Source: Gammaproteobacteria bacterium (GTDB taxonomy: Bacteria > Pseudomonadota > Gammaproteobacteria > Ga0077536). From it: DNA of 41,644 bases. Shown here one piece after another: positions 1 to 41,644 of the stretch. The DNA lies in NCBI GenBank assembly GCA_016874535.1, contig VGUA01000017.1, positions 1 to 41,644 of the forward strand, in the 5' to 3' direction. The notes under the pieces were generated by a model. That model was not told the DNA's origin and searched no databases. It saw only the letters and a list, made by a program, of their open reading frames with translations. A program made the position numbers and the translations under genes. The first letter of the stretch is position 1, and each line of letters starts with the position of its first letter.

Positions 1-41
1 GCCGTCCAGCGCTTGATCTCTTCTTCCATCACGTCGCTCAT
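1..41 (-). CDS. Probable IS3-type transposase orfA, N-terminal fragment (runs off the left edge)
   Basis: Only the first 13 codons are inside the window. They read M-S-D-V-M-E-E-E-I-K-R-W-T on the minus strand. The start is well supported: a purine-rich GAGAAGGAGA Shine-Dalgarno (complement of 49-58) sits 7 bases before the ATG at 41. From memory, the E-E-E-I-K-R-W-T opening is characteristic of the small helix-turn-helix orfA proteins of a group of IS3-like elements, in which orfA recognises the IS ends and partners with an orfB integrase-type transposase. The nearby integrase fits a mobile setting. With so few residues this is recognition of a motif, not a domain call; another HTH protein is possible. 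Confidence 0.42.
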   Translation of the reverse strand, partial: MSDVMEEEIKRWT

Positions 42-309
42 GGGTATGTCTCCTTCTCAACATAGCACCTGAGCAGAAATTCGGTGGGTCGTTACAGCGG
101 AGCCGCCCGATATGACGATTTCCGCATCAGTCCATGAAAGTTGAATGGTCCGCAAACTCGCAATTTCAACGCCCTCAATTTCAGAGATCGCGGGTCGGAT
201 GTAGTTCTCAATAAATACCGAAACGATGTCGCCGGCACGCTCCTCCATGTAGGTCCATGCGTGCTCGCCGCCATCCTCCCGTCCGCCCCAAAGGGGCTCC
301 CCGAAAAGC
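42..309. other. Interval without a supported gene between integrase and left-edge gene
   Basis: A 63-codon frame on the minus strand (57-248) is open and ends just before the Shine-Dalgarno of the left-edge gene. Its only possible start (ATG at 248) has no convincing ribosome binding site. The same frame stays open upstream into the last bases of the integrase gene without any other start codon. It may be a truncated gene or a chance frame crossing the junction of an insertion sequence. I see no recognisable domain in it. Confidence 0.3.
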
Positions 310-1551
310 TCAGGCCACCGTGCGCCTGATCGGCGTCACCTTGCCGCCCTTCGCCATGCTGTCGGTCATGTCGGCCCACTGCTGCATCATCGCGCGGCGC
401 TGGTCCAGGTATTCGGCTTGGTTGTAGCTGGCGCGCGTCTTGTTGCGCTCCTTGTGGGCAAGCTGGCGCTCGATCACGTCGGGGCGGTAGCCCGCCTCGT
501 TGAGCATCGTTGATGCGGTGGACCGGAAGCCGTGCGCCGCGAAGCCGATGCTGCCCTTGCCATTGAAGCCCATGCGCTCCAGCGCGCGGTTGAGCGTCGT
601 TGCCGTCATGCAGGTTGTGGGGCGGCGGTAGTTGGGGAACAACCAGCGTTGCCCGCCCGTGAGCGTGTGCAGTTCGCGCAACAGCTCGATGGCTTGGCGC
701 GACAGCGGGACGATATGCGCTTCGCGCATCTTCATGCGCCCAGCGGGGATGCGCCATTCGGCCCGGTCAAAATCAATCTCCGGCCATTCCGCCGCGCGCA
801 GTTCGATGGTGCGGACGAAGGTCAGCAACTTGAGACGCAGCGCAATGACGGTTGTGCGATAGCCCGCGTAACCGTCCAGCGCCTTGACGAAGCCCGCCAA
901 CTGTTCACGGGATAGCGGCTTGCTGTGCACCACCTTGGGCCGGGTAATCGCGCCCCTGAGCGCCGCTGCCGGGTCACCGTCGGCGCGCAGCGTTGCCACC
1001 GCGTAGCGGAAGATGGCCGAGCACCATTGCCGCACCAGCAGCGCCACGGTTTCAGCCCCGCGCCCTTCGACGCGGCGCACGATCTCCAGCAGGTGCGCCG
1101 CCGTCACGCTGCGGATGGGCAGCTTGCCGATGTAGGGGAACACGTCGGTTTCAAGGAAGCGTTCGACTTGGCGCGTGTAGTAAAGCGTCCAGCCCGCTTT
1201 CTTCTTACCGATCCACTCGCGCGCGACGCCCTCGAAGGTGTTGGAGGCGTCCGCAAGTTGCGCCATGCGTTGCGTCTGGCGGTGGTGCGCCGGGTGCACA
1301 CCCTGCTTCACCAGCAGCCGCGCCTGATCCCGCTCGCGGCGAGCATCGTCCAGGGAGACATGCCCGGCGCGCTTGTCGCCGAAGTATTCGCCGATGGCAA
1401 AGACGTTCTCTTTGCCCGCGATCCGGTAGCGGTATCGCCAGAGCTTCGCGCCGCTGGGCCGCACCTCCAGATAAAGCCCCCCGCTGTCGGCCAGCTTGAG
1501 CGGGTTTTCAGCGGGTTTGGTGTTGCGGATTTTCGCGTCAGTCAGCGGCAT
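310..1551 (-). CDS. P4-type tyrosine recombinase / integrase (DUF4102 family)
   Basis: A 413-residue site-specific recombinase that would catalyse integration or excision of a genomic island by DNA strand exchange. Residues about 1-90 form the DUF4102-type N-terminal arm-binding domain typical of P4-like integrases (A-D-S-G-G-L-Y-L-E-V near 21-30). About 100-200 is the SAM-like core-binding domain, and the rest is the catalytic domain. Catalytic residues are visible: R247 in the FVRTIE motif, H340 and R343 (HGFR), H366 (QLAH), and the nucleophile Y376 (RASY). The length is normal for the family and the gene looks intact. The ATG at 1551 gives the canonical M-P-L-T-D start. Its upstream side carries a dense array of repeats (1558-1685), as expected for recombinase binding sites. 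No island cargo lies upstream in this window, so the element would extend to the left, or only the integrase persists. Confidence 0.93.
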   Translation of the reverse strand: MPLTDAKIRNTKPAENPLKLADSGGLYLEVRPSGAKLWRYRYRIAGKENVFAIGEYFGDKRAGHVSLDDARRERDQARLLVKQGVHPAHHRQTQRMAQLADASNTFEGVAREWIGKKKAGWTLYYTRQVERFLETDVFPYIGKLPIRSVTAAHLLEIVRRVEGRGAETVALLVRQWCSAIFRYAVATLRADGDPAAALRGAITRPKVVHSKPLSREQLAGFVKALDGYAGYRTTVIALRLKLLTFVRTIELRAAEWPEIDFDRAEWRIPAGRMKMREAHIVPLSRQAIELLRELHTLTGGQRWLFPNYRRPTTCMTATTLNRALERMGFNGKGSIGFAAHGFRSTASTMLNEAGYRPDVIERQLAHKERNKTRASYNQAEYLDQRRAMMQQWADMTDSMAKGGKVTPIRRTVA

Positions 1552-1557
1552 GAGAAT

Positions 1558-1685
1558 GCGGGTATCGGGGCTTTGATACCCGCAAAGATACCCGCACTTC
1601 TGCGGGATGGCAACGGACGATGCTGGTTATTACAGGACGCTAACCTGCTTGTTCTACAGTGCTTTTTATGCGGGTATCGTCCGTT
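1558..1685. repeat. Repeat array upstream of integrase: four GCGGGTATC units plus a 10-bp inverted repeat
   Basis: The 9-mer GCGGGTATC occurs at 1558-1566 and 1670-1678. Its reverse complement GATACCCGC occurs at 1575-1583 and 1587-1595. The first two units form a perfect 9-bp hairpin with an 8-base loop; the two reverse units are spaced 12 bases apart. A separate perfect 10-bp inverted repeat, AACGGACGAT (1612-1621) and ATCGTCCGTT (1676-1685), encloses a 54-base AT-richer spacer. Position directly before the integrase start suggests recombinase arm or core sites, excisionase or autoregulatory sites, and the integrase promoter. The repeats are seen directly; the function is inference. Confidence 0.7.
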
Positions 1686-1862
1686 TCAGGACTTCGCGGA
1701 ACGCCGATGCTCATTATCGAGCATCAGGATCATGGCGCGCGCAACCCATTGGATGACTGGCAGGGGTCGGCTCGCCGACCCGGGCATCGGGGCCGGCCGA
1801 AGGAGGCGGGCGCCCGAGGGGGCGCATTGTCTCCCAATCGCGGACGGGGGGGAACGCCGGGG
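1686..1862. other. Gene-free remainder between the repeat array and the LLM gene
   Basis: No gene is supported here. I looked for a tRNA, the usual target of P4-type integrases, and found neither a T-loop (GGTTCRA) nor an acceptor stem. A short minus-strand frame ending around 1692 reads like the tail of a protein but has no start or recognisable domain. The G-rich stretch near 1800-1862 has low complexity and no clear terminator. Confidence 0.4.
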
Positions 1863-2834
1863 CTAGCCCCGCATCACCTCGGCAAACGCCTCCAGTTCAC
1901 GCGGGATGTTCTGTCCTGCGGGCTGATAGGCAATCTCTGTCGCACCCTCCGCCTCGAGCGCGGCCAGGCGCTCACGCCATGCCGAACGGCTGGCAGCCAG
2001 ACCCTGTTTGGCGAGCAGATCCCCGGTAACGAAGACCCGGTCGCGATCATTCACACCCACGAGGTGGCCGTCATGCAGTGCGAGATGGCGGGTCTTCTCC
2101 GGGACGGCGTCGTAAACCGCTTTCCAGGCTTCACCGCCTTCAAGGCTTTCCAGTAGGCGGTGTTCCAGCGCGTAGTGAAACATCGTGGCGGCGCCATGCC
2201 CCGCCGCGTCAATGGCGCGCGCGGATCCGGGTGCCTCACCTTCGTCGAGTACCGTGCCCATGATGAGCGCGACGCTCCAGTCGAAACCGCCTACGGCGGC
2301 GAAGGGCGTGAAGATTCCTTGGCCGTGGCTGCGCGCCACTTCCATGCCCTTGGGACCCCCGGCAGCAATCACGAAGGGCACGTCGATGGGACGCTTGGGA
2401 GCATAGCCATCCCAGTGCAGCATCTTGATGACTCCGCCGTCCCATTCCACTTCTTCACCCCGCAGCAGACCCCGCAGTGCCTCGATGTACTGGGTCACGT
2501 AGCGCCAGGTCAGCGGACGCCGGCCCATGCTGACACAGGCGGTGAAGCCCGAACCGATGCCAACCACCACCCGTTCCTGGCCCGCGAGCGACACCAGCGT
2601 GCCGATGGCGGATGCGGTAGTCATGGGGTGGCGCAGATGCGGGATCAGCACACCGGTGGCAAGACGAATCCGGGATGTAATCTCGGCGGCGCGGCACAGC
2701 TGTACCCAGACATCCGGGTAAAGGGGAGGGGAGTCGTAGAACCAGGCGCACTCGTAACTGAGTTCTTCCGCCACCCGGGCGTGTTGATGGGACTGTAGCG
2801 AGGTGGCGAATGCACACGAGAGTTTCATGGCCAT
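1863..2834 (-). CDS. LLM-class (luciferase-like) flavin/F420-dependent oxidoreductase
   Basis: 323 residues with the bacterial luciferase-like TIM-barrel fold. Visible family features are the N-terminal beta-strand and helix (C-A-F-A-T-S), the R-I-R-L-A-T-G-V strand near residue 55, the V-V-V-G-I-G-S-G-F flavin-phosphate region near 90, and P-F-V-I-A-A-G-G-P-K-G near 155. Such enzymes use FMN or F420 to oxidise or reduce small organic substrates in the cytoplasm; the substrate cannot be told from sequence. The ATG at 2834 is preceded by GGGGAGA at suitable spacing; a second ATG two codons later is also possible. It lies alone between an integrase and a broken transporter gene, so it may be part of an acquired segment. 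Whether the cofactor is F420 or FMN is undecided. Confidence 0.82.
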   Translation of the reverse strand: MAMKLSCAFATSLQSHQHARVAEELSYECAWFYDSPPLYPDVWVQLCRAAEITSRIRLATGVLIPHLRHPMTTASAIGTLVSLAGQERVVVGIGSGFTACVSMGRRPLTWRYVTQYIEALRGLLRGEEVEWDGGVIKMLHWDGYAPKRPIDVPFVIAAGGPKGMEVARSHGQGIFTPFAAVGGFDWSVALIMGTVLDEGEAPGSARAIDAAGHGAATMFHYALEHRLLESLEGGEAWKAVYDAVPEKTRHLALHDGHLVGVNDRDRVFVTGDLLAKQGLAASRSAWRERLAALEAEGATEIAYQPAGQNIPRELEAFAEVMRG

Positions 2835-3311
2835 GATCTAGTTCTCCCCGTTGGTTGGTGCGCTTTGGCTTCTTGTGTTCAGGCGCGGCCTGACAGTGAG
2901 GTGACGACCTTTCTTGGCATTTTCACGCGACTGTGCCTGAAATGGAACCGAAGCCGGTTTGCGGTCCGGGCAGGTTGGTTTGCCAACAAATGCCGCGCAC
3001 GCGCTGCCCCACTTCATGTGGTGACGATGAAATCATCGGTGGGAGGAGTGACAGTCCCTCGGGAATGACCAGCGCCAAAACGTCCGACAGTCTCCGCACC
3101 ATTCCCGCCCTAATCGAAAGACATTTCCTCGCTTGCCTGATAGTGGATCAGATGGGCATAGATGGTAGCGCCAGCTGAGAGAACTTGGAGTACTTCGCCA
3201 TCAGCAGCGAAAGTGCCTCGGGCTTCCGGAAATCAATCCCATCGAGCGCAATGCTGATCACCGGTGATACAGTCAGCAGCCGATGAAACAGTCCCTGGAA
3301 TCGTCCGATAC
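2835..3311. other. Long interval without an intact gene; possible decayed coding remnant
   Basis: About 475 bases lie between the LLM gene and the likely start of the MFS gene. On the minus strand, about 3148-3312, one frame reads as a plausible protein tail (for example G-I-D-F-R-K-P-E-A-L-S-L-L-M). After about 3175 a second frame continues plausibly (A-T-I-Y-A-H-L-I-H-Y-Q-A-S-E-E-M-S-F-D) to a stop at 3110. This looks like a frameshifted remnant, but I do not recognise the family. Nothing supportable is seen in 2835-3100. Confidence 0.25.
3257..3268. promoter_or_regulatory. Perfect 12-bp palindrome upstream of the MFS gene (possible operator)
   Basis: ATCACCGGTGAT is a perfect palindrome about 45 bases before the preferred GTG start of the MFS frame. 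It overlaps an alternative GTG at 3264, which argues against that start. Palindromes of this size are typical of dimeric repressor sites, and a TetR-family gene lies just beyond the transporter. The pairing of the two is inference only. Confidence 0.3.
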
Positions 3312-4489
3312 GTGAACACGCGCACGCTTCCGGCCTCCTGGCGCTGGCGTATTCCGGCCTTGGGCATCGCCCAGATCATCGCCTGGGGCTCGATGTTCTA
3401 TGCCATAGCCGTGATGGCAGGCGACATTGCAAGTGAGCTCGGGCTGGCGAGCTCGACGGTGTTCGGCGCGTATTCCCTGAGCCTGGTGATCTCCGGGCTG
3501 GTGGCACCACTCTCCGGCCGCTTGATCGATGCGGGACATTGCCGCGCCGTGCTGGGCGGCTCGTCCTTGCTAGGCGCTGTCGGATTTGCCCTCCTCGCCA
3601 CCACCGATGGGAGCGGCATGCTTTTCCTGGCCTGGGCGATATTGGGTCTCGCCATGGGCACCGGCCTCTATGACGCAGCCTTCGGGGTATTGCACCGCAC
3701 GGTGCCTGCTGCCGGCTATCGTCGCGCTTTGGCGGCTTTGCGAGCACCGTCTTCTGGCCGCTGACCCGGCTGCTGATGGAGCAGGGAGGGTGGCGGCACG
3801 CCGCTTGGGTCTTCGTCGCGCTCCATCTCCTGTGTGCCTTGCCGCTTTATCTGGCCGCGGTCCCGCGTGTGATTGGCCTCCCAATCCAGACCCACGCGTC
3901 ACGCGCGACCGGCCCCGTGCTTTCCAATCTCGCGCAGCGCCGCTTCCGTTGGTTGGCGGCGGCGCTTGCCCTCGCTTCATTCGTGGTGGCGGTCCTCTCG
4001 GCGCACCTCATCACCCTGCTCACTCTCGGGGGATTGCCTGGTGCGCAGGCGATCCTTGTCGGGGCCTTGTTTGGTCCAACCCAGGTTCTGGCGCGGATGA
4101 TTGAATACCTGATGGCAAGTCGGGTGAAAGCGGTGACCGTGGGCAGCTTTGCCTTTGGCGCCCTGGTCGTGGCGCAGCTCGCGCTTGGTCTTTCCGCAGA
4201 CACGCTTCTGCTGCCGGTGCTGTTTGCACTCCTCTACGGCGCAAGCAACGGAATCATGACCATCATCCGCGGGACCGTTCCCGCACAGCTCTTTGCAGAT
4301 GTTTCCGGCTTCGGTGCGCTGCTCGGTCGTCTGGCCCTGCCGTCATTCATTGCCAAGGCTGGCGCACCGTTCGTGTTTGCGGTGCTGCTCGATCAGGGGT
4401 TGTCGAGGGGGATGGGTTGCAGCTTGCTGCTCTGTCTGGCTCTGCTGGCCTCGCTGTGCTTCGAGCGGGCGCGGCGGGTTAAATCTTGA
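3312..4489 (+). pseudogene. MFS transporter gene disrupted by a small deletion/frameshift
   Basis: Two consecutive plus-strand frames together make one major-facilitator permease of about 390 residues, normal for the family. The first (GTG at 3312 or 3264, to 3764) carries the N-terminal half with several hydrophobic helices. These include A-L-G-I-A-Q-I-I-A-W-G-S-M-F-Y and the loop motif G-R-L-I-D-A-G. Around 3720-3735 the correct reading moves to the +2 frame: F-G-G-F-A-S-T-V-F-W-P-L-T-R-L-L is encoded out of frame and continues into M-E-Q-G-G-W-R-H-A-A-W and the C-terminal helices to 4489. At the junction about ten residues expected between the Y-R-R-A and F-G-G-F segments are missing, so a deletion of a few codons plus one or two bases is more likely than a single-base error. 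Without correction no full transporter is made. It would have been an inner-membrane efflux or uptake permease of unknown substrate. Confidence 0.78.
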
Positions 4490-4520
4490 TGATGAATATC
4501 GTATGGAGACGAGGAGGGTG

Positions 4521-5114
4521 TCAGTCGCTTGCCGGATGTCTGGTCAGCAGCTGATGCAGTCGCTCTGCCAGTCTGGCCCGGGTTTCCGGCTCGGGGGCGA
4601 GTGAGGTCGTATATTCCCCGACCTGATAGAAATAAAGCGTGCGCGCCCTGAGTGAAGCCTCGATGGAGTCAAATCCGGCCGCAGTGAACAGTTCGGCCAG
4701 ATAGGCCACGCGCAATTCGTCCACCTCGGAAACCGCGCGCGCTGCGTGCTTGTTGAAGCGGGCAAACTCGCGCATGGCAATGTCGTGATTGGAGTCCTCG
4801 GTATGCTGGGTGAACGCGATGACAGCGCGAATCCGGGCTTCCGGATCCGGCATTGAATGATCGAGACTCTCTATGAACTTGAGCTGGTTGTTGCGCCACC
4901 AGTCGACCATCGAACGCAGCAGGTCATCGCGGTTCTTGAAGTGCCAGTAGAAGCTGCCCTTGGTGAGCTTGAGCTTGCGCGCCAGCACTTCGATCTTGAT
5001 CTGAGAGATGCCTTGGGCAAACAGGACGTCCAGTGCCTTTTTAAGCCACGAGTCCCGGTCCAGCGTTTTTCTGGCGGGGCGGGCTTTGGGGGTGCGTGGG
5101 GGCTGGGCTGGCAT
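4521..5114 (-). CDS. TetR/AcrR-family transcriptional regulator
   Basis: 197 residues. The N-terminal 20 residues are basic and proline-rich. The TetR helix-turn-helix spans about 21-68, with the hallmark L-T-K-G-S-F-Y-W-H-F-K-N-R-D-D-L-L near 50-66. The remaining helices (about 75-190) form the dimer and ligand-binding domain. Proteins of this kind repress a nearby gene until they bind a small ligand. The gene is convergent with the broken MFS transporter (31-base gap) and 26 bases downstream of gph. A perfect TATAAT lies 6 bases before the ATG, so the transcript probably starts at or near the start codon (leaderless); no real Shine-Dalgarno is seen. The regulated gene is not evident; the transporter is the obvious candidate. 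The natural target may be gone. Confidence 0.88.
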   Translation of the reverse strand: MPAQPPRTPKARPARKTLDRDSWLKKALDVLFAQGISQIKIEVLARKLKLTKGSFYWHFKNRDDLLRSMVDWWRNNQLKFIESLDHSMPDPEARIRAVIAFTQHTEDSNHDIAMREFARFNKHAARAVSEVDELRVAYLAELFTAAGFDSIEASLRARTLYFYQVGEYTTSLAPEPETRARLAERLHQLLTRHPASD

Positions 5115-5126
5115 GCCGCCATTATA
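5114..5126 (-). promoter_or_regulatory. Consensus -10 box immediately before tetR start (leaderless promoter)
   Basis: The complement of 5121-5126 is TATAAT, followed by GGCGGC and the ATG at 5114. Transcription typically begins about seven bases after a -10 box, which puts the 5' end at the A of the start codon. Just upstream is a tandem CTGACCTGACCTGCAG sequence overlapping the gph stop, possibly an autoregulatory site. No good -35 is visible. Confidence 0.5.
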
Positions 5127-5140
5127 GGCTGCAGGTCAGG

Positions 5141-5818
5141 TCAGACGACCTCGGCGAGCAGCGCAGGCAGGAAGTCCCGCATGTCGTCCACCCAGGCATC
5201 GGGCGCGTGCCTACGCAGATCCACCCCGGCCGGGTAGCCGTGGCTGACGCAGAAAATGCGCATGCCCGCCGCACGGGCTGCCGCAAGGTCGGTGAGGGAA
5301 TCACCCACCATCACACTTTCCTGTGGGGGCACCCCACAGGCTCCGGCAGCATGGAGCAGGGGCGCGGGATCCGGCTTCTTGACCGGCAGGCTGTCGCCCC
5401 CCAGCACTATCCGGAAGTAGTCGGTCAGGCCGAGATCCGCCAGCAAGGGGTGGGTGAAGCGCTCCGGCTTGTTGGTGATGCAGCCCATCGGGATGCCGGC
5501 CTCTGACAGGGCAGACAGCGTTTCCCGCACGCCGGGAAACAGACATGAGCGGGCGCTCACACAAGTCGCGTATTGGCGCTGGAACTCTGCATAGGCCGCC
5601 TCATGCAGAGACGGCAGCGCATCCTCGTCCCGCTGCCCCGTCAGGCAACGGTGGATGAGCCGCTCGGCACCATTGCCGATGAAGTGGCGGATCTCCTCTT
5701 CGCCGCGCGCGGCACGCCCGACTGCCAACAAGGCGGCATTCGCGGCCGCCGCAATGTCGGGCGCACTGTCGACCAGCGTGCCATCAAGATCAAACAGCAC
5801 CAGCCGGACCGGGCTCAT
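5141..5818 (-). CDS. gph: Phosphoglycolate phosphatase (HAD superfamily)
   Basis: 225 residues. It hydrolyses 2-phosphoglycolate, a by-product of DNA repair and photorespiratory chemistry, to glycolate in the cytoplasm. HAD motif I is [10 protein letters not shown] with the nucleophile D10 and acid/base D12. Motif II is around C-I-T-N-K (about 110-115), and the motif III/IV region is K-K-P-D-P-A-P followed by V-M-V-G-D-S-L-T-D. The alpha-helical cap of subfamily IA lies between. Its ATG overlaps the rpe stop by four bases (ATGA, 5815-5818), so it is translationally coupled to rpe, as the pair often is in Proteobacteria. Length and motifs are normal. A related HAD phosphatase such as MupP is possible, but the rpe neighbour favours Gph. 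Confidence 0.9.
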
Positions 5819-6498
5819 GCCCGATCCATGCGCGCCGCAGCGATGGCGTGGCGCATCTCGCGGATGGTCGAAGCATAGTCGGGGCTGTTGAAGATGGCAG
5901 AGCCGGCGACAAAGGTATCTGCACCCGCTGCCGCGATGGCGCCGATGTTGTCCACTTTCACGCCACCATCCACTTCAAGGCGTATGGACCGCCCGCTGTC
6001 GTCGATCAGGCGACGTGCCTCCCGCAGCTTCTCCAGAGTCGAGGGAATGAAGGACTGCCCGCCGAACCCCGGATTGACCGACATGAGGAGCACCATGTCC
6101 AGCTTGTCCCAGACATGGCGCAGTACATCCAGAGGCGTGGCGGGATTGAATACCAGCCCCGCCTTGCAACCGGCCTCGCGAATCAAGCCCAGGCTGCGGT
6201 CGATGTGGCGGCTCGCCTCCGGGTGGAAAGTGATGTAGGAGGCCCCGGCCTTCACGAAATCCCCGATCAGCTGGTCCACGGGTTCCACCATCAAGTGCAC
6301 GTCGATGGGCGTGGTGATGCCGTACTTGCGCAGTGCCTCGCACACCATGGGGCCAATCGTGAGGTTGGGGACGTAGTGGTTGTCCATGACGTCGAAATGG
6401 ATGAGATCCGCGCCAGCGGCGACCACCGCGTCGATATCGGCGCCCAGGCGCGCGAAATCGGCGGAGAGAATGGACGGGGCGATGAAATCCGGCTGCAT
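5815..6498 (-). CDS. rpe: Ribulose-phosphate 3-epimerase
   Basis: 227 residues, full-length TIM barrel. It interconverts ribulose 5-phosphate and xylulose 5-phosphate in the pentose phosphate pathway. Signature segments are A-P-S-I-L-S-A-D-F at residues 7-15, the metal ligands H35 and D37 in H-F-D-V-M-D, H68 in [18 protein letters not shown] near 140, and L-E-V-D-G-G-V near 178. A GCAGGATC Shine-Dalgarno precedes the ATG at 6498. The gene is 36 bases downstream of queG and overlaps gph by four bases, so queG-rpe-gph are likely one transcript. Confidence 0.96.
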
Positions 6499-6534
6499 GA
6501 TCCTGCTCTCGCGTGATGAGCGGCGAACTCTAGA

Positions 6535-7626
6535 TCAAACCGTGGAGGTCTGCAGCACACGGTTGCGCTGGCGTGCAAGTGCCCACTCGATGTGCTCTGC
6601 CACCAGCGGGGAGGCGCCGGGAAGCGCAACTTCCAGTGCCTGAATCGTCTGCGCCGAGCCCGGTGCGTTGCCCAGCGCCACGGCGAGGTTGCGTCGCCAC
6701 TGTTCAAAACTCACGCGACGCATGGCGCTGCCTTCGGTGCGTGCGAGAAAAGTGGCCTCGTCCCAGGCCCAGAGCACCAGCAGATCCGGAGCGTCCAGCG
6801 CGTGCCGCACGGCAAAATCCTTGATCTCCGCGCGGCGCGCATGACGGTTCCAGGGGCAGACCATCTGGCAGTCATCGCAGCCGTAAATCCGGTTCCCCAT
6901 CAGGGGCCGCAAGGATTCAGGTATCGGCTCGCGGGATTCGATGGTGAGGTAGGAGATGCAGCGCCTGGCATCGAGTGTGAAGGGCGCGATGATCGCACCA
7001 GTCGGGCAGAAATCCAGGCAAGCCGTGCAGGTGCCGCAGTAGTTTTGCGTATCGGCCTCGTCTGCCGGCAGGGGCAGGTCGGTGTATATCTCTCCCAGGA
7101 AAAACCATGAGCCCCGCTCACGGTGGATGAGATTGGTGTGCTTGCCGATGAATCCAAGCCCTGCATTACGCGCCAAGGCTTTCTCGAGGACTGGCGCACT
7201 GTCGCTGAACACGCGGTAGCCAAACGCCCCGATGCGGGCCTCCAGCTGGCCTGCCAGCCGGCGCAACCGACCCCGTACTACCTTGTGGTAGTCACCGCCC
7301 AGCGCGTAGCGTGAGATGAAGCCGAGCCGCCCGTCCGCAAGCACCTCTTCCATCGGGCGAGCCTCGGGGGGCAGATAGTCGAGCGCAACGCAGATCACGC
7401 TGAGCGTGCCCGGCACCAGATCCCGGGGTCGGCTGCGCTTGCGGCCATGGCGGGCGAGCCACTGCATGTCGCCGTGATAGCCGCGCGCGAGCCAGGCTTC
7501 CAGCAGTGCCTCGTCTTCACTGAGTTCGGTATGCGTGATGCCGAGTTGGGAGAACCCGAGCAGTGCTGCGTCTTCCCGCAGACTGGCAGCGATGGCGGCG
7601 GTTTCCCGGGAGGCAAGTCCGGTCAT
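6535..7626 (-). CDS. queG: Epoxyqueuosine reductase
   Basis: 363 residues. It reduces epoxyqueuosine to queuosine at the wobble position of GUN-anticodon tRNAs, using cobalamin and two [4Fe-4S] clusters. Cluster cysteines are visible as C197-x2-C200-x2-C203-x3-C207 (C-G-T-C-T-A-C-L-D-F-C-P) and a second set with C250-x2-C253-x3-C257 (C-D-D-C-Q-M-V-C-P-W-N). The catalytic Asp is probably D142 in F-S-D-S-A-P-V-L-E. A HEAT-like tail follows after about 300. Length is typical for the single-domain proteobacterial enzyme. It sits 18 bases after the PIN-PhoH gene, in a tight minus-strand run. Confidence 0.95.
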   Translation of the reverse strand: MTGLASRETAAIAASLREDAALLGFSQLGITHTELSEDEALLEAWLARGYHGDMQWLARHGRKRSRPRDLVPGTLSVICVALDYLPPEARPMEEVLADGRLGFISRYALGGDYHKVVRGRLRRLAGQLEARIGAFGYRVFSDSAPVLEKALARNAGLGFIGKHTNLIHRERGSWFFLGEIYTDLPLPADEADTQNYCGTCTACLDFCPTGAIIAPFTLDARRCISYLTIESREPIPESLRPLMGNRIYGCDDCQMVCPWNRHARRAEIKDFAVRHALDAPDLLVLWAWDEATFLARTEGSAMRRVSFEQWRRNLAVALGNAPGSAQTIQALEVALPGASPLVAEHIEWALARQRNRVLQTSTV

Positions 7627-7644
7627 CCGGATCCCCGACGGCGG

Positions 7645-9057
7645 CTAGAGCCGCTGGACCGCGTAGTCCGCGAGCCGGGACCGCTCACCCCGCAGCAGGG
7701 TGATGTGGCCGCCATGCGCCCAGTCCTTGAACCGGTCCACGGTATAGGTGAGCCCCGAGGTGGTCTCGCTGAGATAGGGGGTATCGATCTGGGCGATGTT
7801 CCCGCAGCAGACGATTTTGGTACCCGAGCCGGCGCGGGTGATGAGGGTTCGCATCTGCTTGGCGGTGAGATTCTGGGCCTCGTCGATGATGAGATAGCGG
7901 TTGAAGAAAGTACGCCCACGCATGAAGTTCATGGAGCGCACCTTCACCCGGTTCTGCAGCAGATCGGCTGTGGCGGCCCGGCTCCATTCGCCGCCTTCCT
8001 GGGTCTCGGACAGCACCTCGAGATTGTCGAGCAACGCGCCCATCCAGGGATTCATCTTTTCTTCCTCGGTGCCCGGCAGGAAGCCGATGTCTTCGCCGAG
8101 AGGGACGGTCTCGCGCGTCACGATGACTTCTCGATAACGCCGGGTATCCAGCGATTGCGCGAGCCCCGCGGCCAGTGCCAGCAGGGTCTTGCCCGTACCC
8201 GCCGCTCCGAGCAAGGTCACGAAATCGATATCCGGATCCATCAGCAGGTTGAGCGCATAGCTCTGTTCACGGTTGCGCGCCGTCATGCCCCACACGGCAT
8301 TGCGGGGATGGCGGTAGTCCCGCACGCGTTCCAGGATGACCTTGCCTTGATCGATGCGCCGGGCAACCAGTTCGAGATCCTCCTCGCCCGGCCCGTAGAG
8401 GAATTCATTCGGGTAGAAATGCTCGAAACGCGACGTCGGCAATGAGTAGAAGGTGCGGGACTCATCCTGCCAGCACTTGAGCTCTTCGCCCTGCGCTTCC
8501 CAGAAGCCCTGCGGCAATTCCCGCGTGCCCGTGTAGAGCAGGTTGATGTCGTCCAGCACGCGGTCATTGAAATAGTCCTCTGCCGAAATCCCGATGACAC
8601 GGGACTTGATGCGCAGATTGATGTCCTTGGAGACGAGCGTGACATCCATCGTGGGATGCTGACCTTTCAGGGCAAGGGCGGTATTGAGGATGCTGTTGTC
8701 GGGCGTCTTTCCCGGCAAAGCCAACGCTCCCGTGGTCGGCAGTGGACTGGTCTGCAGATAGAGCCTTCCAGAGGGCGGCATGCCGGCCATGCCTGAGGCG
8801 GGGGCCGGCAACGCGAGGCCGGCCTCGATTGCATGGCGATCGGCATCGTCGATGAGGCCGTCCAGGAAGCGGCTGACCTGGCGTGCATTGCGCGCCACCT
8901 CGGACACGCCCTTCTTGGCCGCATCGAGCTCCTCCAGCACCATCATCGGCAGGTAGATGTCGTGTTCCTTGAAGCGGAACAGGGAGGTCGGATCGTGCAG
9001 GAGGACGTTGGTATCGAGGACGAAAAGGCGCTTTCCGGTGCGGGCGGCGCTGTTCAT
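7645..9057 (-). CDS. PIN-PhoH fusion ATPase (PhoH-like, YlaK type)
   Basis: 470 residues with two domains. Residues about 10-170 are a PIN ribonuclease domain (F-V-L-D-T-N-V-L-L with D15, the acidic L-E-E-L-D near 41-45, and further acidic residues near 145-170). About 250-470 is a PhoH-type P-loop ATPase with Walker A G-A-A-G-T-G-K-T at 284-291 and Walker B Y-L-I-I-D-E-A-Q-N. Such proteins are thought to couple RNA unwinding to cleavage; the physiological role in Gammaproteobacteria is poorly known. It lies between gcvR (8-base gap) and queG. This is not the shorter YbeZ/PhoH located with ybeY. Confidence 0.9.
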   Translation of the reverse strand: MNSAARTGKRLFVLDTNVLLHDPTSLFRFKEHDIYLPMMVLEELDAAKKGVSEVARNARQVSRFLDGLIDDADRHAIEAGLALPAPASGMAGMPPSGRLYLQTSPLPTTGALALPGKTPDNSILNTALALKGQHPTMDVTLVSKDINLRIKSRVIGISAEDYFNDRVLDDINLLYTGTRELPQGFWEAQGEELKCWQDESRTFYSLPTSRFEHFYPNEFLYGPGEEDLELVARRIDQGKVILERVRDYRHPRNAVWGMTARNREQSYALNLLMDPDIDFVTLLGAAGTGKTLLALAAGLAQSLDTRRYREVIVTRETVPLGEDIGFLPGTEEEKMNPWMGALLDNLEVLSETQEGGEWSRAATADLLQNRVKVRSMNFMRGRTFFNRYLIIDEAQNLTAKQMRTLITRAGSGTKIVCCGNIAQIDTPYLSETTSGLTYTVDRFKDWAHGGHITLLRGERSRLADYAVQRL

Positions 9058-9065
9058 GCGGGCGG

Positions 9066-9638
9066 TTACTTCACCGGCTCCATGATGGCATCGAGGTTCA
9101 GGTGATCGCAGAAATCCATGAACTCCCCGCGCAATCCGGCGATGGAAAGATCGGTAGGCACGCTGATCGTCATGTGCAGAGAGAACATCGGGGTGCCCGT
9201 GTGCGCGGCTGCGTACGCCCCTGAATACATGTCCTCCACCCCGATTTCCCGCTGGGTGAAGAACTGGGTGATCTCATGCACGATGCCGGGGCGGTCCACG
9301 GCAACCACCTCTATCGCATAGGGCATCATGTTGGTGTGGCGCTTGCGGGGCTCGGCGCGCTGGGACAGGGTCTTCAGCTGCAGCTGGTTCTCGAGCCTCG
9401 GCAGCATGGATTCTATTTTCGCGATTGCATCCCAGGTGCCGGTCAGCAGCACCATCAAGGTGAAGCGATCGCCCAGCACCGCCATGCGGCTGTCGGCCAC
9501 GCTGCAGCCGCAATCGCGCACGGCCTTGGTGAAGTTCTCAATCAAACCCACTCGATTCGCGCCCATGAGCGTGATCGCAATGGAGTTGTGGGTGATTTCC
9601 GGTGGGGATTTCGGGGGAGTCTTCATGCAGCGCGGCAA
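9066..9638 (-). CDS. gcvR: Glycine cleavage system transcriptional repressor, tandem ACT domains
   Basis: 190 residues. Two ACT domains are visible: I-A-I-T-L-M-G-A-N-R-V-G-L-I-E-N-F (about 20-36) with V-A-D-S-R-M-A-V-L-G-D-R-F-T-L, and a second beginning near Y-A-I-E-V-V-A-V-D-R-P-G-I-V-H-E-I (about 107-124). In E. coli GcvR binds glycine and the activator GcvA to keep the glycine cleavage operon off. The gene is divergent from dapA, the same arrangement as in E. coli, which strongly supports the name. The start at 9638 lies about 210 bases from the dapA ATG. No gcv genes are in the window. Confidence 0.87.
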   Translation of the reverse strand: MPRCMKTPPKSPPEITHNSIAITLMGANRVGLIENFTKAVRDCGCSVADSRMAVLGDRFTLMVLLTGTWDAIAKIESMLPRLENQLQLKTLSQRAEPRKRHTNMMPYAIEVVAVDRPGIVHEITQFFTQREIGVEDMYSGAYAAAHTGTPMFSLHMTISVPTDLSIAGLRGEFMDFCDHLNLDAIMEPVK

Positions 9639-9790
9639 TTGTGCCTGCGAAGACAGCTCCCTCGCAAGCGTGGAGCCGGGAGCCAGACCGGCTCACCACG
9701 ACCGGGGAGGCGGCACCCCGGCCACCCGCACCAAGCGCGTCCGCTCCCGCGCCAACCGGGTGTGGGCCACTGCGCCCGGGAGGCACTGTA

Positions 9791-9820
9791 TTGAGTTGCT
9801 CTGGCGGGTGGGGCTACCAT
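9791..9820 (+). promoter_or_regulatory. Possible sigma-70 promoter of dapA
   Basis: TTGAGT (9791-9796) and TACCAT (9815-9820) are spaced 18 bases apart, ending 27 bases before the dapA ATG. Both boxes match the housekeeping consensus at four or more of six positions. The rest of the gcvR-dapA interval (9639-9790) is GC-rich with no other feature I can name. Confidence 0.4.
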
Positions 9821-9847
9821 GTGCGACTGATTTTTCGGGGTCTGGGC

Positions 9848-10750
9848 ATGCCTCAATTTCGCGGCAGCATGGTGGCCATCGTCACGCCCATGAAGGGTGG
9901 TGTCACGACCAACGCGGCGATCGACTGGGATCGCTATGCCGCCCTGCTCGAGTTTCACATTGCCGAAGGCACCGACGCCATCGTCGCCGTGGGGACGACG
10001 GGGGAATCCGCCACCCTCGATGAGGCAGAGCACTGCGAAGTCATTCGCCGAACGGTGCAATGGGTTGGGGGCAGGGTGCCAGTCATCGCAGGCACGGGCG
10101 CCAACTCCACCACCGAAGCCATCGCGCTGACGCAGGCTGCAAAGGACGCAGGGGCCGATGCCTGCCTTCTGGTCACCCCGTATTACAACAAGCCCACCCA
10201 GGAGGGCTTGTACCTCCACTACAAGGCGGTGGCAGAGGCAGTCGCCATCCCGCAGATCCTCTACAACGTGCCAGGTCGGACGGCGTGCGACATGCAGGTC
10301 GACACGGTCATCAGGCTCGCCGCCGTTCCCAATATCATCGGCATCAAGGAAGCCACGGGCGAGGTGCCGCGGGCGACGCGACTGCGCGCAGCGTGCGGCC
10401 CGGACTTCCTGCTCGTGAGCGGCGACGATGCCACGGCCCGTGAATTCATCTTGGCCGGCGGTGATGGCGTGATCTCGGTCACTGCCAACGTGGCCCCACG
10501 CCAGATGCACGAAATGTGCGTGGCTGCTCTCGCGGGCGACAGTACGCGTGCGGCAGAACTCGATGAGCGACTCGCGCCCTTGCATCAGGATCTCTTCTGC
10601 GAGTCCAATCCCATCCCGGCCAAATGGGCGGTGCATGCCATGGGGCGTGCCGAGGTCGGAATCAGGCTTCCTCTCACCTGGCTCACGCCGGGTGGGCAAC
10701 ACAGGATCCGCGCGGCCATGGCGCACGCCGGAATCCCCATCCAGATCTGA
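9848..10750 (+). CDS. dapA: 4-hydroxy-tetrahydrodipicolinate synthase
   Basis: 300 residues counted from the ATG at 9848. It condenses pyruvate with aspartate semialdehyde, the first committed step of diaminopimelate and lysine synthesis in the cytoplasm. The TIM barrel shows G-T-T-G-E-S-A-T-L (T50/T51), Y139 in L-Y-N-V-P-G-R-T, and the Schiff-base lysine K167 in I-I-G-I-K-E-A-T-G. The frame stays open far upstream, but the M-P-Q-F-R-G-S-M-V-A start is canonical and is preceded by a GGGG-type ribosome site. It is followed 50 bases later by bamC, as in E. coli. Confidence 0.97.
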   Translation: MPQFRGSMVAIVTPMKGGVTTNAAIDWDRYAALLEFHIAEGTDAIVAVGTTGESATLDEAEHCEVIRRTVQWVGGRVPVIAGTGANSTTEAIALTQAAKDAGADACLLVTPYYNKPTQEGLYLHYKAVAEAVAIPQILYNVPGRTACDMQVDTVIRLAAVPNIIGIKEATGEVPRATRLRAACGPDFLLVSGDDATAREFILAGGDGVISVTANVAPRQMHEMCVAALAGDSTRAAELDERLAPLHQDLFCESNPIPAKWAVHAMGRAEVGIRLPLTWLTPGGQHRIRAAMAHAGIPIQI

Positions 10751-10800
10751 CTTCCCGCCAGGGCAGGGGCCCGGTAGGTCGGTCGGCATTTCGAGGTTAG

Positions 10801-11943
10801 ATGTCTATGGTTCAGGTATTGATGCTGCTGGTGGTTGCCACCCTGGCGGGTTGCAGCAAGGTGGTGCCCAAGCTGGATGAGGTCCTGCCCGACAATCGTG
10901 TCGAGTACCGCAAGAGCAAGACCATGCCGGATCTCGAAATCCCGCCAGAGCTCACCACGGACGCCATCCGCGACCGCATGGCGATCCCTGAGGGTGGCGA
11001 AACCGCGACTTATTCCACTTACCAGGAGCGCGTGGCTGACCGCAAGCGCCAGCAGGAACTTGAGCGCACTGCCAATGAAGCCGTTCGGGTGTTGGACAAC
11101 GAGCACGTGCTGGCAGTGTCCGGGGCAATCCCGCAGGTCTGGCCGCAGCTTGTGGATCTGATGCAGAACCAGCTCGGTTACCAGCTCGATCTGAACGATG
11201 AAGAGCTCGGCATCATCGAAACCATCTGGATCGAGAATGAGGAAGCCCTGCGTCGCGAGAAGTTCAAGATTTTCGTCGAGCCGGGTGAGGAAGCGGGAAC
11301 TTCGGTGCTCTACATCTCCAATCGGGCCGAAGAGTTGAGCCAGCAGGGCACCGGCATGGTGTGGAAGCCGGCCACGCGCGATGTTGCGCGCGAGAAACTG
11401 TTGGTTGAACGTGTCCAGGAGAAGCTCGGCGCCACGGGAGGAGCGATGGCAGGCAGCACGGCGGAAACTACCGTCGCGCAGGCCTATCCCTTGGAGGACA
11501 GCGCTGCATCTGATTGGGCCGATGATGGCAGTGACTACGAAACCCAAGACTCCAATGCGGGTGGCACCGGTCGCGCCGAACTCATCAGCGCAGGCGGGGG
11601 CAAGGTCTATCTTTCCGTGCGCGAATCTTATGCTGCCGCGTGGGCGAGCACAGGAGCGGCGATTGGCAAGGCTGGCTACGAAGTGGATCAGGCAGACAAG
11701 GATCGCGGTATCTACTATGTGAGAGTACCGGCGCGCGAGGGCGAGATTGCCAAGCGCGGCATGCTGAACAAGCTCAAATTCTGGGGCAATGAAGACGAGC
11801 ACGAACTCCAGATCAACCTCACCGGCGTTGGTGAAAAAACCGAGGTGGTGGTGCTGGACAAGGAAGGACGCTGGGAGACCGGTAATGTCTCCAAGCGCAT
11901 TCTGGAACGCCTGGGCCGCGAGCTGAATCGCGCCGGCGCCTGA
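10801..11943 (+). CDS. bamC: Outer-membrane assembly lipoprotein BamC (NlpB/DapX family)
   Basis: 380 residues. The lipobox is L-A-G-C with C18 as the lipidated cysteine. An acidic, extended segment follows (residues about 19-75: V-L-P-D-N-R-V-E-Y-R, then I-P-P-E-L-T), then two helix-grip domains (about 100-215 and about 255-375) separated by a low-complexity linker near 220-255. BamC is a BamD-binding accessory part of the beta-barrel assembly machine. The position after dapA is conserved in Gammaproteobacteria. Oddity: the signal peptide (M-S-M-V-Q-V-L-M-L-L) lacks the usual positive N-region, and an in-frame TAG immediately before the ATG rules out an upstream start. Sequence divergence from E. 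coli is considerable, but the layout fits. Confidence 0.85.
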   Translation: MSMVQVLMLLVVATLAGCSKVVPKLDEVLPDNRVEYRKSKTMPDLEIPPELTTDAIRDRMAIPEGGETATYSTYQERVADRKRQQELERTANEAVRVLDNEHVLAVSGAIPQVWPQLVDLMQNQLGYQLDLNDEELGIIETIWIENEEALRREKFKIFVEPGEEAGTSVLYISNRAEELSQQGTGMVWKPATRDVAREKLLVERVQEKLGATGGAMAGSTAETTVAQAYPLEDSAASDWADDGSDYETQDSNAGGTGRAELISAGGGKVYLSVRESYAAAWASTGAAIGKAGYEVDQADKDRGIYYVRVPAREGEIAKRGMLNKLKFWGNEDEHELQINLTGVGEKTEVVVLDKEGRWETGNVSKRILERLGRELNRAGA

Positions 11944-11954
11944 ACGCGGTCGGG

Positions 11955-12773
11955 ATGTCCAGCGCCGAGGCACCCGCGTCCGGAAGCCTGCGCTGCGCCA
12001 TGATAGGCAGCGGCAGCGCCGGCAACGCCACGCTGGTAATGGCCGGCGATACCGCAGTGCTCATCGACTGCGGCTATTCCATCAAGGCTTTCGAGGAGCG
12101 TGCCGCCGAGCTTGGATTCGACCCGGCGTCCCTCACGGCCATTCTGGTCACCCACGAGCATGATGATCACGCCGGTGGCGTGGATGCGCTGGCCCGCAAA
12201 TACGACATCCCGGTCCATGCCACGCGCGGCACGCGGGTGGCGACCGAGGCCCGCATCGGCGCACTGCCTCATTGGCAGGAGCTCTCGGCGCATGCCGGAT
12301 TCCGCCTCGGCGAGTTGGAAATCACCCCGATTGCGGTCCCGCATGACGCACGCGAACCGAGCCAGTTCGTCTTCGAGGCAGCTGGTCTGCGGCTTGGCAT
12401 CCTTACCGATATCGGCAGTCTCACGCCGCATGTCATCAGGCAATACCAGACCTGCCACGCCATGGTGCTCGAATTCAATCATGATCCGGCCCTGCTGGCG
12501 GCTTCAGCCTATCCCTCAAAACTGAAGCGCCGTATTGGCGGCGACTACGGTCACTTCAGCAACCAGCAGTCACTGCAGTTGCTGCGCGCCCTGCATGATT
12601 CTCCGCTCAGGCGGGTGGTGGCGGCGCATCTCAGCGAGCGCACCAATCATCCGGATCTGGTGGCCGAGTGTCTGGCGGGTGCGGCAGCGGAGGGGACTGG
12701 TTTCGACTGGTCCATCGCCGCGCAGAGCGATGTGCTGCCGTGGTTCGAGGTGGAGGCCGATCTCAGCGCTTGA
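11955..12773 (+). CDS. MBL-fold metallo-hydrolase, YycJ/WalJ-like
   Basis: 272 residues. The metallo-beta-lactamase motif H-x-H-x-D-H is at 67-72 (T-H-E-H-D-D-H), preceded by the strand L-I-D-C-G-Y. The opening C-A-M-I-G-S-G-S-A-G-N-A-T matches the YycJ-like single-domain family, whose members are inferred exonucleases or hydrolases acting on nucleic acids; true substrates are uncertain. Further metal ligands are probably the H-D-A-R and G-H-F-S (about 195) segments and H near H-L-S-E-R-T-N-H (about 217-224). It starts 12 bases after bamC, so it is likely in the dapA-bamC transcript, and its last 11 bases overlap the der 3' end on the other strand. Confidence 0.85.
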   Translation: MSSAEAPASGSLRCAMIGSGSAGNATLVMAGDTAVLIDCGYSIKAFEERAAELGFDPASLTAILVTHEHDDHAGGVDALARKYDIPVHATRGTRVATEARIGALPHWQELSAHAGFRLGELEITPIAVPHDAREPSQFVFEAAGLRLGILTDIGSLTPHVIRQYQTCHAMVLEFNHDPALLAASAYPSKLKRRIGGDYGHFSNQQSLQLLRALHDSPLRRVVAAHLSERTNHPDLVAECLAGAAAEGTGFDWSIAAQSDVLPWFEVEADLSA

Positions 12774-14169
12774 CGTGCCGCACCAGCCTGCGACGCTTCT
12801 CCACCTGTCGCCGCGTGAGCACATTCTTGCGACCGGCGAAGGGATTGTCCCCGGTCCGGAATTCGACGCGCACGGGTGTCCCCACGAGGCGCAGCGCCTG
12901 GCGGAAATAGTTGGCGAGATAACGCCGATAACTCTCGGGAACGTCATCCGTCTGGTTGCCGTGGATGATGATGGTGGGCGGATTCTTCCCGCCGAAGTGG
13001 GCGTAACGCAGCTTGATGCGGCGCCCGCGCACCAACGGGGGATTGTGGCGCTCCAGCGCATCTTCCAGAAGTTCCGTGAGCAGCTTGGTGGGCACATCCA
13101 CGTGGGCCGAGCGATAGGCGGCATCGATGGCATCGAACAGGTCTCCGACGCCCGTGCCATGCAGTGCCGAGATGTAATGCGTGGTCGCGAAATCCACGAA
13201 CTCCAGCCGTCGATCGAGCTGTCGCCGCATTTCATCACGCAGTTCGCTTGAAAGTCCGTCCCATTTGTTGACGGCAATCACCAGCGAGCGTCCACATTCG
13301 ACGACCGACCCCAGTACCGTGAGATCCTGCTCCGTCACGCCATCACGGGCATCGAGCACCACGATCACCACATGCGCCAGATCGATGGCCTGGAGTGACT
13401 TGATGGCACTGAATTTTTCCACCACATCCGTGACGCGGCTGCGCCGCCTGAGGCCGGCTGTATCGATGAGGGTATAGGCATGGCCGTGGCGCTCGAGTGG
13501 AATCGCCACGCTGTCGTGGGTGGTGCCGGGCAGATCCGCGGTCAGCATCCGCTGTTCGCCGAGCATGCGGTTGGTGAGGGTGGATTTGCCGACGTTGGGA
13601 CGGCCGCAAATCGCGACCCGCACGCTGGCATCGCCCTGCTCATCTTCTTCCGGCGTGATCCATTCTGCCGTGATGGACTCGATCATGGCCGCCACGCCGG
13701 TGCCGTGTGCGGCGGAGATGGCGAACACCGGGTGGAGTCCCAGCTCCGCAAACTCGGCGCCCACCTCGGAGGCGTTCATGCTCTCTGTCTTGTTGACTGC
13801 TAGATAGAGCGGCTTGTTGCTCTTGCGCAGGTGCTGCGCGAGGGTGCGGTCTGCCGGCATGAGGCCTTCGCGGCCGTCGATGATGAGAATGCCGGCGGCG
13901 CATTCCTCCAGCGCATGCAGCGCCTGCTGGCTCACCTGGGTGGCCAGCGGATCATCGGAGTCGTCGATGCCCCCCGTATCCACCACCAGATAGGCCGCAT
14001 GACCCATGCGACCCACGCCCACCTTGATGTCGCGAGTGACGCCGGGTACGTCGGCGACGAGCGCGTCACGCGTCCGCGTGAGCCGGTTGAAAAGTGTCGA
14101 CTTGCCTACGTTCGGGCGGCCGACCAGAGCCAGGGCAGGTTTCGCATCGCGGGTGATATCCAGAGCCAT
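12763..14169 (-). CDS. der: Ribosome-assembly GTPase Der (EngA)
   Basis: 468 residues. Two tandem Era-like GTPase domains precede a C-terminal KH-like domain. The first has G-R-P-N-V-G-K-S-T (17-25), D-T-G-G and N-K-T-E. The second has G-R-P-N-V-G-K-S-T near 189, D-T-A-G-L and N-K-W-D. The KH domain (about 360-450) includes F-G-G-K-N-P-P-T-I-I-I-H-G-N. Der is essential for 50S subunit maturation. It is the last gene of the hisS-yfgM-bamB-der group, 17 bases after bamB, the standard gammaproteobacterial order. Its tail overlaps the convergent metallo-hydrolase gene. Confidence 0.97.
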   Translation of the reverse strand: MALDITRDAKPALALVGRPNVGKSTLFNRLTRTRDALVADVPGVTRDIKVGVGRMGHAAYLVVDTGGIDDSDDPLATQVSQQALHALEECAAGILIIDGREGLMPADRTLAQHLRKSNKPLYLAVNKTESMNASEVGAEFAELGLHPVFAISAAHGTGVAAMIESITAEWITPEEDEQGDASVRVAICGRPNVGKSTLTNRMLGEQRMLTADLPGTTHDSVAIPLERHGHAYTLIDTAGLRRRSRVTDVVEKFSAIKSLQAIDLAHVVIVVLDARDGVTEQDLTVLGSVVECGRSLVIAVNKWDGLSSELRDEMRRQLDRRLEFVDFATTHYISALHGTGVGDLFDAIDAAYRSAHVDVPTKLLTELLEDALERHNPPLVRGRRIKLRYAHFGGKNPPTIIIHGNQTDDVPESYRRYLANYFRQALRLVGTPVRVEFRTGDNPFAGRKNVLTRRQVEKRRRLVRHVKR

Positions 14170-14186
14170 GCAGCGTCAACCGTCCG

Positions 14187-15383
14187 CTATTCGACGCGGA
14201 ATGCGGCGATCTTTCCGGACGAGCTGTAACCAAGCAGGGCGCCTCCGATGTCGATCGGCGGCGTGAGAATGCGTTTCTTGTCGATGCGATTGCGGGCCAC
14301 CAGCGCCCCAGTCCGGGCATCCATCCAGTGCAGGTAACCCTCGAAGTCGCCGGTGACGATATAGCCCTGGAAATGCAGTGGCCCGGTCAGCTTGCGGTAC
14401 TGCAGATCCTTGTTGCGCCATACGGCGCTGCCGTCAAACCGGTTGAGTGCCCACACCACACCACGCTCATCGGTGATGTAGACGCGCTCATCGTCCACTG
14501 CGACGTTGTCGTAGGTGGACATGTCGCGTGTCCACTCCACGCCACCCCCATCCGTGGACAAGGCGGCAATGCTGCCTTGGTAGCTTCCAATGTAGAGCAG
14601 GTCATCCTTGAGTACCGCCTCACCATCGATGTCCACGAGACGCTCGAGATCGGAGCGGCCGGTGGGTTGTGCGAGGCGGGTATCCCACAGCTGCTGGCCG
14701 GTATTCAGATCCAGCGCCACCAGCCGGCCGTTGTCGAAGCCGGCATACACAACCCCTTGGTGAATGGTCGGGGAGGCGGTGCCGCGCAGGGTGAGCGTCG
14801 GGATGCTGCGGTCATAGACCCAGCGCTCCAGGCCAGTCTCCACATCCAGCGCGTAGATGTTGCCATCGCCGGTGCGGATGATCACCACGCCTTCCGCCGC
14901 GCGCGGCGCGGCGAGGACTTCACTGGAAACCTTGGCCACCCAGAGCTTCTTGCCGGTCTCCGCATCACGGGCAACGACTTCGGCTTCGGAGGTGCCCACG
15001 AACACCTTGCCTTCGCCCGCACCCGGGCCGCCGGAGATGAGTCGACCCTTGTCCTGTTCGGACCAGCGTTCGTCGCCGCTGCTAGCATCCAGTGAAATCA
15101 TGCGGCCATCACGGTCGGCCGTGTACACATGCTGACCATCAGACGCGGGAACGAGCTTGAGATACAGCGACTCGGTGCCCTTGCCCGCGCGCTCCGACCA
15201 CAGCTCGGTGACCTTGATGGAAGGCTCGAACTTTTTGTCGAGCTCTGTTGGCTTGGTTGCGTCGTCCGCATCGCCATCGTCGCTGAGCCAGCCGGTGGTG
15301 GTCTTCTTGACCTTGGTCATGGTGTCCGCGCATCCACCCAGCAACAAGAGGATGGACAGAACTGCCAGTCCGACGCGGCGCAT
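14187..15383 (-). CDS. bamB: Outer-membrane assembly lipoprotein BamB (YfgL)
   Basis: 398 residues. The signal peptide M-R-R-V-G-L-A-V-L-S-I-L-L-L-L-G-G-C places the lipidated cysteine at 18. The remainder is an eight-bladed PQQ-type beta-propeller, with repeated blade signatures such as G-K-V-F-V-G-T-S-E, G-N-I-Y-A-L-D-V-E-T-G, G-R-L-V-A-L-D-L-N-T-G and A-L-N-R-F-D-G. BamB binds BamA at the periplasmic face and assists beta-barrel protein folding. It begins 3 bases after the yfgM stop and precedes der, the conserved arrangement. Confidence 0.96.
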   Translation of the reverse strand: MRRVGLAVLSILLLLGGCADTMTKVKKTTTGWLSDDGDADDATKPTELDKKFEPSIKVTELWSERAGKGTESLYLKLVPASDGQHVYTADRDGRMISLDASSGDERWSEQDKGRLISGGPGAGEGKVFVGTSEAEVVARDAETGKKLWVAKVSSEVLAAPRAAEGVVIIRTGDGNIYALDVETGLERWVYDRSIPTLTLRGTASPTIHQGVVYAGFDNGRLVALDLNTGQQLWDTRLAQPTGRSDLERLVDIDGEAVLKDDLLYIGSYQGSIAALSTDGGGVEWTRDMSTYDNVAVDDERVYITDERGVVWALNRFDGSAVWRNKDLQYRKLTGPLHFQGYIVTGDFEGYLHWMDARTGALVARNRIDKKRILTPPIDIGGALLGYSSSGKIAAFRVE

Positions 15384-15386
15384 CGC

Positions 15387-16046
15387 TTACTTGGCCGCCG
15401 CTGAGGGAAGCTCGACCCCAAGGGCATCCAGCTTCATTTCCAGATGGGCAGGATCGCCCCCTGAGGTTGAGATCTGGTCGATCGCGACCCGATAGAGATC
15501 GGCGGCCTTGTCCTTCTCGCCGCGGGCGGCGAGGACGTCGGCCCTGACTTCCGCGAAAGGCGCGTATTCGCCCTTGGTCGGAAAGTTGGCAATCGTCTTG
15601 GCCGCCGCCTCCACGTCACCCTCGGCCAGCAGGAGCTGCGCAAGACGTCCCCGCGCCACGATTCCGAGTTCAGAGTCCGCATCCCGGGCCGTGACCCATT
15701 CCAGATGCTTGCGCGCCGCGTCCGGTTTCTTGTCGTCCACGGCCAGCCGAGCAAGCAAGAGGGCGGTCAGCTTGGCATAGGTCGAATCCGGATAGGCCTC
15801 GAGCACGGCCTCGCCGGTTCGGGTGACGTCTTCCCCCGCTCCCTGTGACGCGGCTTCAAGGAATTTCTGGTAGTTGATCGAGGCGTTCAGTGCCGCCGTC
15901 TCCTGGGCGGTGTTCCAGTAGCGGTAACCGAACAGGCCCACCAAGCCCAGTGCGAGCCCCATCGCCAAGGACTTGCCATAGGCATCCCACCAGCGGCGCA
16001 ATTGTTCGAGTTGTTCCCGCTCAGAACTGTTGTTTTCCACTGCCAA
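15387..16046 (-). CDS. yfgM: YfgM/BepA-type TPR ancillary translocon subunit
   Basis: 219 residues. A short cytoplasmic N-terminus (M-A-V-E-N-N-S-S-E-R-E-Q-L-E-Q-L-R-R-W-W) is followed by one membrane segment at about 27-45 (S-L-A-M-G-L-A-L-G-L-V-G-L-F-G-Y) and a periplasmic tetratricopeptide-like region to the end. In E. coli YfgM associates with SecYEG and PpiD and hands proteins on to periplasmic chaperones. It lies 12 bases after hisS and 3 bases before bamB, as expected. Length is close to the E. coli protein. Confidence 0.93.
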   Translation of the reverse strand: MAVENNSSEREQLEQLRRWWDAYGKSLAMGLALGLVGLFGYRYWNTAQETAALNASINYQKFLEAASQGAGEDVTRTGEAVLEAYPDSTYAKLTALLLARLAVDDKKPDAARKHLEWVTARDADSELGIVARGRLAQLLLAEGDVEAAAKTIANFPTKGEYAPFAEVRADVLAARGEKDKAADLYRVAIDQISTSGGDPAHLEMKLDALGVELPSAAAK

Positions 16047-16058
16047 TCTCCCACAAAG

Positions 16059-17333
16059 TCAGGCTGCGCCCAGCAGGCCCAGCAGGTGTTCCATCAAGGC
16101 GTGTCGTTCCACGCGTCGTTGTTCGCCCTGGCCGCGCAGGGGCTTCAGGGTCACTTGTCCGGCGGCGAGCTCGTCGCTGCCCAGGATCAGCGCGACGGCG
16201 GCCCCACTGCGATCTGCACGCTTGAGCTGCGACTTGAGACTTTCCTGTCCGCAGTGACAGAGCACGCGCACCCCGGGCAACGCATCCCTGACTGCTTCGG
16301 CCAGTGCAAGCGCGGCAGCTTTTTCTTCCATGCCCGCACCAATCACATACAGTTCAGCCTCCGGCAGGTCTTCCTCCCGCGCGGGGGGCAGCAACTCCAT
16401 CAGGCGTTCCAGCCCCATGGCAAAACCGATGGCGGGGGTGGCACGCCCGCCCATCTGGTCCACCAGACCATCGTAGCGTCCCCCGGCGCACACGGTACCC
16501 TGAGCCCCAAGGGCTTCAGTGATCCACTCGAAAACGGTCTTCGAATAGTAGTCCAGTCCACGGACCAGATGCGGATTCACGGTATACGCGATGCCGGCGG
16601 CATCGAGCACCACACGGACTGCATCGAAATGATCACGTGATTCAGCATCGAGAAAATCGACCAGCCGGGGGGCTCCCTCGATCAGGGCCTTGAGTGCCGG
16701 ATTCTTCGAATCGAGGATGCGCAGGGGATTGCGTGTGAGCCGATGACGGCTGTCCTCATCGAGGAGGTCGAGGTGGCCCGTGAAATAGGCCACCAGTTGC
16801 TCGCGATGCAGTGCCCGCGATTCCGGGGTTCCGAGAGTGTTCAGTTCGAGCCGCAGATCCTGCAAGCCCAGTACTTGCCAGAGACGCGCAGTCATGAGGA
16901 TGAGCTCGGCATCGATATCCGGGCCCGCCATGCCGAGTGCTTCCACGCCCACCTGATGAAACTGTCGATAGCGGCCCTTCTGCGGGCGCTCATGGCGGAA
17001 CATGGGCCCGAGATAGAAAAGCCGCTGGGTTCCCGCCTTCAGCAGGCCATTCTCCAGCACCGCGCGCACGCAGCTCGCCGTGCCCTCGGGGCGCAGGGTC
17101 AGGCTGTCACCATTGCGATCCTCGAAGGTGTACATCTCCTTCTGCACGATATCCGTGGTGTCGCCGATCGAACGGGCGAACACCTGGGTGGACTCGACAA
17201 TCGGAAAGCGGATTTCGCGATAGCCATACTGGCCGAGCACACGGGTGATGTCGGCTTCCACCCTTCGCCAGCGGTCTGCAATGGGAGGGACGGTATCGTT
17301 CATGCCGCGCACGGCACGCAGGATCTGGCTCAT
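16059..17333 (-). CDS. hisS: Histidyl-tRNA synthetase
   Basis: 424 residues, the usual length. A class II synthetase core opens with A-V-R-G-M-N-D near residue 7. Motif 2 is [16 protein letters not shown] (about 112-127). The histidine-specific loop is [11 protein letters not shown] (about 257-267), and motif 3 is G-F-A-M-G-L-E-R-L (about 309-317). The anticodon-binding domain covers the last 95 or so residues. It charges tRNA-His in the cytoplasm. It begins 9 bases after rodZ; ispG, which sits between these genes in most relatives, is missing. Confidence 0.97.
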
Positions 17334-17342
17334 GGGAAACTC

Positions 17343-18512
17343 TTAATCGGAACGGCCGAGGCGGTAACGGGCGACACCGCTGCGCGGACGATCGCTGAGG
17401 TCGACGGCAGCGCCGTTGAAACGGACCGAGATTGCCGGTGGGAAGCTGACAACCATGTCGTATGGAGGGCGACCCTTGAGCGCGACGCGCTGCCCGGGTT
17501 TAAGGGTTCCCATGAAGAGCCGCTTGCCTGCAGCGTCCGATACCTCTACCCAGGACTCACCTCGCCCTTCGATGACGAGTTCCTGGCTGCCATTCCCGGC
17601 GACTGCGCGCGGGGCTGGTGGCGTCGGTTCGGGCACGGGAATGTCGGCGGCGCGTGGCGGCTCCTGTCTCGCAGGTGCGGCTGGTGCGGGTGTCGCCGCG
17701 GGCCGCGCTGTTTCGCGGGCGGGGCGTGCCTCCGCTTGAGGCGCGGGTTCCGGCGTGGTCTCCGCGGCGGCGGGAGGCGCTTCACGCGGCGTCGGCGCAG
17801 GTTGGGGGGGCTCCGCAACCTCGGTCGCAACCGCCCGGGTGTCGGCCGGAATTCCCAGAGGCGTTGCCGCAGCCGGTTCATCGCTGGGCAGCGCTTCTGC
17901 AGGGGGGGCGGATCCGTCCGTCTGGTGGCGGAAAGTCTTCACCGGCCCCAGAGGTTCCTGCGAGTGATCGACGATGGTGTAGGCATAGGGCAGTGGGATG
18001 CCGGGATCGGGTTCCGGCGCGGTCACTTCCTGTTCCAGAGCCGCGAGCTCCTCGGCGGATTTCTCTGCCGCCTGGTAATTATGTCGCCACCAGGCCGCGA
18101 CCAGCAGGATGAACACCAGCACGAGCACCACGGTCACAAGCCGAATCACCAGACTGGAGCTTGTAACCTGCGCGGGACTGCGGGTGGCGAAATCCGCGAG
18201 CTTGGGATCCTGGGTTTCTTCGAGCTGGGTATAACGCGCGAGCAGTGGCGCGGGATCCATGTCTAGGGCTCGCGCGATGCTGCGCAGGTAGCCCTTGATG
18301 AATGCACTGGCGGCGAGACTCTGGTAGTCCTCGGTTTCCAGGGCACTGATGATGCGGGGTTCCAGCCTTGTCCGGTGCGCTATCTCAGCGACACTGAGGC
18401 GGGCCTGCTCGCGTGCTGCGCGCAACGCCGCGCCCGGCCCGAGGCTGCTCAAACCGGGCCTCATGGGCGAGATTTCACCAGGGTGCTGGTTCGATTCCAT
18501 CTCGTGATTCAC
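17343..18512 (-). CDS. rodZ: RodZ-like cytoskeletal membrane protein
   Basis: 389 residues if it starts at the GTG at 18512, which overlaps the pilF stop (GTGA) and has a GGGGAG Shine-Dalgarno 5 bases before it; an ATG four codons later (18500) is the alternative. An N-terminal Cro/Xre-type helix-turn-helix domain (L-R-A-A-R-E-Q-A-R-L-S-V-A-E-I-A) binds MreB in RodZ proteins. A single membrane helix (V-I-R-L-V-T-V-V-L-V-L-V-F-I-L-L) follows at about 150-172, then a long Pro/Ala/Glu-rich periplasmic linker. The C-terminal beta domain (E-S-W-V-E-V-S-D-A-A-G-K-R-L-F) belongs to the DUF4115 family. It maintains rod shape with MreB. Its place between pilF and hisS agrees with this. Confidence 0.92.
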   Translation of the reverse strand: MNHEMESNQHPGEISPMRPGLSSLGPGAALRAAREQARLSVAEIAHRTRLEPRIISALETEDYQSLAASAFIKGYLRSIARALDMDPAPLLARYTQLEETQDPKLADFATRSPAQVTSSSLVIRLVTVVLVLVFILLVAAWWRHNYQAAEKSAEELAALEQEVTAPEPDPGIPLPYAYTIVDHSQEPLGPVKTFRHQTDGSAPPAEALPSDEPAAATPLGIPADTRAVATEVAEPPQPAPTPREAPPAAAETTPEPAPQAEARPARETARPAATPAPAAPARQEPPRAADIPVPEPTPPAPRAVAGNGSQELVIEGRGESWVEVSDAAGKRLFMGTLKPGQRVALKGRPPYDMVVSFPPAISVRFNGAAVDLSDRPRSGVARYRLGRSD

Positions 18513-19267
18513 TCGAGCTCCCCACGCTGGTACTGGCCATACTCGGGGGAATCGGGGAACCGGTTCTTCAATTGCAGCGCATGGCTTGCCACCGCATCCT
18601 GATTGCCCAGCGCGTGCTCTATGCGCATGCCAAGCCACAGCGTCCGCGGCGATTGCGGGCTGATTTCCACATAGCGCTGGTAGTAAGCACGGGCCTGCAG
18701 CGGGTTCTGCTGATCAAGGCTCAGCTGCGCCATCGACAGCAGGGCGGGAGACAGTCGCGGTGATCGCTGAAGCGCCGCCCGGAAGAAGTCTTCGGCCTTG
18801 ATGGCGTCACCTGCCTGCATGGCACAGGTGCCCGCATTCGCCATCGCATTCTCCGGCACCGGGTTGAGCGGGTTGTCGATTGCCTGCTTCAAGCGCGCCT
18901 GACCTTCATCGAACCGTTTCTGCTGGCAGAGGAACCGCCCATAGTTGTTGAGCGCCGTGATGTTGCGCGCATCAAACTCAAGTGCCTTGCGGTAATTCTC
19001 CTCGGCCTCTTTGTATTCGCCGAGATTGTTGTAGAGCAGCGCCATGGCATTGCGCGTGTTCACCGATTTCGGGTTGGATTCCAGTGCACTTTCCAGTTTC
19101 TGCAAGGCAAGCTCGTTGTCCCCGTCCTGCATGTAGGCCAGAGCGAGCTGGGTGTTGATTTCCGCGAGTTTGAGCCGGTCGTCCTCCCGGCTTGAACCTT
19201 CCCGTGACCCACCGGACTGGCAAGCAGTCAGCAACAGGGCCATCACGAACAGCAGGGCAGCGCGCAT
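18509..19267 (-). CDS. pilW: Type IV pilus biogenesis lipoprotein PilF/PilW (TPR pilotin)
   Basis: 252 residues from the ATG at 19267. That start gives a compact lipoprotein signal, M-R-A-A-L-L-F-V-M-A-L-L-L-T-A-C, with Cys16 lipidated. An in-frame GTG at 19285 would add six residues and overlap rlmN; neither has a strong ribosome site. At least four to six tetratricopeptide repeats follow (A-E-I-N-T-Q-L-A-L-A-Y-M-Q-D-G-D, then N-A-M-A-L-L-Y-N-N-L-G-E-Y-K-E-A, and others). In Pseudomonas and Neisseria this protein helps PilQ secretin assembly in the outer membrane. Its location between rlmN and rodZ is the standard one. Confidence 0.92.
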   Translation of the reverse strand: MRAALLFVMALLLTACQSGGSREGSSREDDRLKLAEINTQLALAYMQDGDNELALQKLESALESNPKSVNTRNAMALLYNNLGEYKEAEENYRKALEFDARNITALNNYGRFLCQQKRFDEGQARLKQAIDNPLNPVPENAMANAGTCAMQAGDAIKAEDFFRAALQRSPRLSPALLSMAQLSLDQQNPLQARAYYQRYVEISPQSPRTLWLGMRIEHALGNQDAVASHALQLKNRFPDSPEYGQYQRGELE

Positions 19268-19277
19268 GCGGAGGACT

Positions 19278-20399
19278 TCAGGCACCAGCACGCAGGGTGG
19301 TGGCCCGGGACTGTGCTTCTGCCTGCGCCTTGCGATGGCGTGCGGCGCGCGCCAGGACCTTGCCCACCAGCTGACCACAGGCGGCATCGATGTCATCGCC
19401 ACGCGTCTTGCGGGTGGTGGTGACATAGCCCGCTTTCTGCAGGATCTGGCGGAACTCGAGGATGCGGCTCTGCGGCGAGCAGCGATAGTCCGCACCGTCT
19501 ATCGGGTTGAACGGGATGAGGTTCAGCTTGGAGGGGATGCCCCGCAGCAGCTTTGCAAGGTCGCGCGCCTGGGCCGGGCTGTCGTTCACGCCATCGAGCA
19601 TCACGTACTCGAAAGTAATCTGGTCATGCGGGCTGTCGGCGAGGTAGCGCCTGCAGGCGGCCAGCAATTCGGCCAGTGGGTAAGTCCGGTTGAGCGGCAC
19701 TAGCTCATCGCGCAGCGAGTCCTCCGGCGCATGGAGAGAGACAGCGAGGCTCACGGGACATTCTTCGCGGAGCCTGTCCATGGCAGGAACCATGCCCGCG
19801 GTGCTCAGCGTGACGCGGCGCCGCCCGAGATTGTAGGCGCTGTCATCAAGCATCAGGCGCATGGCGGGCACGACACGCTCGAAGTTCATGAGTGGCTCGC
19901 CCATGCCCATCATCACCACATTGGTGATGTGACGATGAGTCTTGGGGTTCTGGCCCAGATGTCGGGCTGCAATCCAGACCTGTCCGATGATTTCGGCGGT
20001 GGACAGATTGCGGCTGAAGCCTTGCTTGGCCGTGGCGCAGAAGCTGCAGTTGACCGCGCAGCCCACCTGGGAAGAAACGCACAGGGTGCCGCGTTCAGCC
20101 TCGGGGATGTAGACGGTCTCGATACAGTTGCCGTTGTCCACCCGCAGCAGCCATTTCAGCGTGCCATCGTCCGATTCCTGCACCGTCATGATTTCCGGCA
20201 GCCGGAACACGGTCTCTGCCGCGAGCCGCTCACGCAGTGCACGGCTGAGATTGGTCATGGCGTCGAGGTCGATCACACCTTGCTGGTGGACCCACTTCAC
20301 GATCTGGGTTGCGCGGTAGGGGCGCTCCCCGACGGACGCAAAGTACTGCGCCAATCCTTGCGGATCGAAATCGAGCAGATTGACTGGCGCGTCCGGCAT
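19278..20399 (-). CDS. rlmN: Dual-specificity 23S rRNA A2503 / tRNA A37 methyltransferase RlmN
   Basis: 373 residues. A radical SAM enzyme that puts the 2-methyl group on A2503 of 23S rRNA and A37 of some tRNAs. The [4Fe-4S]-binding motif C-x3-C-x2-C is at C114, C118 and C121 (C-A-V-N-C-S-F-C). M-G-M-G-E-P-L-M-N (about 178-186) is the SAM-binding G-E-P motif. The mechanistic C-terminal cysteine is C341 in [10 protein letters not shown]. The N-terminal helical domain recognises RNA. It is 5 bases downstream of ndk, so ndk-rlmN-pilF-rodZ-hisS-yfgM-bamB-der form one tight directional run. Confidence 0.97.
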
Positions 20400-20404
20400 G
20401 CGGC

Positions 20405-20830
20405 TCAGCGAGGGCAGAGCTCGCTGCCGGCAAAGAAGAAGGCGATCTCCACGGCTGCGGTTTCGGGTGCGTCCGAACCATGCACCGCATTCTCTGAAAT
20501 GTCCTTGCCGAATTCGGCGCGGATGGTGCCGGGTGCAGCCTTGGCGGGATCCGTGGCGCCCATCACTTCGCGGTTCTTGGCGATGGCATCCTCACCCTCA
20601 AGCACCTGCACCAGCACCGGGCCGGAGGTCATGAAGTCCACGAGTTCCCGGAAGAACGGCCGCGCGCGGTGCACGTCGTAGAAATTGCCGGCCTGCTCTG
20701 GTGTCAGCTTGAGCATCTTGGCGGCGATGATCCTGAGCCCGGCAGCTTCGAGTTTGGCGAGCACGCCGCCAATGTGGTTGTGGCAGACAGCACTGGGCTT
20801 GACGATGGAAAGGGTGCGCTCGGTGGCCAT
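20405..20830 (-). CDS. ndk: Nucleoside-diphosphate kinase
   Basis: 141 residues, the normal length. It transfers the gamma phosphate of ATP to nucleoside diphosphates through a phosphohistidine, here the His in N-A-V-H-G-S-D-A (about 117). The opening T-L-S-I-V-K-P and G-G-V-L-A-K-L are standard. AGGAG lies 10 bases before the ATG. It heads the rlmN run and probably has its own promoter with a perfect TATAAT about 50 bases upstream. Confidence 0.97.
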
Positions 20831-20876
20831 GGATCAGAAGCTCCTGAGAGTTACATAAGGCATTGAAAAGCACACC

Positions 20877-20882
20877 ATTATA
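20877..20882 (-). promoter_or_regulatory. Consensus -10 box upstream of ndk
   Basis: The complement reads TATAAT, 46 bases before the ndk ATG, within an otherwise non-coding interval between sufT and ndk. No strong -35 is seen at the usual distance. The implied leader is about 40 bases. Confidence 0.45.
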
Positions 20883-20909
20883 TTGGGTGCTGTGCACAAA
20901 TGCCCAGCT

Positions 20910-20929
20910 CCCGGCGGAGCTTCGCCGGG
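20910..20929 (-). terminator. Hairpin after sufT (possible terminator of the suf operon)
   Basis: CCCGGCG and CGCCGGG pair perfectly (7 bp) around a 6-base loop, about 20 bases after the sufT stop in the direction of suf transcription and before the ndk -10 box. There is no clean T run, so it may act with Rho or only stabilise the 3' end. Confidence 0.35.
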
Positions 20930-20949
20930 TACGGGGCGAAGGAAACGCC

Positions 20950-21510
20950 TCAGTAGAGGCCAGTCTGCAGGCGCGCGGCTTCGGACATCAGTTCCGAAGA
21001 CCAGGGAGGATCGAAGGTGAGCTCCACCTTCACGTCTGTCACGTTGGGCACCTGACGGACTTTGTCCGCGACATCATCCACCAGGATGGGACCCATCCCA
21101 CAGCCCGGGGCGGTGAGGGTCATGTCGATCTCCACGACATTCCCGCCCTCAGGCAGGGCCTTGATTTCACAGTGGTAAATCAGACCCAGTTCGACGATGT
21201 TGATAGGGATCTCGGGGTCGTAGCAAGTCTGCAGCTGCTCCCAGACCAGGCTCTCATCCACCTTGCCGTCCCCTGACACCGCGTCGGTGGCCGGCAGGTG
21301 CTCCGGCGTCATGCCGAGCGCATCGACCTCACTGGCCGCTATGCGGGCAAGATTGCCCCCCACATTGACGGTCACCGAGCCACCGAGCGCCTGGGTGACG
21401 AAGATCGTGGTGCCCGCCTCCAGGGTAATGGGTGTTCCCTGGGGGATGAGCACCGCCGGGCAGTCGCGTGTGAGTTCGATGGGGCGGGTGAAATCTTGCG
21501 GCGAAGTCAT
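20950..21510 (-). CDS. sufT: Fe-S cluster assembly protein SufT (DUF59/MIP18 family)
   Basis: 186 residues. The N-terminal part (about 1-75) is a small beta domain with T-L-E-A-G-T-T-I-F-V-T. The C-terminal part (about 85-186) is the DUF59/MIP18 fold: V-W-E-Q-L-Q-T-C-Y-D-P-E-I-P-I-N-I-V-E-L-G-L and the conserved T-A-P-G-C-G-M-G loop with its cysteine. SufT proteins act in delivery or maturation of Fe-S clusters, with a clear role under high demand in Staphylococcus. It is the last gene of the suf run, 41 bases after sufS. Confidence 0.92.
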   Translation of the reverse strand: MTSPQDFTRPIELTRDCPAVLIPQGTPITLEAGTTIFVTQALGGSVTVNVGGNLARIAASEVDALGMTPEHLPATDAVSGDGKVDESLVWEQLQTCYDPEIPINIVELGLIYHCEIKALPEGGNVVEIDMTLTAPGCGMGPILVDDVADKVRQVPNVTDVKVELTFDPPWSSELMSEAARLQTGLY

Positions 21511-21551
21511 CGGGGTATACCCTTCTTCTGTCTCGGCTGTGAAGGTGATGG

Positions 21552-22805
21552 TCAGGCGAGCATGCGGCGCGCTTTCTCCAGCGCCGCGAAGAACACATCG
21601 ACTTCCTGCCGCGTGTTGTAGAAGGCAAACGAGGCGCGGGCCGTGCCCGGCACACCGAAGCGCTGCATCACCGGCATGGCACAGTGGTGTCCGGTGCGAA
21701 TGGCCACGCCCTGACTGTCCAGCAGCACGCCTATGTCCTGAGGATGGAGGCCGTCGATCAGGAAAGACAGCACGGCTTCCTTCTCCCGCGCGGTGCCGAT
21801 GATACGCAGGCCGGGCATCTCACTGGCGCGCGCTGTGGCATAGGCCAACAGATCCTGCTCGTGGGCCAGTGCACCGGCGAGATCCAGCGACAGGAAATAG
21901 TCGATGGCGGCGCCGAGTCCGATACCGCCCGAGATATGCGGGGTACCGGCTTCGAACTTGTGCGGAAGATCCGCATATTCCGTCGCCTCGAAGGTCACAG
22001 TCTTGATCATGTCGCCACCCCCTTGGTAGGGCGGCATTGCTTCGAGTAGTGCGCGCTTGCCGTACAACACGCCGATACCCGTGGGCCCGAAGAGCTTGTG
22101 TCCGGAGAACGCATAAAAGTCGCAGTCCAGCGCTTGCACATCCACCCGTCCGTGCGCCACGGCCTGTGCGCCATCCAGCAGCACCTTGGCGCCGACCTTG
22201 CGCGCCTCGGCCACGATTTCCTTCACGGGATTGATGCTGCCGAGGGCATTGGAGACGTGCCCGAAGGCGAGCAGGCGCGTGCGCGCAGTGACCCTGGCAG
22301 CAATGGCCTCGGGCTCCAGTTCGCCGGCATCATTCACCGGCACCACCTTCAGCACGATACCGATCTGCTCGCGCAGGATCTGCCAGGGTACGATGTTCGC
22401 GTGATGCTCGGCCTCTCCGATGAGGATTTCATCCCCGGCCACCAGCTGGCTGCGCGCATAGCTCTGGGCAACCAGATTGATGGCTTCCGTGGTACCGCGC
22501 GTGAAGATGATCTCGCAGGAGTCCGCGGCATTCAGGAAGCCGGCCACCTTCTCGCGCGCAGCCTCGAACGCCGCGGTGGCGCGCTGGCTCAGTGTATGCA
22601 CGCCGCGGTGGATGTTTGCGTTGTCGTGCGTGTAGAAGTGTTCCAGTGCATCCAGCACCGCTCGCGGCTTGTGGGTGGTGGCGGCATTGTCCAGGTAGAC
22701 CAGGGGACGCCCGTTGATACGAGTCTCCAGGATCGGGAAATCCGCCCTCACCCTTTCCACGGCGAACTTGGACGCCGCCGGTCTGGCTTCAGCCAAGCTG
22801 CTCAT
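21552..22805 (-). CDS. sufS: Cysteine desulfurase SufS
   Basis: 417 residues. A PLP enzyme of group II that takes sulfur from cysteine for Fe-S assembly. The PLP lysine is K237 in F-S-G-H-K-L-F-G-P, and the persulfide cysteine is C375 in [18 protein letters not shown] near 66-74 and the aspartate in L-L-D-G-A-Q (about 211) complete the cofactor pocket. The start overlaps the sufD stop (ATGA, 22802-22805). No SufE or SufU activator is in this operon, so the sulfur relay partner must be encoded elsewhere. Confidence 0.96.
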
Positions 22806-24106
22806 GAGTAGTCTCCCGACAGCAGTTTCTCGAGCGCCGGATTCGCTTCCGCAAAACGCGCAGTGACCAGCGCTTGCAGGGCGGCATGTGGAATACTCTC
22901 CACCAGGCTCTGCACGAAACCATAGACGAGCAAGGCCCTGGCCTCCACCGCAGGCACGCCGCGCGAGCGCAGATAGAAGAGACCGTCGTCATCCAGCTGA
23001 CCGACCGTTGCGCCATGGGCGCAGCGCAGATCGTTGGCATAGATTTCAAGTTCGGGCTTGGCATCAATCTCGGCGTCGGAGGAAAGCAGCAGATTGTTGC
23101 TCGCCTGGGTCGCGACCACTTTCTCCACGCCCTCACGTACCAGTACCTGGCCATTGAACACGCCCCGGCCGTTGCCGTCGGCAATGCCTTTGTACACCTC
23201 ATCGCTGGTGGTGTGGCTGGCCGCATGGTCCACGCGTGTGTGGTGATCCACATGCTGGTTCTGGTCGGCGACGAACACGCCGTTCAGTTTGAGCTCACCC
23301 CCGGGGTGGGCAAGATAGCCGTCGATGTCCACGCGCACCATGCGGCCACCGAGAACGAGCGAGAAATTCTCCACCAGGCCATCGCGCCCCACGTTCAGCT
23401 GCACCGAGCCGACGTGTGAGCCCTCACCACCCTCGCACACCGCGCGATAGTGGGCGACACGCGCAGCATCGCCTGCATCTACGCGGGTGTGCGCATTCGT
23501 CAGCGTTGCGCCCTGACCTGCGGTGAAGTGAAGCTCGATCAGGTCAAGCTGGCTGTGGCGTCCAGCGAGAACGTGAAGATGCGGAGACGCGAGGGCGGGA
23601 GTACCGACACCGATAGTGGCAAAAATCACCAGCAGCGGTTTTTCGAGGCTGGTGCCCGGCGCCAGCTCGACGTGCAGGCCATCCGGTGCGGCCGCCGCAT
23701 TGAGCGCCACGAAAGTCCGCGCGTCCGGATTTGCCTGACGTGACAGATGTTCGGCCAGCCACTGGGGATCCTGGCGGGACATCTCTTCAAGCAGGCGCAC
23801 CGTCACGCCCGGGGGCAAAGATGTCAGATCGGACTGCGCCGGTGCGAACCGTCCATTCACGAAGACCAGGCGCCAGGCATCGAGCTCCCGCAATGGCAGG
23901 GTTTGCCCGTCCAGCGTGGCCGCCGCGGCAGTCCTGAATTCCTGTCCGGAGAGGCCGCCCAAATCGGTATAGCGCCAATCTTCGTGGCGCGGGCTGGGAA
24001 CTCCTTGGGCCAGCGCGAGCTGGAAGGCTGCCGCGCGGGCAGCCTGCACGCCGCCGGACTCCCCGCCGCCGCCAAGGTCGCGCGCGAGTGATTCCATCAA
24101 TCCCAT
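22802..24106 (-). CDS. sufD: Fe-S cluster assembly scaffold subunit SufD
   Basis: 434 residues. SufD forms the SufBC2D scaffold complex with SufB and the ATPase SufC. The N-terminal region shows [11 protein letters not shown], the hallmark of SufD. The central beta-helix includes L-D-L-I-E-L-H-F. The C-terminus carries [24 protein letters not shown] and the L-V-Y-G-F-V helix. The ATG overlaps the sufC stop by one base (TAATG), implying coupled translation. Length is typical. Confidence 0.95.
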
Positions 24107-24855
24107 TACGCCGCCTCCTCCAGAAGCCAGTCATAACCCTTGGCTTCGAGTTCGAGGGCCAGCTCGCGGGGACCTGACTTCACTATTCTTCCGTTTGCCA
24201 GCACGTGCACATGATCCGGCACGATGTAGTCGAGCAGTCGCTGGTAATGGGTCACCACCATGAAGGCGCGGTCCGGGCTGCGCAGACGATTCACGCCATC
24301 GGCCACTATTTTCAGGGCATCGATGTCGAGTCCCGAGTCCGTTTCGTCCAGGATGGCCAGCGAGGGCTCGAGAATGCTCATCTGGAACACCTCGTTGCGC
24401 TTTTTCTCGCCACCCGAGAAACCCTGGTTCACGGGCCGGTTGAGCAGGCCTTCCTTGAGTCCGATCTCGCGCGTCTTTGTCTTCACCAGATTGAGGAAAT
24501 CCACCGCACTGATCTCAGGCTCACCGCGATACTTGCGGATACCGTTCACGGCCGCACGCAGCATGTACACGTTGTTCACGCCCGGGATTTCCACTGGATA
24601 CTGGAACGCGAGAAACACGCCTTCCCCGGCACGTTCCTCGGGTTCCAGGGCGAGCAGATCCTTGCCGTTCCAGGTGATGGAACCCTCGGTCACGGTGTAT
24701 CCCGGGCGGCCAGCGATGAGATAGGACAGTGTGCTCTTGCCGGAGCCGTTCGGCCCCATGATCGCGTGTACTTCGCCCTTGCCGATGGTGAGTGTGAGAC
24801 CGCGGAGAATGGGCTTGCCGTCGATCTCGGCATGCAGGTTTTCGATTTTGAGCAT
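24106..24855 (-). CDS. sufC: Fe-S assembly ATPase SufC
   Basis: 249 residues from the ATG at 24855; the frame is open further upstream, but M-L-K-I-E-N-L-H-A is the family start. An ABC-type ATPase with Walker A G-P-N-G-S-G-K-S (34-41), signature F-S-G-G-E-K-K-R-N near 150, Walker B L-A-I-L-D-E-T-D-S-G-L-D, and the switch histidine in V-V-T-H-Y-Q-R-L-L. It powers conformational change of the SufB-SufD scaffold in the cytoplasm. Gap to sufB is 7 bases. Confidence 0.97.
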   Translation of the reverse strand: MLKIENLHAEIDGKPILRGLTLTIGKGEVHAIMGPNGSGKSTLSYLIAGRPGYTVTEGSITWNGKDLLALEPEERAGEGVFLAFQYPVEIPGVNNVYMLRAAVNGIRKYRGEPEISAVDFLNLVKTKTREIGLKEGLLNRPVNQGFSGGEKKRNEVFQMSILEPSLAILDETDSGLDIDALKIVADGVNRLRSPDRAFMVVTHYQRLLDYIVPDHVHVLANGRIVKSGPRELALELEAKGYDWLLEEAA

Positions 24856-24862
24856 GAGTGTT

Positions 24863-26311
<1,449 letters not shown>

Positions 26312-26335
26312 GAAATGCTCCGGGCTCTTCTTGTT

Positions 26336-26656
26336 TTACAGACTGAAGCTCTCGCCGCAGCCACAGGTGGCCTTGACGTTGGGATTGGCAAAACGGAAGC
26401 CTTCATTCAGGCCTTCGCGCGCGAAGTCCACTTCCGTGCCGTCGAGATACTTCAGGCTCTCGTCATCCACCACGATTTGCACGCCTTGCGAGGTGAACAC
26501 CTGGTCGTGTTCATTGATTTCCTTGGCTGGCTGCACGATATACATGTATCCGGAACAGCCGGTCGGCTTGACGCCCACCCGCAGGCCATTGCCTTCGTTC
26601 GTTGCGAGGAAGCGCTCGACGTGACGGGCGGCGCGTTCGGTCAGGGTGATTGCCAT
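26336..26656 (-). CDS. sufA: A-type Fe-S carrier protein (SufA/IscA/ErpA family)
   Basis: 106 residues from the ATG at 26656; the frame is open upstream but M-A-I-T-L-T-E-R-A-A is the family start. The three conserved cysteines are C34 (G-C-S-G-Y) and C98/C100 (T-C-G-C-G-E-S-F). A-type proteins receive clusters from the scaffold and pass them to apoproteins. Placement between iscR and sufB makes a SufA role likely; sequence alone does not separate SufA from IscA. Confidence 0.93.
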   Translation of the reverse strand: MAITLTERAARHVERFLATNEGNGLRVGVKPTGCSGYMYIVQPAKEINEHDQVFTSQGVQIVVDDESLKYLDGTEVDFAREGLNEGFRFANPNVKATCGCGESFSL

Positions 26657-26682
26657 GGTCGTTTCTCCGAATCGGGCGGCGT

Positions 26683-27162
26683 TCAGGCCGTTGCCGCCTT
26701 GAGGCGGGACTCGTCGCCGGCTTTCGGCCACTGCCGCAGGATCTGCGCCTGCCCCTGGGTGCGGTTTTCCTGCACGACCGTCTCCAAGCTCACATTACTC
26801 AGATACTGGCGAATCTGCCGGCTGAGCTCCTCCCACAGGTTATGGGTGAGGCAGCCGTGGTCGCCCCTGCAATTGCGCAGTCCGCCGCAGCGGGTGGCGT
26901 CCACGGATTCATCCACCGCGTCTATGACGTCGGCAACGGAGATCTCGCTGCCGGGGCGACCGAGCTGATAACCACCACCCGGACCGCGGGTGCCGTCCAC
27001 CAGACCGCGCCGACGCAGCGCAGCAAAGAGCTGTTCCAGATAAGACTGGGAGATCCCCTGGCGGGCCGCAATCTCGGCCAGCGAGACCCGTCCGCGGGTG
27101 CCGTGCAGGGCCAGATCGACCATCGCGGTGACCGCGTAACGGCCTTTGGTAGTCAAACGCAT
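26683..27162 (-). CDS. iscR: Rrf2-family Fe-S-sensing regulator IscR
   Basis: 159 residues from the ATG at 27162, preceded by AAGGAGG; the frame is open upstream but [11 protein letters not shown] is the canonical IscR start. A winged helix-turn-helix ([14 protein letters not shown]) reads DNA. The cluster ligands C92, C98, C104 and H107 ([16 protein letters not shown]) have the same numbers as in E. coli IscR, so it should bind a [2Fe-2S] cluster. It heads the suf operon, and its promoter region holds an IscR-like site, suggesting autoregulation of the whole pathway according to Fe-S status. Confidence 0.95.
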
Positions 27163-27177
27163 GGTGCCTCCTTGGAT

Positions 27178-27228
27178 ATTCCTACGGATTTCCTCGGAAT
27201 TATGTGAGATACCGAGCGTTTCAGTCAA
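27178..27228 (-). promoter_or_regulatory. iscR-suf promoter with IscR-like operator
   Basis: On the minus strand a -35 TTGACT (complement of 27223-27228) and -10 CATAAT (27199-27204) are 18 bases apart. The segment TTGACT-GAAACG-CTCGG followed by TAT resembles, in spacing and half-sites, the type-1 IscR site overlapping the E. coli iscR promoter as I remember it. Just downstream, ATTCC (27178-27182) and GGAAT (27196-27200) form an interrupted dyad that could be a second regulator site. Confidence 0.65.
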
Positions 27229-27281
27229 GAATATTTTTGCACTTGCACCATTTCCGTAAATTCAAGGAGTTCCGTGAGAAT

Positions 27282-28049
27282 TCAGGGCGTCGGGGACTCG
27301 TCGGCCACCCGTTTGCGCATCTCCTCGCAGGACGGGACATTGGGCAGGTCCACGGCAATGCCCTGCCGGCACAAAGCCTCCGCCAGGACCTCGATCTGCT
27401 TCTCCAGCCCCCGGGCATGATCCAGCAGGGCATCGACCGCCTGGGTGATGGGATCATTGAGCCCCTTCACTTGGCCGTAAGCATCGAAGCCGATGCGGCG
27501 CGCAGTTTCTTCCCGCTCCGCCTGCTGGCTGCCTTGCTCACCCCCGGCAATGCGACCGGGGATGCCGACCACCGTGGCTCCTGCCGGAACGTCCTTCACC
27601 ACCACCGCATTGGAACCGACGCGGGCGTTTTCCCCCAGCGTGATGGGGCCGAGTACCTTGGCACCTGCGCCGATGACCACGCCATTGCCCAGAGTGGGAT
27701 GGCGCTTGCCCTTGTTCCAGGTGGTCCCGCCCAGGGTCACGCCGTGATAGAGCGTGACGTCATCGCCGATTTCGGCGGTTTCCCCGATCACCACCCCCAT
27801 ACCGTGGTCGATGAAGAAACGCCGGCCGATGGTGGCACCGGGGTGGATCTCGATGCCGGTGAGGAATCGGCCCAGATGGGAGAGCACACGCGCCAGCAAC
27901 TTGAAACCGTGCTGCCACAACCAATGACTGGCGCGATGGATGATCAGCATGTGGATGCCCGGGTACGCCAACAACAGTTCGAGCGTGTTGCGGGCCGCGG
28001 GATCGCGCGCATAGATGCTGCGGATGTCTTCTCTCAGATGTTGGAACAT
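27282..28049 (-). CDS. cysE: Serine O-acetyltransferase
   Basis: 255 residues. It acetylates serine with acetyl-CoA, the step before cysteine formation. An N-terminal helical domain ([16 protein letters not shown]) is followed by a left-handed beta-helix of hexapeptide repeats ([16 protein letters not shown], then [16 protein letters not shown]). [11 protein letters not shown] carries the catalytic region. The tail after the repeats is about 75 residues and polar. It lies 119 bases upstream of iscR on the same strand, a common arrangement linking cysteine supply to SufS. Confidence 0.95.
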
Positions 28050-28115
28050 GGGGAAGGCTCGCCAGTGTTAGGATGGGTCATGGACGGGCAAGGCCCGGGA
28101 AGCGGAAGAAGGCTG

Positions 28116-28388
28116 ATGACGACGGACAAGGAAGACGCCCCCCGGGGGCGGCTGAGCATACTACAAGTGGCCCAGAGCGTGATCGCGGCCAGCATCGGCG
28201 TGCAAAGCAACCGCAACCGCGAGCGCGACTTTCGTCAAGGCTCGGCCAAGACCTTCATCATCGCGGGGCTCATCGGCACGCTGCTCTTCATCCTCACCGT
28301 GTACACGGTGGTCTCTGGTCCTCAAGGCCAGCGGGACCGATTGAGGACAGCCTTCCTCAGCCCGGCAGGCGTGCCAGCTGCTCGCTGA
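28116..28388 (+). CDS. Small DUF2970-family membrane protein
   Basis: 90 residues from the ATG at 28116, which has AGAAGG 5 bases upstream; an in-frame ATG at 28080 would add 12 residues. The conserved DUF2970 features are visible: [19 protein letters not shown], then N-R-E-R-D-F-R-Q-G, then one membrane helix at about 47-67 ([14 protein letters not shown]). The function of the family is unknown. It is divergent from cysE (66-base gap), and its 3' end runs 32 bases into the convergent valS, so the two mRNAs are complementary at their tails. Confidence 0.83.
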
Positions 28389-31176
28389 AGCGGGCGACCT
28401 GATCCCGGTTGTCTGCGGCGCGCCTTCGCTCTTTCTCCACCACTTCCGCCGGTGCCCGTTCCACGAACGAGGCATTGGCGAGTTTGGCCTCCACGCGCTC
28501 CAGATCCTGCGTCAGGCGAGCGATCTCCTTGGTCAGTCGCTCGCGTTCCACGGCCGGATCAATCAGATCGAGCAGGGGCACGAGGATGGTCATGTCTCCT
28601 GCCAGTGCCGTGGTGGCATCGGCGCCGCCGGCTTCCACACTGTCTTCCAGCGACTCCAGTCGGGCGAGATGACGAATGGAGGCCTCCATGGCTTTCAGCC
28701 AGCTGCGCTCCTCGGGACTGCCGCCATGGAAGCGGACCGGAATGCGCTTGGCGGGTTCCAGATTGTTCTCCGCGCGAATCCGCCGCACCCCGAGAATGAA
28801 CTGGCGGACCCAGGCGAGGGCGCGCTCTGCAGAGTCGTCTGCCGCAAGGTCCGATACCTGCGGATACGGACGATCCATCAAGGTTTCCGCTTGGCGCCCG
28901 AGCAGCGGGGCCACCTGCATCCAGATCTCCTCGGTGATGAATGGCATCAGCGGGTGCAGCATGCGCAGCGTGACTTCGAGCACGTCCACCAGCGTGTGGC
29001 GCGTGGCGTCCTTGACGTCTTCCGCGGTGCCCGCATCGTTCAACGCCACCTTGGCGAGTTCGATGTACCAGTCGCAGTACTCGTCCCAGATGAATTCATA
29101 GAGCGCCTGGGCCGAGAGGTCGAAGCGGTAGTTCTCGAAACCTGCAGTGACATTGACCAGCGCATCACGCAGGCGATGCCGTATCCAGCGCTCCGGGAGC
29201 CCCAGTGCATGCGCTGACGGTGCTGCCGGCAGGTGGCGCTCGCCCAGCATCATCTGCACGAAGCGCGCGGCATTCCAGATCTTGTTGCAGAAGTTGCGGT
29301 ACCCATCGATGCGCCCGAGATCGAAGCGGATATCGCGACCCTGGGTGGCCATGGCCGCAAACGTGAAGCGCAGCGCATCCGTGCCGTAGCCCGGGATTCC
29401 CTCCGGGAACTGGCGCCGCGTGGCAGCCTCGATTTTCGGCGCATCCTCGGGGCGCATGAGGCCCACGGTTCGCTTGGCGACCAGCGGCTCCAGTGCAATG
29501 CCGTCGATGAGGTCGATGGGGTCCAGGATGTTGCCCTTGGACTTGGACATCTTGTTGCCTTCCGCATCGCGCACCAGGCCATGGATGTAGACCTCGCGGA
29601 ACGGCACGTCGCCCATGAACTTCATGCCCATCATGATCATCCGGGCCACCCAGAAGAAGATGATGTCGAAGCCCGTCACCAGCACGCTGGTGGGGTAGAA
29701 GCGACTGAGCTCCGGCGTGCTGTCCGGCCAGCCCAGGGTGGAGAAGGGCCACAACGCGGAGGAGAACCAGGTGTCCAGCACATCCGGATCCTGGGTCAGT
29801 ACCATTTCCGGTCCGAGATTGCCCTTGCTGCGGGCCTCGGCTTCCGTGCGACCCACGAAGATGTTTCCGTTCGTGTCATACCAGGCGGGAATACGGTGGC
29901 CCCACCAGAGCTGGCGCGAGATGCACCAGTCCTCAATGTTGCGCATCCATTCGAAGTAGGTACGGGTCCAGTTTTCCGGCACGAAACGGATCCGGCCATC
30001 TTCCACGCAGGCGATGGCGGGTTCCGCCAGTGGCGCGATGCGCACGAACCATTGGTCGGTCAGGAAGGGTTCGATCACGGCCTGCGAGCGATCGCCCCGC
30101 GGCACCATCAGCTTGTGGGCGTCGATTCTCTCAATCAGCCCGAGCGCTTCCAGGTCGGCCAGGATGCGCTTGCGTGCCTCGAAGCGGTTGAGGCCGCGAT
30201 AGGCGACCGGCACCTCATCGTTGAGGGCCGCATGGGCGGTGAAGACGTTGATCTTTGGCAGGGCGTGCCGTTCGCCCACGGCATAGTCGTTGAAGTCATG
30301 GGCGGGCGTGATCTTCACGCAGCCCGAGCCGAAGGCGGGGTCCACATAAGTATCCGCAATCACCGGGATGTTCCGGTCGCACAGGGGCAGGCGTACGGAT
30401 TTTCCAATCAGGTGCAGGTAGCGCGCGTCCTCCGGATGCACCGCCACTGCGGCATCACCGAGCAGCGTCTCGGGGCGCGTGGTGGCCACGACCAGATGAC
30501 CGCTGCCATCTTCCAGTGGGTAGCGGATGTGCCAGAGGCTGCCCTGCTCTTCGGTTGCCACCACTTCCAGATCGGAAATGGCGGTGTTGAGTACCGGATC
30601 CCAGTTGACCAGACGTTTGCCGCGGTAGATGAGGCCTTCCTCGTGCAAGCGCACGAAGACCTCCGTCACGGCGCGCGAAAGTCCCTCGTCCATCGTGAAA
30701 CGCTCGCGGCTCCAGTCCATGGACGCGCCCATGCGGCGCAGCTGCTGCGAGATGGTGCCGCCGGATTCGGCCTTCCAGTCCCACACCGCGGCTGTGAACT
30801 TTTCGCGGCCGAGATCGTGGCGCGACAAACCCTTCAGGCCGAGCTGGCGTTCCACCACCATCTGGGTCGCGATTCCCGCGTGGTCGGTGCCACACTGCCA
30901 GAGGGCGCTTTTGCCCGCCATGCGCTGGTAGCGGATGAGTGCATCCATCAGCGTGTCCTGGAAGGCATGACCCATGTGCAGGCTGCCGGTGACGTTCGGC
31001 GGCGGCAGCATGATGCAGTAGGGTTCGCCCGCACTGCCTGCGGCAAAAAAACCAGCGGCCTCCCAGGCCTGATAGCGTGATTGCTCGATCTTGCCCGGCT
31101 CGTAGGTCTTGGCGATGGAGGCGGGCGCGGGCCCAGCTGTTTGCCCCTCGAAGGGCGTGGAGTCTTGCGCGGTCAT
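28357..31176 (-). CDS. valS: Valyl-tRNA synthetase
   Basis: 939 residues from the ATG at 31176 (M-T-A-Q-D-S), which has AGAAGAG 6 bases upstream; the frame stays open through the 184 bases back to holC, but that stretch reads as non-coding. A class I synthetase: the HIGH-type motif is [10 protein letters not shown] near 58-64, and the ATP-loop K-M-S-K-S-K-G-N is near 540. A central editing domain clears mischarged threonine. The tail (about 875-939) is a heptad-rich coiled coil ([13 protein letters not shown]). It charges tRNA-Val. The order pepA-holC-valS is standard in Gammaproteobacteria. Confidence 0.97.
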
Positions 31177-31360
31177 GGCGGGCTCTTCTGATGAATTGAG
31201 TGGTTGTTCCGGTCGGCGTGGTGTCATGCCGGCGAGTGTGCCTTTGAAGCCCAGGGTGCCGGGATCCAGCCCCTGCACGCGATCGGTCAGACGGGGGGGC
31301 ACGCCCCGGGCCAGGAACTGCCGGTTGCGCCGGGAGGAGTCTGTTTCGCCGGCCAAGGGC

Positions 31361-31786
31361 TCAGGCCTGCCGGGTCGTGAGCGGATACCCCCGGTCCTTG
31401 TAGAACCGCCAGCGATCCCTGGCGAGCTGCCGGGTATGCGGATCGTGGCCCGTGGTCTCCACCACGCGCTCGAACTGGCTGAAGAAGGCCGGCACCTCCA
31501 CATGGAGGTTGAACAAGGTATCCATCAAATCGGGAGGATGGGGCACGCAACCCAGCAGGATTTTCACCTGGGTCGCGGCAGCGGTTCCAACCAGCGCATG
31601 GGGCACGAAGCTCGTGTCATGGAAGGTCCACAGGAGATCGTCGAGGCTCGCCAGCATGTCCTCGTCCAGGCAGTGGACGTACACGCGGCGCCCGGCCTGC
31701 CACGCCTGCTCCACGAGTTCACAGACGCGCACGTCATGCTGGCGGCGCGTCTCTTCGGGCCAATGATGAAAATCGACGCTGGTCAC
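31361..31786 (-). CDS. holC: DNA polymerase III chi subunit
   Basis: 141 residues, the usual size. The chi subunit, paired with psi, links the clamp loader to single-strand binding protein at the replication fork. Family features are V-D-F-H-H-W at the N-terminus, A-C[21 protein letters not shown] segment (about 20-42), [15 protein letters not shown] (about 50-64), and [14 protein letters not shown] near 100-113. It overlaps the pepA stop by four bases and is followed by valS. Confidence 0.93.
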
Positions 31787-33279
31787 GTCCGCGTGGCGTG
31801 GCTGCGCTTGAGCAGGAATTCCATGAGCAACGGCACTGGCCGACCCGTCGAGCCCTTGGCCTTGCCGCCTGTCCAGGCGGTGCCGGCAATGTCGAGATGC
31901 GCCCAGTGGTAATCACGCGTGAAGCGGGCGAGAAAGCAGGCGGCGGTGATGGTGCCGGCCTCGCGTCCCCCCACGTTCGCCATGTCCGCGAAGGGACTGT
32001 CGATCTGCTTCTGGTAGTCCTCCCACAAGGGTAGACGCCAGGCCCGGTCGCCGGACGCCTGGCCAGCCTCGAGCAGTTCGTTGGCCAGAGCGTCATGATT
32101 ACTGAGCAGGCCGCTGGCGTGGCTGCCGAGTGCGATCACACAGGCCCCGGTAAGGGTGGCGATATCGATGACCACCGCAGGTTCAAATCGCGCACACCAG
32201 GTCAGCGCATCACAGAGGATGAGGCGACCTTCGGCATCGGTATTGAGAATCTCGATCGTCTGACCGGACAGGCTGGTCACCACATCCCCGGGCTTGATCG
32301 CATTGCCGTCGGGCAGGTTCTCGGTGGCTGGAAGCACGCCCACCACATTGATGGGCAGCTCCAGGGTGGCAACGGCCCTCATCACGCCCAGCACGCTCGC
32401 CGCACCCGTCATGTCGAACTTCATTTCATCCATGGCGGCGGCCGGTTTGATCGAGATGCCGCCGGAATCGAAGGTCACGCCCTTGCCCACTAGCACGACC
32501 GGCTTGTCCTTGCGATCACCGCCCTTGTACTCGACGGCTATCAGCTTAGGTGGCTGGCGGCTGCCCTGCGCAACGGCGAGCAGCGCCCCCATGCCGAGCT
32601 TGCGCATCTCAGCCTCGTTGACCACGGTCACCCTGAGGGCGGGGAACTCCTTGGCGAGTGCCTGCGCGGTCGCGGCAAGGTGAGAGGGGGTGCAGTGATT
32701 GCCGGGCAGGTTGGCCAAGTCCCGTGTGAGGTCCATGCCCTGCGCGATGCCATGTCCGAGCCGGATTCCGGCCCCGACGGCTGCGCTCTGGCCGGCGTCA
32801 CTCAGAACCTGCAGGCGGGAAAGCTGCGGCTTGCGGGAGGGTTTGGTTTTGAGCTGGTCGAAGCGATAGCGCGCGCTGTTGAAGATCACGGCCATCTGCC
32901 GGGCCTTCCAGGCGAGATCGCGGTCGTGCACGTTCACTTCCAGCAAGGCACTGGCCGCAGTGCGCAGACCCGCCTCACAGAGAGCCTTGGCCGCGGTCGT
33001 GAGCACGCGTTGATACTCGCTGCCGGAGATACCGTCCTGGCGTCCGCTGCCCACCAGCAGCACCCGCTCCGCGCTGATTCCGCCCACGTCGGGCAGCATT
33101 AGCGCTTCCCCGGGATTGCCGCTAATATCGCCGCGCTTGATCACGCGACTGAGCGCACCCCGCGAGGACTTGTCCAATGCCTGGGCGCAGGGACTCAGAC
33201 GTTTGCCGGAGTGGATTGCCACCGCGATGCAGGCAGTTTTCAGGGTTCGAGCGCTACCGAGTTTGACCGAAATCTCCAT
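31783..33279 (-). CDS. pepA: Leucyl aminopeptidase (M17), PepA
   Basis: 498 residues from the ATG at 33279, with GGAGG 9 bases upstream; the open frame beyond it overlaps the lptG promoter side and is not needed. An N-terminal domain (about 1-170) is followed by the M17 catalytic domain. Zinc and catalytic residues lie in G-K-G-V-T-F-D-S-G-G-I-S-I-K, M-K-F-D-M-T-G-A-A, and the signature N-T-D-A-E-G-R-L. It removes N-terminal residues from peptides; in E. coli it also binds DNA in Xer recombination and carAB control. It is divergent from lptG and coupled to holC. Confidence 0.96.
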   Translation of the reverse strand: MEISVKLGSARTLKTACIAVAIHSGKRLSPCAQALDKSSRGALSRVIKRGDISGNPGEALMLPDVGGISAERVLLVGSGRQDGISGSEYQRVLTTAAKALCEAGLRTAASALLEVNVHDRDLAWKARQMAVIFNSARYRFDQLKTKPSRKPQLSRLQVLSDAGQSAAVGAGIRLGHGIAQGMDLTRDLANLPGNHCTPSHLAATAQALAKEFPALRVTVVNEAEMRKLGMGALLAVAQGSRQPPKLIAVEYKGGDRKDKPVVLVGKGVTFDSGGISIKPAAAMDEMKFDMTGAASVLGVMRAVATLELPINVVGVLPATENLPDGNAIKPGDVVTSLSGQTIEILNTDAEGRLILCDALTWCARFEPAVVIDIATLTGACVIALGSHASGLLSNHDALANELLEAGQASGDRAWRLPLWEDYQKQIDSPFADMANVGGREAGTITAACFLARFTRDYHWAHLDIAGTAWTGGKAKGSTGRPVPLLMEFLLKRSHATRT

Positions 33280-33353
33280 CTTGAGCCGTCCTCCAGAGGT
33301 GCATCGCGTGTCAGGGAACCGACCCGGGGCGAGCCGGCGTTGGGTAACAACGG

Positions 33354-33383
33354 AGTGTATGCGCAGGCTCCGCGAGGCGTAAA
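33354..33383 (-). promoter_or_regulatory. Probable pepA promoter
   Basis: On the minus strand TTTACG (complement of 33378-33383) and TACACT (33354-33359) are 18 bases apart, with a 17-base alternative ATACAC. They lie about 75 bases before the pepA ATG in the 117-base interval shared with divergent lptG. No equally good promoter is seen for lptG, whose ATG also lacks a clear Shine-Dalgarno. Confidence 0.5.
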
Positions 33384-33396
33384 GCACACCTACCCC

Positions 33397-34461
33397 ATGA
33401 AGATTCTCGACCGCTACATTGGCTGGAACATCATCGCGGCGACGGCCACGGTGCTTCTGGTGCTGGTCTCGATCTTCACCTTCTTCGCCTTCATCGATCA
33501 GCTGGACGACCTCGGACGCGGCACCTATGGGCTCGGCAAGATCGTGCTCTTTGTGCTCTTCAGCGTGCCCACGCTGACCTACGAACTTTTTCCCATGGCG
33601 GCACTCATCGGCTCCTTGATCGGTTTCGGCACCATGATGCGCAACGGCGAGCTGGCGGTAATCCGTTGTGTGGGCGTGAGCAAGGGCCGGGTGGTCTATG
33701 CGGTCATCAAAGCCGGCATGGTGTTGCTGGTGTCCGCCATGCTGGTGGGAGAATTCATTGCCCCGCCGGGGGAGCGCTTCGCACGGGACTACCGGAGCCT
33801 GGCCATCAATGAACGGGTCACATTCAAGTCTGAAAACGGCTTCTGGGCGCGAGATGGGGACAGCTATATCAACATCCGCGAAATCCTGCCGGGGGACCAG
33901 CTGCGGGATGTGTTCATCTATGAATTCGATGATGAAAACCGGCTGCGCATGAGCACGCATGCGGAGTTCGCGCGGTATACCAATCAGGAATGGATGCTGG
34001 AGAACATCTCCCAGACCCTGCTCAAGGAGGACGGGCTGGAGCGACGTACCCTGCCCGAGGCCGCCTGGGATTCAATCTTGAAGCCCGATCTGCTGCAGAT
34101 GGTGACCATCAACCCGGACAGCCTCTCCATCTGGAGCCTCGCCAAATACAGCCGTTTCCTGCGCACCAATGGCCAGAATGCCCAGCGCTACGAGCATGTG
34201 ATGTGGCTCAAGATCACCTATCCCATCGCCACCGTGGTGATGGTGGTGCTGGCGGTGCCGATGGTGTTGCGGGCGAGCCGCAGCGTGACAGTGGGACAGC
34301 GCGTGCTGGTGGGCGCCTTGATTGGTCTTGGCTTCCACCTTCTCAATCAGGCGGCGGGCCACATCGGCGTGGTCTACGAGATCCTGCCGGTGCTGAGCGC
34401 CACCGGACCGGCCGTGATGATGGGCCTGGTGGCCGCCTGGCTGCTTGCGCGCACCCCCTGA
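33397..34461 (+). CDS. lptG: Lipopolysaccharide export permease LptG
   Basis: 354 residues from the ATG at 33397. The M-K-I-L-D-R-Y-I-G opening is the standard LptG start. Membrane helices are at about 10-32, 48-80 and 98-120, and three more in the last 90 residues; a periplasmic beta-jellyroll (about 130-265) lies between. G-E-F-I-A-P-P-G-E-R-F-A-R-D-Y-R after the third helix distinguishes LptG from LptF. With LptB2 and LptF it extracts lipopolysaccharide from the inner membrane. It is divergent from pepA, where lptF-lptG are expected; lptF is absent here. Confidence 0.9.
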   Translation: MKILDRYIGWNIIAATATVLLVLVSIFTFFAFIDQLDDLGRGTYGLGKIVLFVLFSVPTLTYELFPMAALIGSLIGFGTMMRNGELAVIRCVGVSKGRVVYAVIKAGMVLLVSAMLVGEFIAPPGERFARDYRSLAINERVTFKSENGFWARDGDSYINIREILPGDQLRDVFIYEFDDENRLRMSTHAEFARYTNQEWMLENISQTLLKEDGLERRTLPEAAWDSILKPDLLQMVTINPDSLSIWSLAKYSRFLRTNGQNAQRYEHVMWLKITYPIATVVMVVLAVPMVLRASRSVTVGQRVLVGALIGLGFHLLNQAAGHIGVVYEILPVLSATGPAVMMGLVAAWLLARTP

Positions 34462-34499
34462 TTGCCGAGGCGACGAGCCTGAAAGGCCAAGCCCGCTGA

Positions 34500-34526
34500 C
34501 CCGCCCTCAGTGCTGGTGAGGGCGGG
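34500..34526. terminator. Hairpin between convergent lptG and RDD gene (possible bidirectional terminator)
   Basis: CCCGCCCTCA and TGAGGGCGGG pair perfectly (10 bp) around a 7-base loop. The RDD stop codon is inside the stem. There is no T run on either side, so termination is plausible from position and strength of the stem but not proven. Confidence 0.42.
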
Positions 34527-34965
34527 GACGAAAATCCCGAACGAGTCGTGTGCTGGAGACCAGATCGTGCCAGGCAGCTCGTTCCGGGTTCCACAGCGCC
34601 CGCCAGAAACCGAAGCCCGCAGGCAGCCAGCTCAGTAAAGCAGCCACAAAGCGCACCGCCGTCTGGGCCCAGGAAGCCGCGCCACCGGTGCGGGCGTCGA
34701 TGAGGCGAATCTTCCAGCTCTGCATGCCGAGCGTGCGACCCCTGCGCCAGCTGTAGCCGAGGTAGCCGAAGGCCGCGAGACACAGCCAGGTCGTGAACCA
34801 GACGTTGTGCGGGGCGATCGCCTCGCCCCCGTGCAATGCCACCACCGGAATGCCGGCCACGAACAGCACGCCAAAGAGGGCCAGAACGTCGTAGAGGATG
34901 GCGCCAAGCCGGCACCACAGGGAAACCCTGAGCATCGCGGCGGTAATGACGGGTGGGGCGTTCAT
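34507..34965 (-). CDS. RDD-family membrane protein
   Basis: 152 residues. The RDD domain shows its conserved Arg near the start (W-C-R-L-G-A-I-L-Y-D, where the family often has R-R-x-x-A-x-x-x-D). Two or three membrane helices follow: V-L-A-L-F-G-V-L-F-V-A-G-I-P-V-V-A-L (about 27-45), W-L-C-L-A-A-F-G-Y-L-G-Y and V-R-F-V-A-A-L-L-S-W-L-P-A-G-F-G. The loop G-R-T-L-G-M-Q-S-W-K-I-R-L-I-D is the family hallmark. Function is generally unknown; some members are ion exchangers. It commonly lies near lptFG in Gammaproteobacteria, here convergent with lptG. Confidence 0.85.
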   Translation of the reverse strand: MNAPPVITAAMLRVSLWCRLGAILYDVLALFGVLFVAGIPVVALHGGEAIAPHNVWFTTWLCLAAFGYLGYSWRRGRTLGMQSWKIRLIDARTGGAASWAQTAVRFVAALLSWLPAGFGFWRALWNPERAAWHDLVSSTRLVRDFRPRPHQH

Positions 34966-35170
34966 CGGGCGAGTCTCCGCGCACCAGAATGGCCCGGGAA
35001 TCTGTCACAAACCCGGGGATTACGAAAGCCGCGACACGGGCCTTTTTGCTACCATCCGCAGGTTAGCCCAAGACGGTGCCCCGGGGTGCAGTCGGCCGCG
35101 AGCCGGCGCATCACCGACCGTCCCATGAAAGGCCAAGTGCCACACAACATTGCCGAGGAGGAAATCAGAG

Positions 35171-36808
35171 ATGGCGCAGACAAATTCGAGTCCCACCGCG
35201 GGCCAGGAACCACTCCGGCTCGACGCCGCCGTTATCGGTGCCGGTGTCGCCGGCTTGTATCAGCTTCACCAGCTTCGGCAGCAGGGATTCGCCGTCAGGG
35301 CTTTCGATACCGCCTCCAATGTGGGCGGCACCTGGTACTGGAATCGTTATCCCGGTGCGAAGTTCGATTCCGAGTCCTACATCTACCAGTACCTGTTCGA
35401 TGAGAAGCTCTACAAGGACTGGAGCTGGAGTGAACGCTTCCCCGGTCAGCCAGAGATCGAGCGCTGGATGAACTACATCGCCGACCGGCTCGACCTGCGC
35501 AAGGACATCCAGTTCAGCACCACGATTGCTTCCGCACACTACCAGGAAGCCACCGGTCGCTGGACCCTGACCACCTCCACAGGCCAAGTCATCGATACCC
35601 AGTTCGTCATCAGCTGCTGCGGCATGCTGTCCGCACCGTTGGAGCGCGTGTTCCCCGGCCAGGAGACCTTCAAGGGGCGCATCTTCCACACCTCGCGCTG
35701 GCCGAAGGAAGAGATCGATTTCACCGGCAAGCGCGTCGGCGTGGTCGGCACCGGCGCCACGGGCATCCAGGTCATCCAGACCATCGCCTCGAAGGTGGGC
35801 CACCTCAAGGTGTTCGTGCGCACCCCCCAATACATCACGCCCATGGCCAACCCGCACTACGGTGAGGCGGAGCAGGCGGCCTACAAGCAGCGTTTCGAAG
35901 AACTGCGCCAGAACTTGCCGAATACCTTCTCCGGGTTCGAGTACGATTTCGAGAACGGGCCGTGGGCCGAGCTCTCGCCGGAGCGGCGACTGGAGATTCT
36001 GGAAGCCAACTGGAAGTTCGGTTCACTCAAACTCTGGCTGGCCACCTGCCCCGAACTCTTCACGGATCCTGAAGTGAGTGAGGAGATCTCGGAATTCGTG
36101 CGCAAGAAGATGCGTGAGCGTCTGAAGGATCCCGCGCTCTGCGATCTGCTCATCCCGACGGATTACGGTTACGGCACCCATCGCGTGCCGCTCGAGAGCG
36201 GTTATCTCGAGGTTTACCACCGTCCGAATGTGGAAGCGGTCAGTGTCAAGAAAAACCCGATCGCGGAAGTGGTGCCCCAAGGCATCAAGCTCGCCGACTG
36301 TACGATTCACGAAGTGGATGTCCTCATCCTCGCCACCGGCTTCGATGCCGGCTCCGGCGCACTCAGCCGCATCGATGTGCGTGGCCGGGGTGGACGCTCG
36401 CTCGCTGAGGAATGGCGGCGCGACATCCGCACGGCGCTGGGCCTGATGGTGCACGGCTATCCCAATCTGTTCACGACGGCGGCACCGCTGGCACCTTCTG
36501 CGGCCCTGTGCAACATGACGACCTGCCTGCAGCAGCAGACGGAGTGGATTACCAGCTGTCTCGTCAACATGCGCAGCAAGGGCGCGAAACTGATGGAAGC
36601 CAGCAAGGAAGTGCAGGACGACTGGGTGTTGCATCACGATGAAATCGCCAATGCCACGCTCGTCACCAAGACTGACTCCTGGTACATGGGCTCCAATGTC
36701 GACGGCAAGCCACGCCGCCTGCTGTCCTACATCGGTGGCGTCGGCCAGTACAAGCAAAAGTGCGATGCGCTGACCAGCCAGGGTTATCCGGGCTTCAGCA
36801 TGCAGTGA
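35171..36808 (+). CDS. Baeyer-Villiger-type flavin-containing monooxygenase
   Basis: 545 residues from the ATG at 35171, preceded by GAGGAGG. The FAD-binding motif G-A-G-V-A-G is at 23-28, followed by G-G-T-W-Y-W-N-R-Y-P-G (52-62), typical of cyclohexanone-monooxygenase-like enzymes. The Baeyer-Villiger fingerprint F-x-G-x3-H-T-x2-W-P is fully present at 167-178. The NADPH motif G-T-G-A-T-G is at 193-198. Such enzymes insert oxygen next to a carbonyl to make esters or lactones. It stands first in a plus-strand pair with the DUF455 gene. Substrate cannot be named; a steroid, cyclic or aliphatic ketone is plausible from the family. Confidence 0.92.
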   Translation: MAQTNSSPTAGQEPLRLDAAVIGAGVAGLYQLHQLRQQGFAVRAFDTASNVGGTWYWNRYPGAKFDSESYIYQYLFDEKLYKDWSWSERFPGQPEIERWMNYIADRLDLRKDIQFSTTIASAHYQEATGRWTLTTSTGQVIDTQFVISCCGMLSAPLERVFPGQETFKGRIFHTSRWPKEEIDFTGKRVGVVGTGATGIQVIQTIASKVGHLKVFVRTPQYITPMANPHYGEAEQAAYKQRFEELRQNLPNTFSGFEYDFENGPWAELSPERRLEILEANWKFGSLKLWLATCPELFTDPEVSEEISEFVRKKMRERLKDPALCDLLIPTDYGYGTHRVPLESGYLEVYHRPNVEAVSVKKNPIAEVVPQGIKLADCTIHEVDVLILATGFDAGSGALSRIDVRGRGGRSLAEEWRRDIRTALGLMVHGYPNLFTTAAPLAPSAALCNMTTCLQQQTEWITSCLVNMRSKGAKLMEASKEVQDDWVLHHDEIANATLVTKTDSWYMGSNVDGKPRRLLSYIGGVGQYKQKCDALTSQGYPGFSMQ

Positions 36809-36820
36809 GGATGTCGAGCG

Positions 36821-36843
36821 GGGAGGGGCGCAATGCCCCTCCC
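36821..36843 (+). terminator. Perfect 9-bp hairpin between the monooxygenase and DUF455 genes
   Basis: GGGAGGGGC (36821-36829) and GCCCCTCCC (36835-36843) enclose the loop GCAAT, 12 bases after the monooxygenase stop and 17 bases before the next ATG. Only a short TCGCTTT follows. It could be a leaky terminator, an mRNA stabiliser, or a structure that limits translation of the next gene, which has no obvious Shine-Dalgarno. Confidence 0.45.
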
Positions 36844-36860
36844 TCGCTTTGCGGTTGCGG

Positions 36861-37679
36861 ATGAATCAAGGTACCCGACAGGAATTTCGCGCAGCGGCCC
36901 TTGCCGCGCTCATCGAATGCGACCAGCGTATCAAATGCGAACTCGTCGCAGCACTGTGGCAAGCGCATCAATCACACACCATCAGCCTTTCCGTCGAGAC
37001 CAATCTGCCGGCGCCTGAAATTGCGGGGAGACCCGCGCGACCTGAACTTGTGCATCCCGCCCGGGTGCCTAAGCGTCGCCTCGGCTCTGCCGCGGGTCGC
37101 GCAGCACTGCTGCATGCGCTCGCGCACATCGAATTCAACGCCATCAACCTGGCTCTGGATGCAATCGCGCGCTTCGCGGATCTGCCCGCCGCGTATTACG
37201 CGGACTGGTTGCACGTGGCTTCGGAGGAGGCGCATCACTTCCAGTTGCTGTTGGCCCGCTTGCGGGACCTCGGACAAGACTACGGGGATTTTCCTGCGCA
37301 TGAAGGTCTGTGGGAGGCCGCCAGCAAGACCCGCCATGATGTGCTGGCGCGCATGGGGCTGGTGCCCCGGATACTGGAGGCCCGTGGACTGGATGTGACG
37401 CCCGGCCTGCAGCAGCGTCTGCGCGAGGTGGGCGATGAGGAGTCCGCGGCGATTCTCGACATCATCCTGCGGGACGAGATCGGGCATGTGGCGATAGGCA
37501 ACCGCTGGTTCGAGCATCTGTGCGAGGTGCGGGGTCTCGATCCGGCGGATCAATTCCTCGCCCTGTGCCGCGCGCATGGCGTCAAGACGCCACAGCCGCC
37601 CTTCAACATGCAGGCGCGGGAAGCCGCCGGCTTTTCCCCGGCAGAGCTCGCACGCTTCCTGACGCTGGCGGCCAGCTGA
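36861..37679 (+). CDS. DUF455-family ferritin-like protein
   Basis: 272 residues from the ATG at 36861; two TTG codons just upstream are in frame but less likely. The C-terminal two thirds is a four-helix ferritin-like bundle with putative di-iron ligands: E91 (H-I-E-F-N-A), E123 with H125/H126 (S-E-E-A-H-H), E193/E194 and E206 with H209 (D-E-I-G-H). The DUF455 family is widespread in bacteria and has no settled function; some relatives are distant from tRNA hydroxylase MiaE. It is 52 bases after the monooxygenase gene and convergent with the dehydrogenase gene. Confidence 0.82.
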   Translation: MNQGTRQEFRAAALAALIECDQRIKCELVAALWQAHQSHTISLSVETNLPAPEIAGRPARPELVHPARVPKRRLGSAAGRAALLHALAHIEFNAINLALDAIARFADLPAAYYADWLHVASEEAHHFQLLLARLRDLGQDYGDFPAHEGLWEAASKTRHDVLARMGLVPRILEARGLDVTPGLQQRLREVGDEESAAILDIILRDEIGHVAIGNRWFEHLCEVRGLDPADQFLALCRAHGVKTPQPPFNMQAREAAGFSPAELARFLTLAAS

Positions 37680-37705
37680 CCCGGTCGGTCAGCCGCTGCG
37701 TCCCC

Positions 37706-38533
37706 TCAGGGGTTGTCCTTCAAGCGCAGCTTGCGCATGTCGCGGATGCCCTTGAGATGGAACGTGTTCAAAAGCCCCGCAGACAGGCGATGCAGCCGCC
37801 AGAACAGGCGCGCGTAGGCCGGGAAAACGATCAGCGCCTCGTTGCGCGTGATGCCCTGCAGGATGCGCTCCGCGGCCTTGTCGCTGTCCAGCGGTGGAAA
37901 AGGAATATTGCGCATGGCCTTTTCACGGTCGACGTTGATGAAGGGCGTGGCAGCGAAAATTCCGGTTTGCACGAAACCCGGACACACCGCACTCACCTTC
38001 ACGCCCAGATCCGCACCCTCGGCACGCAATGAGAGCGACAGACCCACCACGGCATGCTTGCTCGTGGCATAGGGCACATTGGTCGGGAAGGGGATGAGGC
38101 CGGCCAGCGAGGCGATGTTGATGATGTGGCCATGGCCTTGCCGCGCCATCTGCTTGTAGCCCGCATCGACTCCATTGACCACGCCCATCAGATTCACGTC
38201 AAGCACCGCTCGCCAGTGTTCCAGCGAGATGTCGCGCGCCTCACCGGCGATTGAAATCCCGGCATTGTTGAAAAGCAGATCCAGCTTGCCGTGTTGAAGC
38301 GCCACCTCGCGTACCAGTGCGGCGACCGCTGTAGCATCCGTCACGTCGAGGGCATGTGCAGACCCGCTGCCGCCTTCGCGGACAATCGCCTCCAGCACAG
38401 CCTGCGCTGTCTCCTCCTTGATGTCGGCACAGACCACAAAAGCTCTTCGACGCGCCAGTGAGCGTGCCAGTGCTGCACCGATGCCCGAACCTGCGCCCGT
38501 GATCAGCGCAACCGCGCCGGTGAAGGTATTCAT
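37706..38533 (-). CDS. Short-chain dehydrogenase/reductase
   Basis: 275 residues. A classical SDR: the nucleotide motif T-G-A-G-S-G-I-G is at 12-19, N-N-A-G at 89-92, and the catalytic S142, Y155 and K159 are in I-A-S and Y-A-T-S-K. A basic stretch near the end (R-L-F-W-R-L-H-R-L-S-A) suggests membrane or lipid association. The acidic A-D-I after beta 2 favours NAD(H). It oxidises an alcohol or reduces a ketone; substrate unknown. The ATG overlaps the thioesterase stop by four bases, so the two are coupled. Confidence 0.92.
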   Translation of the reverse strand: MNTFTGAVALITGAGSGIGAALARSLARRRAFVVCADIKEETAQAVLEAIVREGGSGSAHALDVTDATAVAALVREVALQHGKLDLLFNNAGISIAGEARDISLEHWRAVLDVNLMGVVNGVDAGYKQMARQGHGHIINIASLAGLIPFPTNVPYATSKHAVVGLSLSLRAEGADLGVKVSAVCPGFVQTGIFAATPFINVDREKAMRNIPFPPLDSDKAAERILQGITRNEALIVFPAYARLFWRLHRLSAGLLNTFHLKGIRDMRKLRLKDNP

Positions 38534-39018
38534 GTATCGCTCCTCGTGTCTGCTTTCCTGATGCCGATGCGTCGCCCTGCATGACTGGGTGCCGACAGCC
38601 CGGCCTGTTCGGCGTGCAAAACCTTGAGTTGCGCGAGGATGTCGGGCGGGAAAGAGGCGCCACGACGCGTCTCCAGACTCACGTGCAGAGTCATCTGCTC
38701 CTGGGTGGCCAGCAGCTGGTCGCCGCGAAACATTTCCTGATAGAGATGGGCGAGCTTCTTGTTGAAATCGAGCACCCGCGTCTCGATGCGCAGCACATCA
38801 CCGAGACGTGCCTCGTTCTGATAGGTGAGATGCGCCTCCAGCACCATCCAGGAGTTTTGCGTGCGCTGGGTGTACTCGAGGCCCATGCCGAAGCTCTTGA
38901 CGAAAGCCTCACCGGCCTCGTCGAAGGCGAGGGAGTAATACGCCACGTTCATGTGGTTGTTGTAGTCCAGCCACGCTGGAGGCACGGTGATTTCGAAGGA
39001 TTTCGGGGCAGCCGGCAT
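38530..39018 (-). CDS. Hotdog-fold acyl-CoA thioesterase
   Basis: 162 residues from the ATG at 39018 with GAGAGG upstream; the frame is open beyond, but M-P-A-A-P-K-S-F-E-I fits. The 4HBT-type hotdog fold shows the active-site segment D-Y-N-N-H-M-N-V-A-Y-Y near 18-28 and E-A-H-L-T-Y-Q-N-E-A-R-L-G-D-V-L near 64-79. It resembles the thioesterases found with carnitine or betaine catabolism, but that is from memory. It would release a free acid from a CoA ester. It is translationally coupled to the SDR downstream and divergent from the second LLM gene. Confidence 0.85.
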   Translation of the reverse strand: MPAAPKSFEITVPPAWLDYNNHMNVAYYSLAFDEAGEAFVKSFGMGLEYTQRTQNSWMVLEAHLTYQNEARLGDVLRIETRVLDFNKKLAHLYQEMFRGDQLLATQEQMTLHVSLETRRGASFPPDILAQLKVLHAEQAGLSAPSHAGRRIGIRKADTRSDT

Positions 39019-39143
39019 GGGAAAACCTCTCTGGAATGCCGCGGCATCATAGCCTAGCCAAGCCCGTTCGCAGTCTGGGGATGCGGCTCTTGATGCTGCC
39101 GCGCAGCATTGAAAACACCGGAAAAATCCCACGCCCCGGCCGG

Positions 39144-39172
39144 TTCAGATCGCTAAAACAGCGCGCTACACT
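39144..39172 (+). promoter_or_regulatory. Possible promoter of the second LLM gene
   Basis: TTCAGA (39144-39149) and TACACT (39167-39172) are 17 bases apart, about 66 bases before the ATG. Each matches the sigma-70 consensus at four of six positions. The 220-base interval to the divergent thioesterase otherwise shows nothing I can name. Confidence 0.35.
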
Positions 39173-39238
39173 CGGGACCACGCGGGCGCCACGATTCCAT
39201 CGCCCATCCACAAAAATCCAGTTTCGGAGGTGAGAGTC

Positions 39239-40348
39239 ATGGAAGTAGGCATTCTTCAAGTCATGCAGAGCTTTGGCTACGAGAACATCACGGATGCCGA
39301 GGTGTATGACGAGGAAACACGATTGGCGATCCTCGCCGACGAGCTGGGCTACGACCATGTCTGGACGGTGGAGCATCACTTCGAGGATTACTCCTTCTGC
39401 CCGGACAACTTTGTGTATTTGGCGAATCTCGCGGCCAAGACCAAGAACATCCGCCTTGCCACCGGCGCCTGTATCCTGCCCTGGAACCTGCAGCCCCTGC
39501 GCGTGGCCGAGAAGGCCGCATTGCTCGATCTGCTCTCCGGGGGTCGCGCGATCTTCGGCTTTGGCCGCGGTCTCGCCCGCAAGGAATTCAACCAGTTCGG
39601 AATCTCGATGGAAGAATCGCGCGACCGCTTCGACGAGTCCGCGCCGCTGATCCTCGAAGCCTTGGAAACCGGCTGGTTCCCGGAACATGAAGGCAAATAC
39701 ATCCGCCAGCCCAAGGCCCCTCTGCGCCCCGCGCCCACCCGCAGCTGGAAGGATCGCCTGGTGCAGGTGGCCATGAGCCCCGAGTCCGGCCAGGAGGCCG
39801 CCAAGCTGGGCGCCCAGATGATGGCCTTCAACTACAAGGCGCCTGAAGCACAGAAGGCGGAGTGCGATGCCTATGCCGAGACCTTCCGCAAGACGCATGG
39901 CCGTGAACCCAAGGCACCGCTGCTCACCGACATGGTGGTCTGCGATACCGATGCGGCACGGGCGCGTGAGAACGCCGAGAAGTACGTGGCGGGCTATTGT
40001 CTCTCGGTGCTGCACCACTACGAGATGATGGGTGAGCACTACAAGGAAGTGAAAGGCTACAAGGCCTACGGCGACGCCGTGGACATGATGCGCGCCGCGG
40101 GCAAGGAGGGTGTGGCCAAGGCGTATCTGGAACAGCAGGTGTGGGGCACGCCTGATCAGATCCTGCGCAAGCTGGAAGACCGCTGGAACTTCTTCGGCCC
40201 CTTCGGTGAGCTTTGCGCCTTCCGCTATGCGGGGATCCCCTTCGAGGTGGCCGAGCGCAGCTCCCGCCTGTTCGCCAAGGAAGTCATGCCCGTGCTGCGC
40301 ACCTGGACCAAGGAGCAGCCGCCCGCCCGGGCCTCCGCCGCCGCCTGA
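39239..40348 (+). CDS. LLM-class flavin-dependent monooxygenase
   Basis: 369 residues from the ATG at 39239, with GGAGG about 9 bases upstream. A luciferase-like TIM barrel: F-G-Y-E-N at the start, L-G-Y-D-H-V-W-T-V-E-H-H-F near 37-49 (the histidine pair is typical of luciferase-alpha-like enzymes), I-R-L-A-T-G-A near 77, and A-I-F-G-F-G-R-G near 103-110. It probably uses FMNH2 and oxygen; a reductase partner is not in the window. It lies between the thioesterase-SDR pair and htpX and shares only the superfamily with the other LLM protein at 1863-2834. A strong terminator follows it. Confidence 0.88.
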   Translation: MEVGILQVMQSFGYENITDAEVYDEETRLAILADELGYDHVWTVEHHFEDYSFCPDNFVYLANLAAKTKNIRLATGACILPWNLQPLRVAEKAALLDLLSGGRAIFGFGRGLARKEFNQFGISMEESRDRFDESAPLILEALETGWFPEHEGKYIRQPKAPLRPAPTRSWKDRLVQVAMSPESGQEAAKLGAQMMAFNYKAPEAQKAECDAYAETFRKTHGREPKAPLLTDMVVCDTDAARARENAEKYVAGYCLSVLHHYEMMGEHYKEVKGYKAYGDAVDMMRAAGKEGVAKAYLEQQVWGTPDQILRKLEDRWNFFGPFGELCAFRYAGIPFEVAERSSRLFAKEVMPVLRTWTKEQPPARASAAA

Positions 40349-40362
40349 GCCTCGCGTACCCG

Positions 40363-40405
40363 CCGCCCCCGGCTTTTGCGCCCGGGGGCGGACTTTCCTT
40401 TTTCT
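40363..40405 (+). terminator. Intrinsic terminator after the LLM monooxygenase gene
   Basis: CCGCCCCCGG (40363-40372) pairs perfectly with CCGGGGGCGG (40382-40391) around a 9-base loop and is followed by the T-rich ACTTTCCTTTTTC. It lies 14 bases after the stop and separates the LLM gene from the htpX promoter. Confidence 0.82.
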
Positions 40406-40414
40406 GCCCCCCCT

Positions 40415-40441
40415 TTGAAACGAAACACCTCGCCCCCATGT
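40415..40441 (+). promoter_or_regulatory. Sigma-32 (RpoH) heat-shock promoter of htpX
   Basis: CTTTGAAA with TTGAAA at 40415-40420 matches the heat-shock -35, and CCCCATGT at 40434-40441 matches the -10 consensus CCCCATNT exactly, with 13 bases between. It sits about 40 bases before the htpX ATG. HtpX is a known heat-shock gene in E. coli, so sequence and biology agree. The promoter itself is inferred, not measured. Confidence 0.8.
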
Positions 40442-40482
40442 CTCAGGGGGTGGTTTTACCGTTCCCGTGAGGATAGCCCCGG

Positions 40483-41370
40483 ATGAAAAGAATCGGATTG
40501 TTCCTGCTGACCAATATCGCGGTGCTGGCCGTGATCTCCATCAGCTTCAAGTTGCTGGGTCTCGATCACGCCAGCATGCAGCAGGGTGGTGGTGGTCTGG
40601 ACTTGAGCGCGCTGCTCTTGATGTCCGCCATCATCGGCTTTGCCGGCTCGCTGGTGTCGCTGGCCATGTCCAAGTGGACTGCGATCCGCATGATGGGCGC
40701 TCATGTCATCGAAAGCCCCACCAACCAGACTGAACGCTGGCTGGTGGAGACCGTGCGCCGTCAGGCGCAGCAGGCAGGCATAGGCATGCCCGATGTCGCC
40801 ATCTTCGATGCGCCGGAGCCGAATGCCTTTGCCACTGGCGCCCGACGCGACAGCGCACTGGTGGCGCTGAGCACTGGCCTGTTGCGCAACATGAACCAGG
40901 ACGAAGTGGAGGCGGTGCTGGCCCATGAAGTGAGCCATGTCGCCAATGGCGATATGGTGACCCTCACCCTCATCCAGGGTGTGGTGAACACCTTCGTGGT
41001 GTTCTTCTCGCGCATCGTCGGCCACTTCATCGACCGCGCGGTGTTCCGCAACGAGCATGGCCATGGCCCCGGCTTCTTCATCACGAGCTTCGTGGCGCAG
41101 ATCCTCTTCGGCATCCTGGCCAGTGCCATCGTGATGTGGTTCTCGCGCCAGCGCGAGTTCCGTGCGGATGCCGGCGGCGCCGCGCTGGCCGGTCGGGAAA
41201 AGATGATCTCGGCGTTGGAGCGCTTGCGGGCGGTCCATGAACCGCACGATCTGCCTGACCAGCTGGCCGCCTTTGGCATCAACGGCGGCCGCATGGGTGG
41301 CTTGAAGGCGCTCTTCCTCTCCCATCCACCGCTGGAAGCGCGCATCGAGGCGCTGCGGCAGGCACGCTGA
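40483..41370 (+). CDS. htpX: Membrane zinc protease HtpX
   Basis: 295 residues, the typical length. Membrane helices are at about 4-24 and 42-62, with two more hydrophobic segments after the active site (about 157-180 and 195-215). The M48 zinc motif is H148-E149-V-S-H152, and the third ligand is a Glu in Q-R-E-F-R-A-D-A. It degrades misfolded inner-membrane proteins together with FtsH. TGAGGA lies 9 bases upstream. A sigma-32 promoter and an upstream terminator make it an independent heat-shock transcription unit. Confidence 0.97.
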
Positions 41371-41529
41371 GGGCGGGATGACAACGGCCGGGCCTGCGCT
41401 GGCCCCGGCATCACACAGGCGGTCCCGCCCGAGGCTCTACAGGCACGGACCGGTCAGGCCTTGGCAGCGTGGAGGCCTCGCCAGCCTTATACTTCGGGCG
41501 CACGTCTGCCCCTGCCTAGATCGTGCAGT

Positions 41530-41644
41530 GTGTCCCCGGCACTCGCCCCGCGGCTTTCCCCAAGGTTCCGACTGTTCTTGAACGCATCCGCCGAGCCCCT
41601 GCTCACGCCAGCCTTTGCACTGCTGCTGCTTGCAACGGCCATCG
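41530..41644 (+). CDS. Possible start of a further gene (partial at right edge)
   Basis: From a GTG at 41530 the frame is open to the window end and encodes a short polar segment followed by a hydrophobic run (A-F-A-L-L-L-L-A-T-A-I), like a membrane or secreted protein N-terminus. A TATACT (41488-41493) could be its -10 box. No Shine-Dalgarno is visible and no family is recognisable in 38 residues. The interval 41371-41529 shows nothing else. Confidence 0.3.
   Translation, partial: MSPALAPRLSPRFRLFLNASAEPLLTPAFALLLLATAI

Follow-up and report, generated by a model that had tools for sequence, protein, structure and literature searches.

Positions 1552–1733 of the window (the whole analysed stretch of 41,644 nucleotides, contig C17 of a 3.08-Mb, 189-contig assembly) are best read as attL, the int-side attachment site left by an integrative element that uses a P4-type integrase to target codons 1–7 of trpG, a reading to which we give a probability of roughly 0.9. 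At the level of sequence, it rests on the junctions, the uninterrupted sites, a conserved geometry, the same motif type at both element ends, and a rebuilt trpG reading frame.

The trpG frame of the window is broken off after MILMLDN, enters the element, and ends as a leftover frame, MILMLDNEHRRSAKS, with its stop codon. To the right of the junction, nine of the ten proteins scanned have domains of chromosomal housekeeping type (among the genes are queG, phoH, engA, bamB, rodZ, sufS/sufB, valS, and pepA), and we rejected the adjacent LLM-class oxidoreductase gene as a part of the element; a 96% identical ortholog of this gene adjoins the trpG start in the assembly G003. Further to the right, at 3264–4489, an ArsK-like MFS transporter is encoded in two frames, which is probably a pseudogene or a sequencing error. 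To the left, positions 1–96 (TGTAACGACCCACC...) are repeated as 96-bp copies, 98–100% identical, in contigs C66, C49, and C98 of the same genome. Because the contig begins at position 1, the rest of this insertion sequence is not in the window. The interval between it and int gave no match by blastn against the related loci. Since trpG is cut in the window, housekeeping genes follow on the right, and an insertion sequence stands at the left start of the contig, positions 1714–1733 are the edge of an element that extends leftward.

Table 1. Features of the window around the junction; the promoter boxes and the arm-type repeats are predictions.
Feature	Position	Strand	Remarks
Insertion sequence end, repeated (IS3-like by reading)	1..96		contig begins here
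Remaining element sequence downstream of int, truncated by the insertion sequence	97..309	-	one frame open throughout
P4-type tyrosine integrase (int), 413 aa	310..1551	-	Arm-DNA-bind_3 + Phage_int_M + Phage_integrase
Inverted arm-type repeat beside the int start	1557..1566	+	hairpin partner of 1575-1584
Copies of GCGGGTATC	1558-1566(+), 1575-1583(-), 1587-1595(-), 1670-1678(+)		each inside the 10-mer TGCGGGTATC
Tandem pair of arm-type repeats, period 12 bp	1575..1596	-	
Predicted int -10 box, TATCTT	1585..1590	-	overlaps the end of the upstream tandem copy
Predicted int -35 box, TTGCCA	1608..1613	-	17-bp spacer; promoter score 9/12
10-bp inverted repeat, AACGGACGAT/ATCGTCCGTT	1612-1621/1676-1685		spacer 54
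Fourth arm-motif copy, single, between core and int	1669..1678	+	
Core: codons 1-7 of host trpG (ATGATCCTGATGCTCGATAA), then element sequence	1714..1733	-	
Perfect 107-bp match to the start of C45	1714..1820		C45 runs on into intact trpG-trpD-trpC
Native trpG leader, chromosome side of the junction	1734..1862	-	
LLM-class oxidoreductase, chromosomal gene upstream of trpG in the lineage	1863..2834	-	

The initial annotation had proposed searching the flanking contig for a second copy of 1612–1685 and comparing the region with empty sites. A search of the source genome with positions 1552–1862 yielded a second, perfect copy of 1714–1820, which stands at the start of C45 and runs on into an intact trpG (assigned with the trpG_papA model TIGR00566; trpD and trpC of C45 were named by reading). 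We infer that C45 is the empty site of other cells, and the assembly is most simply read as coming from a mixed population in which some sites are filled and others empty. A constant assembler overlap was rejected as the origin of this 107-bp copy: no fixed overlap length emerged when 20 contig ends and 18 contig starts of the genome (a further two read N) were set against one another and against C17 and C45. The sole further end-to-end overlap, between C17 and C60, measures 159 bp, contains one SNP, and fits a strain mixture. An assembly named Geobacter (a MAG) is, by its sequence, a second one holding both states, with a filled junction (L093) and an element-free trpE–trpG contig (L207) that agree in 172 of 174 flank bases. 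In G003, the closest relative, the trpG start is broken at the same codon (C252, about 389–433; loci L032 and L247), and unrelated non-trpG sequence without clear arm repeats follows; a search of that assembly recovered no trpG and almost nothing of trpD.

C17 and C45 carry the only trpG junctions found in the source assembly, so the other end of the window's element is missing from it. In agreement with this, a search with the arm-pair pattern matched only C17 and one site in C18 with three mismatches. The far end described below is accordingly deduced from relatives and is putative for the window's own element.

Genes for tRNAs are frequent targets of P4-type integrases, and the initial annotation had pointed to the lack of a visible tRNA beside the integrase. 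This holds: ARAGORN detected neither tRNA nor tmRNA genes across the window and the initial 20 kb of C45, and within the window no Rfam family reached the gathering threshold. On these results we rejected a hidden tRNA target. The 3′ end of a tRNA or tmRNA gene, by which tRNA-targeting islands are recognized, does not occur at the junction. Likewise, a direct repeat beside a tRNA, named earlier as an observation that would speak against a non-tRNA site, did not appear in the own-genome search with 1552–1862, a search that a lone 20-bp core would escape.

To place the junction in a wider context, we compared 107 integrase loci, namely the window, 80 loci from an integrase scan of genome contigs, and 26 from the family of the source genome (among the 29 matches listed for that family, 26 were used besides the window, and L185 and L192 were dropped for lack of an N-terminus). 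The total includes two weak loci, L116 with no upstream sequence and L176 with only 180 bp. A trpG start lies 175–203 bp upstream of int and in the same orientation in 15 of the 107: the window, L086–L095, L097, L098, L121, and L132. The reversed signature, used as a control, occurred at 1/107 loci, at the limit of six mismatches; three family loci that match the true signature only at six mismatches were excluded from the 15. L103 escaped the signature on account of additional codons in its TrpG start. On inspection by eye, L103:3500–4120 contains a trpG start with a tandem-repeat leader before it and another attL after it, an arrangement suggestive of two elements placed in tandem at a single trpG.

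In an integrase tree of 106 rows, the 15 trpG rows cluster, requiring 4 changes against 14.2 with shuffled labels (0/500 as low); the tree was built by a quick method with a simple model and no bootstrap, gave long-branch warnings, and scored L103 as "other" despite its trpG start. The carriers are, by name, mostly Beta- and Gammaproteobacteria, together with one alphaproteobacterium and the Geobacter-named MAG. The gene ending before the junction is trpE (TIGR00564) in five of the nine loci scanned (L087, L088, L092, L093, and L097) and another gene in the remaining four (L086, L090, L094, and L132). At L086 and L132, the gene for a GxxExxY-family protein lies some 60 bp upstream of the core. 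The Lautropia genome that carries L097 also has a second element, L096, outside trpG; its site has TGATCGAAAA in common with the trpG core and is probably a secondary attachment site. Among 29 loci from viral contigs, 18 lacked enough upstream sequence, and 3 of the 11 usable ones (L216, L218, and L242) have the trpG signature; the trpG gene itself was seen in none of the 29. At L217, where the integrase is 58% identical, no trpG start precedes int.

The repeats that drew attention to this region, four copies of a 9-mer, a hairpin, and a 10-bp inverted repeat beside a P4-type integrase, are all present. The hairpin has a perfect stem and an 8-nt loop. In 2000 dinucleotide-preserving shuffles of 1552–1740, a three-copy 9-mer arose five times and a four-copy one never, which places the four copies far beyond chance; the remainder of the 41.6 kb contains a single further copy of GCGGGTATC, at 14676. 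The integrase is indeed of P4 type, as its three domains and an alignable 42% identity with P4 Int indicate. By reading, a single copy resembling the fourth arm motif is found at L086, L087, L090, and L092 and is not evident at the others. The 10-bp inverted repeat was rejected as a functional unit, the pair not being kept, by reading, in the attL sites of relatives; judged by sequence, it is probably incidental with the exception of its int-proximal half, GTCCGTT, which lies directly before the -35 box and has a counterpart in P4. Words of the type GTCC/TTCG, spaced by about 10–11 bp, recur between core and arms in the relatives, in the window (1600–1712), and in P4 (3966–4077), and are possible candidates for excisionase sites.

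A sigma70-like int promoter with its -10 box at the first copy is predicted with a score of at least 8/12 in 12 of the 15 loci, and the mean score is 8.2 at these 15 loci against 6.1 in mononucleotide shuffles. L091, L098, and L121 have no good int promoter at attL. The GCGGGTATC copies would serve as arm-type sites for the N-terminal Arm-DNA-bind_3 domain of the integrase, and since the predicted -10 box of int extends into the upstream tandem copy, int should be repressed by its own product when this is bound.

The far end of the elements was sought upstream of trpG in 17 genomes reached via 18 loci, a set outside of which the genome of L121 lies. The gene was found in 16 of them; G047, the genome of L098, yielded none. 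Thirteen of the searched genomes have a trpG-type junction, and twelve trpG loci were read. Ten of the twelve (L195–L198, L200–L203, L205, and L208) have an element-borne leader before trpG. As for the other two, trpG of L207 is uninterrupted after trpE, and L199 offers only 39 bp before trpG, which is too short. Six of the ten filled leaders, judged by equal contig size, share a contig with their integrase, corresponding to elements of about 8, 9, 29, 32, 34, and 47 kb as reckoned from coordinates. L213 and L214 are small (8–9 kb), satellite-like elements at trpG; both encode DUF3987 primase-like proteins, and one encodes PriCT_2. A scan of 10 proteins from the cargo of two small relatives gave HD_4 in one and one weak PADLOC match.

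All ten filled leaders contain a tandem with a 12-bp period, with 0–2 mismatches between copies, starting 74–76 bp before trpG. At the other end, a tandem of the same period lies near int in 15 of 15 attL sites; the initial annotation had held that an absence of the repeats beside orthologous integrases would count against it, and there they are present. The motif types match at both ends, GGGTAT with GGGTAT and CCGGATAA with CCGGATAA, with no cross-type match at one mismatch. Within the GGGTAT type, exact 9-mers are not pair-specific, and the agreement between ends partly reflects shared ancestry. Eight of nine native leaders have no motif copy at one mismatch, the ninth (L062) having a single one. 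Furthermore, a sigma70-like TTGAGN-16/17-GAYAAT is present in 7/10 filled leaders, with its -35 box about 150 bp before trpG, and missing in 3/10; none of the seven native leaders of sufficient length contains it (two more are too short). Other, partly overlapping sequence totalling 2.09 Mb has six occurrences, a count that includes L213, which overlaps one of the seven leaders.

In the ten filled relatives, trpG is open, without stops, its frame being restored at the far junction. At its end, each element leader supplies a new ATG and, in frame with trpG, the initial codons (MLLMIDN), so that integration rebuilds trpG. Since the far end supplies a replacement start codon and the first trpG codons, the native leader is parted from the gene and trpGDC stand behind the element leader. 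The element itself seems to drive trpGDC, by the predicted promoter.

These far ends bear on two other ways of reading the window. If C45 represented the opposite end of the window's integrated element, its perfect 107-bp copy of the trpG leader would be the direct repeat that an integrated element is expected to have at both ends, and the assembly does have one trpG junction besides that of the window. We consider this quite improbable: the 87 bp of C45 before trpG, too short to show or exclude a leader promoter, hold no arm repeat, against one at about 74 bp in 10/10 filled leaders; the C17/C60 overlap, with its SNP over 159 bp, fits a strain mixture; and a second genome is alike, with only two differences in 174 bp between L093 and L207. 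A very improbable alternative, too, is that the array is solely an operator/promoter of int, made of repressor-bound repeats and a hairpin without a part in recombination, and that the trpG junction is coincidental. The predicted -10 box does overlap the array, and the inverted copy would fall in the 5′ leader of the int mRNA; against a purely regulatory role stand the 12-bp-period tandem of the same motif type at the far end, 8 to 47 kb away and about 74 bp before trpG, and the annotation of the equivalent repeats of P4 as attP arms.

The frequent use of tRNA genes by P4-type integrases would allow for an element with its true target in a tRNA gene, or another RNA gene, at some other place, which came to lie here by rearrangement. 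This is contradicted by the conserved junctions, with no tRNA at this site and the same trpG core beside int in 15/107 loci, and its probability is close to nil. For the preferred reading, an attL in the start of trpG, the earlier suggestion of a non-tRNA attachment site or an unusual regulatory region needs amending in one respect. The evidence points to both functions, but the array is not unusual, P4 being annotated alike; the less usual part is the target, the 5′ end of trpG, and not the layout of the array.

The position of strand exchange can be narrowed by a pair of ends from Lautropia, L097 and L208, whose cores in attL and attR disagree at positions 6, 9, 13, and 18. On its left side, through position 17, the L208 attR equals that of L205, whose element is nearly identical but sits in a different host; on its right side, the L097 attL matches that of L132. 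Since these two sides recur in other carriers, they belong to the element, and the exchange falls in positions 14–17. With the host base at position 13 in attL, one sharply informative pair thus suggests exchange within the TCGA of core positions 14–17; the other attL/attR pairs, less sharp, do not contradict it.

From these observations, a mechanism can be proposed. The integrase would insert the element into codons 1–7 of trpG by exchange within the core, and the far end would bring a second motif tandem, usually a sigma70-like promoter, and a replacement trpG start. Bound to the arm repeats, integrase would cover its own predicted promoter and repress int. Binding, promoter activity, repression, and excision are all predictions from the DNA. 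More speculatively, tryptophan synthesis might be tied to the state of the element, trpGDC standing behind the element promoter and integrase, or an intasome, on the far-end arms blocking their transcription; we regard such coupling as conceivable, though rather doubtful. The far-end tandem, about 74 bp before the trpG start, does lie between the gene and the predicted promoter, whose -35 box is about 150 bp upstream. If the coupling is true, the predicted repression of int at one end would be mirrored by a block of trpGDC at the other.

A sister clade has the start of surE (MRILLSN) at the position of the trpG start. To this clade belong the nearest enteric relatives of the trpG group, L102, L106, and L109 with the viral loci L224, L225, L239, and L243, as well as L248, L249, and L251; the upstream sequence reads like truD. 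Intact surE genes with a 12-bp-period tandem leader at the same distance occur in Pantoea and Intestinirhabdus genomes, and Xenorhabdus has a similar repeat pair before surE; no tandem leader was found at Yersinia surE. With the same tandem geometry at surE, the coupled model would have the lineages differ mainly in which 5′ end is held hostage.

Several consequences follow for the annotation and study of such elements. Where a trpG start next to an integrase looks broken, auxotrophy does not necessarily follow. The predicted arm-site pattern, with its strict 12-bp period, can be used for finding both ends of an element, and tryptophan independence offers an easy phenotype for testing the coupling of integration and host expression.

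Among known systems, the closest parallel is P4. The P4 core belongs to a tRNA gene; here, the core is the start of trpG, and in relatives the far side brings a new gene start. In the P4 record (NC_001609), attP is annotated with one tandem of 12-bp period upstream of int, a copy in inverted orientation where int begins, the core, and a second tandem beyond the core. The window likewise has a 12-bp tandem upstream of int and an inverted copy at the int start, together with an Arm-DNA-bind_3 integrase, and the core lies about 150–180 bp from int in both. In relatives, tandems flank the core on both sides as in P4, 10/10 filled trpG leaders having the far-side one. In contrast, the arm sequence is TTGGGGGCAT in P4 and TGCGGGTATC in the window. 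A similar arrangement of the int promoter is described in excerpts of a study of intS of KplE1 (CPS-53), where the promoter and attL overlap, the -10 box coincides in part with an arm site, and the gene is negatively autoregulated (PMC2951348). The predicted int -10 box of the window is overlapped by an arm site in the same way, repression being shown in KplE1 and predicted here. Unlike the window's element, KplE1 is inserted in a tRNA gene, argW.

Phage-derived DNA near trpG has been described before. Excerpts of earlier work place the R/F-pyocin cluster of Pseudomonas aeruginosa between trpE and trpG (PMC8609362, PMC7344871) and include trpG in WX-3, a predicted prophage region of Pseudomonas (PMC12456005); set beside the window by their descriptions only, these excerpts describe no attachment site in the trpG start. 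A full-text search of mostly open-access literature found no report of trpG as an integrase target, and a term search of the Integrase-On-Demand paper returned no mention of trpG. In the excerpted account of IMEVchUSA3 in dusA and SXT in prfC, the elements insert at the 5′ end of the gene and supply a promoter and an N-terminus (PMC8409611). As in these two cases, the junction of the window lies inside the first codons of a protein gene, and the target gene differs. The kind of insertion is known and trpG as its target appears to be new, so that the 5′ end of a core biosynthetic gene joins the landing sites of P4-type integrases.
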